Below, in pieces: positions 1-53,165 of a stretch of 53,165 nucleotides of DNA; position 1 is the first letter of the stretch; each line of letters opens with the position of its first letter. This stretch comes from Alphaproteobacteria bacterium (lineage in GTDB: Bacteria > Pseudomonadota > Alphaproteobacteria > Micavibrionales > Micavibrionaceae): NCBI GenBank assembly GCA_021208265.1, contig JAJOJU010000028.1, positions 1 to 53,165 of the forward strand, in the 5' to 3' direction. The position numbers were made by a program, and so were the translations under genes. The notes under the pieces were generated by a model that did not search any database, was not told the origin of the DNA, and was given only the letters and a program-made list of their open reading frames with translations.

Positions 1-6
1 GGAACG

Positions 7-579
7 ATGTTTCAGGCAACAACACCACAAACGCCGGGGCAAACAGCCGCCCGCCACGCAGAAGCAGGCGATGCCCGCATGACCCTGCGCCGCCGTGAAG
101 AAGAAAACCGCCGCGGCGGATCGCAACAGCGCCGCACCAAAAATAATCTGCAAAACGATGAAGCCAGCGTATCGGTAGAAGCACTTGAAGTTTTTCTTGA
201 AAATCTGCTGCGCGCCGATACCGCCCGGCAGGATAATGCCAAAGCCATTAACAGCGCCGCACCATCCGAAACCATCCTAAAAACAGCCATTCCCGCCAAT
301 GCTGCCAGCCCTTCGGCCCTGGCAGCCAAGGCTTATGCCAATGCGTCCCGCACCGCGCGCCGCCGGGTTATGGCTGAACCGGACATGGAAACGGCTATTA
401 TAACCCCCGCATCAGCACCGCGCCCACGCCTGAACACTACTGAAAAAGCGCAGATCGCCGTTATAAAGGAAAATCTTGCCGCCTTGTCACAATTGGGTGT
501 TCAGAATCTTTCCATCCAGCGGGGGGAAACTTTCCTGATCAGCCTTGTTGATTCAACGCAGAAAGCGCTTAACGGCTGA
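7..579 (+). CDS. Hypothetical Ala/Arg-rich protein (190 aa)
   Basis: I recognise no family. The N-terminal third is hydrophilic, with a dense charged patch at residues about 26-47 (RRREEENRRGG), followed by an Ala-rich middle. The last 45 residues, from about 142, alternate hydrophobic and polar residues like a small folded or helical module. There is no signal peptide or membrane segment. The ATG at 7 is the first possible start, and the window edge hides anything further upstream, so the true start may lie outside. Its 3' end overlaps the end of the convergent regulator by 11 bp. Function unknown. Confidence 0.6.
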   Translation: MFQATTPQTPGQTAARHAEAGDARMTLRRREEENRRGGSQQRRTKNNLQNDEASVSVEALEVFLENLLRADTARQDNAKAINSAAPSETILKTAIPANAASPSALAAKAYANASRTARRRVMAEPDMETAIITPASAPRPRLNTTEKAQIAVIKENLAALSQLGVQNLSIQRGETFLISLVDSTQKALNG

Positions 580-1114
580 TGCCGGGCACCAATTTATAGC
601 CGGCCCCATCCGTAACCAGAATTTGCGGGTTTGCCGCATCCTTCTCTATCTTCCGGCGCAAGCGGTATATATGTGTTTCCAGCGTATGGGTTTCGGCATC
701 CTGATGATACCCCCAAACCTTCTCCAGAATACCCGCCCGGCTCAGGCTATGATCCGGCGCCTGTATCAGCGCGGCCAGTAAATCAACCTCCCGGTCGGTT
801 AAGTCCGTGCTTTGCCCCGAAGGAGTTTGCCAACAACGGGCCAAACAATCCAGCGTATATCCGCTTATCTCAAATACTTGCGGCTGACGTCCACCGTGTA
901 AAAGCTCTTCCGCCTTTTCAATCACTTTTCCCAACCGGGCCGGGCATGAAACTGAAATTTTGCGGGCCGCCAGTTCCAGCTGTAACGAAGCATCAGCTGA
1001 TAAATCAGCACTGACAACAGCCCTATACCCCCGCCCCGTCAAGGCCTTCAGTAAAGCGTCCCCCGCCTGGGCGGATGGGGCATGAATAATGAATTCTAAT
1101 GACTGTTCTGACAT
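569..1114 (-). CDS. OmpR/PhoB-type winged-helix DNA-binding protein with degenerate N-terminal domain
   Basis: 181 aa. Residues about 83-178 form a Trans_reg_C winged helix: the LTDREVDLLAALIQ segment, recognition helix region THTLETHIYRLRRKIE and the C-terminal wing ending GAGYKLV are typical of OmpR/PhoB regulators. The first 75 residues are too short for a receiver domain and I see no phosphoacceptor Asp context, so it probably does not act as a classical phospho-switch. I chose the ATG at 1114 (MSEQSLEF). The open frame continues upstream to 1369, but that stretch is Cys/Arg-rich and overlaps the divergent gene at 1197. No histidine kinase is adjacent. Likely a cytoplasmic transcription regulator with unknown targets. 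Confidence 0.8.
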   Translation of the reverse strand: MSEQSLEFIIHAPSAQAGDALLKALTGRGYRAVVSADLSADASLQLELAARKISVSCPARLGKVIEKAEELLHGGRQPQVFEISGYTLDCLARCWQTPSGQSTDLTDREVDLLAALIQAPDHSLSRAGILEKVWGYHQDAETHTLETHIYRLRRKIEKDAANPQILVTDGAGYKLVPGISR

Positions 1115-1196
1115 GATTTTCACTCTATTACGCGGGCGCCGCCGCCGCAACCGCGCTTTTCGAAGATGGCACGGCGCTTGCAAAGTCAGGGGGGTT

Positions 1197-1937
1197 ATGA
1201 TCGAACCCGCCACCAATCCCGATTTTTCGCAAAGCTTCGCCCGCGCGCCCGCCGCCCGGAAGGTCTTTCGCATGGGTGAATCCGACCGCATGGGGGGGTC
1301 TGTTCCTGTTTGGGAAACTCCGCACCAACAGCAGCAACACATCGAACAGCGCCTGACCGCTGCCGTCACGGGTGATGAAAGCCGCAGTGCCCGGTTTGAA
1401 ACGGCGCTGGCTTACCATACCGTGCAGGGGCAAAATCAAGGGGAACCGCTACAGGAATTTGGTTTTGGTGATGTTATCGACATGGTTAACCCCCTCCAGC
1501 ACATTCCCATTGTGGGCCATGTATACCGCGAACTAACGGGCGACACCATTAAACCCATCGCCCAGATTGTCGGCGGCGCCGTTTTTGGCGGCCCTTTGGG
1601 TGCCGCAGGCGGTCTTGTGAACACCATTATCAAGGAAGAAACAGGCCGTGATATTACCGCCAATGCCATGGCACTGGCGGAAGGGGAAAAGATTGCCTGG
1701 CGCAGCGAACGCCCCCCAGCGACACGTATCGCAAGCGTTGCAGCCGCGCCGCCATCCCCTTATGAGCCGCCGGAACAGCGCCTGACCCGCGCCGTGCAGG
1801 AGATTGAGACTGCTGCCTACCGCGATCTCCCAGCCTCGATGTTAGGCTTCGCCGACACCAGAGCTGCCGTACAACCCCGCCCGCCGGAACCGCAACCCCC
1901 CATCACCGGCCAGCTGGCGGCAACGCGAACGGTATAA
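1197..1937 (+). CDS. Hypothetical protein with glycine-rich membrane-interacting segment
   Basis: 246 aa, unknown function. Residues 88-150 are the most protein-like part: an amphipathic stretch with NPLQHIPIVGHVYRELTG, then the glycine-rich hydrophobic run IVGGAVFGGPLGAAGGLV (124-141), which looks like a glycine-zipper helix able to enter or pack in a membrane. Both ends are Pro/Gln/Arg-rich and probably disordered. I place the start at ATG 1197 because AGGGGGG lies just upstream. An in-frame ATG at 1089 would add 36 Arg-rich residues and overlap the divergent regulator. I recall similar glycine-zipper proteins in alphaproteobacteria but cannot name a family. Confidence 0.65.
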   Translation: MIEPATNPDFSQSFARAPAARKVFRMGESDRMGGSVPVWETPHQQQQHIEQRLTAAVTGDESRSARFETALAYHTVQGQNQGEPLQEFGFGDVIDMVNPLQHIPIVGHVYRELTGDTIKPIAQIVGGAVFGGPLGAAGGLVNTIIKEETGRDITANAMALAEGEKIAWRSERPPATRIASVAAAPPSPYEPPEQRLTRAVQEIETAAYRDLPASMLGFADTRAAVQPRPPEPQPPITGQLAATRTV

Positions 1938-1969
1938 TGATTAAACGGGGAAATGGGGCGCTATTGTTG

Positions 1970-2638
1970 TTATAGCCCGCGCGCGCCAAACACGCCTGTT
2001 CCCACCCGCACGTAAGTGGCGCCGAGCGGAATGGCTTTTTCGAAATCGGCGCTCATACCCATGGAAAGCCCAGGCAAGCCGTGTTCCTTAGCCAGCTTTT
2101 TAAGCAGCGCAAAGTGCAGGGCGGGTGGTTCGTCCACCGGAGGAATACACATTAACCCCCGTATATCCAAACCGCATTCATCGCGGCAAAGCTCTAGAAA
2201 TTCCGGCAAATTACGGGGGTTAATACCGGCTTTTTGATCTTCATCCCCGGTATTGATTTGAATGAAACAGGGCAGCTTCCGGCCCTGCTTCTGCATTTCC
2301 GCAGCCAGCCCGCGCGCCAGCTTTTCCCGGTCCAGCGTTTCAATCACATCAAACAGCGCCACCGCATCTTTTGCTTTATTGGTTTGTAAGGGGCCGATCA
2401 GGTGAAGCTTTAAATCTGGATAGTGCGCTCGGCGTTCGTGCCAGCGGCTTTGTGCTTCCTGCACCCGGTTTTCCCCGAACAGGCGATGACCGGCGGACAG
2501 TGCGGCCTCAATTTTATCATCCGGCTGTACCTTACTGACCGCCACCAGATGAACGTCTTCTGCCTTACGGCCTGCACGCTTGGCCGCCTTGGCGATTGTT
2601 TTTTGTATGATTTCGATATTCTGGGCAATCTGGTTCAT
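1970..2638 (-). CDS. yggS: YggS/PROSC pyridoxal phosphate homeostasis protein
   Basis: 222 aa, normal length for the family. It is a single-domain, alanine-racemase-like TIM barrel that binds pyridoxal 5'-phosphate without known catalytic turnover and buffers PLP in the cytoplasm. The PLP lysine is K36 in the motif LVAVSKVQPD. Further family signatures are the FGENRVQEA segment, the HLIGPLQTNK strand and the C-terminal SMGMSADFEKAI and GTGVFGAR phosphate-binding loops. The start at 2638 gives MNQIAQNIE, the usual N-terminus. It is transcribed alone. A structured element (2694-2798) lies in its upstream region. Confidence 0.93.
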   Translation of the reverse strand: MNQIAQNIEIIQKTIAKAAKRAGRKAEDVHLVAVSKVQPDDKIEAALSAGHRLFGENRVQEAQSRWHERRAHYPDLKLHLIGPLQTNKAKDAVALFDVIETLDREKLARGLAAEMQKQGRKLPCFIQINTGDEDQKAGINPRNLPEFLELCRDECGLDIRGLMCIPPVDEPPALHFALLKKLAKEHGLPGLSMGMSADFEKAIPLGATYVRVGTGVFGARGL

Positions 2639-2693
2639 GACGCCATTATGAAGCGGGAACCACGGCCTAACAAATTAATTTTGGACCGCTCAA

Positions 2694-2798
2694 TAGAGCA
2701 AACAACGTTTCTTTTGGGCTAGGCGCGAGGAGGGAAGCCTACGTTCCGGTAGGCGACCGACAAAGCAACACCGCCCAAAGGGAACGATGAAAGCTCTA
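2694..2798. repeat. Structured palindromic element, copy 1
   Basis: An imperfect palindrome with outer arms TAGAGC (2694-2699) and GCTCTA (2793-2798), conserved flanks AAACAACGTTT and GGGAACGATGAAAG, an inner stem TTTGGGC/GCCCAAA, and a nested hairpin GCCTAC-GTTCCG-GTAGGC. A shorter copy with the same flanks but a different inner stem sits at 42262-42314 next to tRNA-Ala. It lies between the yggS start and the porin terminator. It could be a structured RNA, a protein-binding site or a mobile palindromic repeat. The sequence does not tell which strand is transcribed. Confidence 0.55.
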
Positions 2799-2800
2799 AA

Positions 2801-2837
2801 ATAAAAAAGGGGCGCGGCTGATTACAGCACGCGCCCG
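2801..2837 (-). terminator. Rho-independent terminator of the porin gene
   Basis: Read on the minus strand, GGGCGCG and CGCGCCC arms (2810-2816 and 2830-2836), with an inner CTG/CAG extension, are followed by a run of six T (complement of 2803-2808). It is 50 bp after the porin stop codon, in the right orientation. Confidence 0.88.
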
Positions 2838-2886
2838 AAGTCAAATATCTCTATACAAATTACTCGAGTAGTATTCCTAAGAACTC

Positions 2887-4218
2887 TTAGAAGTTGATTT
2901 GTGTACCAAGCAGAACGTTGGTGGAATCAACATCGTTAGAGTTCGGAAGGTCGTGGTCGATGAAGCTTACGGAACCACGGAAGGTCATTCCAGGGCCGTA
3001 GGTGTAAACAACACCGCCTGTGTAGCGATCAGTTTCAAGGTCGCCGCCGCCTGCACCGAGGAAGCCATCAAGCTCTTGATCCTGATTGTAGTAGCTGGCA
3101 CCCAACTTGAAGGGACCAGTTGTGTAGTCGGCTCCGACTACGAAAGTTTCGCGATCAGCATCGAGACCATCGATACCCAGATCGTCATGAACATAGGCAA
3201 CGCCCAGACCGAACGGACCGAAGTCAAGGTCAAGACCGGCATTCCAGGATTGACGATCATCGCGCTTGGACAGCACGTCATCGGAATCATCCAGAACGTT
3301 GTCGTTGTCATTATCTTCATAAATAAGGACTTGTGATTCTTCTACGTTGGAATGTGTGAAACCAACACCAGCGATCACACCAACCTGATCGAACTGACCT
3401 TCATAACGAACAGCCACTTCGTAGGAGCTGCCGTATGTGCCGGCTTGATCATCAATACCAACGCCTGTTGTGTCGTCGGAAGCTGTTGTGTCGTTGTTTT
3501 CAGGCGTATAAGAAACACCGGCCTGGAAGCCCGCGAAAATCGGGGTCAGGTAAGTGATCTTGTTAGCGTAGCCTGTTACATCATCATCGTAGTCGAAGGA
3601 GAACAGGTCAAATGCTGCGCCGGAGCCGGATGTGTTGAAGTTCACAGCTGCGTTACGAATGATATCGTCGCCACCTGTGTTGTTAACACCGTTAGCACCG
3701 TTGCTGATTTGAACAGCTGTCAGGCCTGTGTTGAAGAATGTACCCATTGTACCAGGTGCGATGCTGTAGTTAGTACCATCGATGAACTGGCGGATACCGT
3801 CAACGTTGGAGTCAGCAGAAGGAGCTTCAACCTGCAACAGGTAGGAAGCGCCGTTCTCGGCACCAAAGTTTACACGACCCCATGTACCTGTGAAGTAAGC
3901 ATAGCTTTCTTCAACATCAAGGCTGTCGTTGTTATCAGCTTCTGTTTCGAAGTGCATACCAACAGTCAGGCCGTTATCCAGAGTTGTTTCACCTGTGAAG
4001 TGAATTTCTGTGTTTCTCAGGATGTCGAAATTACGCTCTTCCTGATCTTCGTTAGCAACTGTGGCAGGATCATCTTCAACAGTGTCCTGGTCAACATAAG
4101 CGCCATAGCCCTTAAACCAACCGCCAATGTCCAGCTTCAGGCCGTCAGCAGCCTGAGCTTGACCGGCAGCCAGTACGAGGCCGCAAACTGCAGCGCTGCT
4201 CAGTAGTAGTTTTTTCAT
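2887..4218 (-). CDS. Outer-membrane porin (Gram-negative porin family)
   Basis: About 443 aa. The cleavable signal peptide runs MKKLLLSSAAVCGLVLAAGQAQA, and the mature protein starts ADGLKLDIGGWFKGYG, a typical first beta strand. The rest alternates aromatic and Gly residues with acidic loops (many Asp/Asn, for example the DNDNDNVLDDSDDV region), as expected for a 16-stranded trimeric porin. It ends in an aromatic residue (TQINF), the usual BAM-recognition terminus. Two ATGs abut (4221 and 4218). The Shine-Dalgarno GGAGG is 6 nt from the second, so I start there. The codon pattern is smoother and less GC-rich than in neighbours, as in highly expressed genes. It is monocistronic with its own terminator. 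Confidence 0.9.
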   Translation of the reverse strand: MKKLLLSSAAVCGLVLAAGQAQAADGLKLDIGGWFKGYGAYVDQDTVEDDPATVANEDQEERNFDILRNTEIHFTGETTLDNGLTVGMHFETEADNNDSLDVEESYAYFTGTWGRVNFGAENGASYLLQVEAPSADSNVDGIRQFIDGTNYSIAPGTMGTFFNTGLTAVQISNGANGVNNTGGDDIIRNAAVNFNTSGSGAAFDLFSFDYDDDVTGYANKITYLTPIFAGFQAGVSYTPENNDTTASDDTTGVGIDDQAGTYGSSYEVAVRYEGQFDQVGVIAGVGFTHSNVEESQVLIYEDNDNDNVLDDSDDVLSKRDDRQSWNAGLDLDFGPFGLGVAYVHDDLGIDGLDADRETFVVGADYTTGPFKLGASYYNQDQELDGFLGAGGGDLETDRYTGGVVYTYGPGMTFRGSVSFIDHDLPNSNDVDSTNVLLGTQINF

Positions 4219-4221
4219 CAT

Positions 4222-4554
4222 CTTCCTCCAATCAAAAGTTATTGATGATATTCATTGAAATGCCTTAGCCTAAATTTATATTTAATACCAAGGCGCAAAG
4301 ACATATCGGGTGCATTTGCACCTGATACTGCCTAGTAAGCCAGTGTTTACTTACAGGGTCAACGGCACTCCCCTGCATAGTTGCAACAATTTTTGCAAAG
4401 AGTGTCATATTTGCAACATCATCCCAAAAGCCCCTGATTTTCACAGCTTTTCTGTTATAGCCAAATCGGCCTTGAGATTGCTCATGCTACCGTGCTAAGA
4501 AGCAAATTCACGAAATTTTTGTTACATCGTTCATTAAAAGGATTTTTTACTCAC
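4222..4554. other. Divergent intergenic region between porin and DUF3576 gene
   Basis: 333 bp of AT-rich DNA with no convincing gene. It holds the porin Shine-Dalgarno (GGAGG, complement of 4225-4229) and an AT-rich stretch around 4265-4290 that probably contains the porin promoter. Three copies of TTGCAA occur at 4381, 4393 and 4411, the first inside the palindrome GTTGCAAC (4380-4387). They could be an operator, but this is only a visual pattern. Confidence 0.4.
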
Positions 4555-5100
4555 ATGAAAACGCGCCTTCTTGTTTCATCTTTATCCCTTGGCCTGACCG
4601 CTTTGCTGCTGGCAAGTTGCGGCAGCGGCCCGATTGAGACCGAAGCCCGGTACCCGACAGGTGCCGACCGCGCCGCCACAGGCAGTGATATTTATGCTGA
4701 CGAACCCAGCATTTTCGGCCCCGAAGGTCTTGACCTCTTTGGCACAAACAAAAAGAAAGAAGATGCCCAAACAGGCATCGGCGTGAACTCTTTTCTGTGG
4801 CGCGCCGCGCTGGATACAGTGTCCTTCATGCCGCTTGCCAGTGCCGATCCGTTCGGCGGCGTAATCCTTACCGACTGGTATACTTCCCCCGAAAAAGAGA
4901 ATGAGCGCTTCAAGGTGGATGTGTTCATCCTCACCCGCGAATTGCGCTCAGACGGCATTAGCGTCCGCGTTTACAAGCAGGAACTGAAAAAAGGTACATG
5001 GCGCGATATGGCTGTGGAACCCGACACGGCCCGCAAGCTGGAAGATGCCATCCTGACCCGCGCCCGCCAGCTCCGCGTGGCGCAACTGGAAAGCAAATAA
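4555..5100 (+). CDS. DUF3576 family lipoprotein
   Basis: 181 aa. A lipoprotein signal peptide with lipobox LASC (Cys22) predicts anchoring to a membrane from the periplasmic side. The mature domain contains GVNSFLWRAALDTVSFMPLASADPFGGVILTDWYT, the core of DUF3576, an alphaproteobacterial family of unknown function usually found just upstream of leuS, as here (14 bp gap). I chose the ATG at 4555, with AAGGA upstream. The frame extends to 4492 but without a signal peptide at its start. It is likely cotranscribed with leuS and lptE, which suggests, but does not show, a role in envelope assembly. Confidence 0.85.
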   Translation: MKTRLLVSSLSLGLTALLLASCGSGPIETEARYPTGADRAATGSDIYADEPSIFGPEGLDLFGTNKKKEDAQTGIGVNSFLWRAALDTVSFMPLASADPFGGVILTDWYTSPEKENERFKVDVFILTRELRSDGISVRVYKQELKKGTWRDMAVEPDTARKLEDAILTRARQLRVAQLESK

Positions 5101-5114
5101 GCGATCACCCGTAA

Positions 5115-7703
5115 ATGAGTAACGAACGCTACAACATCCGCGAAACGGAAGAAAAATGGCGCACAGCATGGGCCAAGCGCAATGCTTTTGCCGTTTCGGA
5201 AGATCCCGCCAAAAAGAAATATTACGTGCTGGAGATGTTCCCTTATCCGTCAGGGCGCATCCATGTCGGCCACGTGCGGAATTACACGCTGGGCGATGTT
5301 GTGGCCCGCTATAGAAAAGCGCAGGGCTTTAACGTCCTCCACCCCATGGGTTGGGATGCTTTTGGCCTTCCTGCCGAAAATGCCGCCATGGAGCGCGGCC
5401 TTCACCCCGGTAAATGGACGCGCGAAAACATCGCCGCCATGCGCGAGCAGCTTAAATCCATGGGGCTTTCCATCGACTGGAGCCGCGAGGTCGCCACCTG
5501 CGAGCCGGATTATTACCGCCACGAACAAAAGATGTTTCTGGATTTCCTCAAAAACGGCATTGCCTATCGCAAGGAATCTGTCGTGAACTGGGACCCGGTC
5601 GATAACACGGTTCTGGCGAATGAACAGGTGGTGGATGGCAAGGGCTGGCGCACCGGCGCACCTGTTGAGCGCCGCAAATTAAATCAGTGGTTCCTGAAAA
5701 TTACCGATTACGCCGATGATCTTCTGGAAGGCCTTAAAACATTGGACCGCTGGCCGGAAAAGGTCCGCATCATGCAGGAAAAATGGATTGGCAAAAGCCA
5801 GGGCCTGCAATTCAAATGGAATCTGGTCGGCACAGATCAACAGATAGAAGTCTTTACTACACGGCCTGACACGTTGTTCGGCGCGGCCTTTATCGGCCTT
5901 TCGCCCGATCACCCCTTGGCAACGCAGCTGGCGGGCGGCAAACCCGGTTTTGATGATTTTATCAGGGAGTGCCAGCAGGTCGGCACCTCGGAAGAAGCCA
6001 TCGAAAAGGCGGAAAAACTGGGCTTTGATACCGGTTATATGGCGACCCACCCGCTTTTGGGCCATGAAATTCCGGTCTATATAGCCAATTTCATCTTGAT
6101 GGATTACGGCACAGGCGCCATTTTCGGCGTGCCCGCGCACGACCAGCGCGACTTTGATTTTGCCAAAAAATACCACCTGCCGATCCGTCAGGTTATTTCC
6201 GATGACAGCGGGCATGATTGCACGGCAGAAGCCTATACCGGCCCCGGCAAGCTGGTGAATTCCCATTATCTGGACGGCATGGATATTGAAGCCGCCAAGG
6301 CCGAAATCATCAAGCGCTGCGAAGAAAACGGCACAGGCTTTGGCACCACGCAATATCGCCTGCGCGATTGGGGTATTTCCCGCCAGCGTTACTGGGGCTG
6401 CCCCATTCCGATTATTTATTGCGAGGATTGCGGGGCCGTTCCGGTTCCGGAAAAGGATCTGCCCGTCACACTGCCCGAAGATGTCTCCTTCGATAAGCCC
6501 GGCAATCCGCTCGTCCATCACCCCACATGGAAGAACTGTAGCTGCCCCACTTGCGGCAAGCCCGCCACGCGCGAAACCGATACGTTCGACACCTTCTTCG
6601 AATCGAGCTGGTATCAGTTCCGCTACTGTGACCCGCACAACGAAACGCTTCCCCTCGCCAAGGATAAAGCTGCCTACTGGATGCCGAAAGGCCACACGGT
6701 GGAGCAATATATCGGCGGGGTGGAACATGCCGTTTTGCACCTCCTTTACGCCCGCTTCTTCACCCGCGCCATGAAAACCTGCGGCTATGTGGATTGTGAT
6801 GAGCCCTTCATGGGCCTGTTCACCCAAGGCATGGTCACGCATGAAACATATCAAGACACCGCCGGAAAATGGCTCTTCCCCAGCGAAATCGCCAAGGATG
6901 ATTCCGGTAAGTTTGTAAAAATCGATGACGGCTCCGCCGTGAAAGTGGGCGCCACGATCAAGATGTCCAAATCCAAGCGCAACGTGGTTGACCCGGAAGA
7001 TATCTTGGGCACTTACGGCGCGGATGCGGCGCGCCTCTTCATCCTTTCTGACTCGCCGCCTGAGCGCGATCTGGAATGGACGGAAGCCGGGATTGGGGGC
7101 GCTTATAATTATATTCGACAAATTTACGGATTTATTATTTATGACGTCAAAGATTTTCTGCCCCCCGTTGGCACAGAAAAACCCGAGGCCCTCTCGCGAC
7201 ACGCGACCGACCTGTTAAAGCAGGCCCATAAAATGATCCATGGTATGTCGCAAGATATAGAGGCCTTTCACATGAACAAGGCGGTTGCCAGATTTCGCAC
7301 CTTCTCAAACGACCTGAAAGGTTTCAAACCTGAAGCACAAGAGTGGGATGATGGAGAGAGATGGGCTTTACGTGAGAGTATTGAGATACTCATTCGTGTA
7401 TTTAATCCCATGATGCCGCATCTGGCGGAAGAGCTTTGGCAAATGCTCGGTCACAAAACCCTGCTGGTTGACGAGCGCTGGCCCGAAGTTGACCACACTC
7501 TCCTCATAGAAGACACAGTTACCATCGGCGTACAGGTCAACGGCAAGGTACGCGCTTCCATTACTCTTGCGCCCACAGCCTCCGAAGAAGAAGCCCGTAC
7601 AGCCGCACTGGCTCAGGATAACGTGCAAAAAGCCATGGACGGCAAGTCCTTGCGTAAATTCATCTACGTACCCGGTAAAATCGTCAATGTGGTGGCGGGT
7701 TAG
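5115..7703 (+). CDS. leuS: Leucine--tRNA ligase
   Basis: 862 aa, full length. Class I aminoacyl-tRNA synthetase that charges tRNA-Leu in the cytoplasm. The signature HIGH variant is HVGH at residues 50-53 and the KMSKS loop is at 616-620. Between them lie the CP1 editing domain ([24 protein letters not shown]) and Cys pairs of a zinc-like insertion (YCEDCG and CPTCG). The C-terminal anticodon-binding helical domain ends with [11 protein letters not shown]. The gene is intact, which is notable because shorter neighbours carry frameshifts. Its TAG stop is followed directly by the lptE ATG, so translation is probably coupled. Confidence 0.98.
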
Positions 7704-8216
7704 ATGAAATACCTGCTGCTCTTTTCCTGCCTGTTTCTGGGCGCCTGCGGCTTCACCCCGCTTTACGGGCAACAGGGGCATGAAAGCTTCGGCAATGAAG
7801 CGCTGCTGGAATATGTGTATATCGACAGCATTCCCAACCGCGAAGGGCAGTATCTGCGCAATGCGCTGATTGACCGCTTTTATCCGCATGGGCGCCCCGT
7901 AAACCCACAATATACACTGAAAATCACCGAGCTTGATGTACGCCGGACCGATCTCGACATCACCCAGACATCATCCACCACCCGCGAACAAATGCGCCTG
8001 AAGGCTGATTTGGCGCTGGTCGACAAAGTCACCGGGGAAACGCTGCTTACGCGCCGCCTTTCAAGCACATCCAGCTACAACATCCTGGAAAGCGAATTCG
8101 CCACGCGCGTATCCCGTCAGGAAGCCAAGGAAAATGCGCTCCTGGGTCTTGCCAGCCAGATAGAAACGCAATTGGCGCTATTTTTCCAGCGTAATGAAAA
8201 GCAAACGAGTCCCTGA
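7704..8216 (+). CDS. lptE: LPS assembly lipoprotein LptE
   Basis: 170 aa. N-terminal lipoprotein signal with lipobox LGAC (Cys15), followed by the family hallmark GFTPLYG. LptE is the outer-membrane lipoprotein that plugs the LptD barrel and delivers lipopolysaccharide to the cell surface. The start codon abuts the leuS stop. In most alphaproteobacteria holA follows directly, but here about 1.6 kb (a broken methyltransferase and a phosphatase) is inserted before holA. Confidence 0.92.
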   Translation: MKYLLLFSCLFLGACGFTPLYGQQGHESFGNEALLEYVYIDSIPNREGQYLRNALIDRFYPHGRPVNPQYTLKITELDVRRTDLDITQTSSTTREQMRLKADLALVDKVTGETLLTRRLSSTSSYNILESEFATRVSRQEAKENALLGLASQIETQLALFFQRNEKQTSP

Positions 8217-8277
8217 TCCGCACAGCTTAACGGATTAGTGAGGTTTCTTTCGTAAAATAAACTCTTGAGGGGTTATC

Positions 8278-8941
8278 ATGACAAAGCCGAATGGCAATAA
8301 TAATAGTGCCGCAAACGTTACCTATGCTGATGTTGCCCGGCATTTTGACCGCATCGCGCCTGATTACGAAGACGGCTGCGGCAAGGTCGGCTGGGTCGGC
8401 CCGGAAGTACTTTTCGATGAGCTAAAACCCTATATTCCAAACAAGCATCTCTCAGCCTGAATAGATTTAGGCGCCGGAACAGGCCGGGTCGGGCAGCTTT
8501 TCAAACATTTTTCATGCCGCCACGCATGTGACGGGCGTTGATATCTCTGAAAACATGCTGGAAATCGCCCGGCAAAAAAGCCGCATTGATATTTCGCTGG
8601 TGGGCGATGTCACGGCCCTGCCGCCGGAAGCCGCCCGCTCATTCGATATCGTCACCTCCGCCGGGGTTCTGGATTTCATCGGCAACACGGATAAGCTGCT
8701 TTCTGAAGCCGCCCGCGTTCTGAAGCAGGGCGGGCTATGCGGCATTATATTCGAGCCCGATAACGCCGCCGGGCCGGGGCACAAAACCATTTCTCACAAC
8801 GAAGATATATTAAAATCGCAATTCGCGGCCCATGGTTTTTCCGTCAAAAAAATCTTGCGCGCCCCCGGAATCTATACAAATTTCAAGACCGGCGCCGCTG
8901 TTGAAAATGTCATCATGATTGCCAGCCTCGATAAAGTTTGA
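8278..8941 (+). pseudogene. Class I SAM-dependent methyltransferase, broken by a stop and a frameshift
   Basis: The gene reads as a methyltransferase of about 220 aa only if two defects are bridged. Frame 1 gives FDRIAPDYEDG, meets TGA at 8458-8460, then continues with the SAM-binding motif I IDLGAGTGRVGQ. Near 8510-8516 the frame must move by one base (an extra T in the T run) to reach VTGVDISENMLEIARQ (motif II, acidic GVD) and the later VLKQGG segment (motif IV/V). Preceded by GAGGGG, a good ribosome site. The substrate cannot be predicted. Because many neighbours carry indels, the frameshift may be a consensus error. The TGA needs a separate substitution, so real decay is possible here. 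Confidence 0.75.
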
Positions 8942-9064
8942 CATCTTCCGTAACCATCACTTATAACATTTTATCGTCTTTACGATGATCGCGGCATTTG
9001 AAGGACCAGCTTGCACCGCGTTACCAAAGCTAAAGCGCCACAGTTAAGAGCATAATCCCTCGCG

Positions 9065-9087
9065 CTGTGGTTCCCCTTAAACCACAG
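9065..9087. other. Perfect 8-bp hairpin upstream of the phosphatase gene
   Basis: Arms CTGTGGTT (9065-9072) and AACCACAG (9080-9087) with a 7-nt loop, 31 bp before the start codon at 9119. No T run follows, so it is not an obvious terminator. It could be a 5' leader structure or an operator. Confidence 0.4.
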
Positions 9088-9118
9088 ACGAACGCCGAAC
9101 AGGCACAGAGGAGGCATT

Positions 9119-9796
9119 ATGACAGGCGCTTATAACCATTTCCATCTTCCCCAGGCAGAGATATATGCCGTACGCCACGCTCAATCTTTAGGTCAGGTGG
9201 ACCGTTCCGCTTATTTATCACCCGGCGATCAGCTGATACCCCTGACAGATCTGGGCCATGAACAAGCCGATGAAACGGGGCTTATCTTGTCACAAAAATT
9301 TGCGGCTGCCGCCGCAGAAGAAGGCCGCCCGATCGTTATCCTGCACAGCACCTGCAAGCGCGCCACTCAAACCGCAGAAGGCATTCTTAAATCCTTTGCC
9401 GGGGCACAAATTGCTGCGGATGAACGCCTGGATAAACAGAAATTCGGGTTATTTAACGGGTTGTTCAGCACAGATGAGCGCCGGGCCGCCGATCCCGAAG
9501 CCTACGCGCGCTATGAGCTTGATCTTAAAAATCTGGGCCCGTTTTACACCCGCCCGCCACAAGGCGAGAGCATTTCCGATGTATTTGACCGCACAGCCTC
9601 ACTCCTGCAGGAAATTAAGGACAAACCAGCCATCTATATTCTCGTTACGCATGGCCTGCCCTATCTATGCGCGCAGGCTTACACTGACGGGCATGATGAA
9701 AACTGGATTCTGGAACGCGAAGACACGATAAAAAACTGTCAGATCACAAACCTCACGCCGCAAAACGAATCTTTGACCATTAAAGACTTCGCCTGA
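9119..9796 (+). CDS. Histidine phosphatase superfamily protein
   Basis: 225 aa. The catalytic RHA motif occurs at residues about 19-21 (YAVRHAQSLG), with the second conserved segment ILHSTCKRATQTAEG carrying the phosphate-binding Arg, and a late TH pair in LVTHGLPYLCAQAY carrying the second His. This is the phosphoglycerate mutase-like fold, in which the first His becomes phosphorylated. No membrane or export signal, so probably cytoplasmic. The substrate is unknown: sugar, nucleotide and protein phosphatases all share this pattern. Strong Shine-Dalgarno AGAGGAGG before ATG 9119. It sits with the broken methyltransferase inside an insertion between lptE and holA. Confidence 0.85.
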   Translation: MTGAYNHFHLPQAEIYAVRHAQSLGQVDRSAYLSPGDQLIPLTDLGHEQADETGLILSQKFAAAAAEEGRPIVILHSTCKRATQTAEGILKSFAGAQIAADERLDKQKFGLFNGLFSTDERRAADPEAYARYELDLKNLGPFYTRPPQGESISDVFDRTASLLQEIKDKPAIYILVTHGLPYLCAQAYTDGHDENWILEREDTIKNCQITNLTPQNESLTIKDFA

Positions 9797-9858
9797 CGAA
9801 GAAAAACTTCTAAAGAAGCCGCTTGAGAAGTTCCGCCGCGGCCTGCTAGTCTGGCCCT

Positions 9859-10876
9859 ATGAAACTCGCCTTTCGTGACATTGAACCTTTCGTGAAAAAA
9901 CCGGACCCTGCGGCGCGGGTGGTACTGGTTTACGGCCCCGATTCCGGGCTGATGAAAGAACGTGCCGCCCTGATCGGCAAAAGCGTGGTGGCTGACCTCA
10001 ATGACCCCTTTAACGTTGCGGTACTAAATGCCGATGATCTTGCGGAAGACCCCGCCCGGCTTTCCGATGAAGCTTCCGCCATGTCGATGATGGGCGCGAC
10101 CGGTTGGTGCGCGTTGAAAATGCGGCTGACAAGCTGGCCCCCCTTATCAAGGAATATCTCGCAAGCCCTAACCCGTCTGCGTTGATCGTGCTGGAGGCGG
10201 GGGAGCTTGGCCCTAAATCATCCCTACGCGCCTTGTGCGAAAAAGCCGCCAATGCCGCTGCCGTCCCCTGTTATGTGGAGGATGAGCGCGATATGGGCCG
10301 CCTGATCCGTGAAACACTGCAAGGCGCTGGCCTGACTGCTGAACCCGATGCCGTCACGGCTCTGGCTTCCGCCATTACCGGGAACCGCGCCAAGGCCCGG
10401 TCGGAACTGGAAAAGCTGATCACCTATAAGGGGCCGCAAAAATCACCCATCACGCTGGATGACATTATGGCCACATGCGCCGATGCCGGGGCGCAAGGGC
10501 TGGATGATCTGGTTTACGCCGTAGCAAACCGCGATTCAGGCCGTGCATTTAAATCATTCGAAACCCTGCAACAGGAAGGCGTGGCTTTGATTGCAATCTT
10601 GCGCGCGCTGCAAAACCATTCCGGAAATTACATCTGACGCAGGCCCACATGGCGGAAGGTATGCGGGTGGAAGAGGCAATGAAAAAACTCTCCCCGCCTA
10701 TATTCTTCAAACAGGAAGCCGCCTTCAAAAACCAGATTTCCCGACTGGCCGATGGATCATCTGGCGCATGTGCTGTCCCGCCTGTCGGAACTGGAAGGTC
10801 AGCCAAAAAAACGGGAATCCCGGCAGAAACCCTGACCGCTCAGGCTATATTGGGTCTTTCCGCCGCACGGCGTTAG
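9859..10876 (+). CDS. holA: DNA polymerase III subunit delta (clamp loader), frameshifted
   Basis: HolA is the clamp-loader subunit that opens the beta sliding clamp. The protein reads as MKLAFRDIEPFV...VVLVYGPDSGLMKERAAL, then VENAADKLAPLIKEYLA, the central ITGNRAKARSELEKL and DLVYAVANRDSGRAFK motifs, QNH(F)RKLHLTQAHMAEG, and the end TAQAILGLSAARR. About four single-base indels must be bridged: near 10095-10100 (missing base), 10617-10622 (TT where TTT fits), 10744 (extra A) and 10799-10803 (missing G). HolA is essential, so these are probably consensus errors. The total of about 339 aa is the normal length. It follows lptE in the conserved order and converges with parB (11 bp apart). Confidence 0.88.
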
Positions 10877-10886
10877 TTTTTTAAGA

Positions 10887-11840
10887 TTAGCCCATCAAGC
10901 GCTGTGATGCCGGGCGGGTGGAAAGCCGCTGTAAAAGCTCATCCAGCTGATCAAGATCCTTGAATTCAATGGTCAGCCTGCCTTTTTTGCCGTCACGGCT
11001 GTCAATATCGACGCTCATGCCCGGCGCCGCGGATAAATCCGCCTCCAGCAAAATCGTGTCCGGGTCTTTATTCCCGAAGGATTGCACATGGCCTTTATCC
11101 TCGCGCGGGTTCTTGCTCTTGCCGCTGCTGGATTTGCCGGAGCCCGCCAGCGCCTCCGCCTGCCGCACCGACATGGAACCCGCGATAATATCCGCCGCCA
11201 GCGCTTCAGGATTGTCAGATGTCGCAATCGCCCGCGCATGCCCGGCTGATAATTTACCATCGCGCACCATTTGCTGAATATTCGGGGAAAGCCCCAGCAA
11301 TCTCAGCATATTCGCCACATGCGGGCGGCTTTTACCTACGGCTTCCGCCACTTTTTCCTGCGTATAGCCAAAGCTTGCCATCATGTGGTCATAGCCATGC
11401 GCTTCATCAATGGGGTCCAGATCTTCGCGCTGCAGGTTTTCAATCAGCGCAATCTTGTATGACTCTTCCTCCCCGGCATCCAGGACGACCACCGGCACTT
11501 CGTGCAACATGGCTTTCTGGGCGGCGCGCCAGCGGCGTTCCCCGGCGATGATCTCATAGCGCGCATCTTTACCTTCCGAAAGCGGGCGTACGATAATGGG
11601 CTGCAGAATTCCATGCTCTTTAATTGACGCCGTCAATTCCGCCAAGGCCGTTTCATCGAAATGCTGGCGCGGCTGGTTTAAATGCGGGGCGATTTGCTCG
11701 ATCGGCAAGCTCTGGCGCTTTTTTCCGCTACCACTAACCTCTTCCGTTGCCACTGGGGGCAATGAGTCACCATCATCCTCAAACAGGGCATTTAAGCCCC
11801 GGCCCAGCCCGCGATTTTTGGGGTTCAATGTCTCATCCAT
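10887..11840 (-). CDS. parB: Chromosome partitioning protein ParB
   Basis: 317 aa. ParB binds parS, spreads as a CTP-dependent clamp and positions the origin region with ParA. In order: a short basic N-terminus with GLGRGLNALF (the ParA-stimulating region), the CTP-binding ParB/Srx domain with IAPHLNQPRQHFD and the motif AGERRWRAAQKA, the helix-turn-helix YTQEKVAEAVGKSRPHVANM, a linker rich in Ser/Lys/Gly, and the C-terminal dimerisation domain (LTIEFKDLDQLDELLQRL). It starts 1 bp after parA ends. Two perfect parS sites lie about 1.2 and 4.5 kb away. Confidence 0.96.
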   Translation of the reverse strand: MDETLNPKNRGLGRGLNALFEDDGDSLPPVATEEVSGSGKKRQSLPIEQIAPHLNQPRQHFDETALAELTASIKEHGILQPIIVRPLSEGKDARYEIIAGERRWRAAQKAMLHEVPVVVLDAGEEESYKIALIENLQREDLDPIDEAHGYDHMMASFGYTQEKVAEAVGKSRPHVANMLRLLGLSPNIQQMVRDGKLSAGHARAIATSDNPEALAADIIAGSMSVRQAEALAGSGKSSSGKSKNPREDKGHVQSFGNKDPDTILLEADLSAAPGMSVDIDSRDGKKGRLTIEFKDLDQLDELLQRLSTRPASQRLMG

Positions 11841-11841
11841 A

Positions 11842-12666
11842 TCAAGCGGCCTTTCTTACATGTTCGCGTTCGCGGCGAATGACCTCTTTCGCCAGATTGA
11901 TATAGGCCTTGGATCCCACGCATTTCATGTCATACACAATCGCGGGCAATCCGTATGATGGTGCTTCAGAAAGCCGCACGTTACGCGGGATAATCGTTTT
12001 ATAAACCTTGTCGCCAAAGTGACCGCGCACATCAGCCTCCACCGCGCCGGACAGGTTATTGCGGCGGTCCACCATGGTCAGCACCAACCCCTGAATTTCA
12101 AGGGCGGGATTGAACTTACCCTTCACACGCTCAATGGTCTTCACCAGCTGCGAAAGCCCTTCCAGCGCGTAAAATTCACATTGCAGCGGCACCAGAACCG
12201 CATCCGCCGCCACAAAAGCGTTCAGCGTAATCAAGCTCAAGGATGGCGGACAATCCATCAAAACATAATCGAAACCACTGGCATTGCTCAGCGCCGACTT
12301 CAAGCGCGATTCGCGCATTTCTGCCGTTACCAGCTCAATCTCCGCGCCCGCCAGATGCATTGATGACGGCACAATCGAAAGGCCCGGCACCTTGGTGGGC
12401 TGCACGGATGCCCGGAAAGCATCATCTTCGAAAAATAAATCATAGGCGCTATACGCCATACCGGAGCGCTTAACACCCAAACCGGTTGAGGCGTTGCCCT
12501 GCGGATCAAGGTCGATCAACAAAACCTTCTTCCCCACAGCCGCCAATGCGGTCGCCAGATTCACAGCCGTTGTGGTCTTTCCCACACCGCCTTTTTGATT
12601 AGCAATAGCCAGAATGCGGGGGCTGCCCACGGGTTTTGAGGTGATGTTTTGCATGGAATCGATCAT
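11842..12666 (-). CDS. parA: Chromosome partitioning ATPase ParA
   Basis: About 274 aa. Deviant Walker A ATPase that binds DNA nonspecifically and moves ParB-parS complexes. The Walker A box is NQKGGVGKTTTAVNLA, the A' region VLLIDLDPQGNAST and the Walker B region YVLMDCPPSLSL. I place the start at 12666 (MIDSMQNIT). ATG 12654 (MQNITSK) also fits the family, and the longest frame starts at 12711, which would overlap the rsmG end by 20 bp. No start has a strong Shine-Dalgarno. Operon with rsmG upstream and parB downstream. Confidence 0.95.
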   Translation of the reverse strand: MIDSMQNITSKPVGSPRILAIANQKGGVGKTTTAVNLATALAAVGKKVLLIDLDPQGNASTGLGVKRSGMAYSAYDLFFEDDAFRASVQPTKVPGLSIVPSSMHLAGAEIELVTAEMRESRLKSALSNASGFDYVLMDCPPSLSLITLNAFVAADAVLVPLQCEFYALEGLSQLVKTIERVKGKFNPALEIQGLVLTMVDRRNNLSGAVEADVRGHFGDKVYKTIIPRNVRLSEAPSYGLPAIVYDMKCVGSKAYINLAKEVIRREREHVRKAA

Positions 12667-12691
12667 GGGAAAACCCGCACGATTCGTCAAG

Positions 12692-13308
12692 TTAAATGGG
12701 GTTTTGCCCATCGTTTTTTAGGGGGCGTTTTTTCAGGGATGAAATTCTGAGTATGCGGGCCTTGCCATCCGTAACACTGGGAAAGGTTTCACAGTCAAAA
12801 TCAAATGCTGTGCGTGCGGCCGCGATCTCCTCTTCGGCCTTTTCACCCTTCATAAACACCATCTGCAAAGCCGGATTTTCTTCCGCCCACGGCCAGCACA
12901 GCGTCAACAATTTATCAAGCGACGCCAAGGCGCGTGCCGTAATAATATCCGGTGTCACAACATCATAGGCGTCTTCGATGCGGGCGGTATGAACGGTCAC
13001 AGGTGACAATGTTTCACGTGAAACATTTTTGAGGAATTGCCCCTTTTTATCGTCCGATTCTATCAGATGCACATCAACATCGGGTCGCAATATTGCAAGC
13101 ACCAGCCCCGGAAACCTGCACCGGACCCCAGATCCGCCAGCGTGAAAGCGCCATCAGGCAGATAATCCGCCACTTGCGCCGAATCGAGAAAATGCCGCTC
13201 CCACGCCGCCTCCAGCGTGCCGGGACTGACCAAATTTACAGCTTTCTGCCACTTGAGCAGCAACGCCTGATAAGCTTTCAGTTTTGCTTCGATATCAACG
13301 GAGATCAT
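12692..13308 (-). CDS. rsmG: 16S rRNA (guanine-N7)-methyltransferase RsmG (GidB), one frameshift
   Basis: Methylates G527 (E. coli numbering) of 16S rRNA using SAM. The N-terminal part reads MISVDIEAKLKAYQALLLKWQ...TLADLGSGAGF (SAM motif I), then the frame must shift by one near 13105-13112 (a CCGGGG run where CCCGGGG is expected) to continue PGLVLAILRPDVDVHLIESD and ...NVSRET. With the correction the protein is about 205 aa, the usual size. It begins 1 bp from the mnmG stop. The NVSRET stretch is encoded by a perfect parS site (13010-13025). Confidence 0.92.
13010..13025. promoter_or_regulatory. parS: parS centromere site 1
   Basis: TGTTTCACGTGAAACA, the exact 16-bp consensus palindrome for ParB binding, lies inside rsmG, where it encodes VSRET. 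It is about 1.2 kb from parB. ParB loads here and spreads to form the partition complex that marks the origin region. Confidence 0.95.
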
Positions 13309-15177
13309 CTACGCCGCTGCCTTGCCGCCGCGCTTAACGTAGCGGAGCAGCGCCACCACCGCCGCCGGGGTCACGCCGGGAATACGGGATGCCGCCCCCA
13401 GCGTGGCGGGCCGCGCCTGCTCCAGTTTTGCGCGCACCTCATTGGACAGACTGCCCACGGCTTTGTAGTCCAGATTATCAGGTATTTTCAGCGCCTCGTC
13501 TTTTCTAAACGCCTCAATATCCGCGTCATGGCGCCCGACATAACCGGCGTAAAGCGCATCAATTTCTACCTGCTCACGGATAGCGCCCGTTACACCACCT
13601 AACGCAGGCCAGATGGTTTGCAGCTGCTCCCAACCGATATGCGGGTAGGCCAGCAGATCAGAAACATTCCGGCGCACACCATCCTTATTGACGTTAATCC
13701 CCTGCTTTTCCAGCTCATTCGGTGTAGCAACCAGGTTTTTGACCAGCTGGCGGGCGGTTTCCAGCTGTACCGCCTTGGAAAGCCAGTGTTTTTTGCGCGC
13801 GCTGCCAATACAGCCAACACCAAGACCCAGATTTGTCAGGCGCTGATCGGCATTATCCGCACGCAGTTTTAAACGATATTCCGCACGTGATGTAAACATC
13901 CGGTAAGGCTCCGGTGCGCCGCGCGTGATGAGATCATCAATCAACACACCGATATAGGCATCCGCCCGGTCAAGCGTAAAGGTTTTACCCCCGGAATCCG
14001 CTTTCAGGGCGGCATTCAGCCCCGCCATCAACCCTTGCGCCGCGGCCTCTTCATACCCAGTTGTCCCATTAATCTGTCCCGCCAGAAACAATCCGCCTAT
14101 GCGCTTGCTTTCCAGCGTGTCTTTAAGGTCGCGCGGGTCGCAATAATCATATTCGATGGCATAGCCCCATTCCAAAACCTTTACGTTCTCAAGGCCTTCG
14201 ATGCTTCTTATATACTCATCCTGCACTTCGATGGGCAACGATGTTGAAATGCCATTGGGGTATACGGTGGGATCATCCAGCCCCTCCGGCTCCAGGAACA
14301 CCTGATGGCGGTCTTTGCCTTCAAAACGCTTGATTTTGTCTTCGATCGAGGGGCAATAACGTGGCCCCGTACCCTTGATCGCGCCGGAATACATGGCTGA
14401 TCGGTGAATATTATCGGCGATAATCTTGTGGGTCCGCTCGTTCGTATAGGTAATGTGGCAGGAAATCTGCGGCACGGTAATTTTTTCGGTTAAATCGGAG
14501 AAAGGCAGCGGCGGATCATCCCCTTTTTGCTCCTCTAAAATGCCCCAGTTGATCGTGCGGCCATCTAGCCGTGCCGGAGTTCCGGTTTTAAGGCGGCCCA
14601 AGGGAAATTGCAGCTTTTCCAGCGTTTGCGCGAGGCCCACGGAAGGTTTTTCGCCCACGCGCCCTGCCGGGATTTTCTCTTCGCCGCGGTGAATCAGCCC
14701 GCGCAAGAACGTGCCCGTGGTAATTACCACCGCGCCCGCCTTTATTTCCTCGCCGGAATTCGTGATAACGCCCTGCACGGAGCCATCATCCCCGATGATC
14801 AAATCCTCTGCACCGCCCTCCAGCATCGTCAAGTTGGGATAATCATTCAAAAGCGCCTGCATCGCCTCGCGGTATAACTTGCGGTCAGCCTGCGCGCGCG
14901 GGCCACGCACCGCCGGGCCTTTCGAAGCGTTTAACATACGGAACTGTATGCCCGCCTGATCAATCACCCGGCCCATAATGCCGTCCAGCGCATCAATCTC
15001 ACGCACCAGATGGCCCTTGCCGAGACCACCAATGGCAGGATTGCAGGACATGACGCCCACCGTTTCCAGTTTATGCGTCAGAAGTGCTGTTTTCGCGCCC
15101 ATGCGCGCGCTCGCTGCTGCCGCTTCACAGCCCGCGTGCCCTCCACCGATAACAATGACGTCAAAGCTTTTGCCCAT
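13309..15177 (-). CDS. mnmG: tRNA uridine-5-carboxymethylaminomethyl modification enzyme MnmG (GidA)
   Basis: 622 aa, full length. With MnmE it installs the cmnm5 group on wobble U34 of certain tRNAs. The N-terminal FAD-binding Rossmann motif is [21 protein letters not shown]. The two GidA signatures follow ([15 protein letters not shown] and [16 protein letters not shown]), and the C-terminal helical domain contacts MnmE and tRNA. The reading frame is intact. It lies in the classic order mnmE-mnmG-rsmG-parA-parB, all on the minus strand; mnmG and rsmG are immediately adjacent. Confidence 0.97.
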
Positions 15178-15226
15178 GGGGAAGCTTTATACAGGAAAAG
15201 GCCCGAAAAATGCCAGAAATTAGTGA

Positions 15227-16551
15227 TTATTTCCCGATACAGAAGTCGCGGAAGATAACATCCAGCAAATCCTCCACATCCACGCGGCCAGTGATGCGGC
15301 CCAAGGCGCGGATGGCGAGGCGCAAATCCTCGGCTATCAGTTCGGGCAAGGGCGCGGTAGGCGCGCGGGCCAAGCAAACGAGCGCCTCCTCCAGCGCTGT
15401 GCGGTGGCGCTGACGGGTAAGAGAGGGGTTATCGGTGCGGACGCCCATTAAATCATGCAGGCGGGATTCAATGACCTTGAGAAGTTCATCCAGCCCCGCC
15501 CCGGTTTTGGCGGAAACGGCGATGCCGGGAGCAGAACCGCCGCCGGAGTCGGATTTATTGCTGACGGCCAGCGCCGTATCGTCCAGCAAATTCAGCGTAT
15601 GCGGGTCGGGCGTTTTTTCCGTGCCGTCAAACACCAGAAGTTTGATATCGGCCGATTCAGCCCGGGCCAGAGCGCGGCGAATGCCTTCGGATTCAATGGC
15701 TTCATGGCCTTCCGCTCCAATCTGATCAGGGCGCAGCCCGGCCGTATCCGCCAAAATCACGGGATAGCCTGCAATATCCAGATGCACTTCAATCACATCG
15801 CGCGTGGTGCCTGCCATGTCAGACACGATCGCCACATCGCGCTGGGCGAGAGCGTTTACGAGCGAAGACTTCCCGGCATTGGGCGCGCCCACCACGGCGA
15901 TTTGAATGCCGTCCCTTAATCTTTCGCCGCGGCGGTTATCGGCAAGATGGGCGGCGATATCATGGTGCAGGGCTTGGATTTCAGGGGCGAATTTCTGGGC
16001 GAGATCTTCCGGTAATCTTCATCCGGGAATTCGATTTCGGCTTCCATGTGGGCCAGCGTCGCTTTCAGTCGATCCGTCCAGCCTTGATAAAGTGTGCTTA
16101 AGCTGCCGGAGAGCTGTGAGAGGGCCTGCTGTTTTTGCAGCTCGGTTTCGGCATGGATGAGGTCAGCCACCGCTTCCGCTTCGGTGAGGTCAAGCTTGCC
16201 GTTTTCAAAGGCGCGGCGGGTGAATTCGCCGGGCTCCGCCAAACGGTGGTCCGGCAGAGCGGCAAGGGCGGAGAGCAGAGATTGCACCACCGCCCGCCCG
16301 CCGTGAACGGTATATTCCACACTATCTTCGCCCGTGAAACTGGCGGGGCCTTCGAAGAAAATGACGATACCGTGATCAATTGTTTCACGTGAAACACTAT
16401 CTGCCAGCCGGGCAAAAATCGCCTTGCGCGGCTCAATTTTGGAGCGGCCTGTCAGCGCCTTCAGGCCCTGTAACACATGTGGACCGGAAGCCCGGATAAC
16501 AGCCAAACCGGCCCGGCCCGGCGCCGTTGATAGCGCGTAGATTGTATCCAT
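15227..16551 (-). CDS. mnmE: tRNA modification GTPase MnmE (TrmE), one frameshift
   Basis: About 441 aa after joining two frames. The N-terminal part (MDTIYALSTAPGRAGLAVIR, GEFTRRAFENGKLDLTEAEA) is the folate-like formyl-binding and helical region. The frame shifts by one at 16009-16017, where GATTACCGG should read GATTTACCGG. The rest gives the G domain: P-loop GAPNAGKSS, G2 GTTRD, DTAGLR, then NKSD. The C-terminus is FCIGK, whose Cys is conserved in the family. With MnmG it modifies U34 of tRNA. The start ATG overlaps the stop of the upstream DUF6489 gene (TAATG). A perfect parS lies inside the N-terminal part. Confidence 0.94.
16381..16396. promoter_or_regulatory. parS: parS centromere site 2
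   Basis: A second perfect TGTTTCACGTGAAACA, inside mnmE, again encoding VSRET. It is 3.4 kb from the first site and about 4.5 kb from parB. Confidence 0.95.
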
Positions 16552-16804
16552 TAATCGGGGTCTTTATCACCGGGGGCCATGTGCCCCATTTGCTGCCAGA
16601 ACAGTTTTTGCATCTCGCTCCAGCTCTGGATTGTCAGTGGCAGCCATGTTTTGACCATGTTTCGGGATCAAGGCTGCGGATATTTTCCTGCATTTTCTTC
16701 TCGATCTCTTCCATCATGCGCTCCTGCAACGGGGCGACATCCGGAAGACCCATAAATGCGCGGGCCTCTTCGGGGGTGCATTCAATATTAACAGTTACTT
16801 TCAT
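16551..16804 (-). CDS. DUF6489 family protein, one frameshift
   Basis: Reading from ATG at 16804 gives MKVTVNIECTPEEARAFMGL, PDVAPLQERMMEEIEKKMQE and SLDPE. At about 16655-16664 one base is missing (GAAACATGG where GAAACCATGG fits), after which it continues TWLPLTIQSWSEMQKLF and ends GHMAPGDKDPD. The corrected length is about 84 aa. I recognise the pattern as DUF6489, a small alphaproteobacterial family of unknown function. The TAA stop overlaps the mnmE start (TAATG), so the two are probably translationally coupled. Without the correction the frame stops at 67 codons or fewer, so gene callers may miss it. Confidence 0.75.
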
Positions 16805-16865
16805 GGCGCTTGCCCTCCCGGCCTTGCGGTTTTAAGGTGTTGGAAAAATACCTAAGGAGAAAAGC

Positions 16866-17588
16866 ATGAGCACCGTAGAAATTCAAGCCCACGATGGGGG
16901 CAAGTTCAACGCCCATATCGTAATGCCCGACAAAACCCCGGCCGGCGCCGTGATTGTTATTCAGGAAATTTTCGGCATCAACCGCGATGTCCGCACAAAA
17001 TGCGAGGAAATGGCAGACCTGGGGTTTATCGGAATTGCCCCTGATTTGTTCTGGCGGATCAAGCCGGGGATTGAACTGTATGATTCCAATCCGGAGCAGC
17101 TGCAACGCGCTTTCCAGCTTTTTGGTGAATTTAATGTCGATCTGGGTATCAAGGATCTGCAATCCACACTTGAATTCATTCGCAAGCACCCGGATTGCAA
17201 CGGTCATGTCGGAACGGTGGGGTACTGTCTGGGCGGCAAGCTGGCATACATGCTGGCCGCAGCCTCCGACCTTGATGCCGCCGTCAGCTATTACGGCGTG
17301 GGGCTGGAAGCCATGCTGGACAAGGCAGGGCAAATTAAAGAGCCCATTTTGCTGCACATCGCCGGGAACGACCAGTTCGTGCCCAAAGACGCGCAAGATA
17401 AAATCATCGAAACGCTGAAAGATCACGACACAGCCGAAACTTTCCACTACCCCGGCATGGATCACGCTTTCGCGCGCCAAAACGGCATGCATTACAACGT
17501 AGAAGCCGCCAAGCTGGCAAATGAGCGCACAGCAACATTTCTACAAACATACTTGGATGGCGGCAAGGTCGCTAAATACGCCCATTAA
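16866..17588 (+). CDS. Dienelactone hydrolase family protein
   Basis: 240 aa, alpha/beta hydrolase related to carboxymethylenebutenolidase. The catalytic triad is visible: nucleophile Cys in GTVGYCLGGKLAY (about residue 123), Asp in HIAGNDQFVP, and His in YPGMDHAFARQ. The oxyanion-side motif IVIQEIFGINRDVR is also typical. Cytoplasmic, no signal peptide. Family members hydrolyse cyclic esters in aromatic degradation, but no other degradation gene is nearby, so the true substrate is unknown. Preceded by AAGGAGAAAAGC, a good ribosome site. Divergent from the DUF6489-mnmE operon. Confidence 0.9.
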   Translation: MSTVEIQAHDGGKFNAHIVMPDKTPAGAVIVIQEIFGINRDVRTKCEEMADLGFIGIAPDLFWRIKPGIELYDSNPEQLQRAFQLFGEFNVDLGIKDLQSTLEFIRKHPDCNGHVGTVGYCLGGKLAYMLAAASDLDAAVSYYGVGLEAMLDKAGQIKEPILLHIAGNDQFVPKDAQDKIIETLKDHDTAETFHYPGMDHAFARQNGMHYNVEAAKLANERTATFLQTYLDGGKVAKYAH

Positions 17589-17591
17589 GAA

Positions 17592-17648
17592 GCAAAAAGA
17601 GGGTCGCCCCCGGTCTGCTTTTGTGTGGAAAAGCAAACGGGAACGACC
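17592..17648 (-). terminator. Long hairpin terminator downstream of the 17.7-18.1 kb gene
   Basis: Paired arms GGTCG...CGACC (17602-17606 and 17644-17648), with inner CCCG/CGGG and TGCTTTT/AAAAGCA helices, form a 47-nt hairpin. On the minus strand it is followed by TTTTT, so it terminates the hypothetical gene upstream on that strand. It may also slow transcription from the hydrolase gene. Confidence 0.7.
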
Positions 17649-17700
17649 AGCTCATTTGAGGGACAAAAATAACCCCTCCCTTTTCCCCTAGGCAGGGATT

Positions 17701-18117
17701 TCAGGAGCAGGCTTGTGATCCGCGATCCTTGGAGAGGGACGCATTTCCGGGCGGTGTGAGGGCATACCGCATACCGAATGCAAACCCAAGGGCCGCAGCA
17801 GCCCCGGCGGAACGCCGGGTATCATCAACAGACCGCTTGAGAGGAGTGTGACGGACAGCTTCGAGCGTGTAAGCACAGCCTGCAGATGAATTCTTGTTAA
17901 GAGAAGCCGAAGCGGCGTCATCGCCCGCTTCCGGCTGCAATGTGTTGGCGAGCGTTACAGCGGTCATATCAGACGCATGCGTATGCTCAGGCTCCAGCGA
18001 CCATGCTGAGCCCGCAGCCAAAGAAATTGCCAATATAAATCCTGAAAAACCCAGCACCAGCTTAACCATGCAGGGACGCGCCGCGAACCGCGTGCGGTTT
18101 GATCCATCTAATCTCAT
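17701..18117 (-). CDS. Hypothetical membrane-anchored or secreted protein
   Basis: 138 aa. An N-terminal basic stretch is followed by a hydrophobic segment (residues about 20-40, KLVLGFSGFILAISLAAGSA), so it is a signal peptide or single anchor. The rest is low-complexity with a small hydrophobic patch (AAAALGFAFGMRYAL). The start at 18117 is supported by AAGGGTGG upstream. The last residues may be shifted: removing one C near 17755 gives a Pro-rich end (RPSPRIADHKPAPEIPA) stopping at 17688. No family recognised. Confidence 0.55.
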   Translation of the reverse strand: MRLDGSNRTRFAARPCMVKLVLGFSGFILAISLAAGSAWSLEPEHTHASDMTAVTLANTLQPEAGDDAASASLNKNSSAGCAYTLEAVRHTPLKRSVDDTRRSAGAAAALGFAFGMRYALTPPGNASLSKDRGSQACS

Positions 18118-18401
18118 AATTCCACCCTTTTCGCTTTTCAGACAAAGCAAGCCCCAACCCGAAAGAGGCCTTCTGATACATTTCAAATTTTTGATAATGC
18201 CGCTTACCCAAAACCCGCGGCTTTTTATGAACCCTATACTCTTATTTCAGCACGGATAAATTATTATGGCAAATACTTTCGTTTCGAATTTCTTATACTT
18301 TTTCCTAAAATTCTAGGGAATTACGCCCAAAGTATAGGGCAGTTTCCTTTAAGCCTGCGTTCTGCCATACTTGGGACGTAGAATAACAACGGCGCATTCC
18401 C

Positions 18402-19208
18402 ATGATCGACCCCTCACTCCAGGATATATTAATTGCCTTCGGCGCCACCGCTGCTGCCGGACTCGCTACCGTGGCGGGAAGCCTTTTGGTGTTTACAGCG
18501 CCTCCCAACCCCCGCCTGCTAGCCTTTGGGTTAGCCTTTGCCGGCGGCGCGATGGTTTATGTATCGCTGGCGGAAATCCTGCAAAAATCGATTATCGCCT
18601 TTGACACAGCATGGGGCGAGCCTTGGGGGTTTACCGGCGGAACGCTGGCGTTTTTAGGCGGGCTGTGCCTGATTGCACTCATCGATCTTCTGATCCCTAA
18701 TCCGCATACCAAGTTAAGCGTGGATGAAATGGAGGCCAGCCAGAAAAGTCAGGATTATATCAAGCGAGTTGGCCTTATGGCGGCGCTCGCCATTACCGCG
18801 CATAACTTCCCGGAAGGGCTTGCCACATTTTTCGCGATGCTGGATAGCCCGGAGCTGGGATTGCCTTTGGCGGTGGCAATCGCACTTCATAACATTCCGG
18901 AAGGCATCTCCATCGCCGTGCCCGTTTATGTGGCAACGAATAATAAGGGACTGGCGATTGGCGCGTCATTTTTATCGGGGCTGGCGGAACCTGTGGGCGC
19001 CGCGATCGGTTACGGCCTTCTGGCGCCGTTCTTGAGCGATGCCGTATTCGGCGCGGTGTTCGGGATTATCGCGGGCGTGATGGTGTTTCTGGCGCTGGAT
19101 GAGCTGCTCCCCGCCGCTAAAAGGTATGCCCAAGGCCATGAAACCGTTTACGGCCTTATATCCGGGATGGCGATACTAGCGGTGAGCCTGATTTTGTTCA
19201 GGATATAG
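18402..19208 (+). CDS. zupT: ZIP family zinc transporter ZupT
   Basis: 268 aa, inner-membrane protein with about eight hydrophobic helices. The ZIP metal-binding signatures are HNFPEGLA (134-141) and HNIPEGIS (163-170), which place the M1/M2 metal site in helices IV and V. The protein imports Zn(II) and often other divalent cations. A charged loop between helices III and IV (residues 100-122) lacks a long His-rich tract. No clear Zur box is visible upstream. It converges with rho (11 bp apart) and is transcribed alone. Confidence 0.93.
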   Translation: MIDPSLQDILIAFGATAAAGLATVAGSLLVFTAPPNPRLLAFGLAFAGGAMVYVSLAEILQKSIIAFDTAWGEPWGFTGGTLAFLGGLCLIALIDLLIPNPHTKLSVDEMEASQKSQDYIKRVGLMAALAITAHNFPEGLATFFAMLDSPELGLPLAVAIALHNIPEGISIAVPVYVATNNKGLAIGASFLSGLAEPVGAAIGYGLLAPFLSDAVFGAVFGIIAGVMVFLALDELLPAAKRYAQGHETVYGLISGMAILAVSLILFRI

Positions 19209-19219
19209 CAAAAAAGAAT

Positions 19220-20476
19220 TTACTGATTCATGCCGTTGAAGAACTCGTCATTGTTCTTCGAGGTTTTCATCTTATCCAGCAGGAATTCAACGGCGTCCAC
19301 AGTACCCATCGGGTTGAGGATACGGCGCAGAACCCACATCTTCTGAAGTGTGTCTTTATTAACCAGAAGCTCTTCCTTACGTGTACCGGATTTTTGAATG
19401 TCGATCGCGGGGAAGACGCGTTTATCGGCGATCTTACGATCAAGCACGATTTCGGAGTTACCCGTACCTTTGAATTCTTCGAAGATAACTTCATCCATAC
19501 GGGAGCCTGTATCGATCAGGGCTGTTGCAATAATAGTGAGCGAGCCGCCTTGTTCAATGTTACGAGCCGCACCGAAGAAACGCTTCGGGCGCTGAAGCGC
19601 GTTGGCATCCACCCCGCCGGTAAGAACCTTACCGGATGAAGGCACAACGGTGTTGTAAGCCCGGGCCAGGCGCGTAATCGAATCCAGCAGCACCACCACA
19701 TCGCGCTTGTGTTCGACAAGGCGCTTGGCTTTTTCCATCACCATTTCAGCCACCTGCACGTGGCGGGAAGCGGGTTCATCGAAGGTGGAGGAAATAACTT
19801 CGCCGCGCACGGTGCGGGCCATGTCGGTCACCTCTTCCGGGCGCTCATCAATCAGAAGAACGATCAGATACGCATCCGGGTGGTTGGATGCGATAGATTT
19901 CGCAATTTCCTGCAGCATCACGGTTTTACCGGTACGTGGCGGCGCCACGATAAGCGCCCGCTGGCCGAAACCGATGGGGGCTGTGAGTTCCATCACGCGC
20001 TGCACGTTGTGCTTCTTCGTGGGATCATCGATCTCCAGCTTGATTTTGCGCTCAGGATAAAGGGGCGTTAAGTTATCGAAGTTGATGCGGTGGCGAATTT
20101 TCTCCGGCGTTTCGCCGTTGATGGAGCCCACTTTCAGAAGCGCGAAATAACGCTCGGAGTCCTTGGGGGCACGAATTTCACCTTCCACGATATCCCCGGT
20201 GCGGAGGCCAAAGCGGCGCACCTGGCTGGGGGAAATGTAAATATCGTCAGGGCCGGGCAGGTAGTTTTCTTCCGGGGCGCGTAAGAATCCAAAACCATCT
20301 TGCAGCACTTCCAAAACCCCGGAGCCTGAAATCGGCACATCTTCTTCAGCCAGACTTTTCAGGATGGCGAACATCATGTCCTGCTTACGCATGGCGGAGC
20401 AGTTTTCGATTTCAAGCTCTTCAGCAAAAGCCAGTAGTTCTGCGGGGGATCTGGTTTTGAGGTCCTGTAAATTCAT
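19220..20476 (-). CDS. rho: Transcription termination factor Rho
   Basis: 418 aa, normal length. Hexameric RNA helicase that ends transcripts. The N-terminal helical part [21 protein letters not shown] and the cold-shock-like RNA-binding domain ([20 protein letters not shown]) are followed by the RecA-like ATPase with Walker [12 protein letters not shown], the Walker B region and the Q/R loops ([20 protein letters not shown]). It is intact. It belongs to the conserved origin-proximal block, although ZupT, the hydrolase and an unknown gene separate it from mnmE here. Confidence 0.98.
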
Positions 20477-20816
20477 GATCGTTCTATATGTGCGTGGGGG
20501 GTTGAAAGAAAGTTCAGATATGAAGGGCGTCTTGCCCGGTAAAATAAAAAGCGTTACGCGTGTTATCTCTTCTTACGGTTGTGAAAACTCTTATCGATTT
20601 TCAAGCCTTTAGTCTTGTCCCTGACGGCAACCTTTTAACCAAGGAGGCGGGTCACAGCCGAAAATCATTCACCCAAAATTTTATGGATTTTTATAAGATC
20701 AGTCTTCGTATAACCATTCGGTCAGGTTCTGTCAAGAATAATAATGCTTTGACACCCCGCCCCGGCATTTCGTATTCCTGAAAGAAAACAATAAATACGA
20801 ACAGGGGTTCATAATT
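20477..20816. other. Divergent intergenic region between rho and a hypothetical gene
   Basis: 340 bp without a convincing gene. The rho leader side has no strong Shine-Dalgarno. The rightmost part holds a sigma70-like promoter for the plus-strand gene (see 20749-20778). The long leader before rho could carry autoregulatory Rho sites, but I see no specific signal. Confidence 0.35.
20749..20778 (+). promoter_or_regulatory. Predicted sigma70-type promoter
   Basis: TTGACA (20749-20754), an 18-bp spacer and TATTCC (20773-20778) lie about 40 bp before the ATG at 20817. The -35 box is perfect and the -10 box is weak. Confidence 0.45.
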
Positions 20817-21569
20817 ATGAGTGCGGAACACGATAGCCCACCGTCTGACGGCGGTGAGCAATACGCGAATATCTTCATTTTTGACGGACAGGATTATTTT
20901 CATCTGGCACGCGACCAATCGTCCACGATCAAGGGAGCGTATACAGCGCTGCTGGAAAATATCTGTTTCATGCTGGAGGAAATTTACGGCGCGAACGACC
21001 AATACTGTCTGGTTATTCCCCGTGGGGATATTCCGGCTGCCTATAAGGATTGCAGCGATCTTATCTATTTTGAAAATCACGATGGCAAAGACAGCGTTGC
21101 TGGCGATGACATCATTGAGCGCCGGGAAGCCGCCAGCGTGGCTTTGAGTGATTTCCTGTATCACCTGCGCCTGACGGCAGAATCTTTACCGAAAGCCGAT
21201 AACATATTGATCGAAAAACAGAGCAGCACCAAATTTTCAATTGCCGCGAAAGACACGCGAGCCCTTGCCTATGCTTTGGCTATTCTGGCAACACAGCACG
21301 GGTTTCACACCGGCCTGTACCCGGTCACCCGCCACGGATGGGCGCGAGACCAGCTTTTTGCCTATCAGCCGAGCGGGTTTTACGGTCCCCATGTCATCGG
21401 TGATATCAAGCCTTTCATGCGCGCCGCGGACATAGACGGATACCACCCGCCGCGGCTGCCTTATTCGTTCAAAGACATTATTGATGTGTTGAACACGGGC
21501 CGGGACCCTGTACCGCCGCCGCCTTTCCAGGCCACGCCTTTAATCGAGCCCGTGCCGTTAATTCAGTAA
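20817..21569 (+). CDS. Hypothetical protein (250 aa)
   Basis: No family recognised. The sequence looks folded and cytoplasmic: YANIFIFDGQDYFHLARD near the N-terminus, a hydrophobic helix FMLEEIYG, a strand pattern CLVIPRGDIPAAYKD, an Ala-rich helix ALAYALAILATQHGFHTGLY at about residues 150-170, and a Pro-rich end. No signal peptide, membrane segment or catalytic motif. It is placed alone between rho and hemJ, a spot where the conserved block normally has no extra gene, so it may be lineage-specific. Confidence 0.7.
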   Translation: MSAEHDSPPSDGGEQYANIFIFDGQDYFHLARDQSSTIKGAYTALLENICFMLEEIYGANDQYCLVIPRGDIPAAYKDCSDLIYFENHDGKDSVAGDDIIERREAASVALSDFLYHLRLTAESLPKADNILIEKQSSTKFSIAAKDTRALAYALAILATQHGFHTGLYPVTRHGWARDQLFAYQPSGFYGPHVIGDIKPFMRAADIDGYHPPRLPYSFKDIIDVLNTGRDPVPPPPFQATPLIEPVPLIQ

Positions 21570-21579
21570 TCCCCGCACA

Positions 21580-22029
21580 TTAAAAAGGCCGGGCAATCAC
21601 AAAAACAACGATCCCGATCATAAGCACGGTCGGGATTTCGTTTAAGATGCGGAAATATTTAGCACTTTTCGCATTTTTATCCTGCGCGAACAGACGCGTG
21701 TTTTTAGCCAGCACACCATGAACGCCGGACAGCAGCACAACAAATAACAACTTGGCATGCATCCACCCCTGCCCTTGCAGAATTTCAGGGTTCGCATACA
21801 GCATCAAAAGCCCGAATATCCACGCCGCGATCATAGCAGGGTTGCAGATGAATTTAAGCAGACGGCGTTCCATGATTTTCAGTGTTTCCGAAAGTTCGGA
21901 CCCCGGCACGGCAGACGCATGATAAACAAAAAGCCGCGGCAGGTACAGCATGGCCGCCATCCATGAAATAACGGCGATTACGTGCACGGCCTTGATCCAG
22001 AGATAATAGGCGCCTAAAAATTCCTGCAT
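21580..22029 (-). CDS. hemJ: Protoporphyrinogen IX oxidase HemJ
   Basis: 149 aa, four-helix inner-membrane protein. It oxidises protoporphyrinogen IX to protoporphyrin IX in heme synthesis and carries heme b. The conserved His in LWIKAVHVIAVISWMAAML is in helix 1, and the Arg/His-rich segments LPRLFVYHA and WMHAKLLFVVLLSGVHG match the family. It follows hemE by 4 bp in the same operon, the usual alphaproteobacterial arrangement between rho and hemE. Confidence 0.93.
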   Translation of the reverse strand: MQEFLGAYYLWIKAVHVIAVISWMAAMLYLPRLFVYHASAVPGSELSETLKIMERRLLKFICNPAMIAAWIFGLLMLYANPEILQGQGWMHAKLLFVVLLSGVHGVLAKNTRLFAQDKNAKSAKYFRILNEIPTVLMIGIVVFVIARPF

Positions 22030-22033
22030 GATC

Positions 22034-23065
22034 TTAACTTTCTTTATTTCTTAATATCTTAACCAATGCTTCCACATGGGCGATGGGTGTTTCTTTATCG
22101 ATACCGTGACCGAGGTTGAAAATAAAGGGTGTGCCGTGCATGGCTTGCAGAATGGCGCGGGCACGTTTCTCCAAAGCCTTGCCCCCCGCCAGAAGCGCGA
22201 AAGGATCGAGATTCCCCTGCAAGGTTTTGCCTGGCACCTGGCCTTTGACCCATGCGGGTGATGTCAGGGAATCGAGCCCCACACCATCGACACCCGTTTC
22301 GGCAGCATAAACAGGTAGCAAAGACCCCGCCCCCTTGGGGAAACCAATGATCGGGATATCCGGATGGCGGGCTTTCAGGGTTGCCACGATTTTTTTGGTG
22401 GGGGCAATAATCCAGTCATAAAAACCTTGGTTATCCGCTTGCCCAGCCCAGCTTTCGAATATTTGTAAGACTTCGGCCCCGGCTTCCACCTGCCGGGATA
22501 AATAATCAGCCGTTGCCGTGCAAAGTATATCCAGCAGCTTTTGGAATTGATCAGGCTGCGCGCAGGCAAAAGCCTTCGCCCGGCCAAAATCTTTTGAACC
22601 TTGCCCTTCCACCATGTAACAGGCAACGGTCCACGGCGCCCCGGCAAAGCCAATCAAAGCGGTGTGATCAAACCCTTCGTTTTTCAAACCTGACCGAATT
22701 TGGCGCACGCTTTCGTAAACAGGATTCAGAGTTTCATGAATGGCTGAAACATCCAGCGCATCGATATCCAGCTTGCCCAGTTTCGGTCCTTCCCCGGCAA
22801 CAAATTCAAGCTTTTGCCCTAACGCTTGCGGTATTACCAGAATATCGGAAAACAATATGGCACCATCCATCCCGAAGCGGCGAATGGGTTGCAGCGTAAT
22901 TTCGCAGGCCGCCGCCGGATCATAAACCATGTCCAGAAAACCGCCCTTTTTAGCACGTAATTCCCTGTATTCCGGCAGATAACGCCCTGCCTGACGCATG
23001 AACCAAAAGGGGGTTCGTGCGGTTCTCTTGCCCTGCAACGCTTTCAATAACAGTTTTTCGGTCAT
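22034..23065 (-). CDS. hemE: Uroporphyrinogen decarboxylase
   Basis: 343 aa. It removes four carboxyl groups from uroporphyrinogen III to give coproporphyrinogen III, in the cytoplasm. Signatures: the N-terminal TPFWFMRQAGRYLPEYRE (substrate-binding Arg), the central GFAGAPWTVACYMVEGQGSK, and the C-terminal FNLGHGIDKETP. Intact. It is the last gene before the 409-bp intergenic region that I interpret as an origin candidate. In Caulobacter and Rickettsia oriC also borders hemE. Confidence 0.97.
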   Translation of the reverse strand: MTEKLLLKALQGKRTARTPFWFMRQAGRYLPEYRELRAKKGGFLDMVYDPAAACEITLQPIRRFGMDGAILFSDILVIPQALGQKLEFVAGEGPKLGKLDIDALDVSAIHETLNPVYESVRQIRSGLKNEGFDHTALIGFAGAPWTVACYMVEGQGSKDFGRAKAFACAQPDQFQKLLDILCTATADYLSRQVEAGAEVLQIFESWAGQADNQGFYDWIIAPTKKIVATLKARHPDIPIIGFPKGAGSLLPVYAAETGVDGVGLDSLTSPAWVKGQVPGKTLQGNLDPFALLAGGKALEKRARAILQAMHGTPFIFNLGHGIDKETPIAHVEALVKILRNKES

Positions 23066-23474
23066 GTCATGCCTATGGGGAACCTTCCCCGAATCTTTCT
23101 CGTTAGTTTCCCTGATCTTAAAAAGAATATTTTTTAAAAAAAGGATTTTGATAGATGTTGTATAGAGGTGTATCGGGGATAAGTTTTACCCGGACATTTA
23201 CCCACAGCTGTCATGTCCCTGCGAATCGCGAGGAATATTTCGATTCGCTAAAACGCCCCCTGTTTTGTCTTTTATCCTAAATCCGCTTTTACACATGGGG
23301 ACGAATCACCTTTAGAAAATCTCATGAAATGGGGGTATTTTAATCCCGGATTTACCCACAAAGCTGTCACGGATTCGGGCACAGACCCCTCGGGATAACA
23401 TTCTTCGTCAAGACCGAATCGCGTCCGAATCATTTACGCGTGACTTTTCCGGCGAAAAATATACCATAAAGGCC
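23066..23474. other. oriC: Candidate chromosomal replication origin (hemE side)
   Basis: 409 bp with no gene. An AT-rich stretch at 23115-23165 could be the unwinding element. It holds one DnaA box matching TTWTNCACA (TTTTACACA, 23287-23295) and two near-boxes TTACCCACA (23198-23206 and 23352-23360), each embedded in a repeat of the form ATTTACCCACA(AA)GCTGTCA. Seven GANTC sites start at 23091, 23223, 23242, 23303, 23372, 23416 and 23427. A perfect inverted repeat GCGAATCG/CGATTCGC is at 23221-23248. Nearby genes run outward on both sides. The position beside hemE matches the Caulobacter and Rickettsia origin. A rival cluster lies at 41.6-41.74 kb. Confidence 0.6.
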
Positions 23475-24096
23475 ATGTTCGCCGAGCAATTCAAAAAATA
23501 CGAAGCCGATAAAACATCCGCCATATTAAATGCGGTTAACCCGCATTTGGATCTGGGGGCGCTTGATACCGCGCAAACCGTGGTGCTGGGTGTGAAACTG
23601 CCTTTTTACAAGGATTACCATTTTCTGGATATTTCCGATTACAGCCAGGTGCCCGCCGTGCGCGTGTTTATTGTCTATAACCCCAAGACATCCGATGTGC
23701 GGCTTTTAAACTGGTCGAATGAGCCGATTTACGCGCTGAACAAAGACGCCCCCATTGCCCTGTCTGAAAAAAAATGTTTGCGATTATGTACGGTTTTTCC
23801 TGTCTTACGTGCGCGGTAAGCACGGCCGGTTTATCCCGGTGGAAAATGTTGATGATATCAACTGGCGCGAAGACCCGCCGCCCGCCGCCCGCCGGGCCAT
23901 CAGCAAGATGATTTCCCCGATTACATTACACGATCATGCCAAGGATGGTGCCTATCATACCAAAGCCTGCATGATGTTCCGCGATTCCCTGTTCAAGGCC
24001 GATGTTCTGGTGGCGCCGGACGGACATGTGACGATATCCGGCGAGGAACTTCTGATCGAAGATATGCCCGTGCTGGATGATGTGCTGGGGCATTGA
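23475..24096 (+). CDS. Hypothetical protein next to the origin candidate, one frameshift
   Basis: About 206 aa after correction. The first frame reads MFAEQFKKYEADKTSAILNA...APIALSEK. At the A8 run 23766-23773 one A must be removed, after which it continues NVCDYVRFFLSYVRGKHGRF and ends VLDDVLGH. No signal peptide and no motif I can name. The sequence alternates aromatic and charged residues like a compact alpha/beta protein. It is the first gene to the right of the origin candidate and points away from it. No family recognised. Confidence 0.65.
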
Positions 24097-24217
24097 GGTA
24101 TTATCCGCAAATGGGTACGCTTTTATCTCTAATTCCACGCCTAGACACTAAGGCTCTACGAGGATTACGTTAGTATCCAATCCAAAATCTGCCAAGTTTG
24201 GTATGCGGGCCAATGTT

Positions 24218-25056
24218 CTACTGTGCACATACTGCGTAACAGGTACCGGAACCATTTCCTTGGCACCCGTTCGCTGTGTTCGGATAGCAAAGGTAATTGG
24301 TAGCTGCAGCGCCGCACCCTGTCCTGAGCCATCCAGCAGTGCAAGTTACTGTGCATGAGCCAGTACAACTTAGTCTCGTAGTAGTGGAGATACCCCCACT
24401 CGGCGGTGCGGCCCAAGTATTATCGCCGCGCAGGAAAGTGGTGCTGTTCTTGGTGCCGGTAGCGCTTAGCTTGTCGGTCGCAACAATTGTGGTATTGGCA
24501 ATCTTGGTATTTGTGACAGCATTATTGGCAATCGTGGCGGCCACTGACCCCGTGCCGGAGGCCGTAACGTCACCTGTCAAAGCGGTAACCCCGCCGCTGC
24601 CCGCAGCATCCGCCGCGCATTCCCAGCTATCGCCGTCCCATTTCAGGATTTGATTATTGGTACAACCCAGATCGGCCAGCGTGTTGGTGGGTGGGGCCAT
24701 GCCGGTGATGGATTGCAGTTTCACGCCGACATCGGTGCCGGTATAGGTCAGGTATCCGCTGCCTGAATCGGTCCAGAGGCCGCCCCGCCGCCTTCACCGC
24801 AGTCCCACGCGGCGCCGTTCCAGACGGGAACTTCATCTTCATCACAGGCAAGATCGCCCAGCGTGTCGCCCGTGCCGCCGATCTTGGCGACCATGCCGAT
24901 CCACTGCGTGCCGTTACAAAACTGCACCAGTTTTTGATCCTTGTTATAAATGATCGTGCCTTCCGCCCCGGCATCACAAGCAGGCGGCGCGGCATAAGAC
25001 GGCGCAGAGATAGATAGTGAAACAAGACCCAAAGCCAGAACAGCCAGAAAACGCAT
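24218..25056 (-). CDS. Secreted fibre-like protein with W-x-G-x-x-W-x-C repeats and Cys-rich end, one frameshift
   Basis: About 280 aa once a missing base near 24772-24780 is bridged. Signal peptide MRFLAVLALGLVSLSISAPSYA. The first half repeats a module: CNGTQWIGM, then LACDEDEVPVWNGAAWDC, then LGCTNNQILKWDGDSWEC. Next comes a tail-fibre-like segment (ALTGDVTASGTGSVAATIA, TTFLRGDNTWAAPPSGG) of the type found in phage tail fibres and large adhesins. The last 55 residues hold about ten Cys, likely disulfide-bonded. Probably exported and perhaps surface-bound. It opposes its neighbours and is not part of the conserved origin block, so likely acquired. Confidence 0.7.
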
Positions 25057-25359
25057 CAGATTCCCCCAAAAATATTTAAATCGTAAACCCGAACAAAAAA
25101 CCTCAGCTATCGTTTCAGTCTAATAAATTTTGATTAATAAAGGAATAAATTACTTGCCCCGCCGCCTTCGGGCCATGACATACGCAAAAACTTCATATTT
25201 TCCATAGTTCAGTAGGAAAGTTTTAAGCTCTTTACCCCCATAATGAGAAAGATGCGGATCAAGAGGTGATTCTCATATCGCCGTTCGGGTTCGCATTTTG
25301 GGGTTCTGATTCATCAGTTAGGGACAAAAATAAAAAATAAAAACGTTGGGTTTAAAAAG
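25057..25359. other. Intergenic region between fibre-like gene and DUF6782-like gene
   Basis: 303 bp, AT-rich near 25075-25150, without a convincing gene. An inverted repeat ATGAGAA (25243-25249) / TTCTCAT (25270-25276) is present. It probably holds divergent promoters for both flanking genes. Nothing else stands out. Confidence 0.35.
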
Positions 25360-26736
25360 ATGCGTGACAAACAAGGACATACTTCCGGGGGGAAGACCAC
25401 AGTGGGTAATAAACGAGGAAAAGCGTGCCGCGTGGCCTATACGCTGAATAACAGCCAGCCGGTCAGCTCGACCATTATTGGTGAGCGCCCGCTGTTTTAT
25501 ATGGATTTCGATGAAGCGATGGATGATGAGGCGCTGGCTTTGGACGGTCTGGAGTTCGGTCCGCTGGAAACGGAAATCACCGCTTTGGAAAAAGAAGTAA
25601 AAGCGCTGGAAAAATTTGCCGCCGGCTTCGAAGACGACAGCCACAGACTGTATGAAGATTTAAGCGCCAATGCTGCCGATATCGGTGATGTGCATGCGAC
25701 CGAAGAATCCGATGACAGCTTCCACATTCAGCGCCTGAAGAAAATTCTGCGTGAAAGCCGTCTGGCATCAGCCTATCTGGATCTGGCGGAACAATATAAT
25801 GTGTCGATCCAAAGTTCCGACAGCATTGAATATTCTTTCTATGACCGCCGTGCCGGGACAATTTTGCTCAATACCAATATCGACCTGCCCTCACAAATTC
25901 TGATGGCAACGCGCGAGCTGCGTCAGCACTGGCAGCACCGTCAGGGCACGCTGATTAATCCGCTTATGTTTCACCCGGACAGCGCGGTTCTGGTGAACCG
26001 GGCGCAGGTGGCCGATCAGGCTGTTTCGATGATCCGCGTGGCGTGGGAATTACAGCTGTCTGGCCATAAGGATGTCTGGCAGCGCATCGAATCCTCACCG
26101 CTTTCCGATTTGGGCCGCGCGTTTGCCCGTGAAGCGTTTCTGGATTTCCGTACCATTAATAACGGCGTAGCCTGCGCGGCTGTGTTCGAAGCATGGTTTT
26201 TATCCGAGCGTTGTCAGTCACAGGACAAGCGCCTGATTCAGAATATGTTGTCCGATCACCAAGGATATGTGTTTGATCTGGACAGTGTTTCCAAAGGTTT
26301 GACGCCGGAATTAATTGCGGCGCTGGGCAGTCTGCCATTCGGCAAAAATTACCTGGCCGTTCATGCCGGGACGATTCTGTCCGACCCGATTTTCACCGAT
26401 GTGCGTGACCGTTCAAACGCCAATTTCCTTTGGTTTATCAAGTTCGAGCGTTCTTTCCGCGAAACGGAACAGGTCTTGCAAACATCCGTCCATCCCGCCG
26501 ATGGGAAGTCAGTTCAGGCTTCCTCCCGCACAGACAAAAAGGATGGAACGCATGAGAAGCAATCAGCGCAGATCATACAGCTGTGGCCCGATCAGGAAAC
26601 CGGAGAATCCGATGGAAAATCCGGCAAAGGGTCAAAGATTCTCCAGCCGCCGAAACAGCGCAAAGAGAATCATCCACAGAAGAATACAGGCACAGGCGAC
26701 AATATCGTCTACCTGGGACGTTGGTCAGCCGAATAA
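25360..26736 (+). CDS. DUF6782-like protein, first of a tandem pair
   Basis: 458 aa. A basic N-terminus, an acidic region with a short coiled coil (residues about 68-90, LETEITALEKEVKALEKF), a conserved core (about 125-300) with SFYDRRAGTILLNTNIDL, MATRELRQHWQHRQG, MIRVAWELQLSGHKDVW and AFAREAFLDFRTINNGVA, and a disordered Lys/Gln-rich tail from about 385. I associate this core with DUF6782, annotated as a putative metallopeptidase from memory. There is no HExxH; the nearest pattern is RELRQHWQH. Cytoplasmic by sequence. A diverged paralogue follows at once. Confidence 0.65.
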   Translation: MRDKQGHTSGGKTTVGNKRGKACRVAYTLNNSQPVSSTIIGERPLFYMDFDEAMDDEALALDGLEFGPLETEITALEKEVKALEKFAAGFEDDSHRLYEDLSANAADIGDVHATEESDDSFHIQRLKKILRESRLASAYLDLAEQYNVSIQSSDSIEYSFYDRRAGTILLNTNIDLPSQILMATRELRQHWQHRQGTLINPLMFHPDSAVLVNRAQVADQAVSMIRVAWELQLSGHKDVWQRIESSPLSDLGRAFAREAFLDFRTINNGVACAAVFEAWFLSERCQSQDKRLIQNMLSDHQGYVFDLDSVSKGLTPELIAALGSLPFGKNYLAVHAGTILSDPIFTDVRDRSNANFLWFIKFERSFRETEQVLQTSVHPADGKSVQASSRTDKKDGTHEKQSAQIIQLWPDQETGESDGKSGKGSKILQPPKQRKENHPQKNTGTGDNIVYLGRWSAE

Positions 26737-26857
26737 CTCAATAGAAGGGCGCGTTCGCACCTTCACGCTGCATACCGGCAGCAGACAAGAAAAAGAGGTT
26801 TATCATGCGCCCGGCAAACAGGCACGGCATGACGATGATAAAAAAGCGAGGTGTATC

Positions 26858-27948
26858 GTGAAGCCCGGATATGCCCTGAGCAAGCTTCGCTTCAAAAAGA
26901 CGATCGACCTGACGGCGGCAGAAGATACTGCGTCAGGTGAATCCCGTCAGATGTTTATCGATTGCGCGGATGATGTGGGCGATTATCTTTTGCCCGTTGC
27001 TGAGTTCATGAAGGATCATGATCTGGACGTGCTGGAAATTACAAATGCTGAGGATTGTGAGAGCTATGCCGATGTTATCCGCTATGCGCTCTCCATTTTA
27101 ATGCAATCCCCCAGTGCCGGAGCGCTGGTGCGTGATGCGGCGGCGAGCGGCTGGACGGTCGCGTTACAGGCACAAAAACGCTTTTGATTTTACACTCAAA
27201 CCTCGATGAAAAAATTATTGCGCTGGATCATGCCGATCTGGAGCCGCAATCGCTGGCGTCATCCGGACATTTCTTGTCGGCGCTCATGATTTCGCTGGTA
27301 AAAGCCCTGCGCGATGTCTGGCAGCAAAAACGCAATAGCGGGTATGAAAACCTGTTTAATCCTGAATCCGTTTTGTTGCTGGAGCGCGTACGCGCGGCGG
27401 ATGCTTGTGTGCTGGCGGTGCTGGTGGCATGGGAGTTGAGATCAGAAGATCACGCAGGCCTGTGGCGCACGATGATCGGATCCGACTACGGCGATCTGGC
27501 CCTCACCTTTTCCGGCACGCTGGAGCGCGAGCCCGCGAGCGCGTTTACGCAGCATGCTTTGGCGCTGACATTCCAGCAATGGTTCCGCGATGAAGAACGC
27601 GTGGCGGCGTGTGATCATGAAACACTGGATATGATGGATAACCTGCTGGCGCAGGAAAAGCCGCATATCTTCGGCAAGAAATCACCCACCCATATTTGCG
27701 TAGAATTATTTTCCTGCCTGCCCGACCGTACGGCGTATTTGCGCGGCGATGGGACGGAGATTCTCCGGAATCCGTATTTCTGCGGGCTGGGCGATCCGGT
27801 AAACCAGACGCATTTGATGCAGATCATGCATGATGCCGAGGCCCATTATGCGGGTGGCGTGGCGTTCCGCAGCGCCGATCTGGCATCGATGATTTTCCCG
27901 GAAGGCGGCGTGAGCGAACCTCTGGAAGAGGAAGTGACGCGTCTGTAA
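26858..27948 (+). CDS. DUF6782-like protein, second of a tandem pair, frameshifted
   Basis: About 363 aa if started at GTG 26858 (GAGG 6 nt upstream). An ATG at 26805 with a strong AGAGG site gives an 18-codon frame that overlaps the GTG; one extra A in the A6 run 26840-26845 would fuse it to the gene. A second defect is at 27182-27185, where TTTT must be TTTTT to join VALQAQKRF to LILHSNLDEKIIALDHADL. The core (SLVKALRDVWQQKRNS, AVLVAWELRSEDHAGLW, FTQHALALTFQQWFRDEERV) aligns with residues about 180-300 of the preceding protein. Function unknown. Confidence 0.6.
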
Positions 27949-27971
27949 TTCCCTGCTATTCTGGGCGCCTG

Positions 27972-28838
27972 ATGAATAAATCCTCGCGCCAGTTTAATCT
28001 TCACCTTGTATCTGATGCTACAGGCACAACCCTTTTGGGTCTGGCGCGCGCGTGCCTGGCGCAGTTTGAGGGGATTGAGCCGAATCAAAAGTTTTGGCCG
28101 CTTGTACGCACGCAGCGCCAGCTCGATGCCGTTTTGCAAAAAATTGAAGAAATGCCCGGCCCGGTTATTTTCACTTTTGTTGATCCCAAGATGCGCGAAC
28201 GGTTGATGGAACGATGTAATCACCTCGGCATTCCATGCGTTCCGGTGCTGGAGCCGATCATGAAGGCGCTTTCCGCCCATTTGGGTCAGCATGCCAAAAG
28301 TGTTCCCGGCGCGCAGCACACGATGGATGAGGATTATTTCAAACGCGTGGCGGCGCTGGATTTCGCGATGCATTTCGATGACGGCCGCATGCTGGATGGG
28401 CTGAAAGAAGCCGATGTTATTCTGGTCGGCGTGTCCCGCACATCCAAAACGCCGACCTGTTTATTCCTTGCCCGGCGCGGGGTGAAGGCGGCGAATATTC
28501 CGCTGGTGCCGGGTGTTTCCGTGCCGCCGGAATATTTGCAACTGGAACGCCCGCTTTATGTAGGCTTGAAAGTAACGCCGGAGCGGCTGTATCAGATGCG
28601 CCGTTCGCGCTTGAAAGCCGATGAAGAAGCACGCAGCAAGCTGGATGAAAATGCCTATCTTGATTTAGAAAAAATCGAGGAAGAGATGCGCGAGGCCAAA
28701 CGCCTGTTTGCCAAGCACGGCTGGCCCGTGATTGATGTGACGAAACGATCCATTGAAGAGACATCGGCGGAGATTATGAGCATTCTGCAAAGCCGTCATG
28801 ACAAGGATAAGGACACGCCGGATGTTCCCTTTTCCTGA
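27972..28838 (+). CDS. ppsR: Pyruvate, phosphate dikinase / PEP synthase regulatory protein
   Basis: 288 aa, DUF299 family. A bifunctional ADP-dependent kinase and phosphorylase that switches PPDK or PEP synthase off and on by acting on its active-site Thr. The N-terminus FNLHLVSDATGTTLLGLARA is the family signature, and the nucleotide loop is VILVGVSRTSKTPTCLFLA. The dikinase itself is not in the window, so whether the target is PPDK or PEPS is open (PPDK is usual in alphaproteobacteria). First gene of the conserved block regulator-maf-aroE-coaE-dnaQ that runs away from the origin. Confidence 0.93.
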   Translation: MNKSSRQFNLHLVSDATGTTLLGLARACLAQFEGIEPNQKFWPLVRTQRQLDAVLQKIEEMPGPVIFTFVDPKMRERLMERCNHLGIPCVPVLEPIMKALSAHLGQHAKSVPGAQHTMDEDYFKRVAALDFAMHFDDGRMLDGLKEADVILVGVSRTSKTPTCLFLARRGVKAANIPLVPGVSVPPEYLQLERPLYVGLKVTPERLYQMRRSRLKADEEARSKLDENAYLDLEKIEEEMREAKRLFAKHGWPVIDVTKRSIEETSAEIMSILQSRHDKDKDTPDVPFS

Positions 28839-29400
28839 CATCATACTGGCATCCAAAAGTGCGGCGCGGGCCAATATGCTGCGGGCAGCGGGGCTTGATT
28901 TTAATGTGATCCCGGCGGATGTGGATGAACGCAGCATCAGCGTGGCGGAATCAAAAACGCTCGCCATGAAACTGGCGGAAGTAAAAGCGGCGGAAGTTTC
29001 AACGCGGCATCCCGAAGCTCTGGTAATCGGCGGTGATCAGGTGCTGGAATGCGAAGGTGAAATGCTGCACAAAGCGGGAAGTGTGGAAGAGGCCAAAGAC
29101 AAACTGCGTAAGCTTTCCGGTAAAACCCATGCGCTGCATTCCGGTGCGGCCGTAGCGCAGGATGGCGGTATTTTATGGCGCGGCGTTACATCGGCCCAGC
29201 TTACCATGCGCACACTTTCGGAAGACGATATCGCAGCCTATACAGACGCGGCGGGCAACGTTCTGACCACATGTGTCGGGGCTTATGCGATTGAAGGTTT
29301 GGGTGCGTGGCTGTTCGAAAAAATTGAGGGCGATAATTTCACCATTCAGGGTTTGCCCCTTTTGCCGTTGCTGGGTTTTTTAAAAGGCTTTAATACTTAG
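28822..29400 (+). CDS. maf: Maf-like nucleotide pyrophosphatase
   Basis: 192 aa. Hydrolyses non-canonical or selected nucleoside triphosphates to monophosphates. Signatures are IILASKSAARANML near the N-terminus (the S-x-S-x-R substrate loop), the acidic GGDQVLEC (catalytic Asp region), the KLSGKTHALHSGAAV segment and a late TCVGAYAIEGLGAWLFEKIEG. The start ATG 28822 overlaps the end of the regulator gene by 17 bp, so translation is probably coupled. An upstream in-frame ATG at 28798 would overlap further. Confidence 0.92.
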   Translation: MFPFPDIILASKSAARANMLRAAGLDFNVIPADVDERSISVAESKTLAMKLAEVKAAEVSTRHPEALVIGGDQVLECEGEMLHKAGSVEEAKDKLRKLSGKTHALHSGAAVAQDGGILWRGVTSAQLTMRTLSEDDIAAYTDAAGNVLTTCVGAYAIEGLGAWLFEKIEGDNFTIQGLPLLPLLGFLKGFNT

Positions 29401-29403
29401 AGT

Positions 29404-30294
29404 ATGAACACACGCGAAGCCATACGTGCCGGGGTTATTGGTCACCCGATTGCACACAGCAAAAGCCCGCTCATCCATAACCACTGGATCAAGCGTTACG
29501 GGCTTTCGGGTTCGTATGAAGCGATTGATATCGCGCCGGATGATCTTTCTAAAAAATTGCCCCAGCTGTTTGATGAAGGCTATGCCGGGTTTAACGTCAC
29601 CATACCGCATAAGGAAGCGGTGATGGATTTATGCGATGATGTGACCGATGTCGCGGCGCGCATTGGGGCGGTGAATACGCTTTATAAAGATGAGGGCCGC
29701 ATTATCGGCACCAATACCGATGCGTTCGGGTTCATGGAAAATTTGAATGTGGCGATACGTCATTTCGGGTTTTCCTATACGCTGCAAAACGGCCCGGCGG
29801 TGGTGCTGGGGGCGGGTGGCGCAGCCAAGGCCGTTGTTTACGGGTTGCTGGAAGAAGGCGTGCCGGAAATTATTCTTGTGAACCGCAGTAAAGAAAAGGC
29901 GGAAGCACTGGCGAAAAACCACCCGGCGGCCATCCGCGTGGCGGAGTGGGATCAACGGTCGGCAGTTTTGGAAGGCGCTAATTTCTTGGTCAACACAACA
30001 TCGCTGGGGATGGACGGTAAGGATGCGCTCGAGATTGATTTAAGAGCTGCGCCGGAAAATATGCTGGTAGCTGATATCGTCTACACCCCGCTTCTGACCG
30101 ACCTTTTAAAACAGGCGCGGGATTATGACTTACGGATTGTAACGGGCATCGGTATGTTGCTGCACCAAGCCCGCCCTGCGTTTGAGAAATGGTTTAATAT
30201 CCTGCCCGATGTTGATGACAGGCTGGAAGAGCTTGTGCTGTGGGGTGAAGAGGGTGCGGGGCTATCCTTTTACGATGAAAGCGGTACGGTATAG
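29404..30294 (+). CDS. aroE: Shikimate dehydrogenase (NADP+)
   Basis: 296 aa. Reduces 3-dehydroshikimate to shikimate in aromatic amino acid synthesis. Substrate motif VIGHPIAHSKSPLIHN (the S-x-S pair binds shikimate), catalytic Lys in FNVTIPHKEAVMD, NADP-binding loop VVLGAGGAAKAVVYGLL with the NRSKEKA basic pocket after it, and the late GIGMLLHQARPAFEKWF. Intact. It starts 4 bp after maf stops, and its stop abuts the coaE start. Confidence 0.96.
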   Translation: MNTREAIRAGVIGHPIAHSKSPLIHNHWIKRYGLSGSYEAIDIAPDDLSKKLPQLFDEGYAGFNVTIPHKEAVMDLCDDVTDVAARIGAVNTLYKDEGRIIGTNTDAFGFMENLNVAIRHFGFSYTLQNGPAVVLGAGGAAKAVVYGLLEEGVPEIILVNRSKEKAEALAKNHPAAIRVAEWDQRSAVLEGANFLVNTTSLGMDGKDALEIDLRAAPENMLVADIVYTPLLTDLLKQARDYDLRIVTGIGMLLHQARPAFEKWFNILPDVDDRLEELVLWGEEGAGLSFYDESGTV

Positions 30295-30893
30295 ATGATT
30301 ATCATCGGCCTTACGGGATCAATCGGGATGGGAAAATCCACCGCCGCGGGCATGTTCGAAGAACTTGGCATTCCTTGCCACAATTCCGACACGGCGGTAC
30401 ATGAATTGCTGGCGCCCGGCGGCAAAGGGTTTGATGCGGTGGCAGCAAAATTCCCGGAAGCGGTTCAGGGTGATGCGATTGACCGCAAAGTTTTAGGCGC
30501 GCTGGTCTTTAACGACCCTGATAAACGCCGCGCGCTGGAAGACATTCTTCATCCGCTGGTGCGGGAAAGTCAGCAGGCCTTTATCAAGGGTGAACAAGCG
30601 GCAGGCCGCACAGCGGTGGTGCTGGATATTCCGCTGCTGTTTGAAACGGGCGCGGATAAAAATGTCGATGTGACGGTTACGGTGGAAGCCCCCCCTGACG
30701 TGCAGCGCGCGCGCGTTCTGGCCCGGCCCGGCATGACAGCGGAGCGGTTTAAGACTATATTGAAAACTCAGATGCCGAGCGCGGAAAAAAACGGCGCGCA
30801 GCAATTATGTGGTGCAGACAGGCGTTCATCTGGATGATACGTTTGCACAAATCAAAAAAAATTGTGACGGAGATTTTGGCAAAAAATGCGTGA
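30295..30893 (+). CDS. coaE: Dephospho-CoA kinase, frameshifted near the C-terminus
   Basis: About 198 aa after correction. Phosphorylates dephospho-CoA in the last step of CoA synthesis. P-loop GLTGSIGMGKSTAAGMF, then the DTAVHELLAPGG lid region and VVLDIPLLFETG. The frame breaks at the A run 30785-30791 (one extra A) and again at 30854-30861 (one extra A). Bridging both gives SNYVVQTGVHLDDTFAQIKK and the end VTEILAKNA, stopping at TGA 30891-30893. Uncorrected, the frame ends at 30837. The corrected stop overlaps the dnaQ start at 30886, matching the tight packing of this operon. Confidence 0.9.
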
Positions 30894-31587
30894 GATTGTT
30901 CTGGATACCGAAACCACAGGCATGGACCCGGAAGCAGGTGATAGAATCGTTGAGATCGGTTGTGTCGAGCTGGAAAATCACATCCCGACCGGAAAGACGT
31001 TGCAGCTTTATATCAACCCCGAACGCGAAGTGCCCGCCGAAGCGATTGCCGTTCACGGGATTACCAATGAATTCCTGAAAGACAAGCCGATCTTTTCGCA
31101 AGTATATGCGGAATTTGTGACCTTCATTCGCGGCGCGAAGCTGGTCATTCATAACGCTGAATTCGATATGAAATTTATCAATTACCAGCTGAAAGATGTG
31201 GGTGAAGCGCCCGTGCCATGGAGTGATGTTGTTGACACGTTGGCGATGGCGCGGCGGAAATTTCCAGGAAGCCCAGCCAATCTGGATGCGCTGTGCCGCC
31301 GTTTCGGCGTGGATAATACAGGCCGCGAATATCACGGCGCTTTGCTTGACTCCGAATTGCTGGCGGAAGTTTATCTGGAATTGCTCGGCGGACGGCAACA
31401 CGGTTTGTCGCTATTGAGTAGCGGAAGCGGTGTATCTGACAAAAACGGTAGCGGCGATCAGGCAAAACCAACTAAAGAAAAGCCGTTTCGTGAGCCGCGC
31501 GTTTTTGAGGTTCCTGCCACCGAGCAGGAGGCGCATGCTGCCATGTTAGAGAAGATTAAAGAGCCGCTGTGGAATCAGAATTCGTAA
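30886..31587 (+). CDS. dnaQ: DNA polymerase III epsilon subunit (3'-5' exonuclease)
   Basis: 233 aa. Proofreading exonuclease of the replicase. ExoI motif REIVLDTETTGMDP supplies the first metal ligands (Asp, Glu). ExoII is HNAEFDMKFIN. The ExoIII region YHGALLDSELLAEVYLEL contains the catalytic His and Asp. The Pro/Glu-rich C-terminal part would bind the alpha subunit. It ends the ppsR-maf-aroE-coaE-dnaQ block; in many alphaproteobacteria secB is next, but here it converges with an O-antigen ligase gene and the two stops overlap by 32 bp. Confidence 0.95.
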   Translation: MREIVLDTETTGMDPEAGDRIVEIGCVELENHIPTGKTLQLYINPEREVPAEAIAVHGITNEFLKDKPIFSQVYAEFVTFIRGAKLVIHNAEFDMKFINYQLKDVGEAPVPWSDVVDTLAMARRKFPGSPANLDALCRRFGVDNTGREYHGALLDSELLAEVYLELLGGRQHGLSLLSSGSGVSDKNGSGDQAKPTKEKPFREPRVFEVPATEQEAHAAMLEKIKEPLWNQNS

Positions 31588-32830
31588 CGCGCGCCGCATA
31601 AATTTTGATCACGATCAGGCAGTACCCCGCCACCAGAATAAATGTGCCGAGCCACCAGCCTTGCCAGATGCCGTACCCGGTGGAGGCCACGGCGAGTGAG
31701 CCCATCAAACTGGCAAGGCAAACGCGCGCCGGAAGTTCCGGCAGCGTGCGCATGGCATCCAGCAGATAAAGCAGGAATAATGACCCCAGCGTAGCGCCCA
31801 GCACGCCAAATTCCATCCAGATCTGCACGGCGAAGTTATGCGGGTGCAGAACGGTATTGCCCGGCTGATACAATTCCGCTGTATCGAACACGGTATAGCG
31901 CGTGGCCTCAACGCCATAACCTGTCATGGGCTGTTGCATCGCATAGCGGCTGACATAGTCCCAGATCTCAAGCCGTTCCAGCGCGTAACTGTATTGGAAC
32001 CAGCTTACGTTTTCGATCAAAGGTGGCAGAGCCTGGAAGAAAAACTGTACCATGAAAGGTGTGGCAAACATCAGGGCGGATAATGTCATCGCCAGTGCCA
32101 GCCACGCCCATTCGCGCTTGTAAGGGAAGAAGAAGAAAAAGAAGCCCATAACCGCTAGCGCCAGATGCGATGACTGGCTGAATGTCAAAAGACAGATGGT
32201 GGTGATCAGGGCAAAAATTAGGCCGTATACGGCGCGGCGCTTCAAGGAATCGGTGATCGTAAAACCGGCTAGCGCCAGCGCGGCGGGGATGCATAAAACA
32301 GCCGCCACAATGCCGCGGTTAAGATCGGAATATTTGAATTCGGCAGGCTTGCCGGTCAGGGACAAGAAAGCGCGGGTTAGTGGCCCCTCCCAATAAAGTT
32401 CACTTGCCAGCAGCAAAAGGGCGGCAATGAACGACGCCAGAAAAATCGATGGGAAAAAGCGCAGGCGTTCAATCGGGCGAGCCAGAATATAGGCCAGCAA
32501 AAGCCCGTTCCCCATAAGAACAAGCGCAATTTTTCCACCCCGTTCCAGCGCATCCGGCATGTAAGGGGACCATAGCGAGCTAATCAGGCACAGCACGGAA
32601 ACGCAGGCCATATAAATAAGTGGTTTTACCGAAAGCAGCGGACGTTTCCGCGTGCTTAGGAAAAAGCCGCTGACGCCCAGCACCAGAATTATCGCGGGCA
32701 GAAAAGATAATGCGCGGGGGCCCAGCGCAGCGATCACCGGGGCAAAGCCCATCAGCATGATCCAAAGCGGGGTTTTTAATTGTTCGCCGGCAGCGATAAT
32801 TTTTGTGTGTGCGGGTGCAGCAAGTGTCAT
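31556..32830 (-). CDS. O-antigen ligase/polymerase family membrane protein
   Basis: 424 aa, about ten to twelve hydrophobic helices, inner membrane. The Wzy_C-type signature is the periplasmic loop and following helix with VLHPHNFAVQIWMEFGVLGA, where the conserved His-Asn and downstream Glu/Gly are typical of WaaL ligases and Wzy-type polymerases. It would transfer or polymerise undecaprenyl-linked glycans for lipopolysaccharide or capsule. No glycosyltransferase cluster is adjacent, so ligase versus polymerase is open. I start at ATG 32830 (MTLAAPAHTK). The open frame reaches 32923 but that part is polar and atypical. Confidence 0.85.
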   Translation of the reverse strand: MTLAAPAHTKIIAAGEQLKTPLWIMLMGFAPVIAALGPRALSFLPAIILVLGVSGFFLSTRKRPLLSVKPLIYMACVSVLCLISSLWSPYMPDALERGGKIALVLMGNGLLLAYILARPIERLRFFPSIFLASFIAALLLLASELYWEGPLTRAFLSLTGKPAEFKYSDLNRGIVAAVLCIPAALALAGFTITDSLKRRAVYGLIFALITTICLLTFSQSSHLALAVMGFFFFFFPYKREWAWLALAMTLSALMFATPFMVQFFFQALPPLIENVSWFQYSYALERLEIWDYVSRYAMQQPMTGYGVEATRYTVFDTAELYQPGNTVLHPHNFAVQIWMEFGVLGATLGSLFLLYLLDAMRTLPELPARVCLASLMGSLAVASTGYGIWQGWWLGTFILVAGYCLIVIKIYAARVTNSDSTAAL

Positions 32831-32877
32831 AGCGCTCGAAGATGTATAGGGACTAAAGTATTGTTGCAAGAAGTATT

Positions 32878-33479
32878 TTATTGAGGAATGTCGACCGGAG
32901 CGCCATTCATCCAGAAGGCCCAAAGCATAAGGCCCACGGCAATCAGGTTTCCGATGAAAAAGGTAATATAAGAAAATTTAAGCCAGAAAAATTTAGGGCG
33001 GATTACCCGGCGGGCGATGTCGTGTAAATCCTTGGCGACAATCTCGGCCAGTTTGCCGGGGTCGTTATAATGCGGCAGAAACTCAGCCAGAAACTCGTGT
33101 TCCTTTAGCGGGGCGATATCACCAAAATGCAGCAGGTTCAATGTGCCGTCAGGTTTCCGCCACTGCGGCGCTTGGGGAAGATGCAGACAATCGCCATGTA
33201 AATGCTGATAATTCCCGTCAGCATGGAAACGATGGCGGCGTCATGCAGAAACGGGATCGACATGCCGTTAATTGCCACCGGGATCAAAACGGAATTCAGG
33301 ATGATCAGCACCTGCGCTTTTTGATCGGCGAGACTGACATAGTTAAAGAATTTATGTGTGGTTGTCCCTAGAATTTGCCCACGCAAAACGGCGGCCCAGC
33401 GGCCTTCTTCGTCCGGTATAATGGCGGGCGGAGTGGTGGTGGGTGCCTTGGTGGATTTTTTAGCGGCGGAGACAGCCAT
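32878..33479 (-). CDS. Pycsar-type transmembrane effector family protein (PycTM/DUF5706-like), one frameshift
   Basis: About 200 aa after bridging a missing A at 33152-33158. A disordered Lys/Thr/Pro N-terminus is followed by YVSLADQKAQVLIILNSVLI, in which the DxKA motif at the start of a hydrophobic helix marks the PycTM/DUF5706 family. A second helix is SMLTGIISIYMAIVCIFPK, then a charged soluble stretch (HDIARRVIRPKF) and a final helix (ITFFIGNLIAVGLMLWAF). In Pycsar antiphage systems such proteins sense cCMP or cUMP and permeabilise the membrane, but no pyrimidine cyclase is near. It may be a housekeeping relative. Confidence 0.7.
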
Positions 33480-33491
33480 AATAATTTTTAA

Positions 33492-33806
33492 TTACTGTTC
33501 CTGATCTTCCGGGGCGGATTGTGCGGGGTCGACCATTTCTGATTCTTGCGGGCCCATATCGATATGATCAATTTCTTCCATATCGGATGTGGCTTCCGGG
33601 TCGAGTTCATCCCCCGCGGCGGGGGTGATGGTATTCAGGTCATCCATCCCCATGCCGGAAGCGCTGTCGGAGGCTTTGCCCATTGTATTGCCGAGGGCGT
33701 AAGGTGAGGCGTTACCGAAACGGGAACCGAATTCGTCAGCGGCCAGCGCATCGGAGCAGCAGCCTGCCAGAACCAGAAAACTTAAAATGGCAAAAGATTT
33801 TTTCAT
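33492..33806 (-). CDS. Small acidic lipoprotein or exported protein
   Basis: 104 aa. Signal peptide MKKSFAILSFLVLAGCCSDALA with a lipobox-like LAGC (Cys18), and also a possible signal peptidase I site after ALA. The mature part is very acidic and low in aromatic residues (EATSDMEEIDHIDMGPQESE), so it is probably disordered. The start at 33806 places the Met just before the Lys-Lys; the open frame extends to 33833. It is 12 bp upstream of the Pycsar-type gene on the same strand. Function unknown. Confidence 0.65.
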   Translation of the reverse strand: MKKSFAILSFLVLAGCCSDALAADEFGSRFGNASPYALGNTMGKASDSASGMGMDDLNTITPAAGDELDPEATSDMEEIDHIDMGPQESEMVDPAQSAPEDQEQ

Positions 33807-33868
33807 CGGATCTATCCTTATTATTAAGAGCACTCTAGCAAAGCCTTGAATTTATGGCAAATAAAACT

Positions 33869-33997
33869 TCAGAAGGTTTTCTGAATTTTTTCCCCGGCTT
33901 TTTCCATGTCGCGCCCAAACCCGTCAGCGGTGTTGCTGCACGCCGAAAGATTGGTCAGGGCCAGACTCGCCAGGATTAAAACTGTTAAAAAGCGCAT
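33869..33997 (-). CDS. Entericidin-like small lipoprotein
   Basis: 42 aa, found by reading the minus strand directly. MRFLTVLILASLALTNLSAC is a lipoprotein signal ending at Cys20, followed by SNTADGFGRDMEKAGEKIQK, which matches the short amphipathic body of EcnA/EcnB entericidins (GxGxDxxxAGxxI). Strong Shine-Dalgarno AAGGAGAA about 7 nt before the ATG. Entericidins are small membrane lipoproteins linked to a stress-induced toxin/antidote pair in E. coli. Only one member is present here. Confidence 0.8.
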   Translation of the reverse strand: MRFLTVLILASLALTNLSACSNTADGFGRDMEKAGEKIQKTF

Positions 33998-34051
33998 GGG
34001 CTATTCTCCTTACAATACTTCGCTAAAAGAATAGCCGCACTGCATAAAAAT

Positions 34052-35377
34052 TCAATGCTTAAACTGTTCGCTTTCCGTAGAGCCGGAGAGCGCGGTGGTG
34101 GAGGATTCTCCGCCCGTGATCGTCATCAGCACTTCATCAAAATAGCCTGTTCCCACTTCGCGCTGGTGGCGGGTGGCGGTGTAGCCGTCAACTTCACGGC
34201 TAAACTCGCGTTCCTGCGTTTCCACATACGCGCTCATGCCGCGCTCCATATAGCCTTTAGCGAGTTCAAAGGAATGCAGGTTGAGCAAGTGCCAGCCTGC
34301 CAGTGTGATGAACTGGAATTTGTAACCAAGTTCGCCCAGCTCCACCTGAAATTTCGCGATGGTGGCATCGTCCAGATTTTTTTTCCAGTTGAACGAAGGT
34401 GAGCAGTTATAGGCCAGCATCTTGCCGGGGAATTTCTTGTGCACTTCATCGGCGAATTCCTTGGCCTCACCCAGATCGGGTGTGGAGGTTTCCAGCCAGA
34501 GCATATCAGCATAAGGCGCATAGGCCAGCGCGCGCTTGACGGAACTTTCCATACCGGATTTGACGTAGAAATATCCTTCCGGTGAGCGTTGCCCGGTCAA
34601 GAATGGATGATCATATTCATCGGCATCGGATGTCAGAAGTGTTGCGGCGAGGCTGTCTGTCCGTGCGATAAGTACGGTGGGCACGCCCAGAACATCTGCC
34701 GCCAGCCTTGCGCCCGTAAGTGTTTTTACGAAGTTTTTGGTGGGGATCAGAACCTTGCCGCCCAAGTGACCGCATTTCTTTTCCGCCGCCAGCTGGTCTT
34801 CGAAGTGAACGCCGGAAGCGCCTGCCTCAATCATCGATTTCATAAGCTCATACGCATGTAAGGGCCCGCCGAACCCGGCTTCCGCGTCAGCAACGATTGG
34901 TGCGTGCCAGTGAACGCCGTTATAGTTGCCTTCCACGCGGTCGATCTGATCGGCGCGGGTCAGGGCATTATTGATACGCTTGACCAGATGCGGCACGGAG
35001 TTTGAGGGGTAAAGCGATTGGTCGGGATAGGTTTCGGATGACAAATTGGCATCCGCCGCCACCTGCCAGCCGGAACAGTAAATGGCTTTCATCCCGGCTT
35101 TGACCATCTGCATCGCCATGGTGCCGGTCAGGCAGCCAAGGGAGTTCACATACGGCGTTTCGCTCACCAGATTCCAGAGCCGTTCCGCACCATATTTCGC
35201 CAGCGCGTGATGGGCCTCGATGGAGGGGCGCAGACGTATGACATCCTCAGCGCTATAGGGGCGCTCAATACCCTTCCAACGCGGATTGGTTGCCCAGTCC
35301 TTCTTCAGTGCATCGGCTTCCTTTTGCAAATCGGCGGGAAGGGGTTTCTTCACTTTGGTTTCCGGCATTCCGTGCAT
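34052..35377 (-). CDS. aceA: Isocitrate lyase
   Basis: 441 aa. Cleaves isocitrate to glyoxylate and succinate. The catalytic Cys is in the family motif [14 protein letters not shown]. Other marks are [27 protein letters not shown] (metal-binding Asp) and the substrate-binding [11 protein letters not shown]. Start at ATG 35377 after AGGAG. It lies 21 bp downstream of aceB in the same direction, so the two glyoxylate-shunt enzymes form an operon, allowing growth on acetate or fatty acids. Confidence 0.96.
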
Positions 35378-35398
35378 GGCTTTGTCTCCTGTTAAGGG

Positions 35399-37015
35399 TT
35401 AAAGGGTTTGATACGCAGGCAGGGTTAAAAACTCTTCGAAGTCATCACTCAAAACCAGATCATCCAGAATGGCCTTGGCTTGTTCCAGCTTGTCGAAATT
35501 GACGGTTTGAGGGTTGTATTCATTGCGGAGCGTGTTCAGTTCTTCATCCGCCAACTGCTTATAAATATCGGCGGTGAAAATTTCGCCGTTCGAGAGCTTC
35601 ACGCCATTCACCCGCCATTGCCAAAGCTGGGCGCGGGAGATTTCAGCGGTGGCGGCATCTTCCATCAAATTGTGGATGGCGGCAGCGCCCGTGCCGTGCA
35701 GCCAGTAAGTGATGTATTGGATGGCGACATTCACGTTAAGGCGCGCGCCTTCCAGCGTTACCTGCCCCGGCGTGGCGGATAGGTTGAGAAGATCAGCGGC
35801 GGTGGCGCTGACATCCGGGCGCTGTTTGGAAATCTGGTTGGGTTGATCGCCCAAAACCTTATCGAATTGTTCTTGCGCCAGCGGAATCAGATCAGGATGG
35901 GCGACCCATGTGCCGTCAAACCCGGCTTCCGATTCCCGCTTTTTATCAGCGGTCACGGCCGCGAAGGCTTTTTCATTGATGGCAGGGTCTCTCCGGGAAG
36001 GGATAAAGGCCGCCATGCCGCCCATCGCGAACGTGCCGCGCTTGTGGCAGGTTTTGACCAGAAGTTCGGCATACGCTTTCATAAAGGGTACGGTCATATT
36101 CACAAAGCCGCGGTCAGGCAGAACCATGCCGGGATGTTTGCGGAATTTCTTGATGGCGGAGAAAATATAATCCCAGCGCCCGGCATTAAGGCCCACCGAA
36201 TGATCGCGGAGTTCATAGAGGATTTCATCCATCTCAAAGGCGGCCGTAATGGTTTCGATCAGTACCGTGCATCGGATGGTCCCACGAGGGAGAGATAAAG
36301 CATCTTCCGCGAAGGTGAAAACGTCATTCCACAGGCGGGCTTCCAGATGTGACTCCAGTTTCGGAATGTAGAAATAAAGCCCCTTGGCGCGCGTTTTGAA
36401 TTCATCGAGGTTGTGGAAGATGAAAAGGCCGAAATCGGTGAACGAGCCGGAGAGCGCCTCGCCCTCACATTCCAGATGTTTTTCCGGCAGATGCAGCCCA
36501 CGCGGACGCACCAGCAGCTTGGCAAGTTTTGATTCATCGGGGTCCAGAGCATAAGCCTTACCGCCCACAGTGCAGGTAAGGGTGCGGCGCAGGGCGCTTT
36601 GCACATTTTTCTGTCCCTCGATCATATTCGCCCAGGTGGGGGATGACGCATCCTCAAAATCCGCCATGAAGCATTTCGCGCCTGAATTAAGGGCGTTGAT
36701 GATCATTTTGGCATCAACCGGTCCGGTGATTTCCACGCGGCGGTCTTGCAGGTCGGCAGGCGGGGGGGAAACCTTCCAATCACCTTCGCGTACAGACTTT
36801 GTTTCAGGCAGGAAATCCGGCAGCTTTCCGGCATCGAATTCCTTCTGGCGGGCGGTGCGGGCCTTCAAAAGTTCAAGGCGGCGGGCGTTAAAATTTGTGT
36901 GAAGCGCGGCCAGAAAGGCAAGGGCTTCTGGCGTCAGGATTGCAGCCGTGAGCGGATTTTCCGTTCCCCGTATTGTGACTTTGGGGCTGGTTGATGAGAC
37001 AGCAGTCTGAGGCAT
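35399..37015 (-). CDS. aceB: Malate synthase A
   Basis: 538 aa, the size of the A isoform rather than the longer G isoform (about 720). Condenses glyoxylate with acetyl-CoA to malate. Signatures: AKCFMADFEDASSPTWANMI (active-site Asp/Glu), RGTIRCTVLIETITAAFEMD (conserved Arg and metal-binding Glu) and the C-terminal THWL-type segment YITYWLHGTGAAAIHNLMED. Start ATG 37015 with AGGAAGG upstream. First gene of the aceB-aceA operon. A weak promoter is visible upstream (37084-37113). Confidence 0.95.
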   Translation of the reverse strand: MPQTAVSSTSPKVTIRGTENPLTAAILTPEALAFLAALHTNFNARRLELLKARTARQKEFDAGKLPDFLPETKSVREGDWKVSPPPADLQDRRVEITGPVDAKMIINALNSGAKCFMADFEDASSPTWANMIEGQKNVQSALRRTLTCTVGGKAYALDPDESKLAKLLVRPRGLHLPEKHLECEGEALSGSFTDFGLFIFHNLDEFKTRAKGLYFYIPKLESHLEARLWNDVFTFAEDALSLPRGTIRCTVLIETITAAFEMDEILYELRDHSVGLNAGRWDYIFSAIKKFRKHPGMVLPDRGFVNMTVPFMKAYAELLVKTCHKRGTFAMGGMAAFIPSRRDPAINEKAFAAVTADKKRESEAGFDGTWVAHPDLIPLAQEQFDKVLGDQPNQISKQRPDVSATAADLLNLSATPGQVTLEGARLNVNVAIQYITYWLHGTGAAAIHNLMEDAATAEISRAQLWQWRVNGVKLSNGEIFTADIYKQLADEELNTLRNEYNPQTVNFDKLEQAKAILDDLVLSDDFEEFLTLPAYQTL

Positions 37016-37083
37016 GGGCTAACCTTCCTGTTTGCATTAAAACCGCTAAACCATATAGGGCGGCTAATGCGAATCACCAGTCC

Positions 37084-37113
37084 AGTATCACCCGGTTTGA
37101 CATTTTTGTGCAA
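37084..37113 (-). promoter_or_regulatory. Possible promoter of aceB-aceA
   Basis: On the minus strand TTGCAC, an 18-bp spacer and GATACT lie about 70 bp before the aceB start. Both boxes deviate from consensus, so this is a weak prediction. Confidence 0.3.
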
Positions 37114-37169
37114 GGCAGCAATCCAAATCACCCCCGGTTCGCTGGGGGCAAGTTTTATAAGGTAAGGCT

Positions 37170-37490
37170 TTAGCGATAGGGGGGTTCGGGAAGAACATCG
37201 CTTTTGCCGTCAAGATGGCGGCTTACACGGGCGACCAGCTCCGGCACGCTGTGACCGGCAATCATACCACCGTGAGCAGGTGTAAAGGTATACAGGTCCG
37301 CACCATCGAGTCCCGCAACACCGAAATGCCCGCGCAGGACTGACTTGCGGTCTTGTTCTTGCGTATAAAGGGCTGGGCCTTTGTCACCGTCTTGCAGGAA
37401 GATCACGCTATGGTTCCGGTCCTTCAGCGTCATGATCACACGGCGCTGCGCATCATCAAACAGAGTATATAGTGTCTTCTCAATTTTCAT
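37170..37490 (-). CDS. Hypothetical small protein (106 aa)
   Basis: No family recognised. It has a beta-rich look: MKIEKTLYTLFDDAQRRVIM, then DRNHSVIFLQDGDKGPALYT and a charged C-terminus. No signal peptide or membrane segment. There is no clear Shine-Dalgarno before the ATG at 37490. It sits upstream of aceB on the same strand with 154 bp between, and is divergent from the 37.7 kb gene. Likely real by codon pattern. Confidence 0.55.
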   Translation of the reverse strand: MKIEKTLYTLFDDAQRRVIMTLKDRNHSVIFLQDGDKGPALYTQEQDRKSVLRGHFGVAGLDGADLYTFTPAHGGMIAGHSVPELVARVSRHLDGKSDVLPEPPYR

Positions 37491-37552
37491 GAAAAAAGAT
37501 TATGGTAAAAAAAGATTGTTCGTCAAGACATTTCGTGAAAAACAAAGACCCG

Positions 37553-37581
37553 TTGACAGAAGTCTACAATTTTATCATTAT
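37553..37581 (+). promoter_or_regulatory. Predicted sigma70-type promoter
   Basis: TTGACA (37553-37558), a 17-bp spacer and CATTAT (37576-37581), pointing to the plus-strand gene at about 37.7 kb. Confidence 0.45.
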
Positions 37582-37729
37582 GACAATGTGAGCAGGGTTA
37601 TAACATTACAAAAACATAAATCAGTTCCATCGGATCATTTTGGCCGCGCGGCAGCTTTTGGTCGAAAAAGCGGCTGTTTTACTGTATCTGCCGCCTATTC
37701 ATGAGAAAGACCCCCTTGACGGATACCGG

Positions 37730-38083
37730 ATGGATGCCATTAACAAGACATTTGAAACCGGCAGCCGCCCCTTTGGTGTGAACGGGGAAGAGATGTTTTT
37801 TGCCATCTATACGCTCATGAAACAGGTGCAAGCGGAAACAGCTGACAGGCAGGTAAGTGAAGCCCGTGACCGCCTGCTGGCGATTGCCACAGGTTTATCG
37901 GATGAAGCGCTGGATGTTATCCGGCGGCTGGAGCTTGATACATATCGCGGGGATATGCCCCCGGATGCGGTCTTGCGGTTTATCTGCTTTGCCGATGACA
38001 AACGCCGCATAATGAAAAAGCGTTTCGATTTTGACAGTCAGGCTCAGCACGAGGCCGATATTATTGAGTTCCCGGCAATTTAA
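37730..38083 (+). CDS. Hypothetical cytoplasmic protein
   Basis: 117 aa from ATG 37730 (MDAINKTFETGSRPFGVNGE). The same frame is open back to a TTG at 37640, which would add 30 residues. Mostly helical and soluble by eye: MFFAIYTLMKQVQAETADRQ, LLAIATGLSDEALDVIRRLE, and a C-terminal charged helix. No motif recognised. It follows a plausible promoter at 37553-37581 and converges with the TlpA-like gene (4-bp overlap of ends). Confidence 0.6.
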   Translation: MDAINKTFETGSRPFGVNGEEMFFAIYTLMKQVQAETADRQVSEARDRLLAIATGLSDEALDVIRRLELDTYRGDMPPDAVLRFICFADDKRRIMKKRFDFDSQAQHEADIIEFPAI

Positions 38084-38637
38084 AGCCCGCTAAGCAGCTT
38101 TTCCATGTCATCCTTAGTCCAGTTTGCGCCGGGAATTTTATGGCGCATGATGCCGCCTGTATCGATCAGGATGGTTTCCGGCAGCTGATATGTCTGGAAC
38201 AGGCCTTGCGTAACGGCGGCCCCGTCATCCAGCGCGATAATAACACCGGGCAGTGACATGGCATCCGGGTGTTCCTTTTCCATGCGGCTCAGGAAACGGT
38301 TCATGGCAGCATCATCAATATCAGATGAGAGCGCCAGCAGGATTGTATTATCAGGGTCCGCGGTGGCAACACTCAGTAGGTCCGGGAATTCCTTGATGCA
38401 AGGGGGGCACCAGCTGGCCCAGAAATTAAGGATGACTTTTTTACCCTTTAAAATCAGAAAGCTTGTGCGTTTTCCCGCGCGGTCGGTGATTGTGAAGTCA
38501 GGGGCGGGCATGCCTTCCGCTTGTTCTTCCGGCGCGGAAATGGGTGCAGAAACACCGGGAGCGCTATGGTCAAAATAGATCGTAAGCCCGGCGGTCAGTA
38601 GCGCGATAATTGTGATGATAAGAAGATTTTTCAGCAT
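38080..38637 (-). CDS. TlpA/ResA-like periplasmic thioredoxin
   Basis: 185 aa. N-terminal anchor MLKNLLIITIIALLTAGLTI, then a thioredoxin fold with the active site NFWASWCPPCIKEF (CPPC) and the late cis-Pro segment YQLPETILID. It would face the periplasm. Because it directly follows the fused CcsBA gene (7-bp overlap), its likely role is to reduce apocytochrome c haem-binding cysteines in System II cytochrome c maturation, as ResA or CcsX does. Start at 38637; an upstream ATG at 38655 adds six residues. Confidence 0.9.
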   Translation of the reverse strand: MLKNLLIITIIALLTAGLTIYFDHSAPGVSAPISAPEEQAEGMPAPDFTITDRAGKRTSFLILKGKKVILNFWASWCPPCIKEFPDLLSVATADPDNTILLALSSDIDDAAMNRFLSRMEKEHPDAMSLPGVIIALDDGAAVTQGLFQTYQLPETILIDTGGIMRHKIPGANWTKDDMEKLLSGL

Positions 38638-41570
38638 GCGCGCGCCCTGTACCATAAAGTGCCGATGAGTAAAATTTCAGCGGCGCAGAATGTGCCCAGC
38701 CCGGCAGCGAGGCCCGATGTAAAGCCGTAAGAATGAAGCCCGACCCCCAGCAGATTAACCCCGAACCATGACAGCGCCACCACCACGTTCAGGAAGGCCA
38801 GCCCCGCCATAAAGGCCCGGTCCGGCAAGTGGCCGGAAAGCCGCCCGTGTTGCAGCCAGATCAGCCAGAGAACGATCAGAAGCGCGCCGTTTTCTTTCGG
38901 GTCCCAGCCCCAGAAACGGCCCCAGCTTTGATGGCCCAGATGCCCCCTAATATCGTGCCCACGCAGGTAAACAAAAGGGCGGCGATGGAGAGGCGATAGC
39001 ACAAATCATAAAGCCGTTTGCCGCCTTTCATCAGCTGCATATGAGACCAGCAGCGCCGTAATGACACAAAAACCATATCCCGCCGTGATGATCAGCACAT
39101 GGGTGGCGAGCCAGAAATTGGTGTTGAGTACCGCGCCCAGCACATCGAAATTCGATGAATCTGGAATGGTCACAGCGCCACAGCCAGCAAGGCAAGTGCC
39201 GCAAAGGACCCCGCCCCGGCAGGCAGTTTTGTTTTTTAAACGTAACGCCGCCATGATGCCCGCCAGCGCGGCAATCAGCGCCACAAATAAAACGGACTCA
39301 TAAAGCGTGCCCACAGGTGGGCGTTCGAGGATGATCATCCGCGTACCTATTGCCACCATGTGCAAAAGCAGGGCTGTGGAGAGGGATATAGCGGCAGCGG
39401 AGCCTGCGAGGGGCAAGCCGGGTTTATAAAAAGACAGCAGCAGGAAAAGCAAAGCACCCGCATAAAAACGCCATCGCCCAGTGATAAGGCTGGTAGATCT
39501 GATAAATCATTTCCGCGTGCAAAGCTGCCGGGCGCAGACCGGGGCGAGGCTTATCGAGCAGAAGGGCGTTAAGACGGGATAAGGATGCGTCCCAGTCTTT
39601 GGCATCATCCATTTGCCAGGCCAGCGCCATGGATTGCCATTGCTTAAGTATCTCTACCCCTTCCGGTGACCCGCTGCCGGAGAGTAATGTTTGCCACGGG
39701 GTTTGCCATTCCGGCGTTGCCTTGCCGTCCCATAACGGGGGAATAACGGCAAAGACGGTGTTGGGGACCGCCCCTTCGCGGATTTGATCCAGCGCGAAAG
39801 ACAGCTGAACGGTACGCATTTCTTCTTCCGTATAGGCTTTCAGGTTATCGCCCTTGCGGCTTAAAACATCCTTCACCAGCGCATCGATTTCCGGGCGCAG
39901 CCGCGCAAAATCAACATAGGACAGCGTGTATTTTTTTATGGCCCCATTCTTCGAAGTTTTCCGGCGGCTCAACATCCAGCGGCAGCACCGGGGTAAGGGC
40001 GCGCAGGACTTGCCCGTAGGTAAAAAGTTTTCCTGCAAATCTAATAAAGCCGTTTGAGCGGCGCTTTGTTTTTCCGGCGGAATGGCGGCATAGGCGATCA
40101 GCTTTTCGCGCTGCCCGGCAAGGCGGGGGCTGAGATCGGTATATGATAAAAGAACCGGGCCGTCCCCCTTGATGTTCAGGGTTTCATAAAGGGCCGGGTT
40201 TATTTTGAATACCGGTTTTTCGGCGGCGCTGGCGGGGTCGAACAGGCTTTCCGCCAGCCATTCATGCGCGGCTTTATCATCCGGTGCCGGAGTGCCCGAA
40301 AGGCGCGATAACAAAATACGGGCAAAGCTTTCGACCGGCTTGACGCGTCCTTCATGCTGGATAGGGAGCGTTCTGAAATCATCAAGGTCAAGACCTGCCG
40401 CATGGGCGTTCGTGCCGGGTATGAGGGAGATTAGCGCCAGCAAAACCGCCAAAGCCAGCTTGCGCCGTAATATCAGGGCCAGATGCAAAATCAGCCCCGC
40501 GGCGATGATGATCGTGCCGATATAAGGCACCAGCCGCCCTTGTTTTCGACAACACTTAAAACGCTGATATTCTTTCCATCCGCATCCGTATCGAAGGATG
40601 ATTGATAAAACGTGTAACCGCGGTAACGCAGCGGCGCGTTCATTGATATTTCCGCTTCCCATTTCAGGGCGCCGTCTTCCACACGCACATCAGATTCATA
40701 GGCGCGAGCCATTGCCGTGCCGGGGTGGTCGGTTTTTCTGAAATCCTGCAAGCTCAGCGCAAAGGGCAACAGGCGCTGCGCCTTGCCGAGAATGATTTTA
40801 TATTCGTGTTCCCCGGCGGCGATGACGACCGGGCGCGGCATGGCCTCAAACGCGATGTAACTGCCGTCCTGATCACCTCCCGCCCCCTCAATCGCAAAGG
40901 TGATCCCGGCCAGATTTTTCTCATCATCCTTATCCGGCGCGGTGGTGGAAAGCGCCATTTTTTCGGCGAGATCTTTGGGTGTGCCTTTCATAAAATCCTG
41001 CGCCGTTTCCGCGCGCATGGTAATGGCGCAACTGCGGCACAGGGAAAGCGGCGTGATAGAAAAAGGGGCATCCGGCAGGGGGATCGCTTTGTTTTCGGCC
41101 AGATCCGTAAACGGGACTTTGAAGGTGGCGCCGTCATCACGGAAGATGGAAAATTCCCGCGCATGATAATCATAAACGAAGGGCGATGTTTGCCCTTCGG
41201 TAAGCGCCATATAACCTTCGCGGGCAAAAAGCGCTGTCAAAAGCCCGCCGATTAAAAGCGTGAGCGCGCCCAGATGCGCCAGAATAATTCCGGCTTTGTC
41301 CCAGCGCCATTCGCTGTAGAGAATAAATTTGAGTGTAAGGTTGAGGGCAATAAACCCCAAAAGCGCGAACCCGCCGGGCAGCGGAATTTGGAACCCTTCC
41401 GGCCCCACCCATAAAATGAAGCTCGCGAAATATTGCTTCTGGGCTTCATAAATGCCGATATGACCCTGCACCAGCGTGCCCACAATCAAAAGCGCCATCA
41501 GCGCCGGCAGCGTGTAAAACACAATCGCCGGGCGGGCAAGATTCTGGATAAGGGATTGGGGTGCTTGCAT
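38631..41570 (-). CDS. ccsBA: Fused ResB-ResC (CcsBA) cytochrome c synthase, multiple frameshifts
   Basis: About 979 codons when joined. The N-terminal half (from MQAPQSLIQNLARPAIVFYT) is ResB/Ccs1-like: membrane helices and a large periplasmic domain ending YTFYQSSFDTDADGKNISVL. After a further helix comes the linker FRTLPIQHEGRVKPVESFAR, typical of fused proteins, then the ResC/CcsA half with the haem-handling WWD motif WGRFWGWDPKENGALL. It exports haem and attaches it to apocytochrome c. Indels near 40533-40541, 40021-40026, 39931-39937, 39464-39468, about 39178, about 39225, 39045-39050 and about 38935 must be bridged. Several are compensating pairs. Confidence 0.85.
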
Positions 41571-41942
41571 GGCCTAGCAATAAGTGAAACTGAGTTACTT
41601 TTCAATATGCCAACTATTTACAGATTCCATAAGCGGTTAATATCTGTGGAAAAAAATGTGGATTGATTCCTGTTATTGACTCTGGAATCGCGAATCAGTG
41701 GATAAGAAAAAAAATCTTATCCTGTGGATAACCGTGGGGGCTTGAGATTTTAAAATAGACCAAAAAAATGTGTCTTTCTAAAGTAAAGGTGTCAATGCAT
41801 TCGCAAAGACACCTTTACCTGGAGAACGAAAACGCTGCTCCATATAGCAAATCGCAGTGTAGACAGGTTCTTTGGGCATATCAAACTCTTTCTCATTCTG
41901 TCTTTTGTTTCGATGAGAATCAAAAATGAAAGAGACTAAAAA
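41571..41942. other. DnaA-box and GANTC cluster: second origin candidate or DnaA-binding site
   Basis: 372 bp without a gene. Between 41623 and 41740 lie five GANTC sites (41623, 41665, 41678, 41685, 41692) and DnaA-type boxes on the minus strand: TGTGGAAAA (41645) and a perfect TGTGGATAA (41723), with one-mismatch AGTGGATAA (41697) and a weaker TGTGGATTG (41657). The last two strong boxes flank a palindrome GGATAAGA/TCTTATCC around an A-rich loop. An AT-rich stretch follows (41748-41770). By motif content it equals or exceeds the hemE-side region, but no conserved origin neighbour is next to it. Confidence 0.55.
41783..41818 (+). promoter_or_regulatory. Leader stem-loop upstream of the 60-aa gene
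   Basis: Perfect 11-bp arms GTAAAGGTGTC (41783-41793) and GACACCTTTAC (41808-41818) with a 14-nt loop. A competing pairing, TGTCTTT (41771-41777) with AAAGACA (41805-41811), overlaps the right arm. No T run follows on the plus strand. Lying 125 bp before the small gene, it may be a regulatory leader or an operator. Confidence 0.5.
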
Positions 41943-42125
41943 ATGTTTACTACGTTAGTTAGAAGACCCATTGGCACAACGGCTAGAACGGGCGAAAAAT
42001 GCCCCGAAAGTGGTGTTTGGAGAGTAGTTGGAGAGCCATCCACTACAGCTCCAATTGCTTTTGGAAATGTGATGCCACCATATAGCGGTCGAGCTGTTAC
42101 ATGGATGCTTATCAGGCACGCATAA
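41943..42125 (+). CDS. Small conserved-looking protein (60 aa)
   Basis: 60 aa. The sequence TGEKCPESGVWRVVGEPSTT followed by AFGNVMPPYSGRAVTWMLI resembles a small-protein pattern (T-G-x-x-C-P-x-S-G-x-W with MPPY and VTW) that I remember from proteobacteria and that recalls Firmicutes YjzC. This link is from memory. No signal peptide and one Cys. The ATG at 41943 follows an A-rich stretch without a clear Shine-Dalgarno. It has a structured leader upstream and a strong terminator 10 bp downstream, so it is probably an independent transcription unit. Confidence 0.6.
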   Translation: MFTTLVRRPIGTTARTGEKCPESGVWRVVGEPSTTAPIAFGNVMPPYSGRAVTWMLIRHA

Positions 42126-42130
42126 AAGAA

Positions 42131-42166
42131 AAAAAGGGGGCTTAACGGCCCCCTGATTTTTTTTTT
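42131..42166. terminator. Bidirectional rho-independent terminator
   Basis: GGGGGC (42136-42141) and GCCCCC (42148-42153) with a 6-nt loop, T10 on the plus side (42157-42166) and A runs on the other. It ends the 60-aa gene on the plus strand and the tRNA-Ala transcript on the minus strand. Confidence 0.92.
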
Positions 42167-42182
42167 AATCATAACAGAGAAT

Positions 42183-42258
42183 TGGTGGACCCTAGCGGGA
42201 TCGAACCGCTGACCTCTACAATGCCATCGTAGCGCTCTCCCAGCTGAGCTAAGGGCCC
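42183..42258 (-). tRNA. tRNA-Ala (anticodon GGC)
   Basis: 76 nt on the minus strand, from GGGCCCTTAGCTCAGCTGGG to an encoded CCA end. The acceptor stem GGGCCCT/AGGGTCC pairs with one G-T, the D arm is AGCTCAGCTGGGAGAGCG, the anticodon loop is ATGGCAT (anticodon GGC, reading GCC codons), and the T arm contains GGTTCGATCCC. It is flanked by a palindromic element upstream and a shared terminator downstream. Confidence 0.97.
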
Positions 42259-42261
42259 TCA

Positions 42262-42314
42262 AGCTTTCATCGTTCCCCCTGAAATATGTTGCTTCAGGCA
42301 AAACGTTGTTTGCT
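42262..42314. repeat. Structured palindromic element, copy 2
   Basis: Shares with 2694-2798 the outer halves AGCTTTCATCGTTCCC and AAACGTTGTTTGCT and the loop core TGTTGCTT, but the inner stem is CCTGAA/TTCAGG instead of TTTGGGC/GCCCAAA, and the nested hairpin is absent. It begins 4 bp upstream of tRNA-Ala, where the tRNA promoter should be. Different stem sequences with pairing kept suggest selection for structure. Confidence 0.55.
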
Positions 42315-42373
42315 AAATAGTGGGTAATCAGTAATTGGTGATGGATAAGATTTCAAGAGGAATCTTCAAAAAA

Positions 42374-42397
42374 CAAAAAAGCCCGGTCTTCGCCGGG
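42374..42397 (-). terminator. Rho-independent terminator of mscL
   Basis: On the minus strand CCCGG-CGAAGA-CCGGG is followed by CTTTTTTG. A larger GC-rich hairpin lies next to it (42398-42425). Correct position after the mscL stop. Confidence 0.82.
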
Positions 42398-42452
42398 AGG
42401 GCACGCCGGGTATGGCGGCCCGGCGTGAGAGATATTTGTGTTTAAACGCCTG

Positions 42453-43150
42453 TTACTTTTTAACGGGCGGCGTTGTGGGTTTTGTATCCGCTTTAACCGC
42501 TGTTTTTGGCGCTGCTTTTGCAACTGTTTTAGCCGCTGTTTTCACTGTTTTGGCTTTAGCGGTTTTGTGGGCGCTTTTTTCTTCACCGCCTTTTTAGGAG
42601 CGGTTTTCTTAACGGTAGTTGTTTTTTTAGCTGCTGTTTTTTTCTTCTTGGCCGCAGGTTTCTTTTTCGCAGGGGTTGCTACTTTTGATGCTGCCGGGGT
42701 TGTCAGCAGAGGTTTGCTGGTGCCGCCTTTTGCCAAAAGATCACGAATTTCGCTCAAGAGCTGGATATCAGCCGGAGGCGGCGCAGAAGCCTTGCCCCCT
42801 TTAGCCGCTTCCTTGATAGCCATGGCTTTGATCTTGTTTACATTCTTGACCAGCAGGAACACCACGAAAGATACGATCAGGAAGTTGATGACGGCATTGA
42901 TGAAAACGCCGTATGTGATGACGGGGGCGCCGGCATCTTTTGCGGCTTTGAGTGAGTCATAAACTTGTGCGTCCAGTGCCACGAATTTATCGGCAAAATC
43001 AACGCCGCTGGTCATGACGCCAATGATGGGCATGATCAGATCACCCACCATTGAATTAACGATAGCGGTAAATGCTGCGCCCATAATGATACCGACCGCC
43101 ATATCCATGACATTGCCGCGCGCGATGAAATCACGAAATTCTTTGAACAT
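42453..43150 (-). CDS. mscL: Large-conductance mechanosensitive channel with Lys/Ala-rich tail, one frameshift
   Basis: MscL opens under membrane tension to release solutes. The first 120 residues are standard: [20 protein letters not shown], first helix [16 protein letters not shown], periplasmic loop, second helix [20 protein letters not shown], then the cytoplasmic helix with [12 protein letters not shown] long Lys/Ala/Pro tail follows, like histone H1 repeats ([15 protein letters not shown]). One frame stops at 42542. If one A is restored in the run 42575-42580, the Lys/Ala/Thr pattern continues about 30 residues more to a TAA at 42453. Typical MscL is about 140 aa, so the tail is unusual. 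Confidence 0.9.
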
Positions 43151-43290
43151 TCTTTTCCCCTTGGGTTTTTTCTTGGTTTTGTTTTTTGATTGTCGTCCCT
43201 GCCGAAAGGCAAAGGTGTGATTTATCTAGGGTCATAAAAAAAGCCGCTTTGGTCAAGCGCTTTTATGAAGCTTAGTAAAGATATCAATAT

Positions 43291-44001
43291 CTATTCGCGG
43301 TTACCCAGAAGGTGCAGCAAAAACTGGAACAGGTTGATGAAGTCCAGATACAGGCTGAGTGCGCCCATGATTGCCAGTTTCATGGCTTCGGTCTGCCCCA
43401 TGGCATAGCTGTATGTTTCCTTGATGCGCTGTGTATCCCAGGCGGTCAGGCCCGTAAAGGCGATCACGCCGATCACGGAAATGGCAAAGGACATGGCGCT
43501 TGATTGCAGGAAGATATTAACCAGCGAGGCAATAATAATACCGATCACCGCCATGATCATCATCGACCCCATGCTGGAGAGATCTTTCTTGGTTGTGTAG
43601 CCGTATATAGAAGTTGCGGTAAACATACCCGCGGTGATGAAGAACACGCGCGCAATACTTTCACCGGAATAAACGGCAAAGATATAGGAAAGCGAAAGAC
43701 CGATCAGGGCTGTCAGCAGAATATAGACGGCAGCAACACCATTTACGCTCATGCGGGCGACTTTACCCGGCGTCAGGCCAAAGAATATTACGGCCAGCGG
43801 CGATAGCGCCACCACAAGCCCGATCCAGGAACCGTGGATGACCTGAAATAGCGCCGGGGTCTGGTAGGTGACCCATGACACAAGGCCCGTGACCACAAGG
43901 CCAAGGGCCATCATGTTGTAGACTTTTTGCATATACGCCTGCAGCCCGCGATCAATCGTGCCTTCGCGGCTGGGGGCAGCGGTGTATTGTCTGTTTTCCA
44001 T
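43291..44001 (-). CDS. ybhL: Bax inhibitor-1/YccA family membrane protein
   Basis: 236 aa, seven hydrophobic helices in the inner membrane. Family marks: the N-terminal DRGLQAYMQKVYNMMALGLVV, a long run of helices, and the C-terminal GALSLYLDFINLFQFLLHLL with the conserved Asp pair region (the pH-sensing, calcium-leak Asp site in BsYetJ). Bacterial members are linked to calcium leak and protease regulation. Transcribed alone with AGGAG upstream. Confidence 0.92.
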   Translation of the reverse strand: MENRQYTAAPSREGTIDRGLQAYMQKVYNMMALGLVVTGLVSWVTYQTPALFQVIHGSWIGLVVALSPLAVIFFGLTPGKVARMSVNGVAAVYILLTALIGLSLSYIFAVYSGESIARVFFITAGMFTATSIYGYTTKKDLSSMGSMMIMAVIGIIIASLVNIFLQSSAMSFAISVIGVIAFTGLTAWDTQRIKETYSYAMGQTEAMKLAIMGALSLYLDFINLFQFLLHLLGNRE

Positions 44002-44096
44002 TGTTTTCGTTTCTCCTTACAAACTAACGGTTTAAATAGCAAAACCATTACAGAACTATATAAGTCCTATTTTAAGGCAATTCAAGGGAAACCAAA

Positions 44097-44131
44097 AGTA
44101 AAACCGGCCCTGAGGGGAGCCGGTTTTTTGT
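44097..44131. terminator. Terminator after the M3 peptidase gene
   Basis: AACCGGC (44102-44108) and GCCGGTT (44119-44125) with a 10-nt loop. T6 follows on the plus side, and TTTTACTTTT on the minus side, so it works on the minus strand after the peptidase and possibly in both directions. Confidence 0.75.
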
Positions 44132-44146
44132 ATAAAGTTAGAGGGT

Positions 44147-46446
44147 TCAGGATGGCTGGGTATCCGGCAAGGCTTCTGCTGCCGCTGTGGTTGCGGGAGT
44201 AGCTGAGGCGGTGTTCAGCCCTTCGCGGCGCAGCAGGCGCCCGTATCGGGTTCCCTGCCCATCATAGCCTTGAAGATATCCATTGGCTCTGCCGTACCAC
44301 CTTGTTCGTAAATAGTTTCGCGCAGGCGCTTGGCGGTTTCGGGGTGATAAAGACCGTTTTTCTTGAATTCTTCAAACACATCAGCTTCCAGAACTTCTGC
44401 CCATTTATAGCTGTAATAGCCCGATGAATAGCCAACCGGGTCACTAAACAAATGCCCGAAATTGGTGGACATGGTCGAGGTGCGTTCGGGCCAGAAGCTG
44501 GTGAGGGCATGCACCTGATCTTCAATCTGGTCAACCGAAGCAATATCAGCCGGATCTTGCGTATGCCAGAGCATATCTGTCAGCCCCAGCGCTGTTTGGC
44601 GCAAGCCGAAATAGGCGGAGCCATAGTGCTTCATCTCTTCCAGCTTGGCGAGATATTCCGCCGGGAATGCAGTGTCTTCTTTGTAATGCACGGCGAAGGT
44701 ATCCAGAACTTCCTTCTCGCTCATCCAGTTTTCTTGCAACTGGGACGGCAGTTCCACAAAGTCCCATTTCACATTTGTCCCGGTAAGAGAGGGGTATTTG
44801 CCCCGGCCCAGAGCGCCGTGGAAGCCGTGTCCGCCTTCATGATAAAGTGTGCGGACATCATCCATGGACAGAAGGCAGGGTTCCCCTTCCGGCGGTTTTT
44901 GATAGTTGCAGCTGTTAGTGACGATGGGGATTTGTTGATTACCGTTCTTATCAAGCCCGGCATCACGCAGATTATTCATCCACGCCCCGCCGCGCTTAAC
45001 ACCGGCTTCTGCAAAGTAGTCGGCGTAGAACAGAGCGCGAGTTTCGCCCGTTTGCTGATCACGCACTTCATAGACCTTGGCATCATCGCGGTACACCGGA
45101 TATTTATCCGTAGCTTCAACCATCTCCACACCGAACAGTTTTTCGATATGGGCGCGGAAGCCATCAAACACACGGCTTAGCTCGAAATAGGGGCGCAGTT
45201 TTTCCGTGTCGAAATCAAACAGTTCCTTCTGCAATTTTTTGCTATAGAAACCAAAATCCCAGGGTTGGAAATCCGTATGCCCCTGCTTGGCAGCGTACTC
45301 TTTGACAGAGTTAAAGTAAGCTTCCCCCTCCGGCTTATAGGCGGCAAGATTTTTATGCAGGAAATCCATCACCGTTTGCTGCGATCCCGCCATGCGGTCC
45401 GCCAGAATAAAGGCGGCATGGTTTTCAAAGCCCAGAAGTTGGGCTTTTTCATGGCGCAGTTTTACAATATCCAGAGTGATCTGGCTGTTGTCGTAGGGAG
45501 CGACATCGCCGATTTTCGAGGACGCTTCGCTCAATTCTTTCCGCAGGTCGCGGTTTTCACAATAGACCAGAATTTCAGTCGGCGGCGGTTGAAGCCGGAT
45601 CAGGTATTTGCCATCCAGTGCGGCCTGGCGCTCCAGAAAATGTTTCTGGGCGGCTTCTGCTGCACGGCGGGCTGTCGCCACTAGATCAGATGCAATTTGC
45701 GGGGTTTTGAAGCTGCGCGGGTCGATGGTTTCCATCGTTTCAAAAGCAATTTGTGTGCGATCGCGGTTCTTCTCAGCAGCTTTTACAGCGTTTTCCGCTG
45801 CTGCTTTCAGGACCTTCAGCGTGCGTTCCGGCACGCCGGGAAGTTCCTCCAGCGTGGTGATCCGCTCATAAGACCCGGAATGTCTAAGGGTGTTCTGCTT
45901 GTACGTAGTTGTCAGGCGGGCCAGTTCGGAATTGATCTCTTTCATACGTGCCTTGCCGGCGTCATCCAGAAGTGCGCCGCTGCGTACCCGGCTTTTATAT
46001 GTTTTTTCCAGCAGCATCATCTGTTCCGGGTCAAGGCCCAGCGTATCTTTCGCGTCATAAACGGCTTTGATGCGGGCGAACAGAACGTCATCCATGGAAA
46101 CGGCGCTGCCGAACGCCGATGTTTTGGCATCGAATTCAGGTTCCAGCGCCCGGATTTCATCGCTTGAATTATTGCTGCCGAGAACGCCGAATACGGTCAG
46201 CACGCGGCCCAGCGCCTCGCCGGAGAATTCCAGCGCTTCGATCGTGTTTTCAAAGCTGGGGGCTTCCGGGTTGTTTTTAATGGCATCAATTTCTTTTTGT
46301 GCTTCGGCCAAAGCATATTCCAGTGCCGGAGCCAGATGTTCCAGCTCAACTTTATCGAACGCGAACGCGCCGTAAGGCAGCGCGGGTGGATTAATCAGGG
46401 GGTTGCTTGAAGCTGTGGCGTTAAAATTCTGAGAATCAGCGGTCAT
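44147..46446 (-). CDS. M3 family metallopeptidase (oligopeptidase A / Dcp-like), C-terminal frameshift
   Basis: About 766 aa. Zinc peptidase with the catalytic motif LYHEGGHGFHGALG (HExxH) and the downstream Glu region WDFVELPSQLQENW. N-terminal region KVELEHLAPALEYALAEAQK matches M3 enzymes that degrade short peptides in the cytoplasm. The frame as given ends at 44215 with an odd GACCAAKG. Restoring one C at 44236-44242 gives the normal M3 ending GREPDTGALLRREGL followed by a short Ala/Thr tail to TGA at 44147-44149. OpdA and Dcp cannot be told apart here. Confidence 0.93.
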
Positions 46447-46525
46447 GTTAATAGTTACTCCCTGTTTTATGGTTATATATCCGATTTGTAGACGGTTGCT
46501 TTATGGAATGCAACCGGGAATCGGT

Positions 46526-47584
46526 TTAGCATTTTTGATTGTGACGCTTGGCCATAAGCCAGGGGTTTGGGGTAGATGACGGGATGCCGCGTTCATCCGC
46601 CGGGACCGGCGGCAAGGAATTGGTATCCGGCACGGGCGCCCCGGTCAGGTTTGACAAGGCCTTGATGCGCGATTCAATCGGCGGATGCGTGGCGAAAAGC
46701 CCCAGAAACGGCGTACGGTTTTCAATGCACATCAGGCCGATATCGGCGGGCGCGGCGGGGATTTTATCTTTGCCTGCGATCCGTAATAATGCCCGCATCA
46801 TGGCATCCGGGTTTTTGGTCATTTCAATCGCCCCGGCGTCAGCCATATATTCGCGGGAGCGCGATAAGGCAAAACGCATGAGCAGCGTGGCCAGATAACC
46901 AATCCAGAGCACAATCAATATGCCGAGCATAATCAGCGCGCCGCCGCCCTTTTTACGGTCATTGCGGGAATAGACAAAACCGTGGCGCAAGGATGACCAG
47001 ACCATCTGCGCCGCAAACCCCACCATGCCGGTAAAGATGATGGTGACAATCAGCAGGCGGACATCGCGGTTGATGATATGGGTGAGTTCATGGGCCAAAA
47101 CGCCTTCCAGCTCATCCTTGGCCAGCGAATTCATGAGGCCGCGTGTGACGGTGACGGTATAGGTTTTATCATTCACGCCACTGGCAAAGGCGTTGCGGGC
47201 GTGGGTTTCTATGATTTCCAGCCGCGGTGTTACCATGCCCTGTGATATGCAGAGATTTTCAAGCAGGTTATAAAGCTCCAGTTCTTCTTTCCGTGTCACG
47301 GGGTGGGAGTGAGCAAGGTTGCGGACCATTTTGGTGTGGGAAAACCAGGCGATCACAAACCATATCAAAATTCCTGTCACGATCAGCGGCCAGAAGCCCG
47401 CGATAAGCCCGTGTGCGTTGGCGGCGGCATAGGCCAGATCGACATTATCCCCCGCCATGCCCATCACAAAACCGCAGGCCCAAACAATACCCATGATCAG
47501 GAAGGGATAGCCCGCCAGCAAAGCCAGCGATTTCAAATTATTGTTCCAAATATGGGTTTTGAGGCCGGATGAAGCGAGTGCCAT
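46526..47584 (-). CDS. htpX: M48 family metalloprotease HtpX-like
   Basis: 352 aa. Two N-terminal hydrophobic helices (residues about 18-45 and 60-85), the zinc motif LAHELTHIINRDV (HExxH), two further helices, the third zinc ligand region SREYMADAGAIEMT, and a Pro-rich C-terminus. It degrades misfolded membrane proteins at the inner membrane. A LemA gene lies about 600 bp upstream on the same strand; LemA-HtpX pairs are common, though here an opposite-strand gene sits between them. Confidence 0.92.
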   Translation of the reverse strand: MALASSGLKTHIWNNNLKSLALLAGYPFLIMGIVWACGFVMGMAGDNVDLAYAAANAHGLIAGFWPLIVTGILIWFVIAWFSHTKMVRNLAHSHPVTRKEELELYNLLENLCISQGMVTPRLEIIETHARNAFASGVNDKTYTVTVTRGLMNSLAKDELEGVLAHELTHIINRDVRLLIVTIIFTGMVGFAAQMVWSSLRHGFVYSRNDRKKGGGALIMLGILIVLWIGYLATLLMRFALSRSREYMADAGAIEMTKNPDAMMRALLRIAGKDKIPAAPADIGLMCIENRTPFLGLFATHPPIESRIKALSNLTGAPVPDTNSLPPVPADERGIPSSTPNPWLMAKRHNQKC

Positions 47585-47699
47585 GATTTTTTCATCCTAA
47601 CCGTTTTCTGACCCGGATGAAATTACCTTCGTTATTATTTGACATAATATATTTTATGAGGTAGATTAGCTGAGGTTTTCAGAGAGGGAAGGGTAACTT

Positions 47700-48125
47700 A
47701 TGGATCTCACCGATAAATTATATCAAGCAGCCGCTGCGGTAGAACGCGGAATCAGCCGGGTTGTTGATGGCAACCCCTTTGCGCAGATCAATCTGATTGA
47801 AAGAACCGAAAAGCAGGGGGTCTGGAATATTGTCGAGGTCGATGTGGAGATCCCGGAGAATTATCTCGGCAATGATCAGGCCATGACATCTTACGGCGAG
47901 AAATGGCTGAATGCTGCGTTGTTGCAGATTGAAAGCGCCCATAACGCGGCAGAACGCGGGTTTGAGGTTACGCTTAACAAACCGCTGGATATGATAACGA
48001 TTAAAACCAGCCTGCTGGCGCATGAGGCCGAGGCCATTATCAACAGCATTCAAAGTTTTGATACCGGCAAGCGCCGTATCGGCAAGGATGAAACCATCGT
48101 CCGGGCGTTCGATTACGATCTGTAA
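47700..48125 (+). CDS. Hypothetical protein (141 aa)
   Basis: No family recognised. Soluble alpha/beta look: a helical start (KLYQAAAAVERGISRVVDG), a strand region with EKQGVWNIVEVDVEIPENYL, a helix (WLNAALLQIESAHNAAERG), then LNKPLDMITIKTSLLAHEAE and an acidic end. No signal peptide. It lies between htpX and lemA on the opposite strand, converging with lemA. Start ATG 47700 has GAAGGG about 10 nt upstream. Confidence 0.65.
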   Translation: MDLTDKLYQAAAAVERGISRVVDGNPFAQINLIERTEKQGVWNIVEVDVEIPENYLGNDQAMTSYGEKWLNAALLQIESAHNAAERGFEVTLNKPLDMITIKTSLLAHEAEAIINSIQSFDTGKRRIGKDETIVRAFDYDL

Positions 48126-48134
48126 TCGGCGCGA

Positions 48135-48698
48135 TTACCCGAAATTCACATCCGGTGCCTGTTCCATGGCGGAGCGGGCATCGGCACTTACTTCAAAAAA
48201 CTCAGCCTTTTTAAATCCCAGCGCCCCGGCGAACAGCACGGCGGGGAATTGTTCAATAGCTGTATTGAATTCGGATGTGGCGTTGTTGAAGAAACGCCGC
48301 GCGGCGGCCAGCTTGTTTTCAATATCTGATAATTCAGCCATGAACTGACGGAAATTGGCATCGGCTTTCAAATCGGGATAATTTTCCGCGACAGCAAAAA
48401 GCCCCATAAGTGCCCCGGTGAGCGCCCCTTCGGCGCGGATGCGGGAATCGGTATTTCCGGCGCGGCCCACGCTGGCGCGAGCTTCGGTGACTTCCGCCAG
48501 CACATCTTTTTCATGCGCGGCGTAACCTTTTACCGTTTCCAGTAAATTGGGAATCAAATCAAAGCGCTGTTTCAGCTGTACATCAATGTCGGCAAAGGCC
48601 TGTTCCCGTGCCTGACGCAGCGCGACAAGGCGGTTATATATCGTAATGACGATAACAACGGCAACGCCTAAAGCGCCCAGAATAACAGCAAAATCCAT
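48135..48698 (-). CDS. lemA: LemA family protein
   Basis: 187 aa. N-terminal membrane helix (MDFAVILGALGVAVVIVITI) followed by YNRLVALRQAREQAFADIDV and QLKQRFDLIPNLLETVKGYA, the family signature, and a helical-bundle domain. LemA proteins are inner-membrane proteins with the bundle outside; their function is unclear, but genes often pair with htpX as here. AAGGAAAAGAAG upstream supplies the ribosome site. Confidence 0.93.
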   Translation of the reverse strand: MDFAVILGALGVAVVIVITIYNRLVALRQAREQAFADIDVQLKQRFDLIPNLLETVKGYAAHEKDVLAEVTEARASVGRAGNTDSRIRAEGALTGALMGLFAVAENYPDLKADANFRQFMAELSDIENKLAAARRFFNNATSEFNTAIEQFPAVLFAGALGFKKAEFFEVSADARSAMEQAPDVNFG

Positions 48699-48795
48699 GA
48701 TCTTCTTTTCCTTTAGCCCTTGATTTGGAGTTTTTCTGCCTCAATCTTACCAAAGATTGCCCTGCAAGGAAAACGGGAATACTGTAGACCAGATT

Positions 48796-50070
48796 ATGAC
48801 GCTGATTTCGAATGCACATTTTGCCTCAGCCATTGCGGCGGGGACTGACTGGCGCGATACGTCGAAAGCCGTATTGGAGCAGTTGCAGAGAGCCCCCGCC
48901 CCCGAAGGCGGGAAGCATACGCTGGGCTTTGTCTATGTTTCGGACTATCTGGCGCAGGATGTCGGCAGTATCGTCAATTTATTCCGCTCCGTGCTGGGGA
49001 TTGACCGCTGGACGGGTTGCGTGGGCATCGGCGTGTGCGGCGCGGGTGAGGAGTATTTTGATAAGCCGGCTGTCGCTGCGATGATTGGTGATTTTTCAGC
49101 AGGCAGCTTCTGTAATTTTCCGCCCGTGCGGCTGGAGCCGGGAGAGGCAGAGGATGTTATTCAAGCATGGAAGAAAGAGAATTCCCCCATGCTGGTGCTG
49201 GCGCATGGCGATCCCACAGGGGTTGAGGAGCCATCGCGCATGCTGCAAAAGCTGGATGATCTAACGAACGGATTTGTTGTAGGCGGGCTTTCGACATCGC
49301 GCATGAAATACGCGCAAGTCTGCCGCGATAAAAAATCGGAAGCTGTGCATTATGAAGGCGGGATCAGCGGGATTGTGTTTTCGGACGCTGTTCCGGTGGC
49401 TTCGGCCTTGACGCAAGGCTGCAAACCGATCGGCCCCGCCCGGCGCATTACCAAGGCCCATGGGCATATCGTGGCGGAGTTGGAAGATGATGTTGCCACG
49501 AAAATATTCGAGCGCGATATGCATGCCATGGTCATGACCCGGCTGGGGCGCGACCCTAATGAAATTCTGCTGGATACGCTTCCCGGCGAGGAGTTGGAGA
49601 ATTTACCCGAAGACCTGCAAGGGCTTTTTAAAGGAGAAATTCATGTGGCGTTGCCGGTTTCGGAATCCGATCAGGCTGATTACCTGGTCCGCAATATTAT
49701 CGGCATGGATGACGAAGAAGGCACGATCAGCGTTTCTGAGCCCGTGGCGGTGGGCGAGCGGATGTTATTCGTATACCGTGATGATGAAACCGTGCGCGCG
49801 GAATTATCGCGCATGTTGGTGAATTTGCGCCAGCGGGTGGAACGTGAACATGGGATCTTTGCTCCCAAGGCCGCGCTTTATGTGTCTTGTCTTGCCCGCG
49901 CTTTGTGCGATTTTAGCCCCGGCGGGCTCAAGCCCGAAGGGCAAACTGGTGAAATGGCGCTGGTTCGTGAAGTAATTGGCGATATCCCGATGGTCGGGTT
50001 TTACGCGGGCGGGGAAATCAGCAACGCCCGCTTGTATGGATACACAGGGGTTTTAACGCTGTTTTTATAA
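48796..50070 (+). CDS. FIST domain sensory protein
   Basis: 424 aa. FIST_N (residues about 30-230: LGFVYVSDYLAQDVGSIVNL, VGIGVCGAGEEYF) and FIST_C (about 240-410: a central ALPVSESDQADYLVRNIIGM and a final GDIPMVGFYAGGEI segment). FIST proteins are cytoplasmic small-molecule sensors that often accompany methyl-accepting or kinase proteins; no partner is adjacent. The ATG at 48796 gives MTLISNAHFASA; the frame is open to 48757. Intact. Confidence 0.88.
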   Translation: MTLISNAHFASAIAAGTDWRDTSKAVLEQLQRAPAPEGGKHTLGFVYVSDYLAQDVGSIVNLFRSVLGIDRWTGCVGIGVCGAGEEYFDKPAVAAMIGDFSAGSFCNFPPVRLEPGEAEDVIQAWKKENSPMLVLAHGDPTGVEEPSRMLQKLDDLTNGFVVGGLSTSRMKYAQVCRDKKSEAVHYEGGISGIVFSDAVPVASALTQGCKPIGPARRITKAHGHIVAELEDDVATKIFERDMHAMVMTRLGRDPNEILLDTLPGEELENLPEDLQGLFKGEIHVALPVSESDQADYLVRNIIGMDDEEGTISVSEPVAVGERMLFVYRDDETVRAELSRMLVNLRQRVEREHGIFAPKAALYVSCLARALCDFSPGGLKPEGQTGEMALVREVIGDIPMVGFYAGGEISNARLYGYTGVLTLFL

Positions 50071-50107
50071 TGCTACACTTGCCTTCCAACCAACGTAAAG
50101 GTTTGCC

Positions 50108-50952
50108 ATGCGCGCTATTCTCTCTCTGATTTTTGTTTCCATGATGGCTGTTCCAGCCTTTGCTCAGAACCCGGCGGCGCTGCCCGCCCTGCCCGAACCG
50201 ATCCAGAATCTGGTCAATGAAGGAGCGCAGATCAGGTACCTGGGCAAAGAACAAGGCTTCGATTCATGGATCACCATCAAGAACGGGCAGGAACAGTATT
50301 TTTACGTGCCGGAAGGCAGTAGCAAAGTGTTCTTTATGGGTGTGATGTTTGATGACACGGGCAAGCTGGTAACGGTGGAACAGGTGCAAAAACTGCGCGA
50401 AAAAGAGGGCGCCACGCTGGACGCCCTGACCGATGATTTCGGGTTTGACCCCGCCGAGGCACGGGACAGCAAGGCATCGCTGGAATTCAAAACCCCGTCC
50501 GAACAAATGTATTACGATGTCGAAAATGCCAACTGGGTGCCCTTGGGCCAGCCCGGTGCGCCGGTTGTGTACGCGTTTATCGATCCGCAATGCCCACACT
50601 GTCATGAATTTATCAAGGATTTAAAGCCGGAGATTGAAGCCGGGAAAGTGCAGCTGCGTATGGTGATGGTGGGTTTTCGACCGGAAACACTTTCGCAGGC
50701 GGCTTATTTGCTGGCAACGCCTGACCCGCAAGGCGCTGGTGGAAGCATCTGGAGGGCGATATCCAAGCGCTGCCCGTGGTGCCGGAGATCAACCAGCAGG
50801 GCGTGCAGCGTAATCTGGCTGTGATGCAAAGCTGGAAATTTACTGCCACGCCCATGATTATCTACCGCGCCAAGGACGGCAGCGTGAAGATCGTGCGCGG
50901 TCGTCCGCAGGACAAAGCCGGAATGATTTCCGATCTGGGCGCGCGGAGTTAA
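50108..50952 (+). CDS. DsbC/DsbG-like periplasmic thiol-disulfide protein, frameshifted
   Basis: About 280 aa after bridging. Signal peptide MRAILSLIFVSMMAVPAFA, an N-terminal dimerisation-like region, then a thioredoxin fold with YAFIDPQCPHCHEFIKDL (CPHC) and the cis-Pro segment FTATPMIIYRAKDG. Two single-base losses at about 50728-50745 break the frame after QAAYLLATPDP; beyond them EGDIQALPVVPEINQQGVQR and the rest read cleanly to TAA at 50950. A likely disulfide isomerase or oxidase. It starts a plus-strand run leading to the DotD-like gene, so it may fold secretion-system components. Confidence 0.8.
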
Positions 50953-51051
50953 TGCTTTCGCCGCGCGTTTTTAAACACCGGGTTGTTCTGGCCCGGTGAT
51001 CCGGCGTATAATGGAGATGGATTTGTAATTTACCGCTTTTCTTAACGCCCG

Positions 51052-52308
51052 ATGGATTCCAGAGCAGATTACCTGATTCAAATACTCGATAAAATCGGCG
51101 GCCCTTTGGTCGCGGCGCTGGCGCATGGCGACCGCGGCGATGATTCGCAAAGCCTGAACCCCGAGGCATCCGCCCGCGAGGAAGCACAAGCCATTGCCCA
51201 GCTTCTGGCGCGCTGCGTGCAGATGAGTATCGATATCGGCGGCATGATGGAACTGGATATGAGCGATCCGGAAACGGCCGACCGCCTGCGTTTGTCGCTG
51301 ATGGTGATGGCGGGGCCTTTGATCGCGGCGCAATACCGCCATGACGGGCGTGTTCCCGGCGATGCCGAGCAAAAGAAAATTATGACGGGGCTGGAGGCCG
51401 TGTTGGCTTTTTCCCAAAATTTCTCACCCAGCGCTGCCAACGCAGCGGAACTGGCGGGTTCTGCTGATGCTTCTTCTCCCGCCGGGTCGGATATGGTGCG
51501 CGCGATGCGCCATTTCACACCGGTTATTAACGCCATCGGCGCGTTTCCGTTCGGGCAGCCGGAGAAAAAGCTGATACAGGATGTTTCCGCCCGGATTACA
51601 GCGCGTGTGGATGATCTGGCGGAAAGCCTTTTGCCGGCGGGGGCCACGGACGCGACAAGCTGTTATTGGTGAAAACGCTGGCGGAAATTTATGCCGAAAG
51701 CCATAGCTGAAGAAATGCGCCTGAGTGTTATCCAAGGGGCAGGAAGACCCGGATGTGCAGCAGGGCCTCGATAATGTCTGGATACGGTTCAATATGCGTG
51801 TGGCGATGTTGGAAGCCTTGGCAGAAAATCTGGCGCGGGTGCGGCATCGCCTGTCTCGGCTCCGGCGGCACCTGTTTCTGAGCCACCCTCGCAAGCACCA
51901 TCTGCCCCTGAAGCACCGGCGGAGGATGCTCCTGCAAAACCGGCGATATTCGGGGGTCCCACTGCTGCTGACAGGTCGGCGGCTGAGGAGATATCAGCCC
52001 CGCCTGCAGATGAATCTGCTGCTGCCCCGCCAGGCGGTTTTAACCCGATGTCGATGTTTGCCAAGAAGGATTCGGAAGAAAGTGGTGCGTTACCGCCTCC
52101 CCCTCCTGAGGTTCCACCTGCAGCTCCGCCTGCTGAAGAGGCAGCCCCACCCATGCCGGAAACACCCCCCCCGGCAACGCCGCCCGCCGAGGGTTCAGGT
52201 GATGCGGGCGCACAAAAACCGGATGATGAAGGCTCGTCCGATGACTCCGGTGAAGGGGGTGATTCGGGCGGTGGATCAGATAACCCCATGTCATTTTTCA
52301 AGAAATGA
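51052..52308 (+). CDS. Large Pro/Ala-rich hypothetical protein, frameshifted
   Basis: About 417 aa when four or so indels are bridged (near 51650-51655, 51710, 51738 and 51838-51842). Residues 1-200 are helical and soluble (MDSRADYLIQILDKIGGPLV, AIAQLLARCVQMSIDIGGMM), followed by LAEIYAESHSEEMRL, then KGQEDPDVQQGLDNVWIRFN, then a long low-complexity Pro/Ala/Glu region. A repeated short motif, FNPMSMFAKK and DNPMSFFKK, occurs once mid-tail and once at the end. No signal peptide and no family recognised. It lies between the thiol protein and a lytic transglycosylase. Confidence 0.6.
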
Positions 52309-52383
52309 TGAAAAAGCTTCACAAACGCTGCGATTCTGGCTATTTTTCTGGAAAAATTAACCTTTTGCCCCCCACAATAAAAT

Positions 52384-52800
52384 ATGGTCGCCAGTAAAGT
52401 TTTAGCCGCATGTTTAATGCTCGCCGCACAAACCTATCAGGTTCCACCGGCGGTGCTGGTGGGCATCTATAAGGTGGAAGGCGGTAAGGTCGGTCAGGAA
52501 GTGCGCAACACCAACGGCAGTTACGACCTCGGCCCCATGCAGATCAACACCATCTGGATGCCGGATCTGGCGGAGCGTTGGGGCGTTACCACGGAAACCG
52601 CGCGCCGCTGGGTTAGGGATGATGCCTGTACCAATGTCGGTGTGGCGGCGTGGATTTTAGGCAATCACCTGAAGGAAACCGACAGTCTTAGCCAGGCTAT
52701 CGCCCATTATCATTCCCGTACGCCGTTGCACGGCAAAACATACAAGGCCAAGGTCATCAATGTGATGAAAGAAAACGGTCTTGTCCGCACAGCCCGATAA
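52384..52800 (+). CDS. Lytic transglycosylase (SLT domain)
   Basis: 138 aa. A compact lysozyme-like domain: VPPAVLVGIYKVEGGKVGQ carries the catalytic Glu (E32), SYDLGPMQINTIWM is the GPMQI-type motif, then CTNVGVAAWILGNHL and the final AIAHYHSRTP. The first hydrophobic stretch looks like the first helix of the fold rather than a cleavable signal. It cuts peptidoglycan strands. Such small, stand-alone transglycosylases accompany type IV secretion and conjugation systems, which fits the DotD-like gene 147 bp downstream. Confidence 0.85.
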   Translation: MVASKVLAACLMLAAQTYQVPPAVLVGIYKVEGGKVGQEVRNTNGSYDLGPMQINTIWMPDLAERWGVTTETARRWVRDDACTNVGVAAWILGNHLKETDSLSQAIAHYHSRTPLHGKTYKAKVINVMKENGLVRTAR

Positions 52801-52947
52801 TGCAAAAAACCCGTTGATAGCTTTAGAAAACAAGCTGGCCTTCCTTGCGAAGGCTGAATAGACTTCCTAAACTTGATTCGAGAAGCGCTTTATTTACGTT
52901 TTTGAGCTGTCCGCAGTTTTAAAAAACACCCAAGGTTATAACCCGTT

Positions 52948-53165
52948 ATGGTTCGTTCGGTACTGATTACGCTGCTATCCGCATCTTTGGCCCTCTCGTT
53001 GGGGGGGGTGCGGCTATTTTCCCAAGGCTTTCAGCGATGAAGCGCCTCAGGTTGTGGCGCAGCCTGACCAGGTGTCAGCTATGCTGGCGGAAGCGGCAGG
53101 CCGGGCCAGCACGGCCCTGCAAACGCTGGCGTCAGTGGAACAGGCTCGCACACCGCGCGTAACCG
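52948..53165 (+). CDS. DotD/TraH-like lipoprotein, partial, frameshifted
   Basis: Cut by the window edge. MVRSVLITLLSASLALSLGG followed by CGYFPKAFSDEAPQ is a lipoprotein signal, but the G8 run at 53001-53008 must lose one G to reach the Cys. The next stretch, SAMLAEAAGRASTALQTLAS followed by VEQARTP, lines up with the N-terminal helix of Legionella DotD as I remember it (LAEAA, then S, L, A, VE at the same spacing). DotD is an outer-membrane lipoprotein of the IVB (Icm/Dot) secretion core, also found in IncI conjugation (TraH). The C-terminal domain lies outside the window. Confidence 0.6.

Follow-up and report, generated by a model that had tools for sequence, protein, structure and literature searches.

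A hemE-linked candidate replication origin with a GcrA-type GANTC array in Micavibrionales

Where does chromosome replication begin in this Micavibrionales bacterium, and what could tie its initiation to the cell cycle? The window, i.e., the whole stretch of DNA analysed here, is a complete contig (53,165 bp) of a 1.8 Mb MAG in 53 contigs. An earlier note had proposed an origin beside hemE, and this proposal is supported by GC skew, synteny, a conserved footprint and the proximity of parS and parAB: with a probability of roughly 0.9, this organism starts the replication of its chromosome in the hemE–orfA gap at 23066–23474. Origins linked to hemE, and GANTC sites within them, were known beforehand. 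As far as the literature shows, what is new is the order-wide lack of CtrA sites combined with a GcrA-type motif array at the Micavibrionales origin, a trio element in the origins of this order and an order-specific origin neighbour, orfA. The open-access literature yielded no paper that names a Micavibrio oriC; the one on the ARL-13 genome goes no further than mentioning two skew transitions.

The gap measures 409 bp, with a GC content of 0.43 against 0.53 for the window, and gene directions diverge around it, as had been stated. To its left lie parB, parA, mnmG, mnmE, rho, hemJ and hemE; to its right lie orfA, two DUF6782 genes, ppsR, maf, aroE, coaE and dnaQ, whereas dnaA is on another contig. 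The label "hemE–ppsR gap" had to be abandoned, since ppsR begins at 27972, beyond orfA and the DUF6782 genes. The main elements of the neighbourhood are the following:

23066–23474, no strand: oriC candidate, the hemE–orfA intergenic region
22034–23065, minus strand: hemE, uroporphyrinogen decarboxylase, origin boundary gene
23475–24096, plus strand: orfA, Micavibrionales-specific gene (~205 aa) adjoining the origin
10887–12711, minus strand: parB and parA
13010–13025, no strand: parS, perfect TGTTTCACGTGAAACA
16381–16396, no strand: parS, perfect TGTTTCACGTGAAACA

Both parAB and the two perfect parS sites are 6.7–12 kb from the gap. Most of 40 relatives retain the order hemE–gap–orfA, even with inversion or replacement of genes farther out; hemE is a boundary gene with conserved synteny. 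In a second collection, which shares a few genomes with the first, orfA stands beside hemE at 12/12 Micavibrionales loci and at 0/68 other alphaproteobacterial hemE loci. Its product has no sequence match in Pfam, NCBIfam or PDB; the AlphaFold model is confident (pLDDT 90), and no convincing structural match was found among the Foldseek candidates (best Z 4.8). It is possible that orfA encodes an origin-linked factor. Two genes of this region are interrupted in the assembly: a frameshift close to an A8 run (~23766–23773) divides orfA, which is intact in relatives, and may be an assembly error; mnmE (15227–16551) lies in two reading frames (N-terminal part 15916–16551, C-terminal part 15227–15895), possibly a MAG error.

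Skew over whole chromosomes was taken from closed relatives, the MAG of the window being 79% complete and in 53 contigs. Three genomes of the same order were sampled in 20 stretches of ~20 kb plus the hemE region, and in all three the skew inverts at the hemE gap and once more at a distance of roughly half a chromosome. The local cumulative minimum lies inside the hemE gap in two of them (position 225020 in G024 and 2601448 in G051) and 47 bp outside it in the third (position 309 in G022). The window agrees within ~2 kb: its left 23 kb have a skew of −0.052 and its right 30 kb one of +0.055, and the best split, at 25.24 kb, falls 1.8 kb beyond the right end of the gap and has a bootstrap interval of 23.50–26.93 kb that leaves the gap (23.07–23.47 kb) just to its left. 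A skew minimum elsewhere, for instance at 41.6 kb, had been named as grounds for giving up the hemE candidate; it was looked for and not found, and a split at 41.65 kb fits far worse.

The window holds another cluster of seven GANTC sites at 41.5 kb, equally dense, alongside real DnaA boxes:

41543–41731: region upstream of a ResB-like gene, with GANTC and a same-strand cluster of four DnaA boxes

An origin in the gap between 41.57 and 41.75 kb, ahead of the ResB-like gene, would have DnaA boxes and six GANTC sites; in its favour are the boxes TTATCCACA, TTATCCACT, TTTTCCACA and TTATCCAGA on one strand and the cluster of seven GANTC. The location is nevertheless scarcely credible as an origin and was rejected by skew and synteny: there is no skew extremum at 41.6 kb, such a cluster is absent upstream of ResB in 19 relatives, and in closed relatives ResB is 0.3–1.1 Mb from hemE. 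A plasmid-type small ORF adjoins the cluster, which makes it look lineage-specific. Nor is its pair of boxes special as such, because tandem strict DnaA boxes occur somewhere in 21/58 genomes. It has no close second copy in the genome. The cluster is a local oddity and not the origin; it could serve to titrate DnaA or be what remains of an integrated element. The small ORF itself (~60 aa, 41936–42126) resembles small plasmids of Aeromonas and Acinetobacter at the DNA level and adjoins a tRNA-Ala gene and a hairpin at ~41783–41818.

Returning to the hemE gap as the origin, its place, conservation and motif make-up are direct results of the computation. The gap combines an AT-rich tract, probably for unwinding, with a cluster of DnaA sites, the latter only as relaxed boxes in the window itself:

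23118–23149, no strand: AT-rich tract TTAAAAAGAATATTTTTTAAAAAAAGGATTTT at a conserved position, probable unwinding side (from sequence and alignment)
23150–23166, plus strand: degenerate DnaA-trio region GATAGATGTTGTATAGA, aligning with GATAGTAGTAG of relatives; strict BUS pattern unmatched
23174–23182, minus strand: conserved weak DnaA-box-like site TTATCCCCG (CGGGGATAA)
23198–23206, plus strand: weak DnaA-box-like site TTACCCACA, block 1
23287–23295, plus strand: TTTTACACA, sole match to the relaxed DnaA-box consensus TTWTNCACA
23352–23360, plus strand: weak DnaA-box-like site TTACCCACA, block 2 (GGGGTATTTTAATCCCGGATTTACCCACA)

The AT-rich stretch noticed earlier is there, and so are the two TTACCCACA near-boxes (23198 and 23352) within a direct repeat of 11 bp (ATTTACCCACA); in the alignment, both copies belong to two conserved blocks. 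The "consensus DnaA box" did not survive inspection: searches of 23066–23474 for TTATCCACA and for strict TTATNCACA boxes found neither, and only the looser TTWTNCACA is matched, once.

Much of this anatomy is shared across the order. Read from hemE outward, 29 aligned gaps begin with the AT tract AAAATATTTTTAAAAAGG, after which come a trio region with TAGTAG, a GC spacer and CTGTG, then GGGGATAA and TTTTATCCCGAATTTATACACA. Next are either a single GANTC site or two of them (in nine genomes at a distance of 10 bp) and GGACGAATCACC, and finally a second block, GGGGTAACTTCATCCCGGATTTATACACA and CATGATTCnTTCACAGA, with a GANTC site near orfA. The spacing from CTGTG to GGGGATAA is fixed, and TTTATACACA is also part of the block-wise footprint. 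Over 40 gaps, TTATCC occurs 82 times (15 in shuffles), TTWTNCACA 32 times (2.6 in shuffles) and TAGTAG 30 times (4 in shuffles). On the opposite strand, the first part of the footprint reads TTATCCCCG-box-GGCCC-CTACTACTA.

BUS origins combine DnaA boxes and DnaA-trios in a described order (PMC8287927), and the relatives hold the 5′-TTATCCCCG-box, GC spacer and CTACTACTA on the minus strand in that published order and spacing. However, the strict published pattern with at least two GAT trios occurs in only 7/40 gaps (0.06 expected), and the window gap lacks the combination of a DnaA box, a spacer of ≤16 bp and ≥3 NAN trios, its own trio being degenerate (GATAGATGTTGTATAG). DnaA boxes are weak throughout in Micavibrionales origins, which recalls the weak, low-tuned G- and W-boxes of Caulobacter (PMC4468827). 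On the usual reading of such anatomy, we infer that DnaA binds and opens the DNA at this gap: it would load on weak-box clusters (TTATCCCC, TTACCCACA and TTWTNCACA) in two blocks and use the trio-like element to open the AT-rich tract that faces hemE, and forks would then depart both ways from the gap.

The other prominent component of the gap is its GANTC sites. Counting confirmed seven of them (23091, 23223, 23242, 23303, 23372, 23416 and 23427), each in the form CGAATC. The background of one per 256 bp assumed beforehand is too high for this genome; at the window rate (one per 475 bp) 0.86 would be expected, with a Poisson p of 3e-5 for one interval. Dinucleotide shuffles of the gap yield 2.1 ± 1.4 GANTC, with seven or more in 0.3%, and a mean of 0.48 CGAATC, with 0/5000 reaching seven. 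The inverted repeat said to carry GANTC in both arms is also real, with arms of 8 bp (GCGAATCG/CGATTCGC) at 23221–23228 and 23241–23248. Five of the seven sites have the YGAKTCG context:

23090–23095, plus strand: GANTC site 1, CGAATC
23221–23248, no strand: inverted repeat holding GANTC sites 2 and 3, both YGAKTCG-type
23302–23308, plus strand: GANTC site 4, CGAATCA, YGAKTCG-type, conserved GGACGAATCACC
23372–23377, minus strand: GANTC site 5 (GATTCG on the plus strand)
23415–23432, plus strand: GANTC sites 6 and 7, 11 bp apart, both YGAKTCG-type

The 40 gaps together hold 179 GANTC (61 in shuffles, 34 at the flank rate) and 61 YGAKTCG (6.0 in shuffles, 2.7 at the flank rate), while GATC is depleted (43 vs. 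64 in shuffles). The extended form makes up 61/179 GANTC sites (34%) in gaps and 111/1408 (8%) in flanks (p = 1e-19), although motif copies are partly inherited and such p-values overstate independence. For Caulobacter, YGAKTCG has been reported as the extended motif of GcrA-activated promoters; in Brevundimonas, a C before the site is no more than slightly preferred (PMC7987155). The excess of GANTC at the hemE gap predates Micavibrionales: it is also seen in Sphingomonadales (×7.2) and Rhodospirillales/Acetobacterales (×5.9). Over-representation of the extended form at the origin is confined to Micavibrionales among the orders compared: its share of origin GANTC is 0.32 (0.07 elsewhere), against 0.12 (0.24 elsewhere) in Sphingomonadales. 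Three hemE loci of Sphingomonadales (L196, L217 and L175) have 10–11 GANTC within 600 bp upstream of hemE, the strongest excess seen; loci of that order, as a group, mostly do without the GcrA-type extension.

Comparison with known hemE-linked origins places the locus among them in some respects only. Cori of Caulobacter crescentus is likewise an AT-rich intergenic region beside hemE with weak DnaA sites and several GANTC (PMC1914354, PMC4468827, PMC3973325), but five CtrA sites and one IHF site are found there, and COG1806 (ppsR) is its other boundary gene, whereas here the CtrA and IHF consensus sequences are absent, orfA forms the boundary and a GcrA-type GANTC array is present. The likeness to Caulobacter that had been drawn accordingly holds for the position beside hemE and fails for the CtrA sites, the IHF sites and the ppsR neighbour. 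Origins of Rickettsia prowazekii and Wolbachia share the hemE boundary, a length of ~400 bp and AT-richness (PMC1914354) but are defined by DnaA, CtrA and IHF sites, with COG1806 or COG1253 as the other boundary. The CtrA motif TTAA-N7-TTAA does not occur in the window gap and occurs five times in the 40 gaps (2.1 in shuffles, 0.7 at the flank rate); the IHF consensus WATCAANNNNTTR is found once in 40 gaps and not in that of the window. CtrA itself is encoded in 55/58 genomes, the query serving only to retrieve orthologues (matches 59–73% identical). GcrA is encoded in 56/58 genomes and a CcrM-type RAMA domain in 57/58, the genome of the window included.

Could the gap be simply a divergent promoter region for hemE and orfA, controlled by GcrA and CcrM, with replication beginning elsewhere nearby? 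Intergenic regions of alphaproteobacteria are generally enriched in GANTC (PMC3973325), and several of the sites here are close to the start of orfA. Such a reading would nevertheless have to account for skew minima at the hemE gap in three closed genomes, for weak DnaA boxes and trios enriched in the gaps and for GANTC sites four times as dense there as in the remaining intergenic regions of these loci (10.5/kb vs. 2.4/kb), the gap being the densest of its own locus in 29/34 genomes, including two loci without another region to compare. We consider it very improbable. The same GANTC sites may all the same simply serve the hemE and orfA promoters.

With the gap taken as oriC, the role of the array is a separate question. 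Because of the form of the motif, its conservation and the presence of genes for both proteins, we hypothesize that in Micavibrionales the origin is under the direct cell-cycle control of a GcrA/CcrM methylation switch instead of CtrA, with GcrA binding a methylated CGAATC array within oriC. The CGAATC(G/A) array would be methylated by CcrM and read by GcrA; hemi-methylation after fork passage would shift the occupancy of GcrA or RNA polymerase at the origin and at the divergent hemE and orfA promoters, and the methylation state would thereby tie initiation to the cell cycle, replacing direct blocking by CtrA. Control of initiation by such an array in place of CtrA is a speculative and rather unlikely proposal. 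It is weakened by Caulobacter, where loss of ccrM leaves initiation control undisturbed (PMC3973325), an observation that also tells against the array acting independently of GcrA, as a SeqA/GATC-like sequestration device or a once-per-cycle hemi-methylation licence. This GcrA-independent role would fit the GANTC excess in Sphingomonadales and Rhodospirillales/Acetobacterales, where the GcrA-type extension is not favoured, but not the strong over-representation of that extension in Micavibrionales gaps, with the caveat that the copies are not independent; we regard it as conceivable, though doubtful.

These results locate the origin in an order that has been little studied, is largely uncultured and counts predators among its members. 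They show that an alphaproteobacterial origin can stay beside hemE without CtrA sites and with a GcrA-type array, while CtrA is still encoded. If the GcrA/CcrM reading is true, the Caulobacter circuit would be rewired in a clade that includes predators. The Micavibrionales origin offers a direct test ground for the regulation of initiation by methylation, an idea that the ccrM deletion in Caulobacter does not support.
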